Positions 1 to 64,000 of a stretch of 64,000 nucleotides of DNA are shown in pieces (the first letter of the stretch is position 1; every line of letters starts with the position of its first letter). Under the pieces are notes generated by a model. It saw only the letters and a list, made by a program, of their open reading frames with translations. It was not told the DNA's origin and ran no database searches. Made by a program: the position numbers and the translations under genes. The DNA comes from Streptomyces sp. NBC_00390 (GTDB lineage Bacteria > Actinomycetota > Actinomycetes > Streptomycetales > Streptomycetaceae), in assembly GCF_036057275.1 (NCBI RefSeq), contig NZ_CP107945.1:5580001-5644000 (forward strand). Direction: 5' to 3'.

Positions 1-82
1 TGGAGGAACCACTGCGACCGCCGGTGATGACGTAGAGCCGCTCGGGACTGCTCTCCTCCCAGCCCCCGCCCGCGTCACTCAC
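1..82 (-). CDS. DUF742 conservon protein, N-terminal fragment
   Basis: Only the first 27 codons are inside the window; the gene runs off the left edge. Translation from a GTG at 82-80 gives a short acidic leader and then PERLYVITGGRS, the opening of DUF742 proteins, the third member (CvnC) of streptomycete conservons. The GTG overlaps the TGA of the roadblock gene (GTGA), so the two are probably translationally coupled. By family knowledge the product works with the roadblock protein and a small Ras-like GTPase (CvnD), which would be expected further left. The assignment rests on the short motif and on gene order. Confidence 0.8.
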   Translation of the reverse strand, partial: MSDAGGGWEESSPERLYVITGGRSGSS

Positions 83-495
83 GCGGTCTGTCCCTCATGC
101 CGCGGTGGCGTACTCAGGTGCTCTCCGATCCGCAGCACGAGGTCCCGCATCCGCTGCCCCATCAGCCCCGCGTCGACGCCTTCGTCGGCCAGCACGGCGA
201 GATACGCGCCCGAGCCCGCCGCCATCAGATAGAAGAAGCCGCCGTCCATCTCGATGACGACGAGTCGCATCTTCCCGTCACCGTGCGGGAGTTCGGCGCC
301 CACGGCGGCTGCCAGGGACTGCAGTCCGGCGCAGGCGGCGGCCAGTCGGTCGGCAGTGTCGTTCTCCGCGCCGTACTGGGCCATGCGCAGACCGTCGGCG
401 GACAGGACGACGACGTTCCTCGTCTGCGGCACTCCTTCCGCCAGGTCCTTGAGCATCCAGTCCATGTTGGTCTGGTTGGACTGCCGCTGAATCAT
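79..495 (-). CDS. Roadblock/LC7-domain protein (conservon CvnB)
   Basis: A 138-residue protein made almost entirely of one roadblock/LC7 domain (about residues 8-125), with the typical opening QTNMDWMLKDLAEGVP and the core VVVLSADGLRMA. Family role: in conservons this is a presumed regulator of the small GTPase CvnD and part of a membrane-linked, heterotrimeric-G-protein-like complex that influences development and secondary metabolism. Its ATG overlaps the stop of the kinase-like gene (ATGA) and its own TGA overlaps the start of the DUF742 gene, so the three form a tightly coupled operon. The paralogue number cannot be assigned from sequence alone. Confidence 0.93.
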   Translation of the reverse strand: MIQRQSNQTNMDWMLKDLAEGVPQTRNVVVLSADGLRMAQYGAENDTADRLAAACAGLQSLAAAVGAELPHGDGKMRLVVIEMDGGFFYLMAAGSGAYLAVLADEGVDAGLMGQRMRDLVLRIGEHLSTPPRHEGQTA

Positions 496-1943
496 GGCTG
501 GTTGTTTTCCTTACTCGTCTGGGGGGTGTCACCGGACAGGCCGCTCTGGAACGCTGCCAGCCACATGCCGGGCTGTACGGCAGGTGCGGAGTCCGGTTCG
601 GGTTCGGCGGATGCGGCCGCGGCGGGTGCGGGGGCCGGCGCGGTCACCCGGTTCTTGCGGCGTCGCTGCGGCAGACCGGTGGGGGTCCGCTCGGTGACCA
701 TCACAACCTCGTCCTCGGCAGGCGGCTGGGCCGCGGTGGGCCCGGTGACGGGCCGGGGCATGCGCTCGAAGGTGTCCGAGCCGGCGGGCCGCGGACCAGA
801 CGCGGTGCCGATGCCGTGGGCGAGGCCGGTCGCCGAGGTGGCCGCCGTGATCAGGTCCTGCGGGACGATGAGGACGGCACGCACACCGCCGTAGGCCGAC
901 GAGCGCAGCGAGACCTGGAAGCCGTACGCCTGCGACAGCCGGCCGACCACCGCGAGACCGAGCCGGGGCGTCTCACCGAGGTCGTTGACGTCGATGCCCT
1001 GCTGGGCCTGGCGCAGCATGCGCTCGGCCCGCTTGCGGGCCTCCTCGCTCATGCTGACGCCGCCGTCCTCGATCTCGATCGCGATGCCGGACTGCACGTC
1101 GACGGCGGTCAGATGGACCCTGGTCTGCGGCGGCGAGTAGCGGGTCGCGTTGTCGAGCAGCTCGGCGAGAGCGTGGATCAGCGGCTCGACGGCGGTGCCG
1201 ACGACCGCGACCTCGGAGACCGAGTGCAGCTCGACGCGCTGGTAGTCGATGATGCGGCTCATCGCTCCACGCATCACGCTGTAGAGCGGCACGGCCTTGC
1301 TCCACTGACGGCCCGGCCGCGCACCGCCGAGCACGGCGATCGAGTCGGCGAGGCGGCCGATCAGCGCGGTGCCGTGGTCGATGCGCAGCAGGTCGCCGAA
1401 GACCTGGGGCGACTGGCCGTGCCGGTCCTCCATCTCCCGCAGTTCCTGGGCCTGTTGGTGCACGATGGCCTGGACCCGGCGGGCGATGTTGACGAACGCG
1501 CGCTGGGCGGACTCGCGCAGGTCGTCCTCGGCGACGACCGCGTTGACGACCGAGCTGAGCACCGCCTGGTGGGCCGGGGGCACGTCCAGCGAGGCCAGTA
1601 CGTCCTCCGGGAACTCGCCCTTGCGCAGCTGCTCCACCGCCTCGGGCAGCAACTCACCGGCGAGGCGTGCCGTTTCGGCCGTCAGGCGGTCGAGCTCGGT
1701 CTCCTGTTTCGCGAGCCGGTCCCGCAGTTCGGCCATCAGCCTGCCCCGGCGCATGAGTTCCGCGCAGGCGAGCGCGACTGCGACGACCGATGCGACCGAG
1801 ACAATGACCACGGGGGTCCGAGCCGAGCCGGGGACCTGGGTGACGGCCAGGACCGCCGCCGCGAGCGTGGCGACGACAGGCAGCTGCCAGATCAGACCGG
1901 CCGGGGGCCTCGGACTTCCGGTCGACGTTCCCTGTCGAACCAT
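492..1943 (-). CDS. Conservon sensor-kinase-like ATPase (CvnA)
   Basis: About 483 residues. Two hydrophobic N-terminal segments (roughly residues 20-65) anchor it to the membrane. A coiled-coil linker follows, then a nitrate-sensor-kinase-like dimerisation region and an HATPase_c domain with an N box (ELLDNATRYSPP), a G1-type box (IEIEDGGVSMS) and a G2-type box (RLGLAVVGRL). The C-terminal 110 residues are Pro/Ala-rich and probably disordered. Two in-frame ATGs occur; I prefer the second (1943) because GAGG lies six bases upstream of it, while 1949 has no room for a ribosome site. It heads the leftward operon with the roadblock and DUF742 genes. No response regulator is adjacent, as is usual for conservons. 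Autophosphorylation is not implied by the sequence. Confidence 0.92.
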   Translation of the reverse strand: MVRQGTSTGSPRPPAGLIWQLPVVATLAAAVLAVTQVPGSARTPVVIVSVASVVAVALACAELMRRGRLMAELRDRLAKQETELDRLTAETARLAGELLPEAVEQLRKGEFPEDVLASLDVPPAHQAVLSSVVNAVVAEDDLRESAQRAFVNIARRVQAIVHQQAQELREMEDRHGQSPQVFGDLLRIDHGTALIGRLADSIAVLGGARPGRQWSKAVPLYSVMRGAMSRIIDYQRVELHSVSEVAVVGTAVEPLIHALAELLDNATRYSPPQTRVHLTAVDVQSGIAIEIEDGGVSMSEEARKRAERMLRQAQQGIDVNDLGETPRLGLAVVGRLSQAYGFQVSLRSSAYGGVRAVLIVPQDLITAATSATGLAHGIGTASGPRPAGSDTFERMPRPVTGPTAAQPPAEDEVVMVTERTPTGLPQRRRKNRVTAPAPAPAAAASAEPEPDSAPAVQPGMWLAAFQSGLSGDTPQTSKENNQP

Positions 1944-2071
1944 CAGCATCCTCAGAATCTAACGAGAAAGATCATATGAACGAACGGGCGGGAGCATATC
2001 CGGGTTCCCAGAAGGAGTTTGACGAGGGGTCATCAAGGTGGCGCATTGTGTGTGGTCCAGACCATGAAAAA

Positions 2072-2099
2072 GCGTCCCGGACCGTACGGTCCGGGACGC
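2072..2099 (-). terminator. Perfect palindrome with T-run, terminator for the leftward aminopeptidase transcript
   Basis: A 28-base perfect palindrome (14-base arms, core ACCGTACGGT). Read leftward it is followed at once by TTTTT, as in an intrinsic terminator. It lies about 255 bases beyond the aminopeptidase stop, on the far side of the foldback element, and before the cvn operon. The original 3' end of that gene may therefore have been separated from its terminator by the insertion. Confidence 0.8.
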
Positions 2100-2122
2100 C
2101 CCTGAGTGAAATTTCCGGGCCA

Positions 2123-2355
2123 AGGCCGTGTCTGACGAATCCCGCCTGGTGCGCGACGCCCGGCACGCACTCCCCCAGAGCTTCGCCTGGAGGTATCCCC
2201 AGCTGCGTTGTCGGAGTCATCCAAGTACGTCCAGTACGAGGATGATCTCCCCCAGCCTCCGGCCGGGCGGTAGCCCCACCGCCTTGCGATTGCACGCACC
2301 GGACGCCGCGCACCCCGCCCTGCGGGCGGACGGCGCTATTTGTCAGACACGACCT
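2123..2355. mobile_element. MITE-like foldback element (no transposase)
   Basis: A 233-base non-coding block bounded by 18-base inverted ends that match at 16 positions: AGGCCGTGTCTGACGAAT at 2123-2140, and the complement of AGGTCGTGTCTGACAAAT at 2338-2355. The inner arms also pair (GGTGCGCGACGCCCGG near 2147 against the complement of GGTGCGCGGCGTCCGG near 2305), so the whole block can fold back on itself. Two smaller CCCCCAG-type hairpins lie inside it. It carries no ORF that looks real. Structure and size suit a miniature inverted-repeat element moved by an unknown transposase; no clear target duplication is visible. The right end contains the stop codon of the aminopeptidase gene. Confidence 0.6.
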
Positions 2356-4924
2356 AGCCCGCGGCCGCGTCCGCCGCCTGAGCCTTCAGCGCCCGCTCGA
2401 CGCCCGCGCGTGACTCCGAAATCAGCCTGCGCAGGGCCGCGCTCGGCTGCGCCGACTCCAGCCAGGCATCGGTCGTGTCCAGCGTGGCCTGCGAGACCTG
2501 CAGCGACGGGTAGAGGCCCACCGCGATCTGCTGGGCCATCTCGTGGCTGCGCGACTCCCACACATCCTTGACCGCCGCGAAGAACTTCTCCGTGTACGGG
2601 GCCAGCAGCTCACGCTGGTCGGTCTGCACGAAGCCCACGATCACCGCCTCCTGCACGGCGTTCGGGAGCTTGTCGCCCTCCACGACCGCGGCCCATGCCT
2701 CGGCCTTGGCCGTGTCGGTGGGCCGCGCCGCCCGCGCGGTGGCCGCGTGGCGCTCGCCGGCGGCGGTCTTGTCCCGCTCGTACTCCGCGGCGATCTCCTC
2801 CTCGTCGAAGACGCCGACCGCGGCGAGGCGCTCCACGAACGCCCAGCGCAGCTCGGTGTCGACGACCAGGCCCTCGATCGTCTCCGAGCCGTCCAGCAGC
2901 GCCTCGAGCAGGTCCAGCTGCTGCGGTGTACGCGCGGTCGCGGCGAACGCCCGCGCCCACGCCAGCTGGTGGTCGCTGCCCGGCTCGGCCGCCCGCAGAT
3001 GAGCCAGGGTGGCGTCCGTCCACTGGGTCAGACCGGCCTCGCGCCAGTTCGGCGCCGCGTACAGGTCGATCGCCGTCTTCACCTGGCGGTGCAGCGACTG
3101 CACCACGCCGATGTCGGACTCCTTGCCGATCCCGGACAGGACGAGGGCCAGGTAGTCACGGGTGGCCAGCTCGCCGTCACGGGTCATGTCCCAGGCCGAG
3201 GCCCAGCACAGTGCCCGCGGCAGCGACTCGGTGAAGTCACCCAGGTGCTCGGTCACGTTCTTCAGCGAGGTCTCGTCGAGCCGGACCTTGGCGTACGACA
3301 GGTCGTCGTCGTTGAGCAGGATCACCGCGGGACGGGCCTTGCCGACGAGGGCGGGCACGGCGGTGAGCTCCCCGTCCACGTCCAGCTCCTTGCGCTCGGT
3401 GCGCACCAGCTTCCCGGCCTCGTCCAGGTCGTACAGGCCGATGGCGATCCGGTGCGGGCGCAGCACGGGCTCGCCCTTGGCGCCCGCCGGGAGTGCCGGG
3501 GCCTCCTGCTTGACCGCGAACGCGGTGATGACACCGTCCGCGTCCGTCTCGACCTGTGGCCGCAGGATGTTGATACCGGCGGTCTCCAGCCACGCCTTCG
3601 ACCAGGTCTTCAGATCCCGGCCGCTCGTCTGCTCCAGCGCGCCCAGCAGATCGGGCAGGCGCGTGTTCCCGAACGCGTGCGCCTTGAAGTACGCCTGCAC
3701 GCCGGTGAAGAACTCGTCCATGCCGACATAGGCGACGAGCTGCTTGAGAACGGACGCACCCTTGGCGTAGGTGATGCCGTCGAAGTTCACGAGAACGTCA
3801 TCGAGATCGCGAATTTCGGCCATGATCGGATGGGTCGACGGCAGCTGGTCCTGCCGGTACGCCCAGGTCTTCTCCGAGTTCGCGAACGTGGTCCACGCGT
3901 TCGGCCACTTGGAGCCCGGCGCGTACGCCTGACAGGCGACCGAGGTGAAGGTGGCGAACGACTCGTTCAGCCACAGGTCGTTCCACCATTCCATGGTGAC
4001 CAGGTCGCCGAACCACATGTGGGCCAGCTCGTGCAGGATCGTCTCGGCCCGCCGCTCGTACGCCGCGTCCGTCACCTTCGAACGGAAGACGTACTGGTCG
4101 CGGAAGGTCACGGCGCCCGCGTTCTCCATCGCGCCCGCATTGAACTCCGGCACGAACAGCTGGTCGTACTTGGCGAAGGGGTACGGGTAGTCGAACTTCT
4201 CCTGGAACCAGTCGAAGCCCTGCCGGGTGACCTCGAAGATCTCGTCCGCGTCCAGGAACTCGGCCAGCGAAGGACGGCAGTACACGCCCATGGGGACGGA
4301 CCGGCCGTCCTTCTCGTAGCTGCTGTGCACCGAGTGGTAGGGCCCGACGATCAGCGCCGTGATGTACGTCGAGATCCGCGGCGTCGGCTCGAAGTGCCAG
4401 ACGTTGTCCTTCGGCTCCGGCGTCGGCGAGTTCGAGATCACCGTCCAGTCCTGGGGCGCCTTCACGGTGAACTGGAACGTGGCCTTCAGATCAGGCTGCT
4501 CGAACGAGGCGAAGACCCGGCGTGCGTCGGGCACCTCGAACTGCGTATAGAGATACGCCTGCTGGTCCACCGGGTCGACGAAGCGGTGCAGACCCTCACC
4601 GGTGTTGGTGTACGCGCAGTCCGCGACCACCCTCAGCTCGTTGTCGCCCTCGTGCAGATGGGCCAGCGCGATCCGCGAGTCGCGGAAGACCGCGGCGACG
4701 TCGAGCGACTTCCCGTTGAGCACGACCTCGTGCACGGCGGGCGCGACGAGGTCGATGAAGCTCTCTGCGCCGGCCTCGGCCGACGCGAAGCGCACAGTGG
4801 TCACGGACCGGTAGGTCCCGCCCTCCTGGGCCCCGGAGAGATCGAGGTCGATCTCGTACGAGTCAACGGTGAGCAGGCGCGCCCGCTGCTGCGCCTCTTC
4901 ACGGGTCAGGTTTGTGCCAGGCAC
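2354..4924 (-). CDS. pepN: Aminopeptidase N, M1 zinc metallopeptidase (first copy)
   Basis: 856 residues, the usual length for actinobacterial PepN. It removes N-terminal residues from peptides in the cytoplasm. Visible motifs are the exopeptidase motif GAMEN (near residue 265) and the zinc site HELAH followed 18 residues later by NES (about 297-320), then the long helical ERAP1-like C-terminal domain. The GTG at 4924 gives the family opening VPGTNLTREEAQQRARLL and has GAGGAG upstream; an upstream ATG at 5017 would add 31 unrelated residues. The TAG stop lies inside the right inverted end of the foldback element, so the last codons may be element-derived. It is divergent from the flavin hydroxylase gene. 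A paralogue lies at 15310-17883. Confidence 0.96.
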   Translation of the reverse strand: MPGTNLTREEAQQRARLLTVDSYEIDLDLSGAQEGGTYRSVTTVRFASAEAGAESFIDLVAPAVHEVVLNGKSLDVAAVFRDSRIALAHLHEGDNELRVVADCAYTNTGEGLHRFVDPVDQQAYLYTQFEVPDARRVFASFEQPDLKATFQFTVKAPQDWTVISNSPTPEPKDNVWHFEPTPRISTYITALIVGPYHSVHSSYEKDGRSVPMGVYCRPSLAEFLDADEIFEVTRQGFDWFQEKFDYPYPFAKYDQLFVPEFNAGAMENAGAVTFRDQYVFRSKVTDAAYERRAETILHELAHMWFGDLVTMEWWNDLWLNESFATFTSVACQAYAPGSKWPNAWTTFANSEKTWAYRQDQLPSTHPIMAEIRDLDDVLVNFDGITYAKGASVLKQLVAYVGMDEFFTGVQAYFKAHAFGNTRLPDLLGALEQTSGRDLKTWSKAWLETAGINILRPQVETDADGVITAFAVKQEAPALPAGAKGEPVLRPHRIAIGLYDLDEAGKLVRTERKELDVDGELTAVPALVGKARPAVILLNDDDLSYAKVRLDETSLKNVTEHLGDFTESLPRALCWASAWDMTRDGELATRDYLALVLSGIGKESDIGVVQSLHRQVKTAIDLYAAPNWREAGLTQWTDATLAHLRAAEPGSDHQLAWARAFAATARTPQQLDLLEALLDGSETIEGLVVDTELRWAFVERLAAVGVFDEEEIAAEYERDKTAAGERHAATARAARPTDTAKAEAWAAVVEGDKLPNAVQEAVIVGFVQTDQRELLAPYTEKFFAAVKDVWESRSHEMAQQIAVGLYPSLQVSQATLDTTDAWLESAQPSAALRRLISESRAGVERALKAQAADAAAG

Positions 4925-5043
4925 CCGGTCATCTCCTCGGTATGTGATGTTTCGAGTCATCCTTCCACGCGCCGGCCGTCGTCCGCCCGGGAGAATCGTC
5001 GGCGACGGTCGCCGCACGCCGGCATGGACGAGGGGGAGCGCAC

Positions 5044-6303
5044 ATGAGTGCCGACATCGTGATCGCAGGGGCCGGTATCGGCGGGCTGACCTGCGCCCTG
5101 ACCCTGCACGAGACGGGGCTGCGCCCCCGGGTGGCCGAGTCCGCCCGGCAACTGCGGCCCGTCGGCGTGGGCATCAATCTGCTGCCGCACGCCGTCGCCG
5201 AGCTGACCGCGCTGGGCCTGGGCGACGCGCTCGCCGAAATCGCCGTCCCCACCGCCGAGATGGTCCACTTCGACCGGCACGGCAACCGCATCTGGGCCGA
5301 GCCGAGGGGCCGCGCGGCGGGGCACGCGTGGCCCCAGTACTCGCTGCACCGCGGCGAGCTCCAGCAGCTTCTGTACGACGCCGCACGCGACCGGCTGGGT
5401 CCGGACACCGTACGTACCGGCACCGCGCTGGACGGCTTCGAGCAGAACGGGCACGAAGACGGGCAGGGAGACGGGGACGCGCTGCAGGTCACCCTGCGTG
5501 ACGTGGAGAGCGGCGCCCGCACCACCGTCCGCGCCGACGCCCTGATCGGCGCGGACGGACTGCACTCCACGGTCCGCAGGCGGCTCCACCCCGGCGAGCA
5601 GCGGCTCCCTCTGTGGAACGGCATCCGGATGTGGCGTGGCACCGCCCTCGGCGAGCCGTTCCTCGACGGCCGCACGATGGTCATCGCCGGCAGCAACGCC
5701 ACTGCCAAGCTGGTTGTCTACCCCATCTCGCGCCGCGCCGAGCGCCGCGGCGAGGCGCTGCTGAACTGGGTCGCCGAGGTCCGCGTCGGCACCCCGGGCC
5801 CGGTGGAGGGCGCCGCCTGGAACCGCACCGGGCGTCTCGACGACGTCCTTGCGCACTTCGCCGACTGGCGGCTCGAGCGTCTCGGCCTGGACGTACCCGC
5901 CCTGCTGGCCGCCACCGGCGAGATCCTCGAGTACCCCATGGCCGACCGGGACCCGCTGGAGCAGTGGGGCGCCGGACGCGTCACCCTGCTCGGTGACGCA
6001 GCCCATCCCATGTACCCGATCGGCTCCAACGGCGGCTCGCAGGCAATCCTCGACGCCCGGGCGCTGGCGCGCTGCCTCTCCGCGGCCCATTCGGTCCCGG
6101 CGGGCCTGCGCGCGTACGAGCAGCAGCGCACCGCCCCGGTGAACGCCCTGGTCACGGCAATGCGTGAGATGCCTGCCGATCGCCTGCTGCGGGCCGTGGC
6201 CGAGCGCGCCCCGGACGGCTTCGAGCGGGTGGAGGACGTGCTGACCGCGGAGGAACTGGCCTCGATCGACGCGGCCTACCGCAGGACGTCGGCGCCGCGG
6301 TGA
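5044..6303 (+). CDS. FAD-dependent monooxygenase, PhzS-like
   Basis: 419 residues of the class A flavoprotein hydroxylase fold. The N-terminal Rossmann motif is GAGIGG (residues 8-13), the DG motif sits in ALIGADGLHSTVRRRL, and the GD motif is VTLLGDAAHPMYPIGSNG. The whole chain resembles, from memory, the phenazine hydroxylase PhzS, including GVGIN, YSLHRGELQ and YPMADRDPL. Family members use NAD(P)H and oxygen to hydroxylate aromatic carboxylates. No phenazine or other pathway genes are nearby, so the substrate is unknown. A GAGGGGGAG ribosome site precedes the ATG; the 119-base region shared with pepN must hold both promoters. Confidence 0.88.
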   Translation: MSADIVIAGAGIGGLTCALTLHETGLRPRVAESARQLRPVGVGINLLPHAVAELTALGLGDALAEIAVPTAEMVHFDRHGNRIWAEPRGRAAGHAWPQYSLHRGELQQLLYDAARDRLGPDTVRTGTALDGFEQNGHEDGQGDGDALQVTLRDVESGARTTVRADALIGADGLHSTVRRRLHPGEQRLPLWNGIRMWRGTALGEPFLDGRTMVIAGSNATAKLVVYPISRRAERRGEALLNWVAEVRVGTPGPVEGAAWNRTGRLDDVLAHFADWRLERLGLDVPALLAATGEILEYPMADRDPLEQWGAGRVTLLGDAAHPMYPIGSNGGSQAILDARALARCLSAAHSVPAGLRAYEQQRTAPVNALVTAMREMPADRLLRAVAERAPDGFERVEDVLTAEELASIDAAYRRTSAPR

Positions 6304-6616
6304 GCGCCGCGGTGCCAACGCGGTGGTGGCCGCGGCCGGCCGCGGCGTGATCACCGCTGTGCCGCCCACCTCGAACACTTCTCGTGCCCACCCGCTCCAG
6401 GTGGTGCTCCCGGCAGCCGAGTGCGGTCCGGCCACGGATCCACGGCGCAGTGCGAGCAGGTCCGCGCGACGGCGTGGGAGCGCCTTCGCTCGACGCACCG
6501 GCTCGGTGCCGCGGCAGCGCATGGCCGGCGTCGACGCGCCGCTGCGGCGTCAGCCGGCTCTCGGAACGCCATGGGGGCGGGCGCCCCCATGGCGCCCGCC
6601 CCCTCGGACTGCTGTC
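6304..6616. other. Intergenic region with a GC-rich hairpin
   Basis: No convincing gene. A 13-base perfect inverted repeat with a 2-base spacer (6567-6579 and 6582-6594, core CATGGGGGCG/CGCCCCCATG) lies 23 bases beyond the asd stop and is the probable leftward terminator, though no T-run follows. The rest shows nothing recognisable. Confidence 0.5.
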
Positions 6617-8321
<1,705 letters not shown>

Positions 8322-8325
<4 letters not shown>

Positions 8326-9041
8326 CGGTGGACAGGCACGGCATGGATCCGGTGGCACTCGCGATGATCGGTGAGCCGGTGCCGGCGGATGCGGAGCGCG
8401 ATCCGCAGGTCGCGGCGGCGGCGGCCGACGCGGCGCTGCTGCGTGAGCAGCTCAGGTTCATCGGGGACCACCTCGCGCGGGAGCCCGCCGCACGCGCGGC
8501 GCAGAGGCCGGCGCGCGGGCGGCGCAGGCTCGTCATGGCCCTCGCGGCGTCGGTGGCCACGGCAGCGGTCGGCCTCGCAGGGGCGTACCTCGGCGCGCAC
8601 AACGGCACGGGAGCCGGTGGAGCCGGCGCCTTCGCCGAGGACTCGGCGAAGCTCACACCGGAGGGCCAGGTCGCCTGTGCCGCGTACATCGTGGAGGGCA
8701 CGGTGGCGCAGGTCAAGGCGCTGGGCGGCGGGAGGGGACTGCGGGTCGACCTGGTCGTGGAGCGCTCGTACACACCGCAGTACCGCGCGCGGCGGGACAT
8801 CACCTTCACCGCGTCCGGTGACGGCGAGGACGGGTACTTCCGGAGCGGCGTGCGCATGCTCGTCATGGTCTCCCGGTTCCCGGGCGAGGACCCGATCACC
8901 TTCCGGGAGGGTGACGCCGCCCCGCTGCCGCCCGTGGGGGACGACGTGGGCCCCGTGCGCGACCGCCTCGACTACGGCCGCAAGTGGGTACAGAAGGCGC
9001 TGCCCGGCGCGCGCGGTGTCGAGTGCCGGGACCGTGGCTAG
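8322..9041 (+). CDS. Membrane protein coupled to the sigma factor, putative anti-sigma partner
   Basis: 239 residues, not matched to a named family. The first 65 residues are cytoplasmic, charged and helix-prone (AAAAADAALLREQLRFIGDHL); one membrane segment follows (about residues 67-87, LVMALAASVATAAVGLAGAYL), then an extracellular part with two cysteines (EGQVACAAYIVEG and near the C terminus VECRDRG) that could form a disulfide. It lacks the zinc anti-sigma HxxxCxxC motif. The GTG start overlaps the sigma stop codon and has GAGGAGG upstream, so the two are made together. A role as membrane anti-sigma factor is inferred from coupling and topology only. Confidence 0.75.
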
Positions 9042-9073
9042 GCAGGCAGAAAAGCTGAGCAGGCAACGGCGAA

Positions 9074-9102
9074 GGGCGGGCGCCCACTTCGGGCGCCCGC
9101 CC
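9074..9102. terminator. Convergent bidirectional terminator
   Basis: 12-base perfect arms (GGGCGGGCGCCC and its complement) around the loop ACTTC. It stands between the ends of two converging genes, the sigma-linked membrane protein (9041) and the subtilase (9122). Confidence 0.85.
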
Positions 9103-9121
9103 CCTCGTGCCGTTCACACCG

Positions 9122-12100
9122 TTACGGCGTGACCTTCTCGATCACCACGCTGCCGGTGCCCGCGGCGGTGCCGCGCGCGTTCTGCAGCTGCACCTCGCCG
9201 AAGAACTGCCGGCCGGCCGGTGCCTCGCTCGCCACCATGACCTCGGCGGCGACCTCCGCCGTCGCGCCGCCCGGGAGCTTCACCGGGGTGGCGTCGACCT
9301 TGACCGAGCCGAGCGCTGCCGAGAAGTACACGTCGCGGTAGTCGAATGCCGTGGTCCCGGCCGGGACCGAGTAGCCCTCGACGACGACGGTGTACGTGCC
9401 CGCGGCCGGCTTCACCAGGCTGACGGCCTCCTCGGAGTCACCGTCGGCGGCCTGGCCGACCACGGCCCCGCCCTTGATGACGTAGAGGTCGAGGTCCGCG
9501 CCGTTGTCGGCCGGGGAGCCGATGGCCACGTCGAGCCGCTCGACGCCCTCGCCGATGGTGACGGTCCGCACCTGCTGGTCGCCCTCACCGATGGTCGGAC
9601 GCTCCACCTTCGCGGAGCCGAGTGAACCGCCCACCAGCTTGCCGTCGATGGCGGCGAAGCCGTTGGAGACGTTCCACTTCACCGGCGCCGGGGTGCCGAT
9701 CTTCGCCTCGGGCAGCGTCTTCACGGCCGGGTCGAAGTCCGCGCCGAGCACCGTCACATCGAGCTTGTACGGGTTGTCCAGCAGCGGCGACGTACGCCGC
9801 GACTCGACCTCGATCTCCCAGACACCGGGCAGCGGTTCGGCGTACGAACGCACGTCCGGGCGGCAGGTGTTGGCCGGGTTGTCGTAGTTCGGGTAGCAGA
9901 AGGTCGTCGAGTTCTCGTCGACCGGCAGACCGTACGGGTGGATCGAGATGAACCGGGTCTGGCTGCCCGCGCTCAGTCCGCCGAGGGCGACCTCGAGGTT
10001 CTTGGCGCCCGCCGGCACGTTGACGAAGTACGACTTCGAGCTGTTGCGCTGGACCGAGCCGCTCGCCGAGAGGGAGTAGCCGGGCTTCGCCAGCTCGCCC
10101 GCGACCACGACCGTGGCGAGGATCTGCTTGTCGACGCCCTCGGTGTCCTCGTCGTCGGCCTCGAGGATCGCACTGTGCACACCGGCGGAGCCGGGGCGTG
10201 CCTGGACCTTGACGGTGACCGGCTGGTTCAGCGGCAGGTCGACCTCGTCGTCACCGAGCAGCCGGAAGGTGCCGTCGTTGTTCTTCCAGTCGAGCTCGTG
10301 CTCGATGGGACGGTCCGGACCGGTGGTGCGTGTGATCGTGACGTCGTACGTCTTCTTCTGACCCGCCTTCAGGCCGCCCTCGCGGTCGTAGAGACCGGTG
10401 CCGAAGCCCGGCTCCTTGAGCGCGAAGTCGATCGAGGTGTCGACGGGGGCCTTGACCTTGTACTCGTGGGCGGTCGCACCGTCCTTGACGGCCTCCCAGG
10501 CCTCCACGATGTCGATCAGGCCGGCGCCCTGCTCGTGCGCCTGGACACCGCTGATCTTCCGCGCGGTGCTGGTCAGCGCGGTGCGCAGATCGGCCGGGTT
10601 CAGCTCGATCTTCCGCTGCTTGGCCGCGGAGAGCAGCAGCGCGCTCGCACCGGCGACCTGCGGCGAGGACATCGACGTGCCCTGCAGCATGGAGTAGCCG
10701 GCCGGGAGCGCGTAGCCCGCCTCCTTGACCGGGCCGCCGGGCGACCAGGTCTGGGTGGTGTTGACGGCCGCGCCGGGACCGGTGATGGTCGGCGTGAAGC
10801 CGCCGTCCTCGCGCGGGCCGCGGGAGGAGAAGGGCAGCATCGCGTACGGCTTGGCCACCGTGGAGCCGTAGTTGGAGGCCCAGGTCTGCCGGGAGATCGA
10901 GGCGCCGACGGAGATGACCTTGTCCGCCAGCCCGGGGTCACCGATGGTGTTGGTGCCCGGGCCCTCGTTGCCCGCCGAGATGACCAGCTGGACGCCGTGG
11001 GTGTCGATCAGCCGGGTGTAGAGCTCGGCGCGGGCGTTGTTGCCGTCGTTGAGGGGCGGCAGTCCGCCGATCGACATGTTGACGATGTCGACACCGCGGT
11101 TGGTGACGAGGTCGATCATGCCCTCGGTGAGCGCGATGTTGGTGCAGCCGCCGCTCCAGGTGCAGGCGCGGGACGAGACCAGCTTGGCGCCAGGCGCGGC
11201 ACCGTTCATCCGGCCGCCGAAGAGGCTGTTGGCGGCGGTGATACCGGCGACGTGCGTGCCGTGAGAGCCCTCGATGACGCCGATGTTGACGAAGTCGGAC
11301 TTCGTGCCGGCCGCGTCGACCACCACGTCCTTGCGGATCTCGATGACGAACGGGATGCGCTCGACGACCTCGGTGGCCGGGTTGTCGGTACCGAAGTAGC
11401 CGATCTGGAAGCCGTCCTTGTACGGCTTCATCGCCACGTCGTCGCCGAAGTCGCCGTTGTTGTTCAGGTCGACCCGGGCGGTGCCGGCGGCCGCGTCGTA
11501 GAGGACGCCCCACACGTCGGTGGTGTCACCGTCGCGGTTGAGGTCGCCCGCCATGTCGCCGCCCTTGGTGGCGGCTTCCTCGAACTTGCGGTACTTGAAC
11601 GAGCCGGCCGGGGCGGTCCAGGTGCGGCCGTCCGCGGTGAACGTCGGGCCGGTGACCTCGACGTTCATCTGGCGCCAGGTGCCGTCGCCGTCGGCGACCG
11701 GGTCGGTCGCGGTGACCCAGTCGACGATCTTGCGCTCGCCGGTGGTGGTCTTCTGCAGTGCGGGGTGACCCAGGTCGACACCGGAGTCGAGGATGCCGAT
11801 GGTCACGCCGCGGCCGTCGGCCTTGGGGTGGTCCTCGACGAACTCCACCGCGCCCGTCTCGAAGGACGGGTTGTACGGGTTCTTCGCGGGCGTGCGCTTG
11901 CCCGGCGCCGGGTAGCTTCCGGCCGTGGCGCCCGAGGTGCGGGAGCCATTGGGCGAGGTGGCGATCCCGGCCGTGCCGGGCGAGGTGCCCAGGCCGTCCG
12001 GGGTCGGGTCGTCCAGCTTGATCTCGTGCTTGAGGTCGATCCCGTGCACGGAGGACAGCTTCTGGGCTGCCTTGAGTGCGGCGTCCGCCTTGGCGGTCGG

Positions 12101-12451
12101 CAGGGTGGCCCGTACGTAACCGAGCTTGTCGTCCGTCTTGCCGACCGTGGCGCCGGGCACCGCGTCGAGCTGGTCCGAGACCTGCTCGGTCGCGCCGGGC
12201 GCGGTGGCGACCATCACGGTGACGCTCTTCTGGCCCTTGGCCTCGGCCTGGGCGAGCAGATCGGCGTCGGCCGTACCGAGCTTGTCGGTGGAAGCCTTGA
12301 CGGGGGCGGAGCCTGCCGGGTCGTCGGCGGCACCCGCCGAGAACGCCGGTGCGGCGCCGGTGGCGACCAGCGCGGCCACGAGACCGGCTGCGGCTGCCAC
12401 GCGTGCCGCGCGTCTCCGCCCTTTTATGGAGCTCTGGGACTCGGGGGTCAT
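9122..12451 (-). CDS. Large secreted subtilase (S8 peptidase) with C-terminal beta domains
   Basis: About 1109 residues. A twin-arginine-like or Sec signal peptide (GRRRAARVAAAAGLVAALVA, cleavage near AFSAGA) is followed by an inhibitor-like propeptide (about 50-140). The catalytic domain holds Asp in ILDSGVDLGHPAL, His in GSHGTHVAGITAANS and Ser in GTSMSSPQVAGA. Between Asp and His there is a long insert with two Asp/Asn-rich loops, DLNRDGDTTD and DLNNNGDFGDD, resembling calcium-binding loops. The C-terminal third contains Ig-like sheets and a PPC-like domain (GADLDLYVIKGG, AGTYTVVVEGYS). It should degrade extracellular protein. I prefer the ATG at 12451, six bases from AGGG; 12457 is also in frame. 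Confidence 0.93.
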   Translation of the reverse strand: MTPESQSSIKGRRRAARVAAAAGLVAALVATGAAPAFSAGAADDPAGSAPVKASTDKLGTADADLLAQAEAKGQKSVTVMVATAPGATEQVSDQLDAVPGATVGKTDDKLGYVRATLPTAKADAALKAAQKLSSVHGIDLKHEIKLDDPTPDGLGTSPGTAGIATSPNGSRTSGATAGSYPAPGKRTPAKNPYNPSFETGAVEFVEDHPKADGRGVTIGILDSGVDLGHPALQKTTTGERKIVDWVTATDPVADGDGTWRQMNVEVTGPTFTADGRTWTAPAGSFKYRKFEEAATKGGDMAGDLNRDGDTTDVWGVLYDAAAGTARVDLNNNGDFGDDVAMKPYKDGFQIGYFGTDNPATEVVERIPFVIEIRKDVVVDAAGTKSDFVNIGVIEGSHGTHVAGITAANSLFGGRMNGAAPGAKLVSSRACTWSGGCTNIALTEGMIDLVTNRGVDIVNMSIGGLPPLNDGNNARAELYTRLIDTHGVQLVISAGNEGPGTNTIGDPGLADKVISVGASISRQTWASNYGSTVAKPYAMLPFSSRGPREDGGFTPTITGPGAAVNTTQTWSPGGPVKEAGYALPAGYSMLQGTSMSSPQVAGASALLLSAAKQRKIELNPADLRTALTSTARKISGVQAHEQGAGLIDIVEAWEAVKDGATAHEYKVKAPVDTSIDFALKEPGFGTGLYDREGGLKAGQKKTYDVTITRTTGPDRPIEHELDWKNNDGTFRLLGDDEVDLPLNQPVTVKVQARPGSAGVHSAILEADDEDTEGVDKQILATVVVAGELAKPGYSLSASGSVQRNSSKSYFVNVPAGAKNLEVALGGLSAGSQTRFISIHPYGLPVDENSTTFCYPNYDNPANTCRPDVRSYAEPLPGVWEIEVESRRTSPLLDNPYKLDVTVLGADFDPAVKTLPEAKIGTPAPVKWNVSNGFAAIDGKLVGGSLGSAKVERPTIGEGDQQVRTVTIGEGVERLDVAIGSPADNGADLDLYVIKGGAVVGQAADGDSEEAVSLVKPAAGTYTVVVEGYSVPAGTTAFDYRDVYFSAALGSVKVDATPVKLPGGATAEVAAEVMVASEAPAGRQFFGEVQLQNARGTAAGTGSVVIEKVTP

Positions 12452-12779
12452 CAGCATCCCTGTTTGTGAAAGAAGAGGGTCCGGAATTCGGTGCCGGATG
12501 ACCGCTCACCCTTTCGTAAATGACAGGGGTTTGTGGAGAGTTGCTGAAGGCGGGAAGCAGCCATGGCGCACATCCGCCACTGCGGAGTATGCGCCATGAG
12601 GATCAAACCGGGATGAAACGCCGCGCTGGAGGGGGCCGGACGGGGGCTGGTCCGTACCGGGGGCGGAACCGGACGGTCAGCTTTCGTGAGTCTGACGTAG
12701 TGCCGGGACGCCATGGGCGGTGGCATCAAGCCCGTCGCCGGCGATCCTCGGACTCCGGCCCACGAGACCGAACGGGTCT
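12452..12779. other. Region upstream of the subtilase gene with a hairpin
   Basis: No supported gene. It must contain the leftward subtilase promoter; none is clear. An imperfect hairpin with ATGGCGCA/TGCGCCAT ends spans 12563-12597. Confidence 0.4.
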
Positions 12780-13070
12780 TCGCCGACAGCCCCGGGTACC
12801 CACCGGCACCGAGTACGGCGTCGAGGCGGCCATCAAGGCGGGAACCCCGGCTTCGTCCGGGTGCACTCGCCCGCCTTGTTCAGCCGGCCGACTACCGGGC
12901 CACGCGATGGTCCTGACCCTGGGGAACCCGGGGCAGGACCCGCGCGCCGGAATGCTGCTGCTCGACCGGAGCACGGGACCACGCTCCCGCTCACGGGTTC
13001 GGCCCGTACCGAGCACGGCGCCCGACGGAGACCGCACCGTCCGCTTCACGAAGGCTCAGGTGCGGCAGGC
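12780..13070 (+). pseudogene. Possible decayed coding remnant
   Basis: No single frame makes sense across this stretch, but adjacent frames can be joined into protein-like text: TEYGVEAAIKAG, then NPGFVRVHSPALF, then AGMLLLDRSTG, then TTLPLTGSARTE, then PDGDRTVRFTKAQVRQAEG. At least three frame changes and no start codon would be needed. I do not recognise the parent family. This could be an old gene broken by small indels, or chance coding-like sequence in GC-rich DNA. Confidence 0.3.
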
Positions 13071-13135
13071 CGAAGGCGCTTCGCCGCCGCGCCGGTCGCA
13101 GCCCGAGTACTCGCCCGCGAACCCGCCTGTTTGAC

Positions 13136-13141
13136 TAACCT
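13136..13141 (+). promoter_or_regulatory. -10 box (TAACCT), probable leaderless start
   Basis: TAACCT ends six bases before the Nudix ATG, and there is no purine-rich ribosome site. The transcript would start at or next to the ATG. The -35 region is weak. Confidence 0.5.
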
Positions 13142-13147
13142 CACGGG

Positions 13148-13615
13148 ATGAACAAGGAGTTGAGGGTCGCGGCCTACGCGGTGTGCGTACAGAAGGAGCA
13201 GATACTGCTGGCACGCTTCGTGGCCCGCGACGGGACCAGGAAGTGGACACTGCCCGGCGGGGGCATGGACCACGGGGAGGACCCGCTGGACACCGTCGTC
13301 CGCGAGGTCGAGGAGGAGACCGGGTACACGGCGGAGATGACCGCGCTGCTCGGTCTGGACTCGATCCGCCGCCACTATGCGCGCCGGCTCGGGGCCGTCG
13401 CGGACTTCCAGGGGCTGCGGATCGTGTACGAGGGGCGGATCGCCGGCGGTTCGCTGCGCAGTGAGACGAACGGCTCGACGGACCTCGCCGCCTGGTTCCC
13501 GCTGGAGGCGTTGCCCTCTCTCGACCGGGTCGAGCTGGTCGACGTCGGGCTGGAGCTGTGGCGCTCCAGGCCCCCGGTCGGCCGCTCCGCTCAGCGCGGC
13601 AGCACCACCACATAG
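13148..13615 (+). CDS. Nudix hydrolase
   Basis: 155 residues with a complete Nudix box at about 37-59 (GGMDHGEDPLDTVVREVEEE, then TGYT), which binds the divalent metal and cleaves a nucleoside-diphosphate-linked substrate. The exact substrate cannot be told from the box. The start is fixed by the beginning of the fold and by the -10 box just upstream; no ribosome site is seen, so leaderless translation is likely. Its last 25 bases overlap the 3' end of the opposing gene at 13591, so the two transcripts are complementary at their ends. The C-terminal tail (RSRPPVGRSAQRG) is basic and looks unstructured. Confidence 0.93.
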   Translation: MNKELRVAAYAVCVQKEQILLARFVARDGTRKWTLPGGGMDHGEDPLDTVVREVEEETGYTAEMTALLGLDSIRRHYARRLGAVADFQGLRIVYEGRIAGGSLRSETNGSTDLAAWFPLEALPSLDRVELVDVGLELWRSRPPVGRSAQRGSTTT

Positions 13616-14580
13616 GCTGCCGGCTCGCGGTCCACGGCGGCCATCAGGGCCGTACGGACCACGACCGCCTGCTGATCCGGCGACTCCCGGAGCTTGCGCG
13701 GCGTGATGTGGACGACGGTGATGCCGAGCCGTTCCAGATGTTCCCGCTTGCGGACGGACGCCGACCACCTGGCGTCGTCGTCCTGCCGGGGCGCACGGGT
13801 GTCCAGTTCCACGGCGACGGCCTGCTCGGGCCAGTACGCGTCCACCCCGCCGAGATGAGGGCCGCCGGGCAGCCGCAGATCCACGTTCCACAAAGGCTCG
13901 GGGAGCCGGTTCCCGCGCACCACCTCGTACAGCCGCCCCTCGGACAGCGCCCGGCCCTCGGCGAGCAGCGAGTCGACCGCACCGACGACATGGGGGAGAT
14001 CGAGGAGCCGCGTGTCGTTCAACTCCCTTACGAGTATCGCGGGTTCGCAGTGGCCGCCGCGCACGGCCTCGGTCAGCATCGCGCGCACGGCCTTGGCGTC
14101 GGTGAGCTGAGCGACGGCATCCGCTACGGCCCGCGCCACAGGTGCCACCGGCAGCCCGGTGATCTGCAGCGACGCCGGCAGCGCATGAGCCCGCACCAGC
14201 CGGACACACCCGGCCGACCGCAGCCGCCGGGTACGCGCCACGAGCACGTCGATGAACTCGAGCGACATCAGCGGCGTCGCGGTGGAGAAGCCGTACAGGG
14301 CGAGCGAGGCCATCCCGGTGATCATGGCCTCATCGGCATCCCGCCGCCCGGCGTACAGCAGCGCCCCGTGCAGCCGCTCCTGGCTGGTCGGCGTCCCGGG
14401 CCGCAGCAGATACACCCCGGGCAACATCAACTGCCAGGTCCCGCCGGCCCGGCACTGCTCGGCAATCCGCGCGGGGGTCACCCCGAGCGCCCGCAACTGC
14501 GATGTGGACATCACCCGCTGCTGCACCTCGGAGAGGTGGCTGAGGGGGAGGGGGGAGAGGGGAGTGTTGGACTGCGTCAT
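13591..14580 (-). CDS. AbiEi-like winged-helix / DUF559-like protein
   Basis: About 329 residues from the ATG at 14580. The N-terminal part has the winged-helix pattern of the AbiEi antitoxin family (VMSTSQLRALGVTPARIAEQ, then WQLMLPGVYLL). The C-terminal part carries VDAYWPEQAVAVELDTR and a late ITVVHITPRKL, the D...ExD core and following strand of the DUF559/Vsr-like PD-(D/E)xK nuclease fold. Such proteins are common, uncharacterised actinobacterial genes; no toxin partner (AbiEii) is adjacent, so this is not a type IV toxin-antitoxin pair as it stands. No strong ribosome site precedes the start, and an internal ATG at MSTSQL is possible. The 3' end overlaps the Nudix gene. Confidence 0.75.
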   Translation of the reverse strand: MTQSNTPLSPLPLSHLSEVQQRVMSTSQLRALGVTPARIAEQCRAGGTWQLMLPGVYLLRPGTPTSQERLHGALLYAGRRDADEAMITGMASLALYGFSTATPLMSLEFIDVLVARTRRLRSAGCVRLVRAHALPASLQITGLPVAPVARAVADAVAQLTDAKAVRAMLTEAVRGGHCEPAILVRELNDTRLLDLPHVVGAVDSLLAEGRALSEGRLYEVVRGNRLPEPLWNVDLRLPGGPHLGGVDAYWPEQAVAVELDTRAPRQDDDARWSASVRKREHLERLGITVVHITPRKLRESPDQQAVVVRTALMAAVDREPAAYVVVLPR

Positions 14581-15309
14581 GCCGGGGAGATGCCCACACC
14601 TCCGCAGACCGCTAACCGCTGTTACAAGCCCGTCGACATTCCGGTACAAGCCTGCCCTAAAGTGCAAGCGTTCGACTGCCGATCAGGATCGCTGGGCCGT
14701 ATGGCTGACATGCGGGAACGGGGCGGACAGCGCCGGCCACGCCTCGTCGGCCCCGGCCGGCTTCTGCGGCGGGGGCGCGCGCCGTGCCCGCTGACGCCCC
14801 CGGATCCCATGGCTGCCGGGCAAGTTCAGCGGCATCGTCCTGCCCGGGATTCCCTGGCTCAGGGCCTTTCTCCCGGTTCTTGCCGGTCCCGCGGGCCCTG
14901 GCATGCCCCACGGACTTCGGCGTGGGAAGTACCCCAACCCCCACGGCCTTTCGGCGTGGGGAGGTATCCCGCTCCGTAGCCCGCGTGGGAGGCGTCCGCA
15001 TCCCGTATCCGTTCGGGCGGGGGAGGCGTCCCAGCTGCGGACGCGGCCAACGGTCCGTCCTATCCGAAAGAAAGCAGAGCCCCAGCCCCGCCGGGGTCCG
15101 CTCCCGGTCCGTCGGGCGATGGCCCTGGGCGCCGCCCAGGGCCTCGCCGCAGTGGGCACCGCTTCCGCGTTCCGCTGCCGGATTCCGCCCGCGCGGCGCG
15201 CAGCAGCCGCCCGCGGAGGCAGGGGCCGGCACGGTGACGCGAAGCGGGGCCCCCGACACCGCAAGGCGGCAGCGGGAAGGGCGGGGACATCCCTGCCCTT
15301 CCCCACCGC
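14581..15309. repeat. Non-coding region with a tandem cluster of CCCCCA-type hairpins
   Basis: No supported gene in about 730 bases. At least two successive copies of a short foldback repeat are present, 14906-14935 and 14938-14970, each of the form CCCCCACGG-CTTTCGG-CGTGGGG followed by AGGTATCCC or AAGTACCCC. Two shorter relatives follow near 14985 and 15012 (GGGAGGCGTCC). The same motif occurs elsewhere in the window (2169, 2246, 18676, 44561). The AT-rich stretch near 14620-14670 may hold the promoter of the AbiEi-like gene (TTGTAC, 17 bases, TGTAAC on the minus strand), but this is weak. Confidence 0.55.
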
Positions 15310-17883
15310 TCAGCCCTCCGACGCCCCCGCGTCACACGCCTGCGCCCGCAGCGCCCTCGCCAGGTCGTCGCGGGATTCCAGGACCAGTCGGCGCAGTGCC
15401 GGAGCCGAGGACTCGTGGGTGCTCAGCCACTCGTCCGTCGCCGTCAGCGTCGACTCGTCGTCCTGGAGCGACGGGTACAGGCCCCGCACCACATCCATCG
15501 CGATCTGGATCGACCGCTTCGACCACACCCGCTCGATCGCCTCGAAGTACTTCGGTGTGAACGGCGCCAGCAGCTCCCGCTGCCCCGGCTGGACGAAGCC
15601 CGCGATCGTCGCCTCCACCAGCGCGTTGGACAGGGTGTCCGACTCCACGACCGCCGCCCACGCCTGTTCCTTGACCGCCGCCGACGGCCGCGCCGCCAGG
15701 CAGCGGACCTGGTGGCGCTTGCCCGATGCCGTGTCGTCACGGGCCAGTTCCGCCGAGATGACGGACTCGTCCGGCACCCCGTGCGCGGCCAGCGGTTCCA
15801 GGAACGCCCACCGCAGCTCCTGGTCGACGTCGAGGCCGTCGACCTTCGCCGTGCCCTCCAGCAGCCCGGTCAGCAGCTGGAAGTCCGCCTCGCTCCGGGC
15901 GACCGCCGCGAAGAACCGCGCCCATGTCAGCTGGTGCTGGCTCCCGGCATCGGCCAGCCGCAGCTCCCGCAGCGCTCCCTCGGCGAGCAGCCGCCCGCCC
16001 TCCTCACGCCACGCCGGAGCCGCGTAGTGGTCGAGCGCCGCCCGCGCCCACGCGTGCAGCATCTGCAGGACACCGATGTCCGACTCGCGGCCGGCGAACG
16101 TCAGCACCAGGTCGATGAAGTCCCGCGCCGGCATCAGCGCGTCCCGCGTCAGGTTCCACAGCGCCGACCAGCACAGTGCCCGCGCCAGCGGGTCCGTGAT
16201 GTCGCCCAGGTGTGCCCGCAGCGCCTCCAGCGACCCCTCGTCGAAGCGGATCTTGCAGTACGTCAGGTCATCGTCGTTGACGAGAACCAGCTCCGGCCGC
16301 TCCGCACCGGCCAGTTCGGCCACCACCGTCCGCACCCCTGCGACATCGGCCTCGGCACGCGCGTACCGCACGAGCTCCGTGCCCTCGACCCGGTACAGGC
16401 CGACCGCCACCCTGTGCGGACGAAGCTCCGCCCCGTCCTGGACCACGGCGAGCTCGGTGATCCGGCCACCCGCGTCGTACGTGACCTGAGGCGTCAGCGA
16501 GTTGACCCCGGACGTCTGGAGCCATGACCGCGACCAGGCCTTCATGTCGCGCCCTGAGGTCTCCTCCAGCACCGACAGCAGATCGCCGAGCTGCGTGTTC
16601 CCGTAGGCGTGCCGCTTGAAGTAGCGCCGCGCTCCTTCCAGGAACGCGTCCCGCCCCGCGTACGCCACCAGCTGCTTGAGCACCGAAGCACCCTTGGCGT
16701 AGGTGATCCCGTCGAAGTTGAGCTTGGCGTCCTCCAGGTCACGGATGTCGGCCGTGACCGGGTGTGTGGACGGCAGCTGGTCGGCGCGGTAGGCCCACGC
16801 CTTGCGGTTGTTGGCGAAGGTCACCCACCCGTTGGTGAAACGCGTCGCCTCCACCATCGAGAACGACCCCATGAAGTCCGCGAAGGACTCCTTCAGCCAC
16901 AGGTCGTCCCACCACTGCATGGTGACCAGGTCGCCGAACCACATGTGCGCCATCTCGTGCAGGATCACATTCGCCCGGCGCTCGTAGGAGGCCGTCGTGA
17001 CCTTCCCGCGGAAGATGTACTCCTCGCGGAAGGTGACCATGCCCGGGTTCTCCATCGCTCCGAGGTTGTACTCGGGCACGAAGGCCTGGTCGTACTTCCC
17101 GAAGGGGTACGGGTAGTCGAAGTGGTCGTGGAAGAAGTCGAAGCCCTGCTTGGTGACGAGGAAGACGTCGTCCGCGTCGAAGTGCTTCGCCAGCCCCTTG
17201 CGGCACATCGCGCCGAGCGGAATCCGCAGCGTCGTCCCGTCCGCCAGCTCCCGCTCGTACAGGTCGGTCACATAGTGGTACGGACCTGCCACGACGCAGG
17301 TGATGTAGGTGGAGATCGGCCGGGTCGGGGCGAAACGCCACACGCCGTCCTCACCGCGCGTGCCCTCGCCGTTGCTCCACACCGTCCAGGCATCGGGCGC
17401 TGTCACCTCGAAGTGGAACGGCGCCTTGAGGTCCGGCTGTTCGAAGGTGGCGAAGACCCGGCGGGCGTCGGCCGGCTCGTACTGCGTGTACAGATAGACC
17501 TCTCCGTCCTCCGGGTCGACGAAGCGGTGCAGTCCCTCGCCGGTACGGCTGTACGCGCACTGCGCGTCCACCACCAGGACGTTCTCGGCGGCGAGGGAGT
17601 CCAGTGTGATCCTCGAGCCGTCGAAGGCCGTGGCGGGGTCCAGTTCCTCCCCGTTGAGTGTGATGCCGGTCACGGCGGAGGCGATCAGATCCACGAACGT
17701 CGACGCGCCCGGTTCGGCGGCCCGGAACCGGATCGTCGTCACCGACCGGAAGGTGCGCGGCCCCGAGCCCTCTTCGGCCTCCCCGACCGCGGAACGCACG
17801 TCGAGGGCAACCTCGTACCCGTCGACGGACAGCAGCCCGGCCCGGGTACGGGCCTCGTCGCGGGACAGATTCTCACCGGGCAC
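15310..17883 (-). CDS. Aminopeptidase N, M1 zinc metallopeptidase (second copy)
   Basis: 857 residues, paralogous along its whole length to the protein at 2354-4924. It carries GAMEN (near residue 275), the zinc site HEMAH with the distal KES (about 306-330), and the ERAP1-like C-terminal domain. The GTG at 17883 gives VPGENLSRDEARTRAGLL, matching the first copy, and has AAGGAG upstream; longer upstream reading would run into the divergent gene. It should be a cytosolic broad-specificity aminopeptidase. Divergence between the copies is substantial (HELAH against HEMAH, different flanks), so this is an old duplication or a separately inherited paralogue rather than a recent copy. Confidence 0.95.
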   Translation of the reverse strand: MPGENLSRDEARTRAGLLSVDGYEVALDVRSAVGEAEEGSGPRTFRSVTTIRFRAAEPGASTFVDLIASAVTGITLNGEELDPATAFDGSRITLDSLAAENVLVVDAQCAYSRTGEGLHRFVDPEDGEVYLYTQYEPADARRVFATFEQPDLKAPFHFEVTAPDAWTVWSNGEGTRGEDGVWRFAPTRPISTYITCVVAGPYHYVTDLYERELADGTTLRIPLGAMCRKGLAKHFDADDVFLVTKQGFDFFHDHFDYPYPFGKYDQAFVPEYNLGAMENPGMVTFREEYIFRGKVTTASYERRANVILHEMAHMWFGDLVTMQWWDDLWLKESFADFMGSFSMVEATRFTNGWVTFANNRKAWAYRADQLPSTHPVTADIRDLEDAKLNFDGITYAKGASVLKQLVAYAGRDAFLEGARRYFKRHAYGNTQLGDLLSVLEETSGRDMKAWSRSWLQTSGVNSLTPQVTYDAGGRITELAVVQDGAELRPHRVAVGLYRVEGTELVRYARAEADVAGVRTVVAELAGAERPELVLVNDDDLTYCKIRFDEGSLEALRAHLGDITDPLARALCWSALWNLTRDALMPARDFIDLVLTFAGRESDIGVLQMLHAWARAALDHYAAPAWREEGGRLLAEGALRELRLADAGSQHQLTWARFFAAVARSEADFQLLTGLLEGTAKVDGLDVDQELRWAFLEPLAAHGVPDESVISAELARDDTASGKRHQVRCLAARPSAAVKEQAWAAVVESDTLSNALVEATIAGFVQPGQRELLAPFTPKYFEAIERVWSKRSIQIAMDVVRGLYPSLQDDESTLTATDEWLSTHESSAPALRRLVLESRDDLARALRAQACDAGASEG

Positions 17884-17911
17884 AAGCACTCCTTCGTGTC
17901 TCGTTCGAACA

Positions 17912-17938
17912 GAATTGATCCTCCCATGGGAATTGATC
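17912..17938. promoter_or_regulatory. Direct repeat GAATTGATC in a divergent promoter region
   Basis: Two identical 9-base copies (17912-17920 and 17930-17938) lie 18 bases apart in the 117-base gap between the divergent aminopeptidase and DsbA-fold genes. They are AT-rich for this genome and could be a regulator site or overlapping promoter elements. No regulator is known to me for this motif. Confidence 0.35.
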
Positions 17939-18000
17939 GGCCGGCCGGTGGCGTTGCCCGAGCGACGCAGGCACAACCTGGCGCCCATGTGAGGAGAGAG

Positions 18001-18639
18001 ATGTCGCAGAACGGCAGGACCCCGGTCGACTTCTGGTTCGACCCGCTGTGCCCGTGGGCGTGGATGACCTCGCGCTGGATGCTCGAGGTCGAGAAGGTAC
18101 GTGATGTCGAGGTCCGCTGGCATGTGATGAGCCTTGCCGTGCTGAACGAGGACAAGCTGGACGAGCTGCCGGAGACCTACCGCGAGATGCTCGCCACGAA
18201 GGCATGGGGCCCGGTCCGGGTCGTCACCGCCGCCCAGCAGGAGCACGGCGACGAGGTGCTCGGCAAGCTCTACACCGCGCTCGGCACCCGCTTCCACAAC
18301 GAGGGCCAGGGCCCTGTCCGGGACGCGGTGGTCGCGGCCCTGGAGGACATCGGTCTGCCCGTCTCCCTGGCGGACTACGCGGACAAGGACACTTACGACG
18401 CCCAACTGCGCGCCTCTCACAAGGAGGGCATCGAGAAGGTCGGCCAGGAGGTCGGCACCCCGGTCATAGCGGTGCCCGGTGCGGACGGCGAGCAGATCGC
18501 CTTCTTCGGGCCGGTCGTCACCCCCGCCCCCAAGGGCGAGGATGCGGCCAAGCTCTGGGACGGCACGCTGTTGGTGGCGTCGATCCCGGGCTTCTACGAG
18601 ATCAAGCGCACCCGCACACAGGGGCCCATCTTCGACTGA
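18001..18639 (+). CDS. DsbA-fold oxidoreductase, mycothiol-dependent nitroreductase-like
   Basis: 212 residues with a thioredoxin-like DsbA fold containing a helical insert. The active-site region reads FDPLCPWAWMTSRW (residues 13-26), close to the actinobacterial Rv2466c family of mycothiol-dependent reductases. In Rv2466c the motif, from memory, is CPWC; here it is CPWA, leaving only the nucleophilic cysteine, as in monothiol enzymes that use mycothiol as the second thiol. The cis-proline loop is GTPVIAV. No signal peptide is present, so it is cytosolic and not a periplasmic DsbA. GAGGAGAG precedes the ATG. It is divergent from the second aminopeptidase gene. Confidence 0.88.
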   Translation: MSQNGRTPVDFWFDPLCPWAWMTSRWMLEVEKVRDVEVRWHVMSLAVLNEDKLDELPETYREMLATKAWGPVRVVTAAQQEHGDEVLGKLYTALGTRFHNEGQGPVRDAVVAALEDIGLPVSLADYADKDTYDAQLRASHKEGIEKVGQEVGTPVIAVPGADGEQIAFFGPVVTPAPKGEDAAKLWDGTLLVASIPGFYEIKRTRTQGPIFD

Positions 18640-18656
18640 TCGGCCCGGAGGCACAG

Positions 18657-18720
18657 AAGGACCCCCCGCGAGTCGTTCCCCCAGAGCTGCGCCTGGGGGT
18701 GCCCCCACGCGGGGGTCCTT
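18657..18720. terminator. Nested-hairpin convergent terminator
   Basis: Outer arms AAGGACCCCCCGCG (18657-18670) and its near-perfect complement (18708-18720) enclose a second hairpin, CCCCCAG...CTGGGGG, of the family seen elsewhere in this window. It lies between the converging ends of the DsbA-fold gene (18639) and sodF (18784). The inner hairpin may be an insertion into a simpler terminator. Confidence 0.75.
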
Positions 18721-18783
18721 CCTCTTTCCGCCTGCCCGGTGAAGGCTGAGAAGACGATCACGAGCAGGACGACTGTGCCCCGG

Positions 18784-19419
18784 TCAGGGGGCGATCAGCG
18801 GCGTGCGCTCCTTGGCCTGCTCGTACCGCTTCGCCACGTCCTGCCAGTTCACGACCTGCCACATCGCGTCGATGAAGTCGACCTTCTGGTTCTTGTACTG
18901 CAGATAGAAGGCGTGCTCCCAGGCGTCGAAGACCAGGACCGGGACGGTGCCCTGGCCGACATTGCCCTGGTGGTCGTAGACCTGCTCGACGATGAGCCGG
19001 CCGCTCACCGGCTCGTACGCGAGCACGCCCCAGCCCGAACCCTGTGTGGTGGCCGAGGCCTTGGTCATCTGGGACTTGAACTTGGCGAAGGAGCCGAAGG
19101 ACTCGGCGATCGCGTCCGCGAGCTCGCCGACGCCGTCCTTCTCCAGCGGCTCGCCGCCGCCGTCGCCCGTCATGTTGTGCCAGTAGATCGAGTGCAGGAT
19201 GTGGCCGGAGAGATGGAACGCGAGGTTCTTCTCCAGACCGTTGATCGCAGCCCACGCCTCCTTGTCGCGTGCCTCCGCGAGCTGTTCAAGGGTGTCGTTC
19301 GCGCCCTTCACGTACGCCGCGTGGTGCTTGTCGTGATGGAGCTCGACGATCTGCGGACTGATGACCGGCTCGAGCGCCGCGTAGTCGTACGGGAGTTCAG
19401 GAAGCGTGTAAGTGGCCAT
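18784..19419 (-). CDS. sodF: Superoxide dismutase, Fe/Mn family (SodF)
   Basis: 211 residues, standard for cytosolic Fe/Mn superoxide dismutase, which converts superoxide to peroxide and oxygen. Metal ligands are recognisable: the first His in [13 protein letters not shown], the second in [14 protein letters not shown], and the Asp and His of [13 protein letters not shown]. The start [18 protein letters not shown] matches the family, and GGAGGG precedes it. Streptomycetes repress the iron enzyme when nickel is available, through the Fur-family regulator Nur, and a Nur-type operator is present upstream (19446-19462). I infer that a nickel enzyme (SodN) is encoded elsewhere. Confidence 0.97.
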
Positions 19420-19445
19420 GATCCGGTCCCTCCGGGTGCTGCTTA

Positions 19446-19462
19446 TTGCACATCTTATGCAA
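19446..19462 (-). promoter_or_regulatory. Nur-type operator upstream of sodF
   Basis: TTGCACATCTTATGCAA is a near-palindrome that fits the tTGCaa-N5-ttGCAA form I recall for the nickel regulator Nur. It sits 27 bases upstream of the sodF start codon, where it would overlap the promoter or transcription start. Identification is by consensus and by the gene it controls. Confidence 0.7.
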
Positions 19463-19544
19463 CTGCACACTAGCAGCGGCAAAGGCCCGCGATGATCAGG
19501 TGCCGGCCCCGGTCCACGGCGCGCCGCCTCCTGGGGCCCTGAAC

Positions 19545-19585
19545 GCGCAGGACCCCCGGGCCGGGGCGGCCCAGGGGTCCTGCGC
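19545..19585 (-). terminator. Terminator of the first permease gene
   Basis: 12-base perfect arms (GCGCAGGACCCC and its complement) with an 17-base GC-rich interior, beginning 25 bases beyond the permease stop and ahead of the sodF promoter. Confidence 0.75.
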
Positions 19586-19609
19586 GGGGCAGCGGTCAGC
19601 TGCCGTGGC

Positions 19610-21046
19610 TCACTCGGCGGCACGCTCCTCAGCCGCCTCGGCGGAGGGCGCGGCCGACCCCCGGACCTTCTGCACGACGAAGCCCGCGACGGCCAGCACC
19701 ACGGTCATCACACCGGTCGCGAGCAGCTGGTCGCGGGTGTCGGGCTCACGGAGCATGAGGACGAAGATTCCGGCCATGCCCGCGATGGCGACCCAGGTCA
19801 GCACCGGGTACAGCCACATACGGACGACAAGCTTCTCCGGGCCCTCGCGCTCCAGGCGGCGACGCAGCAGCAGCTGGGAGACGGCCACGAACAGCCAGAC
19901 GACCAGGATCACCGCGCCGATCATGTTCAGCAGCCAGGGGAAGACGTCGTCCGGACGCCAGTAGCTGAGCAGCACGCACAGGAAGCCGAAGACCGAGGAG
20001 ACGAGGACGGCGATCCGCGGCACACCGCCCGAGATCTTCCCGATCGCCCTCGGTCCCTGCCCGCGGGCGACCAGGGAGTACGCCATACGGGAGGCGCCGT
20101 AGATGTTGGCGTTCATCGCCGAGAGCAGTGCGACCAGCACCACGACCTGCATCACGATGCCCGCGCCCGGAATGTCGAGATGGTTCAGCGCGGTGACGTA
20201 CGGACCCTTGTCGGGGTCGGCGACATCCGGGTCGTTCCACGGCACCAGCGTGACGATGACCGCCATCGAGCCGATGTAGAAGAGCGCGATGCGCCACATC
20301 GCCGTCCGCACGGCCTTGGCGACACCCTGGACGGGGTGCTCGGACTCGGCGGCCGCGATGGTGACCGTTTCCAGGCCGCCATAGGCGAACACGGACGCGA
20401 GCAGACCGATGACCAGCCCCTCGGAGCCGTTCGGCAGGAAGCCGCCGTCGCCGGTGAGGTTGGTGGTGCCGGGGGCCTCGGTGCCGGGCAGCAGGCCGGC
20501 GATCGCGAGGCCGCCGAGGATCAGGAACAGCGTGATGGCGCCCACCTTGAGGGCCGCGAACCAGAACTCGAACTCGCCGAAGTTCTTCACCGCGGCCAGG
20601 TTCGTACCGCAGAACACCAGCATGAACAGTGCGACCCAGGCCCACTCGGGCGTCCCCGGCAGCCAGCCGCTGACGATCTTCGCAGCGCCGATGCCCTCGA
20701 GGCCCACGGCGACGGACAGCAGCACCCAGAAAGACCAGCCGGCCGTGAAGCCCGCCCACGGCCCGATGGCCCGCTCGGCATGCACCGAGAAGGAGCCGGA
20801 CGCCGGGTTCGCCGCCGACATCTCGCCCAGCATGCGCATCACGAGCATGACGAGCAGACCGGACACGGTGTAGGCGAGGACGATGCCGGGTCCGGCGGCG
20901 GCGATACCCGCACCGGAGCCGACGAACAGGCCGGCCCCGATCACACCGCCGAGGGCGATCATCGACAGATGGCGTTGCTTGAGTCCGTGCGTGAGCGGCG
21001 TGCCGGCCTTGCGGTCGACGGGCGCGGGCGCGGAGGTTTGTGACAT
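19610..21046 (-). CDS. Amino-acid permease, APC/AAT family (paralogue 1)
   Basis: 478 residues with about 12 hydrophobic segments. It shows the AAT-family opening [20 protein letters not shown] followed by [12 protein letters not shown] (the unwound TM1 substrate site) and [18 protein letters not shown]. It should take up an amino acid with protons; the close relatives are GABA/aromatic/proline-type permeases, and specificity cannot be read from sequence. The start at 21046 begins with the short cytosolic tail and has AGGG upstream. It is one of three same-strand paralogues (21186-22571, 23547-24989) which differ mostly at their ends and in the substrate-site segment after TM1. Confidence 0.92.
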
Positions 21047-21185
21047 GGACGTGCCCTGTTCATTGGCTGAGACGGGGGGAGCGGACGCCAGTGTGGGCAC
21101 GAGTTCCGTTCACGCGGAATGCGCGTCCGCTATACGGGCACGATGCTCACACAAGGTCAACACGCAGGTACGGCACGCCCGTCGG

Positions 21186-22571
21186 TCAGCCGTGCCGCTC
21201 CCGCGTCTCGCGCACGGCCGAGACCAGCAGCACCACGGCCGTCGCACCGGCCGACCACAGCACCTGCGGACGGGCCGCTTCATCGGTCAGCATCAGCACC
21301 AGCACCCCGGCCATGGCGGCCAGCGTCACCCAGGTCAGCCACGGGTACCCCCACATTCGCAGAGTGAGCATTCCGGGGGCCTCGCGCTCGATACGGCGGC
21401 GCAGCCGCAGTTGCGAGACGGCGACCAGCGCCCACACGAACAGCAGGACCGCGCCGACCGAGTTGAGCATGTAGAGAAAGACGGAATCCGGCCACTTCAG
21501 ATTCAGCAGTACGGAGACGAAGCCGAAGGCGACCGAGGCGAGGACCGCCCGGCGTGGCACGCCGCCCGCGCTCACCTTGAGCAGTCCCCGCGGCGCCTCG
21601 CCGCGCTCGGCGAGCGAGAACACCATGCGGGAGGAGCCGTACAGCGTGGCGTTCAGCGCGGACAGCAGAGCCACGAAGACGACGATCTCCATGATCTGCC
21701 CGGCGTGCGGCACCCCGATCTCGTCCAGTACGGCGACGAAGGGGCTCAGCCCGGCCCGCTGTGCGGTCCACGGCAGCAGCGTCACGATGAGCAGCATCGA
21801 GCCGACATAGAAGAAGAGGATGCGGACGACCGCACTGCGTACGGCCCGGGCGACCGCGCGGCCCGGGTCGTCGGTCTCCGCGGCGGCGATCGTGACGACC
21901 TCCAGGCCGCCGAAGGCGAAGATGACCGTGAGCACGCCGGAGACGACGCCGTCCCAGCCGTTCGGCAGAAAGCCGCCGTCCCCGGTGAGATGGGTGAATC
22001 CGACCGGGTCGGTGTCCGGCAGCAGCCCGAGGACGGCGAGTGTGCCGAGGCCCAGGAACAGCACGATCGCGACGACCTTGAGGGCGGCGAACCAGAATTC
22101 GAACTCGCCGAAGTTCTTCACTGCCGTCAGGTTGACGAGGGTGAAGACCAGCATGAAGACCAGCACCCAGCCCCACTGGGGGAGTGCCGGCGCCCAGCCG
22201 TGCGCGATCTGCGCTGCCGCGGTCGCCTCCACGGCCAGCACCACCACGGTGAGGAACCAGTAGAGCCAGCCGATCGAGAAGCCCGCCCAGCGGCCGAGTG
22301 CGCGCTCCGCATGCACCGAGAAGGAGCCGGAGGCCGGCATGGCCGCGGACATCTCGCCCAGCATCCGCATCACGAGCATCGCGATCGTGCCCGCGATCAG
22401 ATACGAGAGCACGATGCCGGGCCCGGCAACGGCAACTCCCGCGCCCGAGCCGACGAACAGCCCGGCCCCGATCACGCCGCCGAGCCCCAGCATCGTCAGA
22501 TGACGCTGCTTGAGCCCGTGTTCGAGGGGTTCGGCCTCGGCGGCCAGGGGCGTGGGCGGCGCATCGTGCAT
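21186..22571 (-). CDS. Amino-acid permease, APC/AAT family (paralogue 2)
   Basis: 461 residues, about 12 membrane segments. The sequence near the start ([20 protein letters not shown], then GSGAGVAVAGPG) and [20 protein letters not shown] show the same family as its neighbour. WLYWFLTVVVLAVEATAAAQ is shared in form with paralogue 3 (WLYWFFWVVVLAVEATAGA), so 2 and 3 look closer to each other than to 1. Transported amino acid unknown. The ribosome site is weak (GAG at a long distance). A 139-base gap separates it from paralogue 1, so the two may be transcribed separately. The shared upstream region with bioY carries an inverted pair of CACGTGA-containing sites. Confidence 0.91.
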   Translation of the reverse strand: MHDAPPTPLAAEAEPLEHGLKQRHLTMLGLGGVIGAGLFVGSGAGVAVAGPGIVLSYLIAGTIAMLVMRMLGEMSAAMPASGSFSVHAERALGRWAGFSIGWLYWFLTVVVLAVEATAAAQIAHGWAPALPQWGWVLVFMLVFTLVNLTAVKNFGEFEFWFAALKVVAIVLFLGLGTLAVLGLLPDTDPVGFTHLTGDGGFLPNGWDGVVSGVLTVIFAFGGLEVVTIAAAETDDPGRAVARAVRSAVVRILFFYVGSMLLIVTLLPWTAQRAGLSPFVAVLDEIGVPHAGQIMEIVVFVALLSALNATLYGSSRMVFSLAERGEAPRGLLKVSAGGVPRRAVLASVAFGFVSVLLNLKWPDSVFLYMLNSVGAVLLFVWALVAVSQLRLRRRIEREAPGMLTLRMWGYPWLTWVTLAAMAGVLVLMLTDEAARPQVLWSAGATAVVLLVSAVRETRERHG

Positions 22572-22685
22572 GACGTTCGGAACTCTCGGATCACTCGGGG
22601 GGAGTTATGGGGTCCCTACAGTCTCGCCCGGCTCTGCCCTGTGAGGCAAAACCGGGCATCATGCTCCCGACCTGAGTGATGAGTC

Positions 22686-22777
22686 TCACGTGATCGCAGG
22701 TGTGGAGACTTTCCTTTGTCCGAACTCCACCAACGCCCGAGGCTGTGCTTTGTGGACGGCTGATGGTGATCACGTGA
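22686..22777. promoter_or_regulatory. Inverted pair TCACGTGATC / GATCACGTGA
   Basis: Ten-base exact inverted copies at 22686-22695 and 22768-22777, 72 bases apart, between the divergent permease and bioY genes. Each contains the palindrome TCACGTGA. Spacing and placement suit a regulator that binds both sites, but I cannot name it. Confidence 0.4.
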
Positions 22778-22833
22778 CGGAGCGTGGGCTACGGTCACCG
22801 TGTTCCGAACTGCCCTCACCCTGCGGAGTCCTG

Positions 22834-23454
22834 ATGAGTACTGCTGCCGCCCCCCTCCGATCCGGTGGGGTTCACCTTGCCGCAGGCAAGGTGCCGGTCC
22901 TGGCGGACCTGCTGCCCGCCGCCCGCGCCCGGTACGCCGTGGACGCCGCACTGGTGGCCGGCGGCGCGGCGCTCACCGGCATCGCCGCCCAGATTGCCGT
23001 TCCGGTCCCCGGCTCGCCGGTCCCGGTCTCCGGCCAGACGTTCGCCGCCCTGCTGGTGGGGACCGCACTCGGCGCCCGCCGGGGCTTCCTCTCGCTCGGC
23101 CTGTACGCGGTCGCCGGCGCGGCGGGCATGCCGTGGTTCGCGCAGGGCACGTCGGGCTACGGGATGCCGTCCTTCGGCTACATCCTCGGCATGCTGCTCG
23201 CCGCCACCGTCGTCGGCGCCCTGGCCCGCCGCGGCGCCGACCGCTCGGTCCTGCGCACCGCGGGCGCGATGGCCGTCGGCTCCGTGATCATCTACGCGGT
23301 CGGTGTCCCGTACCTGGCCCTCGCCACCGGGATGTCGCTGTCCGCCGCGATCTCCGCGGGCCTGGTGCCGTTCCTCATCGGTGACGCGCTCAAGGCCGCG
23401 CTGGCGATGGGCGCGCTGCCGACCGCCTGGAAGCTGGTCGGCCGCCGCGGCTGA
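22834..23454 (+). CDS. bioY: Biotin transporter substrate-binding subunit BioY
   Basis: 206 residues with six hydrophobic segments and the BioY pattern VPVPGSPVPVSGQTFAALLV, GARRGFLSLGLYAVAGAAGM and YILGMLLAATVVG. BioY is the S-component of the biotin ECF transporter; it binds biotin in the membrane and works alone or with a shared energising module (EcfA/EcfT). No ecfA or ecfT gene is nearby, so either a distant shared module or solitary function is implied. The ATG at 22834 is preceded by GGAG; upstream in-frame codons give non-homologous sequence. It is the only rightward gene within a leftward permease group and ends at a strong bidirectional terminator. Confidence 0.94.
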   Translation: MSTAAAPLRSGGVHLAAGKVPVLADLLPAARARYAVDAALVAGGAALTGIAAQIAVPVPGSPVPVSGQTFAALLVGTALGARRGFLSLGLYAVAGAAGMPWFAQGTSGYGMPSFGYILGMLLAATVVGALARRGADRSVLRTAGAMAVGSVIIYAVGVPYLALATGMSLSAAISAGLVPFLIGDALKAALAMGALPTAWKLVGRRG

Positions 23455-23483
23455 GGCGCCTCGCACCTGCGCCGCGTGTACAT

Positions 23484-23528
23484 ACGCCGCAGCCCCGGCC
23501 CGCACGAAGCGGACCGGGGCTGCGGCGT
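23484..23528. terminator. Strong convergent terminator
   Basis: 15-base perfect arms (ACGCCGCAGCCCCGG and its complement) with a 15-base interior, located between the ends of bioY (23454) and the third permease (23547). Confidence 0.88.
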
Positions 23529-23546
23529 TGATGTACGGGCTGCGGG

Positions 23547-24989
23547 TCAGCCGGCGGTGACCGACGACTTCGACTTCCGCACGCGGTCGAGCACCACGCC
23601 GATGGTCACCACGATCGCGGCGACCAGCATCGACAGCAGCACGACCTCGCGGTTGGCGTCGTCGAAGAGCATGTAGCCCAGCACGAAGGTGATCATCGCG
23701 GCGGTCGCCCAGGTCAGGTACGGGAAGAGCCACATCTTCACGGTCACCTTCTCCGGCGCCTCGCGCAGCAGGATCCCGCGCATCCGCAGCTGGGTGAAGC
23801 AGATCACCAGCCAGACGAACAGCGCGACCGCACCCGACGAGTTCAGCAGGAACAGGAAGACCGTGTCCTTGTACGCGTAGTTGGCCCAGACGGCGGCGAA
23901 GCCGAAGACCACGGAGCCCAGGATCGCCCACGTCGGCACGCCCTTGGCGTTGACCTTGGCGAACGCCTTCGGCGCGTCGCCGCGCTCGCCCAGCGAGAAG
24001 GCCATGCGGGAGGCCGTGTACAGGCCCGAGTTGAGGCAGGACAGAACGGCCGTCAGCACGATGACGTTCATGATCTGGCCGGCGTGCGGGATACCGATGG
24101 AGTCCAGGGCCGCGACGTAGGAGCCCTTCTCCACGATCGACGCGTCGTTCCACGGCAGCAGGGTCAGGACGACGAAGATCGAGCCCAGGTAGAAGACGGC
24201 GATCCGCCAGATCACGCTGTTGGTGGCCTTGGTGACCGCGCGCCGCGGGTCCTCGGACTCACCGGCGGCCAGCGTGACGATCTCGCTGCCCATGAAGGAG
24301 AAGACCACCATCAGCACGCCGGTGAGGATGGCGCCCGCGCCGTTCGGCAGGAATCCGCCGGCGTCGGTGAGATGGGCGAAGCCCGCGCCCGGGTTGTCGG
24401 AGCCCGGCAGGACACCGAAGACGGCCAGCAGGCCGATGATCACGAAGGCGCCGATCGCGACGACCTTGATGCCCGCGAACCAGAACTCGAACTCGCCGTA
24501 CGACGAGACCGACGCCAGGTTGGTGACGGTCAGCACGACCATGACGATCAGGGCCCAGGCCCACTGCGGCACCGCCGGCATCCAGCCCTCAAGGATCACC
24601 GCACCGGCCGTGGCCTCCACGGCCAGCACGACGACCCAGAAGAACCAGTACAGCCAGCCGATGGAGAAGCCCGCCCAGCGGCCGAGCGCGCGGTCGGCGT
24701 ACGCCGAGAAGGAGCCGGAGTTGGGGCTGGCGGCGGCCATCTCGCCCAGCATCCGCATCACGAACACGACGAGCACGCCGACGAGCGCGTAGGACACCAG
24801 GATGGCGGGGCCGGCCTTGGCGATGCCGCCGGAGGAGCCGACGAACAGGCCGGCGCCGATCACACCGCCGATGGCGATCATGGACAGGTGGCGGTTCTTG
24901 AGACCGGCCTGGAGACCATCGGAGGACTGCGGATTACCGGCGTTTCCGGTCTGCCCGCCTTCCTTTGTGAGGGTCGTCTGCGAGCTCAT
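23547..24989 (-). CDS. Amino-acid permease, APC/AAT family (paralogue 3)
   Basis: 480 residues, about 12 membrane segments. The motifs [20 protein letters not shown], then GSSGGIAKAGPA, and MRMLGEMAAASPNSGSFSAY place it in the AAT branch. Here the substrate-site segment reads SSGG rather than SGAG, as in GABA and related permeases (GabP-like), so its substrate probably differs from that of its neighbours. The ATG at 24989 has AAGGAA upstream. It carries a longer polar N-terminus (about 35 residues). It converges with bioY and is divergent from rpiB. Confidence 0.92.
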   Translation of the reverse strand: MSSQTTLTKEGGQTGNAGNPQSSDGLQAGLKNRHLSMIAIGGVIGAGLFVGSSGGIAKAGPAILVSYALVGVLVVFVMRMLGEMAAASPNSGSFSAYADRALGRWAGFSIGWLYWFFWVVVLAVEATAGAVILEGWMPAVPQWAWALIVMVVLTVTNLASVSSYGEFEFWFAGIKVVAIGAFVIIGLLAVFGVLPGSDNPGAGFAHLTDAGGFLPNGAGAILTGVLMVVFSFMGSEIVTLAAGESEDPRRAVTKATNSVIWRIAVFYLGSIFVVLTLLPWNDASIVEKGSYVAALDSIGIPHAGQIMNVIVLTAVLSCLNSGLYTASRMAFSLGERGDAPKAFAKVNAKGVPTWAILGSVVFGFAAVWANYAYKDTVFLFLLNSSGAVALFVWLVICFTQLRMRGILLREAPEKVTVKMWLFPYLTWATAAMITFVLGYMLFDDANREVVLLSMLVAAIVVTIGVVLDRVRKSKSSVTAG

Positions 24990-25186
24990 GGACGATTCCT
25001 TAGGTTCGAGAACACTCGGGTTACGAGCCCAGGCATTGAAACCCGGTACTCATCGGTACGGAAGGTCCAACTCCGGATCGTGACTCTCCCCACAGTCACG
25101 ACCTCGCCCGGCCACCCCCCCCCGGGAGGACCAAGGTCCCGACCCCGCTGACCGCTACCCCCGCTTCCGCATGCCACACTCGGACC

Positions 25187-25675
25187 ATGCGCGTGTACCT
25201 CGGCTCCGACCATGCCGGTTTCGAACTCAAGAACCACCTCGTCGAGTGGCTCACGGCCCACGGCCACGAGCCGGTCGACTGCGGCCCCCACATCTACGAC
25301 GCCCAGGACGACTACCCGCCGTTCTGCCTGCGTGCCGCGGAGCGGACGGCCGCCGACGAAGGCAGCCTCGGCATCGTGATCGGCGGCTCCGGCAACGGCG
25401 AGCAGATCGCGGCGAACAAGGTCAAGGGCGTGCGCGCCGCGCTCGCCTGGAGCGAGCAGACCGCGGCCCTCGGCCGCGAGCACAACAACGCGAACGTCGT
25501 TGCCATCGGCGGCCGGATGCACTCGGTGGACGAGTCGACCAAGTTCGTCGAGATCTTCCTGAACACGCCCTACTCGGGTGAGGAGCGTCACACCCGCCGC
25601 ATCGAGATGCTCTCCGCGTACGAGGCCACCGGCGAGCTCCCGCCGATCCCGGCCCACCACCCGCAGCAGGGCTGA
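25187..25675 (+). CDS. rpiB: Ribose-5-phosphate isomerase B
   Basis: 162 residues of the RpiB/LacA fold. It interconverts ribose 5-phosphate and ribulose 5-phosphate in the pentose phosphate pathway. Typical stretches are YLGSDHAGFELKNHL at the start, the phosphate loop GIVIGGSGNGEQIAANKVKG, and HNNANVVAIGGRM. The active-site residue after GSGNG is Glu, as in the actinobacterial Glu-type enzymes, rather than the Cys of the E. coli enzyme. The sequence CACACT lies six bases before the ATG and there is no ribosome site, so the gene may be leaderless. A hairpin terminator follows. Confidence 0.94.
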   Translation: MRVYLGSDHAGFELKNHLVEWLTAHGHEPVDCGPHIYDAQDDYPPFCLRAAERTAADEGSLGIVIGGSGNGEQIAANKVKGVRAALAWSEQTAALGREHNNANVVAIGGRMHSVDESTKFVEIFLNTPYSGEERHTRRIEMLSAYEATGELPPIPAHHPQQG

Positions 25676-25689
25676 CCCGAACGCCGCAG

Positions 25690-25711
25690 GCGGGCCGGTT
25701 CGCCGGCCCGC
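25690..25711 (+). terminator. rpiB terminator
   Basis: 9-base perfect arms GCGGGCCGG/CCGGCCCGC around a TTCG tetraloop, 14 bases after the rpiB stop codon. Confidence 0.75.
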
Positions 25712-25895
25712 CCCGCGCGGCGGGGTGCCCGCCCCCGTGCCATGACGCCGCGCCGCGTGGCGGTGTCAGGCCGAGGCCCAGGACAGCCGTCGCCGCGCGC
25801 GGGATCCGGACGTCCCCGCCGTGGGCGAAGCCCCGTGGCCCGCCCTGCGCCTGAGGTCGGGGGCGAGAGCCGCCGAACGACCACAGGAGACCGCC

Positions 25896-26705
25896 GTGCC
25901 CGAAGGGCATACGATCCACCGCCTCGCGGAGGACCATCTCCACCGCTTCGCGGGACGGAGCGTCCGGGTCAGCAGCCCCCAGGGCAAGTTCTCGGACAGT
26001 GCCGCCCTCCTCGACGGGCGTGTGCTCGACGGTGCCGACGCGCACGGCAAGCACCTCTTCCTCGGTTTCCAGGACACGGGCTGGGTGCACATCCACCTCG
26101 GCCTGTTCGGCAAGCTCGGCTTCGGCACGACGCCCGCCCCGCCGCCCACCGACACCGTCCGGCTCCGTCTCCTCGACGAGAGCCACTACGCGGACCTGCG
26201 CGGCCCCACCACCTGTGCCCTCGTCACCGACGGGGAGAAGCAGGCGATACACGACCGGCTCGGCCCCGACCCGCTGCGGCCGCACGACATCCCCGACCGT
26301 GCCTGGGCCCGGATCTCCCGCTCCCGCACGACCATTGCGGCGCTGCTCATGGACCAGAAGATCATCGCGGGTGTCGGGAACGTCTACCGCGCCGAAGTCC
26401 TCTTCCGGCACGGCATCGACCCTTACCGGGCCGGCCAGGACCTCACACGGCGTCAGTGGGACGCGATCTGGACGGACCTGGCCGAACTGATGCGCGAGGG
26501 TGTACGCAACAATCGCATCGACACGGTCCGGCCGGAACACACCCCCGAAGCGACGGGGCGGCCGCCCCGCGCCGACGACCACGGCGGAGAGGTCTACGTC
26601 TACCGACGGGCCCATCTGCCGTGCCACATCTGTGGCGGCGAGATCCGCACCGCCGATCTCGCCGCCCGCAATCTCTTCTGGTGCCCGGCCTGCCAGGCTG
26701 CCTGA
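25896..26705 (+). CDS. Fpg/Nei family DNA glycosylase, endonuclease VIII-like
   Basis: 269 residues. It excises oxidised bases and nicks the abasic site. The product begins V/M-PEGHTIHRLA: the N-terminal proline (after Met removal) is the catalytic amine and PEGHT marks the Nei branch rather than MutM (PELPE). The helix-two-turn-helix region is LLMDQKIIAGVGNVYRAEVL. A C4 zinc finger closes the chain (CHICGGEIRTADLAARNLFW then CPAC). The GTG at 25896 is fixed by the need for an exposed Pro2 and has AGGAGA upstream. It converges on the Eis-like gene with a short hairpin between them. Confidence 0.94.
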   Translation: MPEGHTIHRLAEDHLHRFAGRSVRVSSPQGKFSDSAALLDGRVLDGADAHGKHLFLGFQDTGWVHIHLGLFGKLGFGTTPAPPPTDTVRLRLLDESHYADLRGPTTCALVTDGEKQAIHDRLGPDPLRPHDIPDRAWARISRSRTTIAALLMDQKIIAGVGNVYRAEVLFRHGIDPYRAGQDLTRRQWDAIWTDLAELMREGVRNNRIDTVRPEHTPEATGRPPRADDHGGEVYVYRRAHLPCHICGGEIRTADLAARNLFWCPACQAA

Positions 26706-26706
26706 A

Positions 26707-26734
26707 GTCCCGGTCGCCGCACGGCAACCGGGAC
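26707..26734. terminator. Convergent hairpin between glycosylase and acetyltransferase genes
   Basis: 12-base arms with one mismatch (GTCCCGGTCGCC at 26707-26718 against the complement at 26723-26734) and a 4-base loop, in the 51-base gap between two converging genes. Confidence 0.7.
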
Positions 26735-26756
26735 ACGTTCCCCTGGAATCCGTTTC

Positions 26757-27986
26757 CTAGAATCCGTGCGGCAGCCAGGGCGCGACATCGGAGCCGAACG
26801 CCATGGTCGCCTCCGCCAGCGCCCCGTCCCGCAGTTCCCGCACCCGCCCCGCGCCGGCGAGCGACGTCAGCGACACACCGCCCAGGTACGCCGCGCCCAA
26901 CTCCCGTACGGACAGGGCCAGATCCGCGTTCCCGTCCGTGCGCTTGCAGGACGCGCCCTTGCTGTCACCGCTCAGCCGCCAACGCCCCTCGTTCCACGGG
27001 CAGAAGTCGTCCCGGACGTCGAACACCACATCGACCGGCGTCCGGTACGTGCGCGCCTCCAGCGCGGCCCCCAGTTCCACCAGCCGTACGTGCAGCGCGT
27101 CCCGCACCGTCGGCCCGCAACGCCGGATGTCCGTGACGAGGTGCAGCAGCGGGTCGTCCACGGGCCGGTTGCGGGACCGCACCGTCGAGGTCAGGTCGAT
27201 CTCGCACACGAACCGCCACAGCGCCGCGTACGCCGCCGGGTCCAGCGCGTCGATGTGCCGCACCATGATCGAGCCGGCCGGTCCCGACCGGTCCCAGTGC
27301 GGCTTGTTGTGGAAGCGCACATAGCCCACGACCTCGCCGTCCCGCTCGGCCAGCACGCACTGCATCGGGGAGGCGCCCTCCCGGTCGCCAGGCGGGTCGA
27401 GCAGCGGCAGGCGCTCCCAGCCGGGACGGCGGGCGAGCATGCCGGGCCGGCTGCCGACCGTGCGCAGATACACCGCCTCGCACGCCTCGGCGCTCTCGGC
27501 CACCGGTGCGAACCGCAGCCGCACGTCGTCCGCGCCCGGCGGCGCGGCGATCCGCACCCGCGAGGAGTCGATCTCGAGCGACAGCTGGTGGGTCGCGATG
27601 CCGTAGCCGAACCGGCCGTAGATCTCCGGCTCGGACGCCGTCAGCACGGCGAGCGGCTCGCCCCAGCCGCGTACATCGTCCAGCTGACGGCGCATCATCG
27701 AGGTGAGCACCCCGCGCCGCCGGTGCGTGGCCGCCACGCTCACCATGGTCACCCCGGCAGCGGGCACGAACGCGCCGCCCGGGACCGACACCGCGAAGGT
27801 GAACGCCCCCGCGGTCCCCACGCACTCCTCGCCGTCCCACGCGCCGATCGAACGGTCGACCTCCGTCAACGCGTCCCACAGCTGGCGCTCCTGCCGGGTC
27901 TCGCCGACACCACCGAACGCGAGCTCCAGCTTCCCGTACCAGAGGTCCCACTCGGACCGCCGCAATACCCGCAGTTCAGTCGTCAT
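26757..27986 (-). CDS. GNAT acetyltransferase, Eis family
   Basis: 409 residues in the three-part layout of Eis proteins: an N-terminal GNAT domain with the acetyl-CoA loop VAATHRRRGVLTSMM (about residues 80-100), a second GNAT-like domain, and a C-terminal SCP2-like domain ending in a phenylalanine whose carboxylate acts as the general base in Eis. Characterised relatives acetylate amines, including aminoglycosides at several positions and protein lysines; the native substrate here is unknown. The chain starts MTTELRVLRRSEWD. It is divergent from the SpoIIE-type phosphatase gene. No resistance cluster is nearby, so I make no claim about antibiotic resistance. Confidence 0.9.
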   Translation of the reverse strand: MTTELRVLRRSEWDLWYGKLELAFGGVGETRQERQLWDALTEVDRSIGAWDGEECVGTAGAFTFAVSVPGGAFVPAAGVTMVSVAATHRRRGVLTSMMRRQLDDVRGWGEPLAVLTASEPEIYGRFGYGIATHQLSLEIDSSRVRIAAPPGADDVRLRFAPVAESAEACEAVYLRTVGSRPGMLARRPGWERLPLLDPPGDREGASPMQCVLAERDGEVVGYVRFHNKPHWDRSGPAGSIMVRHIDALDPAAYAALWRFVCEIDLTSTVRSRNRPVDDPLLHLVTDIRRCGPTVRDALHVRLVELGAALEARTYRTPVDVVFDVRDDFCPWNEGRWRLSGDSKGASCKRTDGNADLALSVRELGAAYLGGVSLTSLAGAGRVRELRDGALAEATMAFGSDVAPWLPHGF

Positions 27987-28078
27987 GAGCCATCCCTACC
28001 AGGCGTACGCGACCCGTCGCGACCCGATTTGGAACGCAATGTCGCGGGGTCCCCCTGCACGCGGGGCGGGCGGGTGGA

Positions 28079-28084
28079 TAGGGT
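28079..28084 (+). promoter_or_regulatory. -10 box (TAGGGT) of the phosphatase gene
   Basis: TAGGGT ends eight bases before the ATG. CTGCAC lies 18 bases upstream as a weak -35. No ribosome site is present, so a leaderless or near-leaderless transcript is likely. Confidence 0.4.
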
Positions 28085-28092
28085 CCACGGCA

Positions 28093-29238
28093 ATGGCCCG
28101 CCGCTCTGCAGCAGACACGTTCACGGCCCGGATGCGCAAGAAGACGCACCGGGCCCGCATAGCCCTGCGCAAGTCCGGGGTCGACTACTTCCGGGGCGAC
28201 GGCTCCGACTGGATCGCACTGGCCGGGCTGCTGCTGACCATCCCGGCGATCTCGTGGGGCACGGTCGCGGCGCCGGTGTGGTGCGCCCCCGCCGCCCTGG
28301 TGCTGCCGATCGTGGCCGGCGCCCTGCTGCTGCGGCCCGCGAGCCTGCTGGGCCTGTACGCGGCCGCAGCGGCCGCCCTGATCGTGGAGTCCATAGCGCT
28401 CGGCCCGTACACCGAAGGACCGGCCCGGGTCACCCCGGGAACCGTCCTGGTGGTCGCGGCCTGCGGCTTCTTCGGACTGCTCATCGCGCAGTTCCGCGCC
28501 CGGGTCGGGGTGCCCTGGCGGCGCGGCGGCACCATGCTCTTCGACCTGCGCGAACGCATCCGGGTGCAGAGCGCTCTGCCCCGGCTGCCGCTGGGCTGGC
28601 ACCGTGAGATGGCGTTGCGCCCGGCCGGCGGCCAGTCCTTCTCCGGCGACTTCGTGGTCGCGGCCCGCACCAACGGCGGCCGCACCCTCGAGGTCGTCCT
28701 CACGGACGTCTCCGGCAAGGGCATGGACGCCGCCTCCCGCGCCCTGCTGCTGTCCGGAGCCTTCGGCGGGCTGCTCGGCTCCCTGCCGCCGCACGGCTTC
28801 CTGCCCGCGGCCAACGGCTATCTGCTGCGCCAGGACTGGGACGAGGGCTTCGCCACCTCCATCCATCTGGTCCTCGACCTGGACTCCGGCGACTACGAAC
28901 TGTTCTCCGCGGGCCATCTGCCCGCCCTCCAGCTCCACGCGGGCAGCGGGCGCTGGGAGGAGCAGGGCGCCGACGGCCCCCTGCTCGGCATCTACGACGG
29001 AGCACAGTTCGACCCGATCAAGGGCACGCTGCGCGCCGGGGACGTGCTGATGCTGTTCACGGACGGCTTGGTGGAGGCCTCGGGCCGGGACATCGGCGAG
29101 GGCATCGACCGCCTCACCGGCGAGGCGGACCGCTATGTGGCGTCGGGCTTCGAGGGCGCCGCCTGGCATCTGATCGAGGCGGTCGCCAAGGACGTCAACG
29201 ACGACCGGGCCCTGCTGCTGCTGCGCCGCCAGAGCTGA
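28093..29238 (+). CDS. Membrane-anchored PP2C-type (SpoIIE) serine phosphatase
   Basis: 381 residues. The N-terminal 35 residues are basic, three to four membrane segments follow (about 40-135), then a cytosolic SpoIIE/PP2C domain (about 160-380). Metal-binding Asp motifs are visible: QSFSGDFVVA, VVLTDVSGKGMDAA, LLMLFTDGLVEAS and DVNDDRALLLL. Such proteins dephosphorylate anti-anti-sigma factors (STAS proteins) and so control sigma-factor partner switching; streptomycetes have dozens. There is no sensory GAF or PAS domain, so the membrane part may be the sensor. No STAS or RsbW-type gene is adjacent, so the target is not known. Confidence 0.9.
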   Translation: MARRSAADTFTARMRKKTHRARIALRKSGVDYFRGDGSDWIALAGLLLTIPAISWGTVAAPVWCAPAALVLPIVAGALLLRPASLLGLYAAAAAALIVESIALGPYTEGPARVTPGTVLVVAACGFFGLLIAQFRARVGVPWRRGGTMLFDLRERIRVQSALPRLPLGWHREMALRPAGGQSFSGDFVVAARTNGGRTLEVVLTDVSGKGMDAASRALLLSGAFGGLLGSLPPHGFLPAANGYLLRQDWDEGFATSIHLVLDLDSGDYELFSAGHLPALQLHAGSGRWEEQGADGPLLGIYDGAQFDPIKGTLRAGDVLMLFTDGLVEASGRDIGEGIDRLTGEADRYVASGFEGAAWHLIEAVAKDVNDDRALLLLRRQS

Positions 29239-29274
29239 CAGCAGGGTTTGTCACGGATCGGGTGAAGCGGCCCG

Positions 29275-29280
29275 TACAGT
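29275..29280 (+). promoter_or_regulatory. -10 box (TACAGT) of the HD hydrolase gene
   Basis: TACAGT ends six bases before the ATG with no ribosome site between, implying a leaderless mRNA. The only -35-like sequence, TTGTCA at 29248, is 21 bases away, which is long. Confidence 0.45.
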
Positions 29281-29286
29281 CGTGCC

Positions 29287-29748
29287 ATGGCGCAGCAGAA
29301 CCTGACCCTGGCCGAGATCGAGGCGATCGCCCGCGAGGCCCACACGGGCCAGAAGGACAAGTCGGGGCGTCCCTACACCGAGCATCTGGCGGCCGTGGCG
29401 AACGGGGTGCGCGCACGGGGCGGCAGCGAGGAGCAGATCGCCGCCGGCTGGCTGCACGACGCCATCGAGGACGACGCCCTGAGCCAGGAGTGGCTGGAAC
29501 GGGCCGCGCTGCCGCAGTCCGTCAAGGACATGATCCTCGCGCTCAGCAAGCGCGAGGGCGAGGACCTGGCGTCCTACACGCGGCGCATCCTCGAGACCCC
29601 GGGGGCACTCCTCGTCAAGGAGGCCGACCTCGCCCACAACGCGAACCCGGCCCGGCTCGCGGCCCTGGACGAGGCGACCCGGGCCCGGCTCACCGAGAAG
29701 TACGCGAAGACCCGGGCCTTGCTCGGACTCACCGAGGGCCAGGAATGA
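29287..29748 (+). CDS. Small HD-domain phosphohydrolase, (p)ppGpp-hydrolase-like
   Basis: 153 residues consisting of one HD domain. The metal-binding pattern is H in REAHTGQ, H in YTEHLAAVA, HD in AAGWLHDAIEDD, and a later D in VKEADLAHNANPARL. This is the arrangement of the RelA/SpoT hydrolase domain and of its stand-alone MESH1-like relatives, which remove pyrophosphate from (p)ppGpp or act on similar nucleotides. No synthetase domain is attached. The stop lies six bases from the stop of the opposing acyltransferase gene, so the 3' ends of the two transcripts must overlap. Substrate inferred from family only. Confidence 0.85.
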   Translation: MAQQNLTLAEIEAIAREAHTGQKDKSGRPYTEHLAAVANGVRARGGSEEQIAAGWLHDAIEDDALSQEWLERAALPQSVKDMILALSKREGEDLASYTRRILETPGALLVKEADLAHNANPARLAALDEATRARLTEKYAKTRALLGLTEGQE

Positions 29749-29754
29749 GCGGGC

Positions 29755-30921
29755 TCAGCGCCGGGGCCCCAGCTCCGACGCGTCCCGCTTGAACGCCCAC
29801 TTCATCTCCGGCTCGGTCACGCCCTTGAGCAGCTTCCGCACGGGGGGCGTGCACAGCAGGGTCACCGCGACCGCCGCGACCAGGGTCACCAGGATCTCGC
29901 CGCCCGGGGTGCTCAGCCACGGGTTCTCCTCGTAGAGGCCGGCGTACTGGGCGCCCCTGAGCAGGAACCCGTGCAGCAGATAGCCGCAGATGGTGCCGGC
30001 GCCCAGCACCGTGAACCATGTCCTGCGGCCCGGCACCCAGGCAAGGAAGCCGATCGTTGCCACCACCGCGCATCCGAAGAGCGCGAAGGTCATCACGCCG
30101 CCCGTCCACCACGGAACCCCGAGCTCCTGCACGGAGTCGGTGTGGTAGAACCACTTCACGTTCATCCGGGGAGCGGCCCAGTACGCGACCAGCACAGCGA
30201 CCGCGAACATCGGCACCGCCAGCAGCCGCACCTCGCGGCGCCGCACCAGCTGGAAGTGCTCGGGCTTCAGGCACAGGCCCAGCACGAAGAACGGCAGGAA
30301 CTGCAGCACCCGCTGGAGATTGAGATCGGCCCCGACACCCGGCGTGACCGACGCGAACGCGGCGATGGCCAGAGCGACGGGCACCGGCCACCGGATGAGC
30401 TTCCACAGGGGTGTGGTGAGGCGCCAGATGAACAGCGCGGCCAGGAACCACGTCAGGTAGTACGGGTCGAGCAGGGTGATCGGCTGGTCCGGATCGTCGT
30501 TCCCGTAGCGGTCGAAGAGCGAGTAGGCGACCTCGAAGACGAGATACGGCACCGCGATGGCCGTCAGCAGCCGCTTCAGCTGATGCGGCTTGCCGGAGTA
30601 ACTCCTGGACATGTAGCCGGAGATGAGGATGAAAGCCGGCATGTGGAACGTGTAGACGACCATGTACAACGCACGTGTGGCCCGGCTGCCGTCCATCAGC
30701 GGCTCCCAGGCGTGCGCCACCGCCACCAGCACCATCGCCAGGAACTTCGCGTTGTCGAAGTAGGCGTCTCGTCGGGTGGACCGGTCGGAAGACGGCACGG
30801 CCGCCTTCCGGTCGGCCGTGACCGGGGCGGACATCGTCGTCTGCGGGGTCATTGCGACGGGCTCCGTCTCCCGGGTCCGGGGGAGCGGGGCCCTCTGATA
30901 ACCATGCGGAGCGTGGAACAT
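29755..30921 (-). CDS. Membrane acyltransferase, acyltransferase-3 family
   Basis: About 388 residues with roughly ten hydrophobic segments. The family signature is seen at RRDAYFDNAKFLAMVLVAVA followed by HAWEPL, with the conserved His after TM1, and FHMPAFILISGYMSRSY. Members transfer acetyl or other acyl groups to sugars, glycans or lipids at the membrane. The N-terminal 60 residues are polar and variable, so the start is uncertain: 30921 has AAGGTG upstream and 30852 has a more distant GGAG. It stands alone and is tail-to-tail with the HD gene. Substrate unknown. Confidence 0.88.
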   Translation of the reverse strand: MFHAPHGYQRAPLPRTRETEPVAMTPQTTMSAPVTADRKAAVPSSDRSTRRDAYFDNAKFLAMVLVAVAHAWEPLMDGSRATRALYMVVYTFHMPAFILISGYMSRSYSGKPHQLKRLLTAIAVPYLVFEVAYSLFDRYGNDDPDQPITLLDPYYLTWFLAALFIWRLTTPLWKLIRWPVPVALAIAAFASVTPGVGADLNLQRVLQFLPFFVLGLCLKPEHFQLVRRREVRLLAVPMFAVAVLVAYWAAPRMNVKWFYHTDSVQELGVPWWTGGVMTFALFGCAVVATIGFLAWVPGRRTWFTVLGAGTICGYLLHGFLLRGAQYAGLYEENPWLSTPGGEILVTLVAAVAVTLLCTPPVRKLLKGVTEPEMKWAFKRDASELGPRR

Positions 30922-31367
30922 CTGAGGCACCTTAGCCGCGTCCATTCGATTTGGTAAATCGTGCTCCGCGTGTCGTCCATTCACATCTGAAACTACCGGT
31001 AACCGCCCGCTATGCCCCAATTAATCCCCCTTCAAGGGGACGTATCGGTCAGGGGTGGGTGCTTGAGTGAATTGCCTCACTGGCCGTCTTCGAATTTCTC
31101 GTGACCAACGTGTGGGGACATGGAAACGATCGCGATCAATTCAAGACGGCATTCACCCGGCCGGATCTGCGTCGCAGTCGCCGGCGGGCGTCGGCCGCCG
31201 GGCGGCCCGGTGCACAACGCCCCGCACATGGCGTGATCTTGGCTGGGACGATTCACCAGCAGGCAGCAAGGGCAAGGGGGTTGGTGGCACGATGTGCGGG
31301 GCGGGGGTGCGCTGGCCGCGCGCTCCCGGGCCGGTAAGGCGGACCGACCGAGGGTGTGTGATCAGTT
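30922..31367. other. Intergenic region with an operator-like palindrome
   Basis: No supported gene in about 445 bases. A 15-base AT-rich palindrome, CGATTTGGTAAATCG at 30947-30961, sits just upstream of the acyltransferase start and could be a regulator site. The region 31000-31150 is relatively AT-rich and probably contains promoters for both flanking genes. Confidence 0.4.
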
Positions 31368-31562
31368 GTGGCCATTTCACTGTCTGTGGTGCTGCTGTTG
31401 GCGATCGTCCTCGTGGTGCTGATCCGCAGCGGATCCATCAAGGCGGGGCCGGCGATCGTCGCTGCGCTCTTCGGCTTCTTCCTCGCCTCGACGGGCATGG
31501 CCCCGTCGATCAACAGATTCCTGGACTCGATAGCCGAGACGATCAACCAGATCAGCTTCTGA
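31368..31562 (+). CDS. Small single-span membrane protein
   Basis: 64 residues from a GTG. One membrane helix (SLSVVLLLAIVLVVLIR, about residues 4-20) is followed by a second hydrophobic stretch (AGPAIVAALFGFFLAST) and an amphipathic tail (NRFLDSIAETINQISF). I do not recognise a named family; small proteins of this design occur near the tRNA/tig region in streptomycetes to my recollection. The ribosome site is weak (GAGGGTG at a distance). The gene is followed by a very strong terminator, which supports its being a real transcription unit. Confidence 0.7.
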   Translation: MAISLSVVLLLAIVLVVLIRSGSIKAGPAIVAALFGFFLASTGMAPSINRFLDSIAETINQISF

Positions 31563-31607
31563 CGCGGACGGGTTCCGACCGCACGCCCGCTCCCGGCCGG
31601 GCCGGGA

Positions 31608-31657
31608 ACGGCTTCGGGCCCGGCAGGTGATCCATCACCTGCCGGGCCCGAAGCCGT
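31608..31657 (+). terminator. Very strong stem-loop terminator
   Basis: 23-base perfectly paired arms (31608-31630 and 31635-31657) around the loop TCCA, 46 bases after the small membrane protein gene and just before the convergent tRNA-Gly gene. Confidence 0.88.
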
Positions 31658-31663
31658 ACACAG

Positions 31664-31734
31664 AGCGGGCGACGGGAATCGAACCCGCGTAGCTAGTTTG
31701 GAAGACTAGTGCTCTACCATTGAGCTACGCCCGC
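31664..31734 (-). tRNA. tRNA-Gly (anticodon TCC)
   Basis: The minus strand folds as a full cloverleaf: 7-base acceptor stem GCGGGCG/CGCCCGC, D arm GCTC-AATGGTA-GAGC, anticodon stem CTAGT/ACTAG around CTTCCAA (anticodon TCC), and T arm CGGGTTCGAATCCCG. No CCA is encoded. It is read divergently from tRNA-Pro. Confidence 0.97.
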
Positions 31735-31875
31735 AAGCTCGCACCGCAGGTCACGACCGTGCGGCACGAAGAGCATCGTAGCGGTTTCCTGCCGCTCACC
31801 GCACACCCCATTCCGGACGCCGGGAAAACGGCACGGCACACGGCCTGTGGGCATGTACCCTACGGTTCGCACCGA

Positions 31876-31952
31876 CGGGGTGTGGCGCAGCTTGGTAGCG
31901 CGTCCGCTTTGGGAGCGGAAGGTCGTCGGTTCGAATCCGGCCACCCCGACCA
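31876..31952 (+). tRNA. tRNA-Pro (anticodon TGG)
   Basis: A cloverleaf with acceptor stem CGGGGTG/CACCCCG, D arm GCGC-AGCTTGGTA-GCGC, anticodon stem TCCGC/GCGGA around TTTGGGA (anticodon TGG), and T arm GTCGGTTCGAATCCGGC. CCA is encoded at 31950-31952. Confidence 0.97.
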
Positions 31953-32099
31953 GGAAGATCGCGTTGTGAGGCTCCTCCTGCTTGCCGTTACTATGCAAGC
32001 TGCGTGCCCGTGTGTCTGATGTGCCGGGCCCGATCCGCTGAACCGCTGAATCGCAGCGTCAGCGAACCCCAAGAAGTCAGCCACCAAGGAGACCGAACC

Positions 32100-33494
32100 G
32101 TGAAGAGCGCCGTGGAGACCCTGAACCCGACCCGGGTTCGGCTCACTGTCGAGGTGCCCTTCGAGGAGCTCAAGGACAGCCTCGACGCGGCGTACAGGAA
32201 GATCAACCAGCAGGTCACGGTGAAGGGCTTCCGCAAGGGCAAGATCCCCGCCCGAGTGATCGACCAGCGGTTCGGCCGTGGTGCGGTGCTGGAGGAGGCC
32301 GTCAACGACGCGCTCCCGAAGTTCTACACCGAGGCGGTCAACGAGGCGGAGATCAATCCGCTCGGGCAGCCCGAGGTCGACATCACCGAGCTGAAGGACG
32401 GCGACACGCTGAACTTCACCGCCGAGGTCGACATCCGCCCGACGATCGAGATCCCGGACTACTCCGGCATCGAGGTCACCGTCGACGCCGTCGAGGTCAC
32501 CGACGAGGACGTCGAGAAGTCGGTCGAGCAGCTGCGTGAGCGCTTCGCCTCCACCAACCCCGTGGAGCGCGCCGCCGCCGAGGGCGACGTCGTGACGATC
32601 GACCTCGAGGCCAAGGTCGACGGCGAGGTGCTGGCCGACGGCGTCGCCAACGGCATCACCTACACCATCGGCTCCGGCGAGCTGCTCGACGGCATCGACG
32701 AGGCCGTCACCGGCCTGGAGGCCGGCGGCGAGGCCACCTTCACCTCCGAGCTCAAGGGCGGCAGCGCCGAGGGCAAGGAGGCCGAGGTCTCTGTCAAGGT
32801 GACCGCCGTCGCGGCCCGCGAGCTCCCCGAGCTCGACGACGACTTCGCCCAGATGGCGAGCGAGTTCGACACCCTCGAAGAGCTCAAGGCGGACAGCCGC
32901 CAGCGCCTCGAGAACATGAAGCAGTACGACCAGGCCACCCAGGCCCAGGAGCGTGTCCTCGAGGAGCTGCTGAAGCTGGCGGAGGTCCCGATCCCCGAGA
33001 AGCTCCTCGAGGACGAGATCAACACCCGTAAGCACAACCTCGAGCACCACCAGCTCGGCCAGATGGGCATCGACCTCGCCAAGTACCTGGAGATCCAGGG
33101 CAAGTCCGAGGAAGAGTTCGACGCCGAGACCAAGGAGCAGGCGGTCAAGGGCATCAAGACCCAGTTCCTCCTCGACGAGCTCGTCAACAAGGAGAAGCTG
33201 AACGTCAACCAGGAGGAGCTCACCGAGCACCTCATGCGGCGTGCCGCCTCCTCCGGCATGAGCCCCGACCAGTTCGCCAAGGCCGTCGTCGAGGGCGGCC
33301 AGGTGCCGATGCTCGTCGGCGAGGTCGCCCGCGGCAAGGCGCTGGCCGTGGTCGTCGAGGCCGCCAAGGTCGTCGACACCAACGGTGAGGTCGTCGACCT
33401 CGAGGACGAGGACGAGACCGAGACCGCCGCCGAGACGGTCGAGGGCGTCGTCGAGGCCGAGTCCGGCGAGGCCGAGGAGAAGACCGAGGCCTGA
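32100..33494 (+). CDS. tig: Trigger factor, ribosome-bound chaperone and prolyl isomerase
   Basis: 464 residues in the standard layout: ribosome-binding domain with the signature GFRKGKIP (about residues 43-50), an FKBP-type prolyl isomerase domain (about 155-245), and a helical C-terminal chaperone domain (about 260-430). It meets nascent chains at the ribosome exit tunnel. The C-terminus is a highly acidic tail ([15 protein letters not shown]...), as in other actinobacterial trigger factors. The GTG at 32100 has AAGGAG eight bases upstream; earlier in-frame codons would run into the tRNA-Pro flank. It precedes the clpP1P2 genes, the usual bacterial order. Confidence 0.97.
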
Positions 33495-33640
33495 GCCTCG
33501 CGCTGATCCCGCGACGGGCTCCGGACGCCATCACGCGCGCCGGGGCCCGTCCGCATACCGGTGCCCCACCACGGCCACAAGGCCGCAGGTCGGGGACGCA
33601 TGCCGGTGCGTCTGCGCGCCTTCGAACGGGAACCGCTCAC

Positions 33641-33658
33641 CTTGCGCTCCGAGCGAAC
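33641..33658 (-). promoter_or_regulatory. ClgR-type operator upstream of clpP1
   Basis: On the minus strand GTTCGC-TCGGA-GCG-CAA fits the GTTCGC-N5-GCG operator that I recall for ClgR, the activator of clp and lon genes in Streptomyces. It lies about 50 bases upstream of the likely transcription start (TAGGGT at 33697), a suitable place for an activator. Confidence 0.7.
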
Positions 33659-33696
33659 AGTTCGGGAACCGGGATGGCGGCCGCCCACCTGCGCGT

Positions 33697-33702
33697 TAGG
33701 GT
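33697..33702 (+). promoter_or_regulatory. Putative -10 box (TAGGGT) of clpP1
   Basis: TAGGGT about 90 bases ahead of the clpP1 start; the -35 is poor, as expected for an activated promoter. The leader from here to 33790 shows no clear structure. Confidence 0.45.
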
Positions 33703-33789
33703 CCATGAATACGAGGGCAGGTCACTGACCGCCCCGGGTACGAAGACGCTGAGACGGCAGGCAGCCGTCAGAGACGAGCAGGTGGATAC

Positions 33790-34407
33790 GTGACGAATCT
33801 GATGCCTTACGCCGCCGGTGAACCGTCCATCGGTGGTGGCCTCGGCGACCATGTCTACAACCGGCTGCTCGGCGAGCGCATCATCTTCCTCGGCCAGCAG
33901 GTCGACGACGACATCGCCAACAAGATCACGGCGCAGATGCTGCTCCTTGCCGCTGACCCGGACAAGGACATCTACCTCTACATCAACAGCCCCGGCGGTT
34001 CGGTGACGGCCGGCATGGCGGTCTACGACACCATGCAGTACATCCCGAACGACGTGGTGACCATCGGCATGGGCATGGCCGCCTCGATGGGCCAGTTCCT
34101 GCTGACGGGCGGCGCCGTGGGCAAGCGCTTCGCGCTCCCCAACACCGACATCCTCATGCACCAGGGTTCGGCCGGACTGGGCGGCACCGCCTCCGACATC
34201 AAGATCCAGGCCGAGTACCTGCTGCGCACGAAGCAGCGCATGGCGGAGATCACCGCCCACCACTCGGGTCAGACTGTCGAGACGATCATCCGCGACGGCG
34301 ACCGCGACCGCTGGTTCACCGCGGAGGAGGCCCGGAACTACGGCCTCATCGACGAGATCATCTCCGCCGCATCGGGCGTCCCCGGCGGCGGCGGCACCGG
34401 CGCCTGA
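33790..34407 (+). CDS. clpP1: ATP-dependent Clp protease proteolytic subunit ClpP1
   Basis: 205 residues. It forms the barrel peptidase with ClpP2 and is fed by ClpX and ClpC. The triad is Ser99 (GMAASMGQF), His124 (LMHQG) and Asp169 ([11 protein letters not shown]). The motif after the catalytic His is HQGSAG rather than the nearly universal HQP, a visible oddity. The start is a GTG ([20 protein letters not shown]) with AGGTGG upstream. clpP2 follows after 58 bases and the pair is probably one operon. In Streptomyces clpP1 is under ClgR control, consistent with the operator seen upstream. The Gly/Ala-rich tail ends GGGGTGA. Confidence 0.96.
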
Positions 34408-34465
34408 GCCCTCGCGGCCGCAGCCGGCGCACCTGCCTGACCTACGCCCACAGAACGCCACCAGG

Positions 34466-35155
34466 ATGGTGAACACCGACATGAGCAACTTCTCCGGCCT
34501 CTCCGGCGCCGCCAGCGGCCTCTACACCGGCCCTGCGGTGGACAACCGCTACGTCGTCCCGCGCTTCGTCGAGCGCACCTCGCAGGGCGTGCGTGAGTAC
34601 GACCCGTACGCGAAGCTCTTCGAGGAGCGCGTGATCTTCCTCGGCGTGCAGATCGACGACGCGTCCGCCAACGACGTCATGGCGCAGCTGCTGTGCCTGG
34701 AGTCGATGGACCCGGACCGCGACATCTCGATCTACATCAACAGCCCTGGTGGTTCCTTCACCGCGCTGACGGCCATCTACGACACGATGCAGTTCGTGAA
34801 GCCGGACATCCAGACGGTCTGCATGGGCCAGGCGGCCTCCGCCGCGGCCGTGCTGCTCGCAGCCGGCACCCCCGGCAAGCGGATGGCCCTGCCGCACGCC
34901 CGCGTGCTGATCCACCAGCCGTCCTCGCAGACGGGCCGGGAGCAGCTCTCCGACCTGGAGATCGCGGCCAACGAGATCCTGCGCATGCGCGTGCAGCTGG
35001 AGGAGATGCTGGCCAAGCACTCCACCACCCCGATCGAGAAGGTCCGCGACGACATCGAGCGCGACAAGATCCTGACCGCCGAGGACGCGCTCGCGTACGG
35101 CCTCGTCGACCAGATCGTCTCCACCCGCAAGAGCACGGCCGCAGCGGCCGCCTGA
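34466..35155 (+). CDS. clpP2: ATP-dependent Clp protease proteolytic subunit ClpP2
   Basis: 229 residues. The second barrel subunit has Ser125 ([12 protein letters not shown]), His150 (VLIHQPSSQ, canonical HQP) and Asp195 ([10 protein letters not shown]). It has a longer N-terminal extension than ClpP1 (about 45 residues before the fold), rich in Ser/Gly, part of which is removed in mature ClpP2 of related species. Two starts are possible, ATG 34466 and ATG 34481; neither has an ideal ribosome site. It lies in the same operon as clpP1. A hairpin separates it from clpX, which may have its own promoter. Confidence 0.96.
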
Positions 35156-35168
35156 GCGGTCCGGCGCC

Positions 35169-35204
35169 CTTGGCGCGGTACACGACAATGTGAACCGCGC
35201 CAAG
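35169..35204 (+). terminator. Hairpin between clpP2 and clpX
   Basis: 11-base perfect arms (CTTGGCGCGGT and complement) with a 14-base loop, 14 bases after the clpP2 stop. It has no T-run; it may terminate or attenuate transcription into clpX. Confidence 0.6.
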
Positions 35205-35299
35205 GGGGGCCCGAACGGGGGGCTCGGCAAGGTACCGTCGGATATGAGGCACCAGGAGCGGCTGAACCAAGCCGCTCCCAGGCGAAGGGGAAGCACCTC

Positions 35300-36583
35300 G
35301 TGGCACGCATCGGTGATGGCGGCGATCTGCTCAAGTGCTCGTTCTGCGGCAAGAGCCAGAAGCAGGTGAAGAAGCTCATCGCAGGGCCCGGTGTGTACAT
35401 CTGCGACGAGTGCATCGATCTCTGCAACGAGATCATCGAGGAGGAACTCGCCGAGACCTCCGAGGTGCGGTGGGAGGAACTCCCCAAGCCGCGCGAGATC
35501 TACGAGTTCCTCGAAGGCTATGTCGTCGGGCAGGAGCCCGCGAAGAAGGCCCTCTCGGTAGCGGTCTACAACCACTACAAGCGCGTCCAGGCCGGTGAGA
35601 ACGGCGGCGCGCAGGGCCGGGACGACGCGATCGAGCTCGCGAAGTCCAACATCCTGCTGCTGGGCCCCACGGGCTCCGGCAAGACGCTGCTGGCCCAGAC
35701 GCTCGCCCGCATGCTGAACGTCCCGTTCGCGATCGCGGACGCGACGGCGCTGACGGAGGCGGGCTATGTCGGCGAGGACGTCGAGAACATCCTGCTCAAG
35801 CTGATCCAGGCGGCCGACTACGACGTCAAGAAGGCCGAGACCGGGATCATCTACATCGACGAGATCGACAAGGTCGCCCGTAAGAGCGAGAACCCGTCGA
35901 TCACCCGGGACGTGTCGGGCGAGGGCGTCCAGCAGGCACTGCTGAAGATCCTGGAAGGCACCACGGCGTCGGTGCCCCCGCAGGGCGGTCGCAAGCACCC
36001 GCACCAGGAGTTCATCCAGATCGACACGACGAACGTGCTCTTCATCGTGGGCGGCGCGTTCGCCGGCCTGGAGAAGATCATCGAGTCGCGTGCGGGCGCC
36101 AAGGGCATCGGCTTCGGCGCCACGATCCGCTCCAAGCGCGAGATCGAGGCAAGCGACCAGTTCCAGGAGGTCATGCCGGAGGACCTGGTGAAGTTCGGGA
36201 TGATCCCGGAGTTCATCGGCCGTCTCCCGGTCATCACCTCGGTCCACAACCTGGACCGCGAGGCCCTCCTGAAGATCCTGGTCGAGCCGCGCAACGCACT
36301 GGTGAAGCAGTACCAGCGCCTGTTCGAACTCGACGGCGTGGAGCTGGACTTCGACCTCCCGGCCCTGGAGGCCATCGCCGACCAGGCGATCCTGCGCGGC
36401 ACAGGCGCGCGGGGCCTGCGGGCGATCATGGAAGAGGTCCTGATGTCGGTGATGTACGAGGTCCCGTCCCGTAAGGACGTGGCGCGCGTGGTCATCACGG
36501 AGGACGTGGTCCACAACAACGTGAACCCGACGCTGGTGCCGCGGATCGTGAAGGACGACGGCCGCCACGAGAAGAGCGCGTAG
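35300..36583 (+). CDS. clpX: ATP-dependent Clp protease ATP-binding subunit ClpX
   Basis: 427 residues. The unfoldase hands substrates to ClpP1P2. An N-terminal C4 zinc domain (CSFCGKSQ and CDECIDLC, residues 13-38) recognises substrates and adaptors. The AAA+ domain follows, with Walker A GPTGSGKT (about 119-126), Walker [11 protein letters not shown], sensor motifs, the IGF-type ClpP-docking loop IGFGAT, and the arginine-finger region. The start is a GTG with GAAGGGGAAG upstream, giving [16 protein letters not shown] as in relatives. It terminates at a strong bidirectional stem-loop. Confidence 0.98.
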
Positions 36584-36600
36584 CGCACAGGGCTCGAACG

Positions 36601-36648
36601 CGAAAGGGGCGCCCGGCCGGTTGAACAACCGGCCGGGCGCCCCTTTCG
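36601..36648. terminator. Strong convergent terminator after clpX
   Basis: 23-base perfect arms (36601-36623 and 36626-36648) around a 2-base gap, flanked by AAA and TTT, between the ends of clpX and the leftward membrane-protein gene. Confidence 0.92.
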
Positions 36649-36654
36649 TGCTCA

Positions 36655-37590
36655 CTACAGCTTGACGCGGACTTCCTTGCGGAGCTTGGCGGTGATGCTC
36701 GCGGCGTCGTCGGGCGACGTTCCCTTACCGGTCATCATGGAGGCCAGGTCGACCGGCATCACGAAGCCGAGGGTGCTGTGGTCCGCCCACATGCACACCG
36801 ACATGGTGAGCTCCTTGGGAGCGCCGGAGTTGGAGCTGCCGGGCTTGGTCTTGATCTGCTGGCACTTCAGCACGGCGCCCTCGAGCTCCTTGGGCTCGTA
36901 CGCCTGCGGGCTGCCCACCAGTTCGGCGTCGTCGTCCTTCTCCTTCTCGGACGACTCCTTCATGTCGGCGAACGCGGCGTCGATGGCTGCCTCGGGGTCC
37001 TCGATGTCGCCGTAGATGCCGCCGAAGGTGATCATCTTCGCGGCCAGCGGGTTCTCCTCGCTCCCCGACTTGTAAGCGGCCTCGACCTCCTTGGGGTTCT
37101 TGATGCCCATCTTCGCGGCGTCCTTGAGGAAGTCGTCGTCGGACGAGCTGCCACCGCTGCTGCTCGAGTCCTTCTTGTACTCGGTGAGCACGGTCTCCGG
37201 CGTGATGAGCTTGTGCGGGCCGTCGTCGGCGACGTCACTGCCACCGCCGCCGGCCGTGAGGAAGTACACGCCACCCGCGATCACCGCGAGCGCCACCACC
37301 GCGGAGGCCACGATCAGGCCCGTCTTCTTCTTCGGGGGCGCCGGCGGGGGCGGGACCTGGCCGTAGGGGGCCTGCTGGCCGTACTGGGGCTGCTGGCCGT
37401 ACGGGCCGGGCTGCTGGGGGTAGCCGTACCCCTGCGGCTGCTGCTGCGGCGGAACGCCCTGCGGAGCCTGCTGCGGGTACCCGTAGCCGGGCTGCGGGGC
37501 CTGCGGCTGCTGGCCGTAGGGACCCGGCTGGCCGTACGGGCCGGGCTGCTGAGGCTGACCGCCGTACGGGCCCGGCTGGTTGTAACTCAT
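36655..37590 (-). CDS. Pro/Gln/Gly-rich single-span membrane protein
   Basis: 311 residues, not a named family. Residues 1-105 are a low-complexity region of PGPYGQ/PQQ repeats (MSYNQPGPYGGQPQQPGPYG). A KKK stop-transfer and one membrane helix follow (about 108-130, TGLIVASAVVALAVIAGGVY), then an extracellular domain with two cysteines (LKCQQIKTKPG and MSVCMWADHST) that probably form a disulfide. The C-terminus is KLRKEVRVKL. It resembles mycobacterial and streptomycete surface proteins with cytosolic Pro-rich tails, sometimes linked to kinases; I infer no specific role. A truncated, decayed copy lies immediately upstream (37755-37994). Confidence 0.88.
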   Translation of the reverse strand: MSYNQPGPYGGQPQQPGPYGQPGPYGQQPQAPQPGYGYPQQAPQGVPPQQQPQGYGYPQQPGPYGQQPQYGQQAPYGQVPPPPAPPKKKTGLIVASAVVALAVIAGGVYFLTAGGGGSDVADDGPHKLITPETVLTEYKKDSSSSGGSSSDDDFLKDAAKMGIKNPKEVEAAYKSGSEENPLAAKMITFGGIYGDIEDPEAAIDAAFADMKESSEKEKDDDAELVGSPQAYEPKELEGAVLKCQQIKTKPGSSNSGAPKELTMSVCMWADHSTLGFVMPVDLASMMTGKGTSPDDAASITAKLRKEVRVKL

Positions 37591-37662
37591 TACGGGTGTT
37601 CCCCTCGTGATGTCTATGTGTTCCGAACATCCTGGCGCAACTGGCATGAGCATGGGGCGCCG

Positions 37663-38093
37663 GGGGTCACACCGTTACGCAGTTGCCCCGTTCAGTACGG
37701 CCCTGTGACACCGTCAGGGCCCGCGCCGGCGAACGGACCGGCCGCGTGCCGGAGTCAGAGCTTGACGCGGACGTCGTTGCGGAGCTTGGCGGCGACGCTC
37801 GCGGCGTCCTCCGGCGAGCCGGCCGTGCCCCCGAGCACCGCGGCCGCGCTGACAGGCAGCACCGCCTCCTGTGACGGCTGGCCGTAACCGGGATGCGGGG
37901 CCTGCGGCGGTTGGCCGTACGGGCCAGGCTGCCCGTGCGGTCCGGACTGCTGCGGTTGCTGCCCGGCGTACGGGCCTGGGTGGTTGTGGCTCAGTGATGT
38001 TTACGTGTCCCCGACATCGTGACCCAGCCCAGAGCCTGCAGGGCGGGGCGGGGTCACACCGGTGCGCGGGATTCCCGTTTCAGTACGGCCCTG
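37663..38093. repeat. Duplicated promoter-flank sequence
   Basis: GGGTCACACCG (37663 and 38051) and TTCAGTACGGCCCTG (37691 and 38079) recur with exactly the same 388-base offset. This shows that the region upstream of the membrane-protein gene was duplicated along with the gene. The right copy contains the -35 of the valS promoter; the left copy has lost the -10. Confidence 0.75.
37755..37994 (-). pseudogene. Decayed tandem copy of the Pro/Gln-rich membrane protein gene
   Basis: An open frame of 79 codons encodes the beginning and the end of the neighbouring gene's product with the middle missing: SHNHPGPYAGQQPQQSGPHG and following (matching SYNQPGPYGG), then directly VLPVSAAAVLGGTAGSPEDA and KLRNDVRVKL before the stop, matching VMPVDLASMMTGKGTSPDDA and KLRKEVRVKL. 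The membrane helix and most of the outer domain (about 230 residues) are deleted in frame. The start codon ATG has become CTG and the ribosome site is poor. The flanking upstream sequence is duplicated too, so this is a remnant of a tandem duplication. Confidence 0.85.
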
Positions 38094-38108
38094 GGACACC
38101 TCTAAACT
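38079..38108 (+). promoter_or_regulatory. valS promoter (TTCAGT-18-TAAACT), leaderless
   Basis: TAAACT ends six bases before the valS GTG, with TTCAGT 18 bases upstream. Transcription should start at or next to the GTG, and there is no ribosome site and no room for a T-box leader. Confidence 0.6.
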
Positions 38109-38114
38109 GACCCC

Positions 38115-40736
38115 GTGACCGAGAACACTCAGCAGCAGACCGCCAGTAACCCCGAACTGCCGACCCAGTACGCGCCGGCCGAGGTAGAGGGGAAGCTGTA
38201 CGAGCGCTGGGTAGAGCGCGGGTACTTCGAGGCGGACTCGAAGAGCGAGAAGCCGCCGTACACCGTCGTCATCCCGCCGCCGAACGTCACGGGCAGCCTG
38301 CACCTGGGCCACGCCTTCGAGCACACACTGATCGATGCCCTCACCCGCCGCAAGCGCATGCAGGGCTACGAGACGCTGTGGCAGCCGGGCATGGACCATG
38401 CGGGTATCGCGACTCAGAACGTCGTCGAGCGCGAGCTCGGTAAGGAGGGCAAGTCCCGCCACGATCTGGGGCGTGAGGCTTTCGTCGACCGTGTCTGGCA
38501 GTGGAAGGCCGAGTCCGGCGGGCAGATCTCCGGTCAGATGCGCCGCCTCGGTGACGGTGTCGCCTGGTCGCGTGAGCGCTTCACCATGGACGAAGGGCTG
38601 TCCAAGGCTGTCCAGACGATCTTCAAGAAGCTGTACGACGACGAGCTGATCTACCGCGCCGAGCGCATCATCAACTGGTGCCCCCGGTGTCTGACGGCCA
38701 TCTCGGACATCGAGGTCGAGTACCAGGACGACGACGGCGAGCTCGTCTCCATGAAGTACGGCGACGGCGACGACACCATCGTCGTCGCCACAACGCGCGC
38801 CGAGACCATGCTCGGTGACACCGCGGTCGCCGTCCACCCGGACGACGAGCGCTACGCCCACCTGGTCGGCAAGCAGATCAAGCTGCCGCTCACCGACCGC
38901 ACGATTCCGGTCGTCGCCGACACGCACGTCGACCCGGAGTTCGGCACGGGTGCCGTCAAGGTAACGCCCGCGCACGACCCGAATGACTTCGAGATCGGCC
39001 AGCGTCACAACCTGCCGGCCATCGCCATCATGGACGAGCACGCGATCATCACAGCGCACGGACCGTTCCAGGGCCTGGACCGACTGGAGGCGCGCAGCGC
39101 CATCGTCGGCGCGCTGCGTGCCGAGGGCCGGATCGTCGCGGAGAAGCGTCCGTACCTCCACTCCGTCGGGCACTGCTCCCGCTGCAAGACCACCATCGAG
39201 CCGCGTCTGTCGATGCAGTGGTGGGTCAAGGTCGGCCCGCTCGCGAAGGCCGCCGGTGACGCCGTCCGCGACGGACGGGTCAAGATCCACCCGCAGGAGA
39301 TGGAGAAGCGGTACTTCGACTGGGTCGACAACCTCCATGACTGGTGCATCTCGCGCCAGCTGTGGTGGGGCCACCGCATCCCTGTTTGGTACGGCCCCAA
39401 CGGCGAGATCGTCTGCGTCGGACCGGACGACGAGGCACCCACCGGCGAGGGCTGGACCCAGGAGACCGATGTCCTGGACACCTGGTTCTCCTCCGGTCTG
39501 TGGCCTTTCTCGACGCTGGGCTGGCCCGAGCGGACCGAGAGTCTCGCGAAGTTCTACCCGAACTCGGTCCTGGTCACGGGCTACGACATCCTCTTCTTCT
39601 GGGTCGCCCGGATGATGATGTTCGGCCTGTACGCGATGGACGGCACCCCGCCGTTCCACACCATCGCCCTGCACGGCATGGTCCGCGACCAGTTCGGCAA
39701 GAAGATGTCGAAGTCCTTCGGCAATGCGGTCAACCCGCTGGACTGGATGGACAAGTACGGCTCCGACGCCCTGCGCTTCACGCTGGCCCGCGGTGCCAAC
39801 CCGGGGGTTGATGTCCCGATCGGCGAGGACTGGGTCCAGGGTTCCCGCAACTTCGCCAACAAGATCTGGAACGCCACCCGCTTCGCCCTGATGAACGGCG
39901 CGACGGTCGACGGTGAACTGCCGCCCGTCGAGCAGCTGTCGGCGACGGATCGCTGGATCCTGTCCCGGCTGAACAAGACGGTCGCCGAGGTCGACGCGAA
40001 CTACGAGGACTATCAGTTCGCGAAGCTGTCCGAGGCTCTCTTCCACTTCGCGTGGGACGAGGTCTTCGACTGGTACGTCGAACTGTCGAAGACCACGTTC
40101 TTCGAGGGCGGCGAGCAGGCACGGGTCTCCGGCCGGGTCCTCGGTGAGGTCCTGGACGTGATGCTCCGGCTGCTCCACCCCGTCGTCCCGTTCGTCACCG
40201 ACACTCTGTGGACGACCCTGACCGGCGGCGAGTCCCTCGTCATTGCCGACTGGCCGAACGACAGCGGGTTCCGCGACGAGGCCGCCGAGCAGGAGATCGC
40301 CCTCGTCCAGCGGGTGGTCACCGAGGTCCGCCGGTTCCGTTCCGACCAGGGGCTGCAGCCGGGCCAGAAGGTCCCGGCCCGCCTCACCCTGGACGGCACC
40401 GCGCTCGCGCCGCACGAGGCCGCGATCCGGCAGCTGCTCCGGCTGCAGCCGGAGGGTGAGGACTTCAGCGCGACGGCGACTCTTCCGGTCGCCGGTGCCA
40501 CCGTCGCTCTGGACCTGTCCGGCACGATCGACGTCGAGGCCGAGCGCAAGCGCCTCACGAAGGATCTGGCCAACGCCGAGAAGGAGCGGGCGCAGGCGAC
40601 CGGCAAGCTCGGCAACGAGGCGTTCCTCGCCAAGGCCCCGGACAACGTGGTCGACAAGATCCGGACCCGGCTCGCCAAGGCCGACGAGGACATCGCGCGG
40701 ATCACCCAGCAGCTCGAGGCCCTGCCCAAGGGCTGA
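38115..40736 (+). CDS. valS: Valyl-tRNA synthetase
   Basis: 873 residues. It charges tRNA-Val with valine and edits misactivated threonine. The class I signatures are [18 protein letters not shown] (HIGH motif, about residues 57-74) and [11 protein letters not shown] (KMSKS). The CP1 editing domain includes [17 protein letters not shown], and WCPRC and CSRC form zinc-knuckle-like pairs. The C-terminal coiled coil (about 805-873, [20 protein letters not shown]) is typical of ValRS. The GTG start directly follows a -10 box, so the mRNA is probably leaderless. The gene is divergent from the decayed membrane-protein copy. Confidence 0.98.
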
Positions 40737-40812
40737 CGGCAGCACACGCCGTACGAGTGAGGCTCCGGGGACGCCCCCCGGGGCCTCGCCCGTCCCTGTC
40801 GGTGCTCGTCCG

Positions 40813-40818
40813 TAGACT
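40813..40818 (+). promoter_or_regulatory. -10 box (TAGACT) of folC, leaderless
   Basis: TAGACT ends seven bases before the folC GTG, without a ribosome site. The -35 is weak. An imperfect hairpin at 40760-40786 (AGGCTCCGGGG/CCCCGGGGCCT) just upstream probably ends the valS transcript. Confidence 0.5.
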
Positions 40819-40825
40819 GGACCCC

Positions 40826-42319
40826 GTGAGTGAGCAGCAGCCCGACGCCTTCGACGAGATCGTCGACGCCCAGACAGACCGCGACCCAGACCTGGCGGTG
40901 ATCGAGGCCGGCAGCCGCACCCTGCGTACGCAGGCCGGGGTGCCGCAGAGCGACGCCGTGCCCGCTCGGCCCGCCGACCCGGAGGTGGACAAGGCGCTGC
41001 GCGAGGTGGAGACGGACCTGGCGACGCGCTGGGGCGAGACCAAGCTGGAGCCCTCGGTCAGCCGGATCACGGCCCTGATGGACGTGCTGGGCGAGCCCCA
41101 GCGCGCGTACCCCTCGATCCACATCACGGGGACGAACGGCAAGACGTCCACGGCCCGCATGATCGAGGCCCTGCTCGGCGCTTTCGAGCTGCGCACCGGC
41201 CGGTACACCTCGCCGCACGTCCAGTCGATCACCGAGCGGATCAGCCTCGACGGTGCCCCGATCGAGGCGGAGCGCTTCGTCGAGACGTACAACGACATCA
41301 AGCCGTACGTGGAGATGGTCGACGCCTCGCAGGAGTTCCGGCTGTCGTTCTTCGAGGTGCTCACCGGTATGGCGTACGCCGCCTTCGCCGACGCCCCGGT
41401 GGACGCCGCCGTGGTCGAGGTCGGCATGGGCGGAAGCTGGGACGCGACGAACGTGATCGACGCGACGGTCGCCGTCGTCACCCCCATCGACCTGGACCAC
41501 ACCGACCGCCTCGGCTCCACGCCCGCCGAGATCGCCGCCGAGAAGGCGGGGATCATCAAGGAGGGCGCGACGGTCATCCTGGCGCAGCAGCCGGTGGACG
41601 CCGCGCAGGTGATGCTGAAGAAGGCCGTCGAGGTCGACGCCACGGTCGCGCGCGAGGGCATGGAATTCGGCGTGGTCTCCCGCGAAGTGGCGGTAGGCGG
41701 CCAGCTGCTGACGCTGCGCGGACTCGGCGGCGAGTACGACCAGATCTTCCTCCCGCTGTACGGCGCCCACCAGGCGCACAACGCGGCCGTGGCGCTGGCG
41801 GCGGTCGAGGCGTTCTTCGGCGTCGGTGCCGAGCAGGCCCGTCTGCTGGACGTGGACACCATCCGCAAGGCGTTCGCCTCGGTGGCCTCGCCCGGCCGCC
41901 TGGAGGTCGTGCGGCGCAGCCCCACGGTCGTCCTGGACGCCGCGCACAACCCCGCCGGCGCAAGGGCGTCGGCGGACGGCATCACGGAGTCGTTCGGCTT
42001 CTCGCGCCTGATCGGCGTGGTCGGAACCAGCGCCGACAAGGACGTCCGCGGGCTGCTCGAGGCATTCGAGCCGATCTTCGCGGAGGTCGTCGTCACGCAG
42101 AACTCCACCCCGCGCGCGATGGACGCGGACGAGCTGGCAGCGCTCGCCGTGGAGGTCTTCGGCGATGAGCGGGTGGTCGTGGAGCCGCGGCTCGACGACG
42201 CCCTGGAGGCGGCGATCACGCTCGCCGAGGAGGAGTCGGAGTTCGCGGGCGCCGGAGTCCTGGTGACCGGTTCGGTGATCACGGTCGGCGAGGCCCGGCT
42301 GCTGCTCGGGAGGGGCTGA
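40826..42319 (+). CDS. folC: Folylpolyglutamate synthase / dihydrofolate synthase
   Basis: 497 residues. The Mur-ligase-type enzyme adds glutamate to dihydropteroate and to folates. The ATP loop is HITGTNGKTSTARMIEALL (about residues 100-118), the omega-loop region is SPHVQSITERISLDG, and the C-terminal domain has VVLDAAHNPAGA and GVVGTSADKDV. About 65 N-terminal residues are acidic and variable, as in other actinobacterial FolC. The GTG at 40826 follows a -10 box by seven bases; an ORF extension upstream would cross the valS terminator. The DUF4233 gene follows after six bases. Confidence 0.95.
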   Translation: MSEQQPDAFDEIVDAQTDRDPDLAVIEAGSRTLRTQAGVPQSDAVPARPADPEVDKALREVETDLATRWGETKLEPSVSRITALMDVLGEPQRAYPSIHITGTNGKTSTARMIEALLGAFELRTGRYTSPHVQSITERISLDGAPIEAERFVETYNDIKPYVEMVDASQEFRLSFFEVLTGMAYAAFADAPVDAAVVEVGMGGSWDATNVIDATVAVVTPIDLDHTDRLGSTPAEIAAEKAGIIKEGATVILAQQPVDAAQVMLKKAVEVDATVAREGMEFGVVSREVAVGGQLLTLRGLGGEYDQIFLPLYGAHQAHNAAVALAAVEAFFGVGAEQARLLDVDTIRKAFASVASPGRLEVVRRSPTVVLDAAHNPAGARASADGITESFGFSRLIGVVGTSADKDVRGLLEAFEPIFAEVVVTQNSTPRAMDADELAALAVEVFGDERVVVEPRLDDALEAAITLAEEESEFAGAGVLVTGSVITVGEARLLLGRG

Positions 42320-42325
42320 GGCCTT

Positions 42326-42673
42326 ATGCGTACGCTCTGTGCATCCACCTTGATCGGTGAATTCTTCGTGGTGGCCTTCGCGGGTCTGGTCGCGATGAAG
42401 TCGGACGACGTCTCGATGACGGCGGTCTGGACGGTCTGCGGCATCGCGATGCTGTTCTCGCTGCTGCTGTGCGGGATGATCACCCGTCGTGGCGGGATAC
42501 CGCTCGGCTGGGCGCTGCAGATCGCGCTGGTCGCCAGCGGCTTCGTGGTGCCGGCGATGTTCTTCCTCGGCGTGCTGTTCGCGGCGCTCTGGTGGGCTTC
42601 GGTGCACTACGGCCGCAGGATCGACGAGGCCAAGGCCAGGTGGGCCGCGCAGAGCGAGGCGCAGGCGCAGTAG
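42326..42673 (+). CDS. DUF4233 membrane protein
   Basis: 115 residues with four predicted membrane segments: STLIGEFFVVAFAGLVAM, WTVCGIAMLFSLLLCGM, GWALQIALVASGFVVPAMFF and FLGVLFAALWWASVHY. It ends in a basic, helical tail (RIDEAKARWAAQSEAQAQ). The pattern is that of DUF4233, a family of unknown function found almost always between folC and ndk in actinobacteria. The spacing (six bases after folC) indicates co-translation with folC. No enzymatic residues are evident. Confidence 0.9.
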   Translation: MRTLCASTLIGEFFVVAFAGLVAMKSDDVSMTAVWTVCGIAMLFSLLLCGMITRRGGIPLGWALQIALVASGFVVPAMFFLGVLFAALWWASVHYGRRIDEAKARWAAQSEAQAQ

Positions 42674-42822
42674 CAGAGGTGCCTGTGCCGGCTGCTTTGT
42701 TCGTCGCACCCGGGCGTGCCCCTGCGCGCGCGGGGATCGACGGTCCGGGTGCCGCCCGTCACCACGCACCGGGTAGCCTCGGGCCAACCGCACACATCCT
42801 GGCCTGCAAGGAGCCGCACACC

Positions 42823-43236
42823 ATGACTCAGCGCACCCTCGTCCTTCTCAAGCCGGACGCCGTCCGACGCGGACTCGTGGGCGAGGTCATCGGCCGCATC
42901 GAGCGGAAGGCCGGCTGGCAGATCACCGCGCTGGAGCTGCGACAGCTCGACCGCGCCACCCTGGAGCAGCACTACGCCGAGCACGTCGGCCGGCCGTTCT
43001 ACGAGCCGCTCGTCGAGTTCATGCTCTCCGGCCCGGTCGTCGTGCTCGTCGTCGACGGTGAGCGGGTCATCGAGGGAGTCCGCCAGCTGGCGGGGCCGAC
43101 CGACCCGATCGCCGCAGCCCCCGGGTCCATTCGTGGGGACTTCGGCACCATCGTCCGGGAGAACCTGATCCACGCCTCGGACTCCGAGGAGTCCGCCATT
43201 CGGGAACTCAAGATTTTCTTTCCCGGCCTTTCCTGA
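42823..43236 (+). CDS. ndk: Nucleoside diphosphate kinase
   Basis: 137 residues. It transfers the terminal phosphate from ATP to other nucleoside diphosphates through a phosphohistidine. It starts TQRTLVLLKPDAVRRGLVGE; the catalytic histidine is His117 in ENLIHASDSEESA. The ATG at 42823 has CAAGGAG upstream; a TAGCCT box near 42775 is a possible promoter within the short gap after the DUF4233 gene. A terminator follows at 43269. Confidence 0.98.
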   Translation: MTQRTLVLLKPDAVRRGLVGEVIGRIERKAGWQITALELRQLDRATLEQHYAEHVGRPFYEPLVEFMLSGPVVVLVVDGERVIEGVRQLAGPTDPIAAAPGSIRGDFGTIVRENLIHASDSEESAIRELKIFFPGLS

Positions 43237-43268
43237 TAGTTCGTCAGTCGTTCAGGGATGATGACCTG

Positions 43269-43295
43269 GGGCGACCGAAGGAATTTCGGTCGCCC
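43269..43295 (+). terminator. ndk terminator
   Basis: 11-base perfect arms GGGCGACCGAA/TTCGGTCGCCC around the loop GGAAT, 32 bases after ndk. The rest of the gap to 43490 should contain the mreB promoter; TACGAT near 43391 is a candidate -10. Confidence 0.8.
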
Positions 43296-43436
43296 TTCGG
43301 TATAGGAGTCGTCAATGCGGGAACGCATCGCTCCGACACCTCGTCACCATTACTGAGGTGGACCACCGCTGCGCGTTCGTGCAGGCAGCACTACGATGGA
43401 ACCCTCCACGCAGCAGCACCCACCTCGCCGTCCTAA

Positions 43437-44509
<1,073 letters not shown>

Positions 44510-44560
44510 TGGACACCGTTCACGAAGCCCAGGTGCGGAACCTGATGACGCCGCGAAACC

Positions 44561-44590
44561 TCCCCCCACGCCCCGGCGGGCGTGGGGGGA
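44561..44590 (+). repeat. Hairpin of the CCCCCAC family between mreB and mreC
   Basis: 12-base perfect arms (TCCCCCCACGCC/GGCGTGGGGGGA) with a CCGGCG loop, followed by CCCCC. It lies inside the mre operon, so it may be an attenuator or an inserted repeat rather than a full terminator. The same motif occurs at 2169, 14906, 14938 and 18676. Confidence 0.6.
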
Positions 44591-44678
44591 CCCCCATACG
44601 GGCGCGCTGCCAACCCGTACGGCGGTTCGTTGACACAGAGACACCCATATTCCGACGAGGAAGGCACGGCCGCCGCAC

Positions 44679-45704
44679 GTGAGGGACACACGAGAGAGCC
44701 GGCTGCTCCTGGTGCTGCTGATCGCCATCGCGTTCGCACTGATCACGGTGGACATCCGAGGCGGCGAGGAGTCACCGGTCGACGGCGCCCGGCAGGCCGC
44801 CGCCACGGTCTTCGGCCCGGTCGAGAACGGAGTCGCAGCGGCCGTCGACCCGATCGGCAACGCCATCGGAGCCGTACGCGACTCGGGCGAGCGCCACGAT
44901 CGCATCAGCGTCCTGGAGCGGGAGAACGCCGAACTCAAGGCACGGCTCGGCAGCGACGACCGCAACCGCAGCCGGGCCCGCGAGCTCGACGGGATACTCA
45001 AGACGGCGGCAGCGGGCCAGTACGGCATCAAGGGCGCCGAAGTCATCGCCATAGGAGCCGCCCAGGGCTTCTCCTGGACGGTGACCATCGACATCGGCTC
45101 CGACGACGGCATCGCCCGGGACATGACCGTCCTCAACGGCGACGGACTCGTCGGACGGGTCACCACCGTCGGCCCCGGCACGGCGACCGTCCTGCTCGCC
45201 ATCGACCCGGACTTCACCGTCGGTACCCGGATGGAGAAGACCAACGAACTGGGCTTCGCCACCGGTCAGGGCGACCGGCCGCTCTCCGTCCAGCTGCTCA
45301 ACGGCAAGGCCAAGGTGAAGAAGGGCGACCGGCTGGTCACCTTCGGCTCGCAGGCCGACCGTCCCTTCGTGCCCGGTGTCCCCGTCGGTGAGATCGTCCG
45401 CGTCGAACCTCTGGGCGGCGACCTCACCCGCAACGTCTACGTCCGCCCGTACGTCGGCTTCAGCAAGCTCGACATCGTCGGCGTGGTCGTCAAGGCGCCC
45501 CGCAGCGACCCGCGCGACACGGTTCTGCCTCCCAAGCCCGCCAAGCCGAAGCCCACACCCACGGTCACCGTGACGGTCACACCGGGCCAGACGCCGCCCG
45601 AGAACGGGGAACAGGAGCGGGCCCAGGGCGACGGTCCCTCCCCGGGCAGCAGCCAGTCCCCCGGAAACGGGGACACCGACCCGGCCGTCCAGAACGACGA
45701 GTAG
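44679..45704 (+). CDS. mreC: Rod-shape-determining protein MreC
   Basis: 341 residues. It has an N-terminal membrane anchor (LLLVLLIAIAFALITVDI, about residues 9-26), a coiled coil (about 70-95, RISVLERENAELKARLGSDD) and two beta-barrel domains typical of MreC (VTIDIGSDDGIARDMTVLNG, GLVGRVTTVGPGTATVLLAI). A Pro/Thr-rich acidic tail of about 60 residues follows, as in streptomycete MreC. MreC links MreB, MreD and PBP2 outside the membrane. GTG start; a 170-base gap with a hairpin separates it from mreB. Confidence 0.96.
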   Translation: MRDTRESRLLLVLLIAIAFALITVDIRGGEESPVDGARQAAATVFGPVENGVAAAVDPIGNAIGAVRDSGERHDRISVLERENAELKARLGSDDRNRSRARELDGILKTAAAGQYGIKGAEVIAIGAAQGFSWTVTIDIGSDDGIARDMTVLNGDGLVGRVTTVGPGTATVLLAIDPDFTVGTRMEKTNELGFATGQGDRPLSVQLLNGKAKVKKGDRLVTFGSQADRPFVPGVPVGEIVRVEPLGGDLTRNVYVRPYVGFSKLDIVGVVVKAPRSDPRDTVLPPKPAKPKPTPTVTVTVTPGQTPPENGEQERAQGDGPSPGSSQSPGNGDTDPAVQNDE

Positions 45705-45717
45705 GAGCCGATCCGTC

Positions 45718-46386
45718 ATGCGCTTCAACCGGATGCTGCTCTCCACGACCCTCGTCGTGGTCGCCCTCGTCGTCCAGGTCTGCGTCCTCGCCCGCCTTCA
45801 GCTCCCCGGCGCCGTGCCCGACCTGATGCTCCTCGTCGTGCTCGCACTCGCCATGGTGTACGGCCACGTGGCGGGCGCGTTCATCGGCTTCGGCGCGGGC
45901 CTGCTCGCCGACCTCGCCCCGCCCGCGGACCACGCCGCCGGCCGCTATGCCCTCGTGCTGTGCGTCATCGGCTATCTCGCCGGTCTCGCGCGGCCCGACA
46001 GCGGCCAGTTCAAGTCCGCCGCAGGCCCGATGGCCGTGGTCGTCGCGGCCGCCATCGGCTCCACCCTGCTGTACGCGGGCGTCGGCGCCCTCGTCGGCGA
46101 CACCGCCGCCCGTCATGTGGGGCTGGGCAGCCTGCTGTTCACCGCCGCCGTCTACGACCTGCTCCTCGCACCCTTCACCGTCCCGCTGATCATGGCCCTC
46201 GCCAGACGCGGCGAGAACGACCCGCTCGCCGACAGTCAGAGCTCGTCGGGCACCGATGTGTCCTCCGGCTGGCTCTCCTCAGGCACCGGGCTGCGCATCG
46301 GCAGCCAGCGCAGCGGACTGCGGGTCAAGGCGGCCAGGACACGTGCGGCACGCGCCGGACGCATCAAGGGAGTCAAGCGACTGTGA
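45718..46386 (+). CDS. mreD: Rod-shape-determining protein MreD
   Basis: 222 residues with about five membrane segments (for example LLSTTLVVVALVVQVCVLAR and VPDLMLLVVLALAMVYGHVA). A hydrophilic, basic C-terminal tail of about 55 residues (SDVSSGWL region to KAARTRAARAGRIKGVKRL) should face the cytoplasm. MreD is the integral membrane partner of MreC in the elongation or spore-wall complex. It starts 13 bases after mreC, and pbp2 follows 16 bases later, so these genes are one operon. Confidence 0.95.
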   Translation: MRFNRMLLSTTLVVVALVVQVCVLARLQLPGAVPDLMLLVVLALAMVYGHVAGAFIGFGAGLLADLAPPADHAAGRYALVLCVIGYLAGLARPDSGQFKSAAGPMAVVVAAAIGSTLLYAGVGALVGDTAARHVGLGSLLFTAAVYDLLLAPFTVPLIMALARRGENDPLADSQSSSGTDVSSGWLSSGTGLRIGSQRSGLRVKAARTRAARAGRIKGVKRL

Positions 46387-46402
46387 CCGAGGGGGCAGCA
46401 GC

Positions 46403-48568
46403 GTGAGCAACATTCCGGAGACCGGGCGGACCCCCCGGGTCCAGATCCGGCTCGTCATCATCCAGGTCCTCGTCGTCTCCCTGCTGCTCACACTCGGCGG
46501 CCGCCTCTGGTACCTCCAGATCCGCAACGGCGACGAGTACACCAACGAGGCGAAGAACAACCACGTCCAGCAGGTCGTCCAGCCCGCCGTACGCGGCTCG
46601 ATCCTCGACGCCCGCGGCGTACCGCTGGCCGACAACGAGACCCGGCTGGTCGTCTCCGCGTCCCGTACCGAACTGCTGAAGATGAAGGACGACGGCAAGG
46701 GCGTTCTCACCCGGCTCGCCGGTGTTCTGGGCATGAAGCCCAAGGACGTCATGGACAAGGTCCGGCTGTGCGACTCGCAGACCCCGCAGCCCTGCTGGAA
46801 CGGCTCCCCGTACCAGCCGATCCCCGTCACCGACGAGGCCACCACCCAGCAGGCCCTGCAGATCCGCGAACGCGCCGAGGACTTCCCCGGGATCACTGCG
46901 GAGCCCACCGCGGTACGCCGTTACGCCGCGCCCGGCAAGGCCAACACCGCCCAGGTGCTCGGCTATCTCTCGCCCGTCACCGACGAGGAGATCGAGAAGG
47001 CCAAGGACACCGACTCGCCGTTCCTGCGCTCCGACCAGGTCGGCCGTTCCGGAATCGAGCGCACGTACGACAAGGCGCTGCGCGGCAAGGCCGGCGTCAC
47101 CCGCTACGAGGTCGACAACCTCGGCCGGGTCATCGGCGAGGCCGAGCGCGACGAGGCCCGGGCCGGCGCCAACCTCGTCACCTCCATCGACGCCCGCGTC
47201 CAGGCCGTGGCCGAGTACGAGCTCCATCACGCGATGAAGGAAGCCCGCAAGGGCTTCGACAGGAACACCGACGAGAACTACAAGGCCGACGCCGGTGCCG
47301 TCGTGGTGATGGAGAACAAGACCGGCCGCATCATCTCGATGGCCTCCCAGCCCACGTACGACCCCAACGCCTGGGTCGGCGGCATCTCCGCCAAGGACTA
47401 CGCCAGGCTTACCGGCAAGAAGTCCAACTTCCCGCTGCTCAACCGCGCCATCCAGGGCCAGGCCGCCCCCGGCTCCATCTTCAAGGTGATCTCGTCCACC
47501 GCCGCGGTCAACGCCGGGTACGAGTTCGACGGCAACTACCCCTGCCCCAGCTCCTACTCGGTCGGCGGCCAGGTCTTCAAGAACTTCGAGTCCAAGGGCT
47601 ACGGCAGCATCAGCCTCGGCCGCGCCCTGGAGGTCTCCTGCGACACCGTCTACTACGGGCTCGCCCACCGCGAGTGGCTGAAGGACGGGGGCATGAAGCC
47701 CAAGAAGAAGACGGACGACTGGTTCTACAAGACCGCCCACCAGTTCGGCCTCGGCAAGGAGACCGGCATCGACCTCCCCAACGAGGTCACCGGCCGGGTC
47801 CCCGACCGCCAGTGGAAGCAGCGCTTCTGGGAGGCCAACAAGGTCGGCTGGTGCAAGCAGGGCAAGAAGAACGGCACGTACGTCGAGCGGATCGCCTACG
47901 AGGGCTGCCTCGAGGGCAACCTCATGCGCGCCGGTGACTCGGTCAACTACTCCATCGGACAGGGCGACACGCTCGTCACCCCCATCCAGATGGCGACCAT
48001 CTACGCGGCCATCGCCAACGGCGGCACGCTGTACGACCCCACCATCGGCAAGGCGATCATCAGCGCCGACGGGAAGACGGTCGAGCCGATCAAGCCCAAG
48101 GCGCACGGCAAGCTGCCGATGGACCGCAAGACCCGCAACCAGATCGACAAGGCCCTCGCGGGAGTCACCACCGTCGGATCGGCCGCCTGGCGCTTCGGCG
48201 GGTGGCCGCAGGACAAGATCCCGATGCACGCCAAGACCGGCACGGCCGAGGTCTACGGCAAGCAGACGACCTCCTGGTTCGTCTCGTACACCCGCGACTA
48301 CACGATCATCATGACGATCGCCCAGGGTGGTACGGGATCCGGCGCCTCGGGCCCCGCGGTCCGCAAGATCTACGAAGCGATGTACGGCCTCGACGAGGAA
48401 GGCAACCAGGACCTGAAGAAGGCCCTGCTGCCGAAGCCCCAGCAGGGCCTGCCGAAGATCGGCACGGACGGCACGATCGACTCCCCGAGCATCAGGCCGT
48501 ACCAGCCCAGGAAGCCGAAACCGGCCGACGAACAAGTGCTCGCGGTCGCGCCCGCGCGAAGGGACTGA
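46403..48568 (+). CDS. Penicillin-binding protein 2, class B transpeptidase
   Basis: 721 residues. It has a short cytosolic start, one membrane helix (LVIIQVLVVSLLLTLGG), the non-penicillin-binding dimerisation domain, and a transpeptidase domain with SxxK (APGSIFKV, near residue 357), SxN (GDSVNYSIGQG, about 513) and KTG (HAKTGTAEV, about 611). It cross-links peptidoglycan stem peptides and pairs with the SEDS polymerase encoded next. Extra inserts near residues 120-140 (two cysteines, LCDSQTPQPCW) and 490-505 (GWCKQGKKNG, YEGCLEG) could be disulfide-bonded. The GTG has GAGGGGG upstream. It is often named mrdA or pbp2. Confidence 0.96.
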   Translation: MSNIPETGRTPRVQIRLVIIQVLVVSLLLTLGGRLWYLQIRNGDEYTNEAKNNHVQQVVQPAVRGSILDARGVPLADNETRLVVSASRTELLKMKDDGKGVLTRLAGVLGMKPKDVMDKVRLCDSQTPQPCWNGSPYQPIPVTDEATTQQALQIRERAEDFPGITAEPTAVRRYAAPGKANTAQVLGYLSPVTDEEIEKAKDTDSPFLRSDQVGRSGIERTYDKALRGKAGVTRYEVDNLGRVIGEAERDEARAGANLVTSIDARVQAVAEYELHHAMKEARKGFDRNTDENYKADAGAVVVMENKTGRIISMASQPTYDPNAWVGGISAKDYARLTGKKSNFPLLNRAIQGQAAPGSIFKVISSTAAVNAGYEFDGNYPCPSSYSVGGQVFKNFESKGYGSISLGRALEVSCDTVYYGLAHREWLKDGGMKPKKKTDDWFYKTAHQFGLGKETGIDLPNEVTGRVPDRQWKQRFWEANKVGWCKQGKKNGTYVERIAYEGCLEGNLMRAGDSVNYSIGQGDTLVTPIQMATIYAAIANGGTLYDPTIGKAIISADGKTVEPIKPKAHGKLPMDRKTRNQIDKALAGVTTVGSAAWRFGGWPQDKIPMHAKTGTAEVYGKQTTSWFVSYTRDYTIIMTIAQGGTGSGASGPAVRKIYEAMYGLDEEGNQDLKKALLPKPQQGLPKIGTDGTIDSPSIRPYQPRKPKPADEQVLAVAPARRD

Positions 48569-48571
48569 GGC

Positions 48572-49774
48572 ATGGCCGGCGCCAATGGATTTTCCGTCTC
48601 CGGGTACGGCCCCGAGCGAGGGGGACTGTGGGCCCAGCTCACGGCCCGCGACTCGGTGGTGCGCAAGCTGGACTGGCCGATGCTGTTCTCCGCGCTCGCG
48701 CTGTCCTTCATCGGCACGCTGCTGGTGTGGTCCGCGACCCGTGGCCGCACCGAGCTCAACCAGGGAGACCCGTACTACTTCCTGTTCCGGCACGTCCTGA
48801 ACACCGGCATCGGCCTCGCCCTGATGGTCGGAACGATCTGGCTCGGACACCGCACCCTGCGCGGCGCCGTCCCGGTGCTGTACGGGCTGTCCGTCGTGCT
48901 CGTCCTGCTGGTGCTCACCCCGCTGGGTGCCACCATCAACGGCGCGCACGCCTGGATCCAGGTCGGCGGCGGCTTCTCCCTCCAGCCCTCGGAGTTCGTG
49001 AAGATCACGATCATCCTGGGCATGGCGATGATGCTGGCCGCCCGTGTCGACGCCGGCGACCTGGCCCACCCGGACCACCGCACGGTCGCCAAGTCGCTAG
49101 GCCTCGCCGTCGTGCCGATGGCCATCGTGATGCTGATGCCCGACCTCGGTTCGGTGATGGTCATGGCGGTGATCGTGCTCGGCGTACTGCTCGCCTCCGG
49201 CGCCTCCAACCGCTGGATCCTCGGTCTGCTGACCGCCGGAGCCACCGGAGCGGTCCTGGTCACCATGCTCGGGCTGCTCGACGAGTACCAGATCAACCGT
49301 TTCGCGGCCTTCGCCAACCCCGAGCTCGACCCGGCCGGCGTCGGCTACAACACCAACCAGGCACGGATCGCGATCGGCTCGGGCGGGCTGTACGGCGCCG
49401 GGCTGTTCAACGGCCACCAGACCTCCGGGCAGTTCGTGCCCGAGCAGCAGACCGACTTCATCTTCACCGTCGCCGGCGAGGAGCTCGGCTTCCTGGGCGC
49501 CGGACTGATCCTGGCGCTGCTGGGCGTGGTCCTGTGGCGTGCCTGCCGCATCGCACGCGAGACGACCGAGCTGTACGGCACGATCGTGGCCGCCGGGATC
49601 ATCGCCTGGTTCGCGTTCCAGTCCTTCGAGAACATCGGCATGACGCTCGGCATCATGCCGGTGGCCGGACTGCCGCTGCCCTTCGTGTCGTACGGCGGCA
49701 CCTCCATGTTCGCGGTGTGGATCGCGATCGGGCTGCTTCAGTCGATCAAGGTGCAGCGGCCCATAAGCGCATAG
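48572..49774 (+). CDS. rodA: SEDS-family peptidoglycan polymerase RodA
   Basis: 400 residues with ten membrane segments. Family signatures include NGAHAWIQVGGGFSLQPSEF, the Asp of MPDLGSVMVMAV, and the C-terminal GLPLPFVSYGGTSMFAVWI. SEDS proteins polymerise lipid II into glycan strands and need their class B partner, encoded four bases upstream. In Streptomyces the orthologue (also called Sfr) acts in spore-wall formation. This is the last gene of the mre-pbp2-rodA operon. Confidence 0.97.
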   Translation: MAGANGFSVSGYGPERGGLWAQLTARDSVVRKLDWPMLFSALALSFIGTLLVWSATRGRTELNQGDPYYFLFRHVLNTGIGLALMVGTIWLGHRTLRGAVPVLYGLSVVLVLLVLTPLGATINGAHAWIQVGGGFSLQPSEFVKITIILGMAMMLAARVDAGDLAHPDHRTVAKSLGLAVVPMAIVMLMPDLGSVMVMAVIVLGVLLASGASNRWILGLLTAGATGAVLVTMLGLLDEYQINRFAAFANPELDPAGVGYNTNQARIAIGSGGLYGAGLFNGHQTSGQFVPEQQTDFIFTVAGEELGFLGAGLILALLGVVLWRACRIARETTELYGTIVAAGIIAWFAFQSFENIGMTLGIMPVAGLPLPFVSYGGTSMFAVWIAIGLLQSIKVQRPISA

Positions 49775-49855
49775 TCCCGTGCCGGGTCCGCCGCCCGACG
49801 GGCTGTTGTGGTGGCGGACCCGGGCGTGGGGCTGCCATGGAGCTGCCGGTCCGAC

Positions 49856-49861
49856 TAGATT
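49856..49861 (+). promoter_or_regulatory. -10 box (TAGATT) of the CYTH-CHAD gene, leaderless
   Basis: TAGATT ends six bases before the ATG. There is no ribosome site; the -35 is weak. Confidence 0.5.
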
Positions 49862-49867
49862 CAATTC

Positions 49868-51475
49868 ATGGCGGACACGAAGCGCGAGATCGAGCGGAAG
49901 TACGAAGCCACTCCCGGTACCCGGCTGCCGGACCTGGCCAAGGTGCCCGGCGTGTCGGACGTCGTCGGCAGAGGGGTGGTGGAGCTCGATGCCGTGTACT
50001 ACGACACCGCGGACCTGCGCCTGGCCGCCGACGGGATCACCCTGCGGCGCCGCGTCGGCGGCGCCGACGAGGGATGGCACCTGAAGTTCCCCGTTGCCAC
50101 CGGCATCCGCGACGAGATCCGTGCTCCGCTCGAGGACACGCTCCCTGGATCTCTGGCCGGGCTGATCCGCTCCCGTACCCGCGACGCCGCCGTCACCCCC
50201 GTTGTACGGCTGAGGTCCTCACGGGACGTCAGCCATCTGGTCGACGAGCCCGGCGGGCCACTCGCCGAGGTCAGCGTCGACACAGTCAGCGCCGAACGCC
50301 TCACGGACGGCGGTGGCACAGCGACCTGGACCGAGATCGAGGTCGAGCTCGCCGACGACGGCGACCCGGCACTGCTCGACGCGGTCGACAAGCGCCTGCG
50401 TAAAGCGGGCGTGGAACCGTCGGCATCGGCGTCCAAGCTGGCCCGGGCCCTGGCGGAAACGGAACCTGGCGCCCCGGAACCCGCTGCCGCAGCCGGTGCG
50501 GCCGCGGCGCCGGACGACACGGCGGGAAAGGCCCCGAAAGCGGCCGAGGCGGCCAAGGCCGTCAGGGACCGCGGCGCGCGGCTGAAGGAGAAGCACGCAG
50601 GGGAGTACGTCCTCGCCTATCTGCGCGAACAGCGGGACGCGATCGTGGCGCTCGACCCCGCCGTACGGCGTGATCTCCCCGACGCGGTCCACCAGATGCG
50701 CGTCGCCACCCGCCGGATGCGCAGCGCCTTCAAAACATTCAGGAAGATCATCGACCGGGACGTCACCGACCCGTTCGGGGACGAGCTCAAATGGCTCGCC
50801 GGAGAGCTCGGCGTCGCGCGCGACCAGGAGGTGCTGGCCGAGCGGCTGCGGGCCCGGATCGACGCGGTACCGAAGGAGCTGCGGCTCGGCCCGGTCAGGG
50901 GAAGGCTGCGGATCTGGGCGAACGCCCACCGGGCGGGCGCCCGCCGCCGCTCGATCGCCGTACTCGACAGCAAGCGCTACCTCGCACTGCTGGACGCGCT
51001 CGACACCCTGCTCGACGACCCGCCGCTCCTCAAGGCCGCCCGCAGCGCGCCCCACGACGCGCTGCCCGAGGCCGTCATCAGGGACTACGAGCGGCTGGCC
51101 GGCCGGGTGGAGCACGCCCTCGACCTCCCTGCCGGTCATGACCGCGATCTCGCCCTGCACGACGCCCGCAAGGCCGCCAAACGCGCCCGGTACGCCGGAG
51201 AGGCCACCACTCCGGCCCTCGGCAAGCCCGCCAGGAAGTTCGCCAAACGGATGAAGGCGGTGCAGACCCTGCTCGGCGACCACCAGGACAGCGTCGTCGC
51301 CCGCGACACCCTGCGGGACCTCGCCGTCCAGGCCCACGCGGCCGGGGAGTCCGCGTTCACCTGGGGACTCGCCTTCGGCCATGAACAGGCCCTGGCCGCG
51401 CAGCGGGAGCGGGAGCTGCCCGCGGTGTGGGAGAAAGCGTCGCGGCCCGGGCTCCGCGCGAGGCTCGCGGCGTGA
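49868..51475 (+). CDS. CYTH and CHAD domain protein, polyphosphate-associated
   Basis: 535 residues. The N-terminal CYTH domain (about 1-200) begins with the ExExK motif (EIERKYE) and has alternating charged strands (ITLRRRVGGADEGWHLKFPV) that line the triphosphate tunnel. An Ala/Pro-rich linker (about 200-230) leads to a helical CHAD domain (about 240-525), with the conserved histidines of VHQMRVATRRMRSAFKTFRK and HDARKAAKRARYAG. CYTH enzymes hydrolyse triphosphates; CHAD domains bind polyphosphate. Substrate inferred from the family. It is transcribed as a unit after rodA, with a probable leaderless start. Confidence 0.94.
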   Translation: MADTKREIERKYEATPGTRLPDLAKVPGVSDVVGRGVVELDAVYYDTADLRLAADGITLRRRVGGADEGWHLKFPVATGIRDEIRAPLEDTLPGSLAGLIRSRTRDAAVTPVVRLRSSRDVSHLVDEPGGPLAEVSVDTVSAERLTDGGGTATWTEIEVELADDGDPALLDAVDKRLRKAGVEPSASASKLARALAETEPGAPEPAAAAGAAAAPDDTAGKAPKAAEAAKAVRDRGARLKEKHAGEYVLAYLREQRDAIVALDPAVRRDLPDAVHQMRVATRRMRSAFKTFRKIIDRDVTDPFGDELKWLAGELGVARDQEVLAERLRARIDAVPKELRLGPVRGRLRIWANAHRAGARRRSIAVLDSKRYLALLDALDTLLDDPPLLKAARSAPHDALPEAVIRDYERLAGRVEHALDLPAGHDRDLALHDARKAAKRARYAGEATTPALGKPARKFAKRMKAVQTLLGDHQDSVVARDTLRDLAVQAHAAGESAFTWGLAFGHEQALAAQRERELPAVWEKASRPGLRARLAA

Positions 51476-51507
51476 CCGAGCGGGCGGACGATCGTTTTGT
51501 CGGTGCA

Positions 51508-51535
51508 CGGTCCCCGCGTACGCGGGGAAGATCCC
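51508..51535 (+). repeat. Solitary CRISPR-repeat-like palindrome / possible terminator
   Basis: A 28-base unit around the perfect palindrome TCCCCGCGTACGCGGGGA (51511-51528), ending AGATCCC. Size and shape resemble type I-E CRISPR repeats of actinobacteria as I recall them. There is only one copy and no cas genes. It also lies 33 bases after the CYTH-CHAD stop and could simply terminate transcription. Confidence 0.45.
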
Positions 51536-51668
51536 GTCCTGACCGGCCGGTGTGCTCCCACGGTCGACTGCTCCTCGTCGCCGCGAGGGTGTTGCGATCA
51601 CCGCGCCGGGGCCACTCTCGATCGGGTTACGCTTGAGAGTCGCCCCCGCCAGCTCACGAAGGTTCGAG

Positions 51669-53588
51669 ATGTCCGAGTCGGTCTTCCCACAGCTCGAAGC
51701 TCTGCTCCCGCATGTGCAGAAGCCCATCCAGTACGTCGGTGGTGAGCTCAACTCCACGGTCAAGCCATGGGACTCCTGTGACGTCCGCTGGGCGCTCATG
51801 TACCCGGACGCGTACGAGGTCGGGCTGCCCAACCAGGGCGTCATGATCCTCTACGAGGTGCTGAACGAGCGCGAGGGCGTGCTCGCCGAGCGTACGTACA
51901 GCGTGTGGCCCGACCTCGAAGAGCTCATGCGCGAGCACAACGTGCCGCAGTTCACCGTGGACTCGCACCGTCCGGTGAAGGCGTTCGACGTCTTCGGCCT
52001 GAGCTTCTCCACCGAGCTCGGCTACACCAACATGCTCACGGCTCTCGACCTCGCGGGCATCCCGCTGAGCGCCGCCGACCGCACCGTCGACGACCCGATC
52101 GTCCTCGCCGGCGGCCACGCGGCCTTCAACCCCGAGCCGATCGCGGAGTTCATCGACTGCGCGGTCATCGGTGATGGCGAGCAGGCCGTGCTCGACATGA
52201 CCGGGATCATCCGGGCCTGGAAGGCCGAGGGCCGCCCCGGCGGGCGCGAGGAGGTCCTCTTCCGTCTCGCCAGGACCGGCAACGTCTACGTCCCCGGCTT
52301 CTACGACGTCGAGTACCTGCCCGACGGCCGTATCGGCCGCGTCGTACCGAACAAGTCCGGCGTGCCGTGGCGGGTGTCCAAGCACACCGTCATGGACCTC
52401 GACGAGTGGCCCTACCCCAAGCAGCCGCTCGTCCCGCTCGCCGAGACCGTGCACGAGCGGATGTCCGTGGAGATCTTCCGCGGCTGCACCCGTGGTTGCC
52501 GCTTCTGCCAGGCCGGCATGATCACGCGCCCCGTGCGGGAGCGAAGCATCACCGGCATCGGCGAGATGGTCGACAAGGGCCTCAAGGCGACCGGCTTCGA
52601 GGAGGTCGGCCTGCTCTCGCTGTCCTCCGCCGACCACAGCGAGATCGGCGACATCGCCAAGGGCCTGGCGGACCGGTACGAGGAGGACAAGATCGGTCTG
52701 TCCCTCCCGTCCACCCGCGTCGACGCCTTCAACGTCGACCTGGCCAACGAGCTGACCCGCAACGGCCGCCGCTCGGGTCTCACCTTCGCCCCCGAGGGCG
52801 GCTCCGAGCGCCTGCGCAAGGTCATCAACAAGATGGTCTCGGAGGAGGACCTGATCCGGACCGTCGCGACCGCCTACGGCAACGGCTGGCGCCAGGTGAA
52901 GCTGTACTTCATGTGCGGTCTGCCGACGGAGACCGACGACGACGTGCTGCAGATCGCCGACATGGCGACGCACGTGATCCAGAAGGGCCGCGAGGTCTCC
53001 GGCTCGAACGACATCCGCTGCACCGTCTCGATCGGCGGCTTCGTGCCCAAGCCGCACACCCCGTTCCAGTGGGCCCCGCAGCTGAGCGCCGAGGAGACCG
53101 ACGCGCGGCTGGAGAAGCTGCGTGACAAGATCCGCGGTGACAAGAAGTACGGCCGCTCGATCGGCTTCCGCTACCACGACGGCAAGCCCGGCATCGTCGA
53201 GGGCCTGCTCTCCCGCGGCGACCGCCGCATCGGCGCCGTCATCCGCGCCGTCTACGAGGCCGGCGGGCGCTTCGACGGCTGGCGCGAGCACTTCTCGTAC
53301 GACCGCTGGATGGAGTGCGCGGCCAAGACGCTGCCCGAATTCGGCGTCGACGTCGACTGGTACACGACGCGTGAGCGTACGTACGAGGAGGTCCTGCCCT
53401 GGGACCACCTGGACTCCGGTCTGGACAAGGACTGGCTCTGGGAGGACTGGCAGGACGCGCTGGACGAGACCGAGGTCGAGGACTGCCGCTGGACCCCGTG
53501 CTTCGACTGCGGTGTCTGTCCGCAGCTCGGCCTCGACATTCAGATTGGCCCGACCGGCAAGAAGCTGCTGCCGCTGACCGTCAAGTAG
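51669..53588 (+). CDS. Radical SAM protein, TIGR03960 type, with B12-binding-like N-terminus
   Basis: 639 residues. An N-terminal cobalamin-binding-like domain (about 30-200, ending in FIDCAVIGDGEQAVLD) is followed by the radical SAM core with the cluster motif CTRGCRFCQAGM (near residue 272) and GLTFAPEGGSERLR. A C-terminal cysteine-rich stretch (CFDCGVCPQLGLDI) may hold a second site. This family is of unknown reaction and is usually found with a TIGR03936 protein and rne, as here. The ATG at 51669 has GAAGG upstream; TACGCT near 51628 is a possible -10. It ends at a clear intrinsic terminator. Confidence 0.92.
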   Translation: MSESVFPQLEALLPHVQKPIQYVGGELNSTVKPWDSCDVRWALMYPDAYEVGLPNQGVMILYEVLNEREGVLAERTYSVWPDLEELMREHNVPQFTVDSHRPVKAFDVFGLSFSTELGYTNMLTALDLAGIPLSAADRTVDDPIVLAGGHAAFNPEPIAEFIDCAVIGDGEQAVLDMTGIIRAWKAEGRPGGREEVLFRLARTGNVYVPGFYDVEYLPDGRIGRVVPNKSGVPWRVSKHTVMDLDEWPYPKQPLVPLAETVHERMSVEIFRGCTRGCRFCQAGMITRPVRERSITGIGEMVDKGLKATGFEEVGLLSLSSADHSEIGDIAKGLADRYEEDKIGLSLPSTRVDAFNVDLANELTRNGRRSGLTFAPEGGSERLRKVINKMVSEEDLIRTVATAYGNGWRQVKLYFMCGLPTETDDDVLQIADMATHVIQKGREVSGSNDIRCTVSIGGFVPKPHTPFQWAPQLSAEETDARLEKLRDKIRGDKKYGRSIGFRYHDGKPGIVEGLLSRGDRRIGAVIRAVYEAGGRFDGWREHFSYDRWMECAAKTLPEFGVDVDWYTTRERTYEEVLPWDHLDSGLDKDWLWEDWQDALDETEVEDCRWTPCFDCGVCPQLGLDIQIGPTGKKLLPLTVK

Positions 53589-53626
53589 CGCGCCGCTGCC
53601 GTCGGACAGGCAGAGAGATCGGGGAG

Positions 53627-53664
53627 AGCCCGGCCACAGGTGAAAGCCCGTGGCCGGGCTTTTT
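53627..53664 (+). terminator. Intrinsic terminator with T-run
   Basis: 11-base arms AGCCCGGCCAC/GTGGCCGGGCT, 12-base loop, then TTTTT, 39 bases after the radical SAM gene. This is the most canonical rho-independent terminator in the window. Confidence 0.9.
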
Positions 53665-53785
53665 CGCGCCCACCGCGCCCGGGTTCGCGCATGCGACCGA
53701 GGCCGCCGGGGGTGTTCCGGACGCCGAGCGGGACAGAAAGCGCAGGTGGCGCATCCAGACGGGGCTTTCACGCGTCCTGTCTGGC

Positions 53786-54937
53786 ATGGAGCTCGAGAAG
53801 TCGCCACAGACACCCCCGCCTACGCACTACGAAGGCGGGGAGGGCTGTCTGACCACGGCCGTCAGAATTCCGGTGCGGATCGTGGTGCTGCTGGTGGTGC
53901 TTCCCGTCCGCATGCTGTGGGATCTGCTGGTCGTCTGCGCCCGGGCGATCGACCGGACGCTGCTGCGACCGCTCGGCCGGGCCCTGGCGTGGCTCGGGCG
54001 GACCTTCGTGGTCATCCCGGTGACCTGGTTGTTCGAGAAGGTGCTGACCCCCATGGCCCTGGGCGTCTTCCGGCTGGCCGAGTTCGTCGCCAAGGCGCTG
54101 TTCTACTGGCCGTGGGTCGCACTGTGGCGGTATGTCCTCGCGCCCGTGGGGACCTACGGACTGATCGTGCCGGCGATGTGGATCCACCGGCAGCTGCTGA
54201 CCCCGCTGGGTCACGGCATCGCCTGGATCCACCGCACCCTCCTGACCCCGGCCGGTCACGGCATCCTCGCCGCTCTGGCCTGGGTGGCCAAGGCGCTGTT
54301 CTACTGGCCGTGGGTGGCGCTGTGGCGGTACGTCGTCGTGCCCGTGGTGATCTACGGACTGGTGATGCCGGCGATGTGGATCCACCGGCAGCTGCTGACG
54401 CCGCTGGGTCACGGCGTCGCCTTCGTCTGCCGCGGGCTGTGGGCGGCCACGGTGTGGCTGGTCAAGACCCTGCTCGTGGCCCCGGTCGTCTGGGTGTACC
54501 GGCGCGTCCTCGCCCCCGTGGGCCGCGAGATCGTGGCGGCGGCCGAGGTCGCCTGGCGCGTCGCCGGATACATCTCGCGTGCCGTCGGCCGTGCGCTGAA
54601 GTGGATCGCCTGGAATCTGGCGGGCCGCCCGGCGAGGTGGTTCTACCGCAGTGTGTGCACCCCGGTCGGACACTTCGTGCGCGACGCCGTGTGGCGGCCG
54701 GCGAAAAGGGTCGCCGTCGAGGCGGGCCGCCAGGCAAGTGCCGCGCTGGCCTCGGCCCGCGACACCGTACGGCAGGCACGCCGCGACGCCTGGCGCGCGC
54801 TGGTCGGCGGTCCCCGGCAGCCCGAGTCCGTGACCGCCGCCCCGCGGCAGGCGCGTAACCTGGGTGGTACGCAACACCCACAGACCGTTCCCGGCGCGGC
54901 GGCCGGCCCCGAGATCTCCCTGCACAAGCAGGGGTGA
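53786..54937 (+). CDS. Repeat-containing, tryptophan-rich membrane-associated protein of unknown function
   Basis: 383 residues. I do not recognise a family. It contains two tandem copies of a 66-residue unit (from about residues 102 and 168): KALFYWPWVALWRYV, AP/VPV, YGL-PAMWIHRQLLTPLGHG. Shorter degenerate copies occur before and after (WLFEKVLTPMALG, WVYRRVLAPVGREI, WFYRSVCTPVGHF). Each unit combines a hydrophobic, aromatic helix with an arginine-containing amphipathic helix, so the chain may lie in or on the membrane. The C-terminal 75 residues are basic and helical, then disordered. The start is uncertain (no good ribosome site). Its stop overlaps a possible GTG of the next gene, so it is probably co-transcribed with the TIGR03936 gene. 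Confidence 0.75.
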   Translation: MELEKSPQTPPPTHYEGGEGCLTTAVRIPVRIVVLLVVLPVRMLWDLLVVCARAIDRTLLRPLGRALAWLGRTFVVIPVTWLFEKVLTPMALGVFRLAEFVAKALFYWPWVALWRYVLAPVGTYGLIVPAMWIHRQLLTPLGHGIAWIHRTLLTPAGHGILAALAWVAKALFYWPWVALWRYVVVPVVIYGLVMPAMWIHRQLLTPLGHGVAFVCRGLWAATVWLVKTLLVAPVVWVYRRVLAPVGREIVAAAEVAWRVAGYISRAVGRALKWIAWNLAGRPARWFYRSVCTPVGHFVRDAVWRPAKRVAVEAGRQASAALASARDTVRQARRDAWRALVGGPRQPESVTAAPRQARNLGGTQHPQTVPGAAAGPEISLHKQG

Positions 54938-55017
54938 GCCGGACGGCCCCGAGGGAACCCCGCACGTTGAGGGCGGGCGCGTCGCCCGCGTCCGCTCCGC
55001 ACCGAGGAGAAGAACCA

Positions 55018-55839
55018 CTGGGCAAGCGACAGCCCGAAGGCCCGCCGCCCGCACCTGCGGTGCAGCGCATCCGACTGCGCTACACCAAGCGCGGCCGCCT
55101 CCGGTTCACCAGTCATCGTGACTTCCAGCGCGCCTTCGAGCGTGCGCTGAGGCGTGCCGAGGTGCCCATGGCGTACTCGGCGGGCTTCACTCCGCACCCG
55201 AAGGTGTCGTACGCCAATGCCGCACCCACCGGCACGGGCAGCGAGGCCGAATATCTGGAGATCGCCCTCACCGAGCACCGCGACCCCGACAAGCTGCGCG
55301 AGCTGCTCGACGAGTCGCTTCCGGACGGCCTCGACATCACCGACGCCGTCGAGGCCCGTACCTCGGGTCTCGCCGACCGGCTCACCGCCTCCGTGTGGGA
55401 GCTTCGGCTCGACGGGGTGGAGGCGGGGGACGCCGAAGCGGCCGTCTCCGCCTTCCTCGCCGCCGAGACCGTCGAGGTCAAGCGCAAGACGAAGAACGGC
55501 ATCCGGACCTTCGACGCCCGAGGCGCCGTGGCGGGCCTGCAGGCGGGTCATCCACAGTCCGATAGGCCGGAACAGGGGCCCTGTGCGATACTGCGCCTGG
55601 TTGTGCGGCACGTGACACCTGCCGTGCGACCCGACGACGTCCTGTCCGGTCTCCGAGCTGTGGCCGACCTGGCGCCGCCGGTCCCCGCAGCGGTGACCAG
55701 GCTGGCGCAGGGGCTCTTCGACGAGGAGTCCGGCACGGTGACCGACCCGCTCGCGCCCGACCGCGAGGCAGTCCTGGCCGCTCCATCCATGGCCGCCGGG
55801 ACGGCCCCTGCGACGGCGCCGGAAGGTCCCGCCGCGTAA
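55018..55839 (+). CDS. TIGR03936 (DUF2344) radical-SAM-associated protein
   Basis: About 273 residues. The core (residues 15-110: QRIRLRYTKRGRLRFTSHRD, FERALRRAEVPMAYSAGFTP, HPKVSYANAAPTGTGSEAEY) is that of DUF2344, the partner of TIGR03960 radical SAM proteins; in other bacteria the two are often fused into one chain. The best ribosome site (GAGGAGAAGAACCA) lies directly before a CTG at 55018, giving MGKRQPEGPPP if CTG is used as start. Alternatives are a GTG at 54934, overlapping the previous stop, or a late GTG at 55060. The C-terminal 80 residues are variable. RNase E follows. Confidence 0.88.
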   Translation: MGKRQPEGPPPAPAVQRIRLRYTKRGRLRFTSHRDFQRAFERALRRAEVPMAYSAGFTPHPKVSYANAAPTGTGSEAEYLEIALTEHRDPDKLRELLDESLPDGLDITDAVEARTSGLADRLTASVWELRLDGVEAGDAEAAVSAFLAAETVEVKRKTKNGIRTFDARGAVAGLQAGHPQSDRPEQGPCAILRLVVRHVTPAVRPDDVLSGLRAVADLAPPVPAAVTRLAQGLFDEESGTVTDPLAPDREAVLAAPSMAAGTAPATAPEGPAA

Positions 55840-56072
55840 GGACGGTCGTCGGAGCGCAGCCCGTGCACTCGGGAGCCACCTGGGGCGGGCCGCGCTGAGA
55901 CACAGAAGACTTTCGCCAGGCCGTGCGTACATCGCGTACGGAACCGGCGAGCCAGACATCAGCTCCCGTGCGGCGCCCGCGCCCCGGACGGCGGCACCGC
56001 GGATATCACGCGGGCCGCAGCCGGACCGGATTCAGGCGCGGCGCCCGGGAGCGCGACGGGAGAACCGCCCGC

Positions 56073-59000
56073 ATGCTCGAGCTGAACGGACCCGGCACCG
56101 CCGGGGACACCAACGAAGAACACAACAACAACAGCCCCAGTGACACGCTGCCGCCGCGCCGCAGGCGCCGCGCCGCGTCGCGCCCCGCGGGACCGCCGAC
56201 CGGTGCCGTGGAGGCAGCGGACGCCGATGTCGCGGCCGCGGAGGTCGAGGCCGGCGTGACCGAGGCCGCTCAGCCGGTTGTGGAGGCTGCCGCTGAGGAG
56301 GAGGCGCTTGCGCCGCGTGCGCGTCGTCGTGCCACGCGTAAGGCGACGGCGCCTGCCGGTGCGCCCCAGGCCGCGGAGGTCGAGGCCGGCGTGACCGAGG
56401 CCGCTCAGCCGGTTGTGGAGGCTGCCGCTGAGGAGGAGGCGCTTGCGCCGCGTGCGCGTCGTCGTGCCACGCGTAAGGCGACGGCGCCTGCCGGTGCGCC
56501 CCAGGCCGCGGAGGTCGAGGCCGGCGTGACCGAGGCCGCTCAGCCGGTTGTGGAGGCTGCCGCTGAGGAGGAGGCGCCTGCGCCGCGTGCGCGTCGTCGT
56601 GCCACGCGTAAGGCCACTGCACCCGCCGGTGCGCCCCACGACGCCGAGGTCGAGGCCGAGCCGGTCGTCGCCGAAGCCGAGGCTGAAGCCGAAGCCCCCG
56701 CACCGCGCGGCCGCACCCGCCGCCGGGCGTCCGCGCCTGCCGGTGCGCCCCAGGCCGCGGAGGTCGAGGCCGGCGTGACCGAGGCCGCTCAGCCGGTTGT
56801 GGAGGCTGCCGCTGAGGAGGAGGCGCCTGCGCCGCGTGCGCGTCGTCGTGCCACGCGTAAGGCCACTGCACCCGCCGGTGCGCCCCAGGCCGCCCCGTCC
56901 GACGAGGACGAGAGCGCCACCCAGGCGGGCGAGTCGCTGCCCGAGAGCGCGGTGGCCCAGATCGCCGCCGAGGAGCCCGAGGCCGCCGCCGCCGAGAAGG
57001 CCGCCGGCCGTGGCCGTACCCGCCGCCGTGCCGCGTCCGCCGAGTTCACCGCCGGCCGGCCGGAGACGCAGGCCCGTGCCGAGCAGGCCGAGCCGCCCGC
57101 GCGTGGCCGCCGCGCCGCACGGCCGGCCGTGCCCACCTTCCAGGCCCCCGTCTTCACCGAGCCCATGTTCCAGACCCCGGAGACGGCCGCGGCCGCGGCT
57201 GCTGCCGCGCAGCGCCCTGAGCCGGAGATCGACGAGGACGAGCACGAGGCCGTCGCCGAGGCACCCGCCGAGCCGGCCGGCCGCCGTCGCAGGCGCCGCC
57301 GTGGCGAGCCGGCCGAGGCCGTCGAGGCGCAGCCCGTGGCCGCCGAGGAGGAGGCCGCGGAAGAGGCCGAGCCCGAGCCCGAGCAGGCCGAGGGTGAGGC
57401 GGAGGAGTACGAGGACCGGCCGTCGCGCCGTCGCCGCCGGGGTGGCCGTCGCCGTCGCCGCGGAGAGGCCGCCGACACCGACGAGTCCGCCGAGGAAGCC
57501 GAGGACGAGGGCGAGGACGAGGGCGAGGAGGAAGGCGAGGACGAGGCCGGAACCGACACCCCCGCGGCTGCCGGTACGAGCAGCAGCCGCCGTCGCCGTC
57601 GCCGTCGCCGTCGCAGCGGTGACACCACCGATCTCGTGGGCGAGGACGAGCCGGAGCGCACGGTCGTCAAGGTCCGTGAGCCGCGCGCGCCGCGCAAGAG
57701 CGACGAGCCGTCCGACGAGGTGCAGTCCATCAAGGGCTCGACCCGTCTGGAGGCGAAGAAGCAGCGCCGCCGCGAGGGCCGCGAGCAGGGCCGCCGCCGG
57801 GTGCCGATCATCACCGAGGCCGAGTTCCTGGCGCGCCGCGAGGCCGTCGAGCGGGTGATGGTCGTCCGCCAGCACGGCGAGCGCACCCAGATCGGTGTCC
57901 TCGAGGACGACGTGCTCGTCGAGCACTATGTCAACAAGGAGCAGGCCACCTCGTACGTCGGCAACGTCTACCTGGGCAAGGTGCAGAACGTCCTGCCGTC
58001 CATGGAGGCCGCCTTCGTCGACATCGGCAAGGGCCGCAACGCGGTGCTGTACGCCGGTGAGGTCAACTTCGAGGCGCTGGGCATGGCCAACGGCCCGCGC
58101 CGTATCGAGTCCGCCCTCAAGTCCGGCCAGTCGGTCCTCGTCCAGGTGACCAAGGACCCGATCGGCCACAAGGGCGCCCGGCTGACCAGCCAGGTGTCCC
58201 TGCCCGGCCGCTACCTGGTCTACGTGCCCGAGGGCTCGATGACCGGTATCAGCCGCAAGCTGCCCGACACGGAGCGCGCGCGGCTGAAGACCATCCTCAA
58301 GAAGATCGTCCCCGAGGACGCGGGCGTCATCGTGCGCACCGCGGCCGAGGGTGCGAGCGAGGACGAGCTGCGCCGTGACGTGGAGCGGCTGCAGGCGCAG
58401 TGGGAAGAGATCCAGAAGAAGTCGAAGATGCAGTCGACGAGCTCGCCGAGCCTGCTCTACGGCGAGCCGGACATGACCGTCCGAGTCGTCCGGGACATCT
58501 TCAACGAGGACTTCACCAAGGTCGTCGTCAGCGGTGACGAGGCGTGGGAGACCATCCACGGCTATGTCTCGCACGTCGCGCCCGACCTGGCCGACCGCCT
58601 GGAGCGGTGGACCAGCGAGGTCGACGTCTTCGCGGTCAACCGGATCGACGAGCAGCTGATGAAGGCCCTGGACCGCAAGGTCTGGCTGCCGAGCGGCGGT
58701 TCGCTGGTGATCGACAAGACCGAGGCCATGGTCGTGATCGACGTCAACACCGGCAAGTTCACCGGCCAGGGCGGCAACCTCGAGGAGACCGTCACCAGGA
58801 ACAACCTGGAGGCGGCCGAGGAGATCGTGCGCCAGCTGCGGCTGCGCGACCTGGGCGGCATCGTCGTCGTCGACTTCATCGACATGGTGCTGGAGTCCAA
58901 CCGGGACCTGGTCATGCGCCGGCTGCTGGAGTGCCTGGGCCGGGACCGTACGAAGCACCAGGTGGCCGAGGTGACCTCGCTGGGTCTGATCCAGATGACC

Positions 59001-59981
59001 CGTAAGCGGGTCGGTCAGGGCCTGCTGGAGTCGTTCTCCGAGACCTGTGTCCACTGCAACGGCCGCGGTGTGATCGTGCACATGGAGCAGCCGAGCGCCG
59101 TCGGTGGCGGTGGCAAGCGCTCCAAGAAGCGCGGACGCGGCGGCGCGGCCGGTGCTGAGCACGTCCACGAGTACGAGGTCGCGGCCGAGGAGACCGAGGC
59201 CGAGGTCGTGGCGGAGGCCGCCGCGCCCGTCGCGCTCCCCGAGCCCGCGTTCGCCCCGGACGAGGAGCTGTACAGCAGCGCCGCCGAGGCCGAGGCCGCT
59301 GCGACCCGGGGCCGCGGCCGTCGCCGTGCCACCCGCAAGGTGTCGGCCCCTGCCGGTGCGCCGCAGGCGACCGAGGTCGTCGAGCCGGTCGCCGAGGCAC
59401 CTGCCGAGCCGGAGCCCGAGCGCGCGGTCGTGTCCGAGGCCCCGGCTGAGGCCGAGCCCGCCCAGGAGGCGGCCCCCACGGGCCGTACCCGCCGGCGGGC
59501 CACCCGCAGGGCGTCGGCTCCGGCCGGCTCCCCGGCGTCGTCCGAGCCGGTGCCGGCGGAGACGACGATCAAGGCTCCCGAGCCCGAGGTGGTGGAGGCG
59601 GCTGCCGTCCCCGCCGCGCAGGAGGCTCCGGTCGTGGCCCCGCCGCGTGCGCGCCGCCGGGTGACCCGTAAGGTCACCGCGCCCGCGGGCTCGCCCTCCG
59701 GTGCCGAGGAGGCCGCTGTCGTCGTGGTCGCCCCGGCCGGGACCAAGGCGGAGGAGCCCGCGGCCGAGCAGGTCACGGGCGACGAGGCCGAGGCCGGCGC
59801 TCCGGCCAAGAAGGCGGCCCGCAAGACCGCCAAGAAGGCCACCGCGAAGAAGGCGGCGGTCAAGAAGACGGCTGCGAAGAAGACGACGACGGCGAAGAAG
59901 ACGGCCGCGAAGAAGGTCGCGAAGAAGACCGTGGCCGCCGAGCAGACGTCGCTTCCGGAAGTCTCCGCGGACGCCTCGTAG
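56073..59981 (+). CDS. rne: Ribonuclease E/G family endoribonuclease with repeat-rich arms
   Basis: About 1302 residues. The central catalytic region (about 590-1015) has the S1 domain (VGNVYLGKVQNVLPSMEAAF, VDIGKGRNAVLY), the DNase-I-like site with the catalytic Asp residues (MVVIDVNTGKFTGQGGNLEE, IVVVDFIDMVLES) and the zinc-link cysteines (CVHCNGRG). It cleaves single-stranded RNA and shapes mRNA decay and rRNA/tRNA maturation. The N-terminal arm carries near-identical 45-residue repeats (56238-56888) and acidic/arginine blocks. The C-terminal arm repeats RRATRK-APAGAP motifs and ends in a lysine/alanine tail (KKAARKTAKKATAKKAAVKK) like histone H1. The ATG at 56073 has GGGAGAA upstream; a longer ORF from 55923 lacks a ribosome site. 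Confidence 0.95.
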   Translation: MLELNGPGTAGDTNEEHNNNSPSDTLPPRRRRRAASRPAGPPTGAVEAADADVAAAEVEAGVTEAAQPVVEAAAEEEALAPRARRRATRKATAPAGAPQAAEVEAGVTEAAQPVVEAAAEEEALAPRARRRATRKATAPAGAPQAAEVEAGVTEAAQPVVEAAAEEEAPAPRARRRATRKATAPAGAPHDAEVEAEPVVAEAEAEAEAPAPRGRTRRRASAPAGAPQAAEVEAGVTEAAQPVVEAAAEEEAPAPRARRRATRKATAPAGAPQAAPSDEDESATQAGESLPESAVAQIAAEEPEAAAAEKAAGRGRTRRRAASAEFTAGRPETQARAEQAEPPARGRRAARPAVPTFQAPVFTEPMFQTPETAAAAAAAAQRPEPEIDEDEHEAVAEAPAEPAGRRRRRRRGEPAEAVEAQPVAAEEEAAEEAEPEPEQAEGEAEEYEDRPSRRRRRGGRRRRRGEAADTDESAEEAEDEGEDEGEEEGEDEAGTDTPAAAGTSSSRRRRRRRRRSGDTTDLVGEDEPERTVVKVREPRAPRKSDEPSDEVQSIKGSTRLEAKKQRRREGREQGRRRVPIITEAEFLARREAVERVMVVRQHGERTQIGVLEDDVLVEHYVNKEQATSYVGNVYLGKVQNVLPSMEAAFVDIGKGRNAVLYAGEVNFEALGMANGPRRIESALKSGQSVLVQVTKDPIGHKGARLTSQVSLPGRYLVYVPEGSMTGISRKLPDTERARLKTILKKIVPEDAGVIVRTAAEGASEDELRRDVERLQAQWEEIQKKSKMQSTSSPSLLYGEPDMTVRVVRDIFNEDFTKVVVSGDEAWETIHGYVSHVAPDLADRLERWTSEVDVFAVNRIDEQLMKALDRKVWLPSGGSLVIDKTEAMVVIDVNTGKFTGQGGNLEETVTRNNLEAAEEIVRQLRLRDLGGIVVVDFIDMVLESNRDLVMRRLLECLGRDRTKHQVAEVTSLGLIQMTRKRVGQGLLESFSETCVHCNGRGVIVHMEQPSAVGGGGKRSKKRGRGGAAGAEHVHEYEVAAEETEAEVVAEAAAPVALPEPAFAPDEELYSSAAEAEAAATRGRGRRRATRKVSAPAGAPQATEVVEPVAEAPAEPEPERAVVSEAPAEAEPAQEAAPTGRTRRRATRRASAPAGSPASSEPVPAETTIKAPEPEVVEAAAVPAAQEAPVVAPPRARRRVTRKVTAPAGSPSGAEEAAVVVVAPAGTKAEEPAAEQVTGDEAEAGAPAKKAARKTAKKATAKKAAVKKTAAKKTTTAKKTAAKKVAKKTVAAEQTSLPEVSADAS
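56238..56888 (+). repeat. 135-base tandem repeats within rne
   Basis: Copies start at 56238, 56373, 56508 and 56757, with a shorter, diverged 114-base unit at 56643. Copies 1 and 2 are identical over 135 bases; copies 3 and 5 share the same variant (GCGCCTGCGCC and GCCACTGCACCC). Each encodes AEVEAGVTEAAQPVVEAAAE followed by RARRRATRKATAPAGAP. Confidence 0.92.
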
Positions 59982-60000
59982 GCACGACGCACAACGGCTT

Positions 60001-60030
60001 GTGGGCCCTTCCCGTCAGGGAGGGGCCCAC
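60001..60030 (+). terminator. rne terminator
   Basis: 13-base arms with one mismatch (GTGGGCCCTTCCC against the complement of GGGAGGGGCCCAC), 4-base loop, 20 bases after the rne stop. Confidence 0.75.
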
Positions 60031-60115
60031 GGCCGTTCTCCGGCCCCTCAGTGCCCGCGGACGTGCCGGGGAGGTCCGGTGCACCATGGAGGCGACGGCC
60101 CCGGGAGGACCCGGT

Positions 60116-60144
60116 TTGACCCCCGGGACGGCGGTCCGTAACCT
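60116..60144 (+). promoter_or_regulatory. rplU-rpmA promoter (TTGACC-17-TAACCT)
   Basis: A near-consensus housekeeping-sigma promoter with exact 17-base spacing. Transcription should start near 60151, leaving a leader of about 145 bases before rplU. That leader could hold autoregulatory structure for L21, but I see no obvious fold. Confidence 0.75.
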
Positions 60145-60295
60145 AGTCCCTCGGCGTGTTTCCTTATGCGCCCACCCCTGAGCAACTCCCTCTCGGTCCG
60201 CCGGGAGAGGCCGCTCGTCCATTCGGATCATCCGGGCCCGGCCCGTGTGAGCGGCTGGCATCAGGGGATTCGTTCCGAGCGAGAGAGAGATCCGC

Positions 60296-60616
60296 GTGTA
60301 CGCCATCGTGCGCAGCGGTGGTCGCCAGCACAAGGTTGCTGTCGGCGACATCGTTGAGGTTGACAAGATTTCCACTGCCCAGGTTGGCGACACGGTCGAG
60401 CTCTCGACCCTGCTCGTTGTCGACGGCGACGCCGTGACCAGCGACCCGTGGGTGCTGGCCGGTATCAAGGTCACCGCCGAGGTCGTGGACCACCACAAGG
60501 GCGCGAAGATCGACATCCTTCGCTACAAGAACAAGACCGGCTACCGCCGTCGCCAGGGTCACCGCCAGCAGTACACGGCGATCAAGGTCACCGGCATCCC
60601 CACGGCTGCGAAGTAA
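60296..60616 (+). CDS. rplU: Large-subunit ribosomal protein L21
   Basis: 106 residues of the L21 family ([20 protein letters not shown] at the start; [20 protein letters not shown] and the C-terminal TAIKVTGI). It binds 23S rRNA in the 50S subunit. GTG start with GAGAGAGA upstream. It is co-transcribed with rpmA, 14 bases downstream, the usual pair. Confidence 0.98.
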
Positions 60617-60630
60617 GGGACTGAGGAGAG

Positions 60631-60885
60631 ATGGCACACAAGAAGGGCGCATCGTCCACCCGGAACGGTCGCGACTCCAACGCTCAGCGGCTCGGCGTGA
60701 AGCGCTTCGGCGGTCAGGTCGTGAACGCCGGTGAGATCCTGGTCCGCCAGCGTGGCACCCACTTCCACCCGGGCGCGGGCGTCGGTCGCGGCAGCGACGA
60801 CACGCTGTTCGCCCTGCAGCCCGGTGCGGTCGAGTTCGGCACCCACCGTGGCCGCAAGGTCGTGAACATCGTTCCGGTCGCCTGA
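60631..60885 (+). CDS. rpmA: Large-subunit ribosomal protein L27
   Basis: 84 residues. It begins [20 protein letters not shown], the N-terminal tail that reaches the peptidyl transferase centre, followed by [20 protein letters not shown] and the beta core. There is no Firmicutes-type cleavable N-terminal extension. GAGGAGAG precedes the ATG. It ends the rplU-rpmA operon at a hairpin. Confidence 0.98.
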
Positions 60886-60901
60886 CCGGTTCACTTCGAG
60901 G

Positions 60902-60941
60902 GGCGGACCTCACTTCCCGAGAGGGAAGCAGGTCCGCCTTT
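60902..60941 (+). terminator. rpmA terminator
   Basis: Arms GGCGGACCT...TTCCC and GGGAA...AGGTCCGCC pair with one mismatch around GAGA and are followed by TTTC. Confidence 0.8.
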
Positions 60942-60947
60942 CGTGTG

Positions 60948-60977
60948 TTGACAGTTAGACATTTCCCTACGTACGTC
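60948..60977 (+). promoter_or_regulatory. obg promoter (-35 TTGACA)
   Basis: A perfect TTGACA -35 is followed after 18 bases by TACGTC (or after 14 by TACGTA). Obg is thus probably transcribed separately from rplU-rpmA. Confidence 0.55.
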
Positions 60978-60996
60978 ACCAACTGGAGGCATTTCC

Positions 60997-62433
60997 ATGA
61001 CCACCTTCGTGGACCGCGTCGAGCTGCATGCCGCCGCGGGTAACGGAGGCCACGGCTGCGCCTCCGTTCACCGGGAGAAGTTCAAGCCGCTCGGCGGGCC
61101 CGACGGGGGCAACGGCGGGCGCGGCGGCGACGTGATCCTGGTCGTCGACCAGTCGGTGACGACGCTGCTCGACTACCACCACAGCCCGCACCGCAAGGCC
61201 ACCAACGGCAAGCCCGGTGAGGGCGGCAACCGCTCCGGCAAGGACGGCCAGGACCTGGTCCTGCCGGTCCCCGACGGCACCGTCGTCCTCGACAAGCAGG
61301 GCAATGTGCTCGCCGACCTGGTCGGCCAGGGCACCACGTACATCGCCGCCGAGGGCGGTCGCGGAGGCCTCGGCAACGCCGCGCTGGCCTCCGCCCGCCG
61401 CAAGGCCCCCGGCTTCGCCCTGCTGGGCGAGCCCGGCCGGTCGGGTGATGTGGTCCTGGAGCTCAAGACCGTCGCCGACGTCGCGCTGGTGGGCTACCCG
61501 AGCGCGGGCAAGTCCTCGCTGATCTCCGTCCTGTCGGCGGCCAAGCCCAAGATCGCGGACTACCCGTTCACCACGCTGGTCCCGAATCTGGGCGTCGTGA
61601 CGGCCGGGTCCACCGTCTACACCATCGCGGACGTGCCGGGTCTGATCCCGGGCGCCAGCCAGGGCCGCGGCCTGGGCCTGGAGTTCCTGCGCCATGTCGA
61701 GCGCTGCTCGGTCCTGGTGCACGTCCTGGACACCGCGACGCTCGAGTCCGACCGTGACCCGGCCTCCGACCTCGATGTCATCGAGGAGGAGCTGCGGCAG
61801 TACGGCGGCCTCGACGACCGCCCGCGCATCGTGGTCCTCAACAAGGTCGACATTCCCGACGGCCAGGACCTCGCCGACATGATCCGCCCGGAGCTGGAGC
61901 AGCGCGGCTACCGCGTCTTCGAGGTCTCCGCGGTGGCTCACAAGGGCCTCAAGGAGCTGTCCTACGCGCTGGCCGAGATCGTCGCCGAGGCGCGGGCCGC
62001 CAAGCCGGTGGAGGAGGCGACCCGTATCGTCATCCGCCCCAAGGCGGTCGACGACGCGGGCTTCACGGTCACGCTGGAGGAGGACGGCCTCTTCCGGGTG
62101 CGCGGCGAGAAGCCGGAGCGCTGGGTGCGCCAGACGGACTTCAACAACGACGAGGCCGTCGGCTATCTGGCGGACCGCCTCAACCGTCTCGGTGTCGAGG
62201 ACGAGCTGATGAAGGCCGGCGCCCGGTCGGGCGACGGCGTGGCCATCGGCCCCGAGGACAACGCGGTCGTCTTCGACTGGGAGCCGACGGTGACGGCGGG
62301 CGCGGAGATGCTCGGCCGCCGCGGCGAGGACCACCGCTTCGAGGCCCCGCGTCCGGCGGCGCAGCGTCGCCGGGACCGTGACGCGGAGCGGGACGAGGCG
62401 ATGAAGGAGTTCAAGGGCTTCGAGCCCTTCTAG
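60997..62433 (+). CDS. obg: Obg GTPase (CgtA)
   Basis: 478 residues. The glycine-rich Obg domain (about 1-158: [37 protein letters not shown]) is followed by the G domain with P-loop GYPSAGKSS (near residue 167), DVPGLIPGA and NKVD, and the OCT domain (about 350-425). Obg acts in 50S assembly and in growth control; in Streptomyces it is reported to affect the onset of aerial mycelium. The start is fixed by the family opening [16 protein letters not shown]. Its terminator lies at 62494-62560. Confidence 0.98.
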
Positions 62434-62438
62434 TCCCC

Positions 62439-62479
62439 TGAACCTCCGGCGACTGTTCCCTCTCTGAACCTCCGGTGAC
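62439..62479 (+). repeat. Short direct repeat after obg
   Basis: CTGAACCTCCGGCGAC (62439-62454) and CTGAACCTCCGGTGAC (62464-62479) differ at one base and are 25 bases apart. Meaning unknown; possibly a small tandem duplication in the 3' untranslated region. Confidence 0.6.
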
Positions 62480-62493
62480 GCTGAGCGGAGTCC

Positions 62494-62560
62494 GGCGCAG
62501 CCACCCTGAGCACGTGAGCCCACCCTGGGCCGAGCGGTGCGAGGGTGGCTGCGCCGTTTT
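62494..62560 (+). terminator. obg terminator
   Basis: 14-base perfect arms (GGCGCAGCCACCCT and complement, 62494-62507 and 62542-62555) followed by TTTT, with a 34-base interior. From here to 62925 I see no gene; AT-rich TAATAT near 62823 may belong to the glycosyltransferase promoter. Confidence 0.75.
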
Positions 62561-62925
62561 CGCAGGTCGGCGGCGGCTTGCAGGGGAGCCGGCGCAAGGC
62601 CGTGAGGCGCCCCGTGCCGGGCGGGGCCGGTGCGAACGCCGGAGGCCCGCTCCCAAGGCGGCGGCGCCGCACATGCGCCTGCGTGTGCCCGGGTCACACG
62701 CGTCCCGTCGTGTGGAGGAGCCAACCGTTCACACCTTCTGGCCGTCTCATCCGGGTGAAGGCGGGAAAACTGCCCAACCAGTCCGGCAATCCGCGACAAG
62801 GCGGACAAGTTGGTACATGTCGTAATATTCCGGCTGGGGTGCCCTCGCCAGGACAAGCGTCACCGAGCCTGCGAGCCGAAACGTGACCGCCCGTTGGTTC
62901 CTGAGCAGAATTGAGCGGAGCACCG

Positions 62926-64000
62926 ATGAAGATCTCCTTCCTCATTCACACCGTTTACGGCATAGGCGGAACCATCCGCACGACGCTGAATCTGGCTGGG
63001 GAGCTGGCCAACCGCCACGAGGTCGAGATCGTCTCCGTCTTCCAGCACCGTGACACCGCCGCCTTCGCGATCGATCCCCGCATCACTCTCGTGCCGCTCG
63101 TCGACACCCGCCCCGACAGCCCCGGCAACGACCTGGAGAATCCTCTCTTCTCCCAGCCGTCCAAGGCCTTCCCGCAAGCCGAGGCCCGCTACAAGGAGTA
63201 CAACCAGCTCGTCGACGAGCGGGTACGTGCCCACTACGCCGACTCCGACGCGGACATCGTCATCGGAACCCGCCCCGGACTCGTCGCCTATGTCGCCCAG
63301 TTCGCCCCGCCCGGCGCAGTAAGGGTCGGGCAGGAGCACATGACGCACAACCACCACAAGGGGGCGCTGCGCGAGGAGATGTACGAGCACCTCGACGCCA
63401 TCGACGCCTTTGTGACGGTCTCCGAGGGCGATGCGGCGGTCTGGCGGGACAAGCTGCCGCTGCCCACCACCCGGGTGCTGTCCATACCCAACAGCGTTCC
63501 CGAGCCGGCCGTCGCGCCTTCGGACGGCACCGGCCGGACCATCGTCGCGGCCGGCCGGCTCTCGGCCGAGAAGCAGTACCACGTGCTGCTCGACGCCTTC
63601 GCCAAGGTCGCAGCCGTCCGCCCCGACTGGGTGCTGCGGATCTACGGCTCCGGTGACCAGCGGGAACGGCTCCGCGCCCGCATCGACGAGCTGGCGCTCT
63701 ACAACCAGGTCCACCTCATGGGCGCCCACTCGCCGATCGAACCCGAATGGGCCAAGGGGGCCATCGCGGTTTCCACCTCGCGCCACGAGTCCTTCGGCAT
63801 GACGCTGGTGGAGGCCATGCGCTGCGGCGTACCGATGGTCAGCACCGACTGCGACTACGGCCCGCGCGAGATCATCCAGGACGGTGTCGACGGGCTGCTC
63901 GTCCCGGTGGGTGACGTCACCGCGATCGCCCAGGGCCTGCTGCGGCTGATCGACGACGAGGGGCTGCGCCGCGGGATGGCGAAGGCCGCTGCCGACAACG
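62926..64000 (+). CDS. GT4-family glycosyltransferase, 5' part
   Basis: The frame is open from ATG 62926 to the right edge (358 codons), so the C-terminus is missing. It has a GT-B fold: an N-terminal nucleotide-like Rossmann domain (MKISFLIHTVYGIGGTIRTT) with the glycine-rich acceptor loop, and a second domain with the GT4 donor motifs AAGRLSAEKQYHVLLDAF, RIYGSGDQRERL and the ExxGxxxxEA-type motif SRHESFGMTLVEAMRCGVPM. Family members transfer a sugar from a nucleotide donor; retaining mechanism is expected. The acceptor is unknown; CDP-glycerol or teichoic-type substrates cannot be separated from polysaccharide ones. GAGCGGAG precedes the ATG. Confidence 0.9.
   Translation, partial: MKISFLIHTVYGIGGTIRTTLNLAGELANRHEVEIVSVFQHRDTAAFAIDPRITLVPLVDTRPDSPGNDLENPLFSQPSKAFPQAEARYKEYNQLVDERVRAHYADSDADIVIGTRPGLVAYVAQFAPPGAVRVGQEHMTHNHHKGALREEMYEHLDAIDAFVTVSEGDAAVWRDKLPLPTTRVLSIPNSVPEPAVAPSDGTGRTIVAAGRLSAEKQYHVLLDAFAKVAAVRPDWVLRIYGSGDQRERLRARIDELALYNQVHLMGAHSPIEPEWAKGAIAVSTSRHESFGMTLVEAMRCGVPMVSTDCDYGPREIIQDGVDGLLVPVGDVTAIAQGLLRLIDDEGLRRGMAKAAADN

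Follow-up and report, generated by a model that had tools for sequence, protein, structure and literature searches.

The interval between clpX and valS in Streptomyces sp. NBC_00390 (genome size, 8.69 Mb) very probably carries a tandem duplication of a gene together with its promoter unit, in which the right copy of the gene is dead and the right repeat of the promoter has been kept as the promoter of valS. Within the window (the whole stretch of DNA analysed, 64,000 nt), the interval is bounded on the left by clpX (35300 to 36583, forward strand; Pfam matches to zf-C4_ClpX and AAA_2) and on the right by valS, encoding valyl-tRNA synthetase (38115 to 40736, forward strand; Pfam matches to tRNA-synt_1, Anticodon_1 and Val_tRNA-synt_C). 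A terminator-like hairpin (36596 to 36653; an inverted repeat with 28-nt arms, 93% complementary) separates clpX from the intact left copy of the gene, an open reading frame of 311 codons on the reverse strand (36655 to 37590) that matches positions 1 to 316 of a profile built from 100 single-copy relatives (448 bits). Its product has a Pro/Gln/Gly/Tyr-rich N-terminus, one membrane helix and an extracytoplasmic domain of ∼200 aa with two conserved cysteines (C243 and C266, both invariant alignment columns). To the right of this gene lie the left repeat of the divergent promoter region shared by the gene and valS (37591 to 37712), which retains the gene's own elements and stops just short of the valS −10; a junction segment (37713 to 37754); a 79-codon remnant of a second copy on the reverse strand (37755 to 37994, with CTG at its 5′ end and TGA as its stop); and the right promoter region (37995 to 38114), in which the conserved columns are preserved toward valS but have decayed toward the gene.

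Under the explanation we favor, the gene and its divergent promoter region, probably with part of the terminator, would have been duplicated as one unit in tandem between clpX and valS, and the left copy would have remained the working gene. The right copy would have died through two deletions: one of 17 nt took its Shine-Dalgarno sequence and part of its start codon, the other, of ∼230 codons, its membrane segment and most of its extracytoplasmic domain. The right repeat would have retained its outer half, next to valS, with the gene-side half decaying; it would be held in place because that outer half is the valS promoter. The left repeat, stopping before the valS −10, would serve the intact gene. 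The repeats, the two deletions, the unusual N-terminus of the remnant and the split retention of the promoter can all be read from the DNA itself; the roles given to the individual promoter elements of valS and of the gene are putative.

The repeats cover both ends of the gene and the non-coding sequence upstream of it. The tail of the intact gene recurs in the remnant (36659 to 36762 versus 37759 to 37862, 74% identity over 104 nt), as does its N-terminal part (37467 to 37557 versus 37868 to 37958, 79% over 91 nt), and upstream of these there are two further blocks (37663 to 37692 versus 38050 to 38079, 77%; 37686 to 37712 versus 38074 to 38100, 89%). When the spacer upstream of the left gene was aligned to the valS-proximal promoter, it scored 42.8, against a maximum of 13.8 over 200 shuffles. 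In a profile search the remnant matched positions 1 to 43 and 283 to 316 in one open frame; with the DNA repeats, this establishes its homology to the intact gene over the retained parts, namely the first ∼42 and the last 35 to 37 codons. The initial annotation, which read the locus as a tandem duplication with one decayed copy that kept the two ends of the gene and lost the middle in frame, is thus borne out by collinear coding and non-coding repeats, two deletions and the single copy typical of relatives. Some of its particulars need amendment: the two upstream blocks are real, with offsets of 387 and 388 nt rather than an identical 388, and the span it gave (37663 to 38093) takes in the remnant and two promoter blocks but excludes the intact copy.

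The start of the remnant also had a different cause from the one first proposed. Alignment to the left copy and to relatives showed that the right copy lacks a counterpart of 37590 to 37606, a 17-nt deletion whose scar lies at 37993 to 37994 (junction 37993/37994). It took one base of the ATG start codon and the putative Shine-Dalgarno sequence, which the alignment places at 37600 to 37606 in the left copy (gagggga, reverse strand) and which is absent from the right copy. The CTG had been seen correctly, but it is a deletion scar and not an ATG-to-CTG substitution. Beyond the remnant's stop, the 42 nt of the junction segment bear a weak likeness to half of the terminator between clpX and the gene (4 of 1,000 shuffles were as good, in a single comparison), which fits tandem duplication of the whole unit.

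The two promoter repeats retain opposite halves of a conserved region. In the spacer between the gene and valS, 94 columns were conserved in ≥80% of 91 relatives, 64 of them on the gene side and 30 on the valS side. The right repeat matched 29/30 valS-side and 40/64 gene-side columns, the left repeat 15/30 and 59/64, respectively. None of the 91 relatives reached the 24 gene-side mismatches of the right repeat (maximum, 14), and none was as decayed when the deleted columns were excluded (12 of 52 differ); the 15 valS-side mismatches of the left repeat were reached by one relative. Inside the repeat, the left copy retains 15 of 16 valS-side columns, and the valS elements are missing only past the repeat end, which points to a breakpoint rather than progressive decay as the origin of its lost half. 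Duplication-degeneration-complementation describes the complementary degeneration of duplicated regulatory regions, and retention of opposite halves by two repeats of one divergent promoter resembles it; the difference is that the missing half of the left repeat coincides with the repeat end, so the valS half may never have been copied there. By parting the halves of a conserved divergent promoter, the duplication suggests which elements serve valS and which serve its neighbor.

It had been proposed that the right copy supplies the valS −35, and the near-complete retention of valS-side columns agrees with this and extends it to the −10. The presumed −35 region is a conserved GTTTC block (38077 to 38081, forward strand), assigned from its conservation, and the presumed −10 is TAAACT (38103 to 38108, forward strand), ending 6 nt before the valS GTG. 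Passages of PMC8079986 give the Streptomyces −10 as TAnnnT, lying 4 to 9 nt from the start site, and passages of PMC4895711 and PMC8079986 put leaderless mRNAs in Streptomyces at 17 to 21%. Given this motif and spacing, the valS mRNA is probably leaderless. A generic promoter scan returned no sigma-70 match, and no −35/−10 pair was recognized for the gene's own promoter.

The clpX-valS interval was compared in 140 genomes, including those of the host and of Streptomyces guryensis, whose valS nests within the host's genus in a valS tree (repeats L149 to L151 were dropped). Copies were counted in 61 genomes chosen before their loci had been seen (a valS-only draw of 392 had left 62 unscored, and G549 is missing). 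In this check, which the initial annotation had proposed, a single copy proved usual (51 of 61); two were found in five genomes, three in four and none in one, so that 9 of 61 have two or three. The single count for G563 is a floor, as its contig ends before clpX; the second “copy” in G196 is two frames of one gene, and in G553 and G567 the match to the profile is partial for some array members. The distance from valS to the start codon is 135 to 140 nt in 91 of 100 clean single-copy loci; in the host it is the remnant (120 nt from valS), not the intact gene, that sits near this position. Throughout the genus this locus often shows tandem copies and changes of C-terminal type, a feature absent from the initial annotation.

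Arrays of two or three copies include L164 (G543), L183 (G553), L186 (G570), L189 (G567), L157 (G562), L156 (G587), L153 (G581), L161 (G564) and L188 (G551). In G562 and G587 the second copy starts 37 nt past the stop of the first, an operon-like arrangement. In G543, G567 and G581 the promoter-like score of inner array spacers was above every one of 200 shuffles, in G587 just barely, but in no other array did it exceed them by as much as in the host (the spacer of G027 was left out of the scoring, its overlapping frames having been merged). Locus L012 (G333) has a C-terminal-only fragment (profile positions 232 to 317) behind an intact gene, and there the remnant occupies the opposite end of the array. 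In L177 (G561), the 1,011-nt clpX-valS interval yielded no copy of the gene.

Whether the duplication was recent is a separate matter. It is conceivable, at well under even chances, that what survives in the remnant is an older, resident copy and that the left gene came in by recombination or represents a different paralogue within an ancestral array, with no recent duplication. This alternative is compatible with the tandem duplication, which may be old or recent. Over the N-terminus, the remnant is 79.7% identical to the left copy (rank 106 of 147) and up to 86.9% identical to genes of other genomes; 105 other copies are nearer to it than the left copy is, which would be unexpected from a recent duplication, but the long branch of the remnant makes such distances unreliable. 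Arrays of two or three unlike copies exist, and the valS sisters G129, G174, G431 and G447 have a C-terminal type other than that of the left copy. Against an older resident copy, the tail of the remnant groups with those of genes of the left copy's type. It is most similar to the tail of G267 (83/111, versus 78/111 for the left copy), and the ending −VRVKL is common to the remnant tail, the left copy, G267, G004 and G030. The spacer letters common to both promoter repeats are absent from G030 and G157, although G431, G447 and G006 have most of them. Trees of 29 chosen genes of the left copy's type, built from short segments and with a long remnant branch, were compatible with a sister relationship of remnant and left copy (pAU = 0.38 for the N-terminus, 0.61 for the tail and 0.47 for both).

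The initial annotation also raised the possibility that the remnant had been kept as a short peptide. That the 79-codon frame is a real small gene, selected as a short secreted or regulatory peptide, is very improbable. The frame is open, both deletions are in frame and the tail residues are normal for the family, but stops are rare at this G+C and the remnant's translation signals are lost: the Shine-Dalgarno sequence and the start are deleted, leaving CTG, and an in-frame TAA stands three codons upstream of it. No ATG, GTG or TTG occurs before codon 45, and the sole in-frame starts are GTG45 and GTG53. The product would have neither the membrane segment nor either conserved cysteine.

Constraint on the N-terminal part appears to have weakened. 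It contains seven residues that are present in ≤1% of other copies (mean of 0.45 and maximum of 7 over 143 copies) and is changed at 6 of 32 conserved columns (mean of 0.73 and maximum of 9 over 143 copies). Non-synonymous differences number 8 to 12 against nine compared genes, versus 1 for the left copy against each of the eight compared genes other than itself, and the maximum-likelihood branch length is 0.59 for the remnant and 0.028 for the left copy. Six of the 143 other copies had an N-terminus score below that of the remnant, and its median pN/pS against other copies is 0.28 (0.16 over all pairs), well under 1, which suggests that constraint has been lost only in part or only lately. 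The tail, which ranks 57th from the bottom among 144, has no rare residues and is free of residue-level decay; tails evolve fast in all copies (median pN/pS of 1.13 over pairs), so its normal appearance says little.

A conserved 79-codon gene in relatives would have spoken for a real small gene, and no such counterpart was seen among the matches listed when remnant-spanning queries were run against 566 other genomes of the genus. These searches gave the best ∼150 matches per table, in which a shared remnant would rank first, and the nearest of the searched genomes by valS are 90 to 91% identical. Among genomes of named species, from which the records closest to the host may be absent, the remnant peptide found only an ordinary full gene in Streptomyces guryensis. 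The upstream TAA, the lack of an early start, the apparently relaxed N-terminus and the absence of a counterpart from the listed matches together make retention of a 79-residue peptide unlikely, and we infer that the remnant is untranslated. Least credible of all, with a probability close to nil, is that low-complexity, Pro/Gln/Gly-rich coding sequence produced the similarity by chance: the N-terminal repeat is indeed of low complexity and resembles other stretches of the genome, but the tail and the non-coding promoter blocks are not of this kind, their order and spacing are right, the promoter score lies far beyond its shuffles, and the collinear non-coding repeats refute it.

Taken alone, the remnant is an ordinary tandem pseudogene of the birth-and-death type: one copy is intact, the other is truncated and has lost its start and ribosome site, constraint seems weakened, and copy number varies between relatives. 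It differs from such pseudogenes in that the dead copy sits on a divergent promoter still used by an essential neighbor, and thus the locus cannot simply be deleted whole. A literature search by title and abstract start (valS, clpX and leaderless; tandem paralogues; divergent promoter duplication) returned nothing on the clpX-valS locus, and no paper was found on SCO2616, which we take to be the Streptomyces coelicolor gene at this position.

In the AlphaFold2 model of the intact protein (mean pLDDT of 69.4), the membrane helix is followed by an alpha/beta domain that is modeled for the most part with confidence, and the N-terminus has low confidence and is presumably disordered. A Foldseek search with this model gave no match at E ≤ 0.001. 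In VIA-align the predicted domain scored Z = 9.4 against PknH, 7.8 against Apa, 7.6 against DcrB, 7.5 against LpqN, 7.4 against cyanobacterial PsbP and 7.3 against Mog1, where values of <8 are weak by the tool's own note; rmsd to PknH, Apa and LpqN was 4.3 to 4.5 Å. We take these six to be a coherent set of one fold type, and the extracytoplasmic domain is accordingly predicted to have a PknH/Apa/LpqN-like (Mog1/PsbP-like) fold, as in the PknH extracellular domain and other actinobacterial surface proteins. The likeness is one of modeled structure: the intact copy's protein matched no Pfam family and no PDB sequence. Among 24 other family members, Pfam returned only isolated weak matches to other families (best E = 0.0044); NCBIfam matches were likewise weak and to other families (best E = 0.00099). 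On the model, all that the remnant keeps of the domain is the final helices and the end of the last strand; with most of the domain and both cysteines missing, it should be unable to form this domain.

Relatives differ strongly in this outer domain, which evolves fast behind a conserved N-terminus. A FastTree phylogeny of 147 domains gave three large clades (60, 47 and 32 rows; local support of 98, 97 and 91), so that at least three deep types can be told apart; eight copies of no main type were excluded from type counts. Mapped on the valS tree, 120 single-copy genomes require at least 38 changes of type, whereas 200 shuffles gave 55 on average and 48 at the fewest, so that domain type tracks kinship, but loosely. 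Type differed in 21 of 83 pairs with valS ≥95% identical (G571 was dropped from this comparison). Median identity in these 21 pairs was 0.60 for the domain, versus 0.90 for the N-terminal part, 0.86 for the membrane segment and 0.95 for clpX. In the 62 same-type pairs the domain median was 0.81, and 17 pairs fell below 0.75, which suggests that the domain changes fast within types too. The clearest pair is G317/G290 (L073/L076; valS 0.98, membrane segment 1.00, domain 0.58). Type switches at 97 to 98% valS identity were also seen in L092/L122 (G309/G546) and L146/L162 (G464/G559). For the most part such switches leave the promoter, the N-terminus and the membrane segment similar; in G098/G041, an exception, the N-terminus (0.76 to 0.78) and the membrane segment (0.61) changed as well (two rows of G000 in this pair-by-pair comparison were not used, as they compared the remnant and not the left copy). 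Different types stand side by side in the arrays of G350, G543 and G564, which offers a route to type change through duplication, divergence and loss; import of domains from other strains may also play a part.

We suggest, tentatively and as an idea that could well prove wrong, that the clpX-valS interval is a domain-switching site, at which the divergent promoter, the Pro/Gln-rich N-terminus and the membrane segment stay fixed while one version after another of a sensor-like extracytoplasmic domain is attached to them, either by tandem duplication with subsequent loss between the copies or by recombination between strains. The remnant may then be a fossil of this birth-and-death process, a promoter-proximal copy that was gutted rather than excised cleanly and left an essential promoter stuck to a dead gene. 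If so, the locus would be a place to study how Streptomyces cell-surface proteins diversify, and it is the domain switching surrounding the remnant that merits further work.

At least 9 of 30 long or multi-copy loci (L152, L155, L160, L163, L168, L102, L041, L175 and L017) contain small frames on the clpX or the valS side of the gene; these begin with a signal-peptide-like sequence and include a stretch resembling C..Y..(K)GY.VGPKV..AC. An Rfam scan gave no match near the clpX-valS locus; elsewhere in the window it gave a match to the sodF sRNA family at 18656 to 18772 on the reverse strand (69.9 bits; gathering score, 46).
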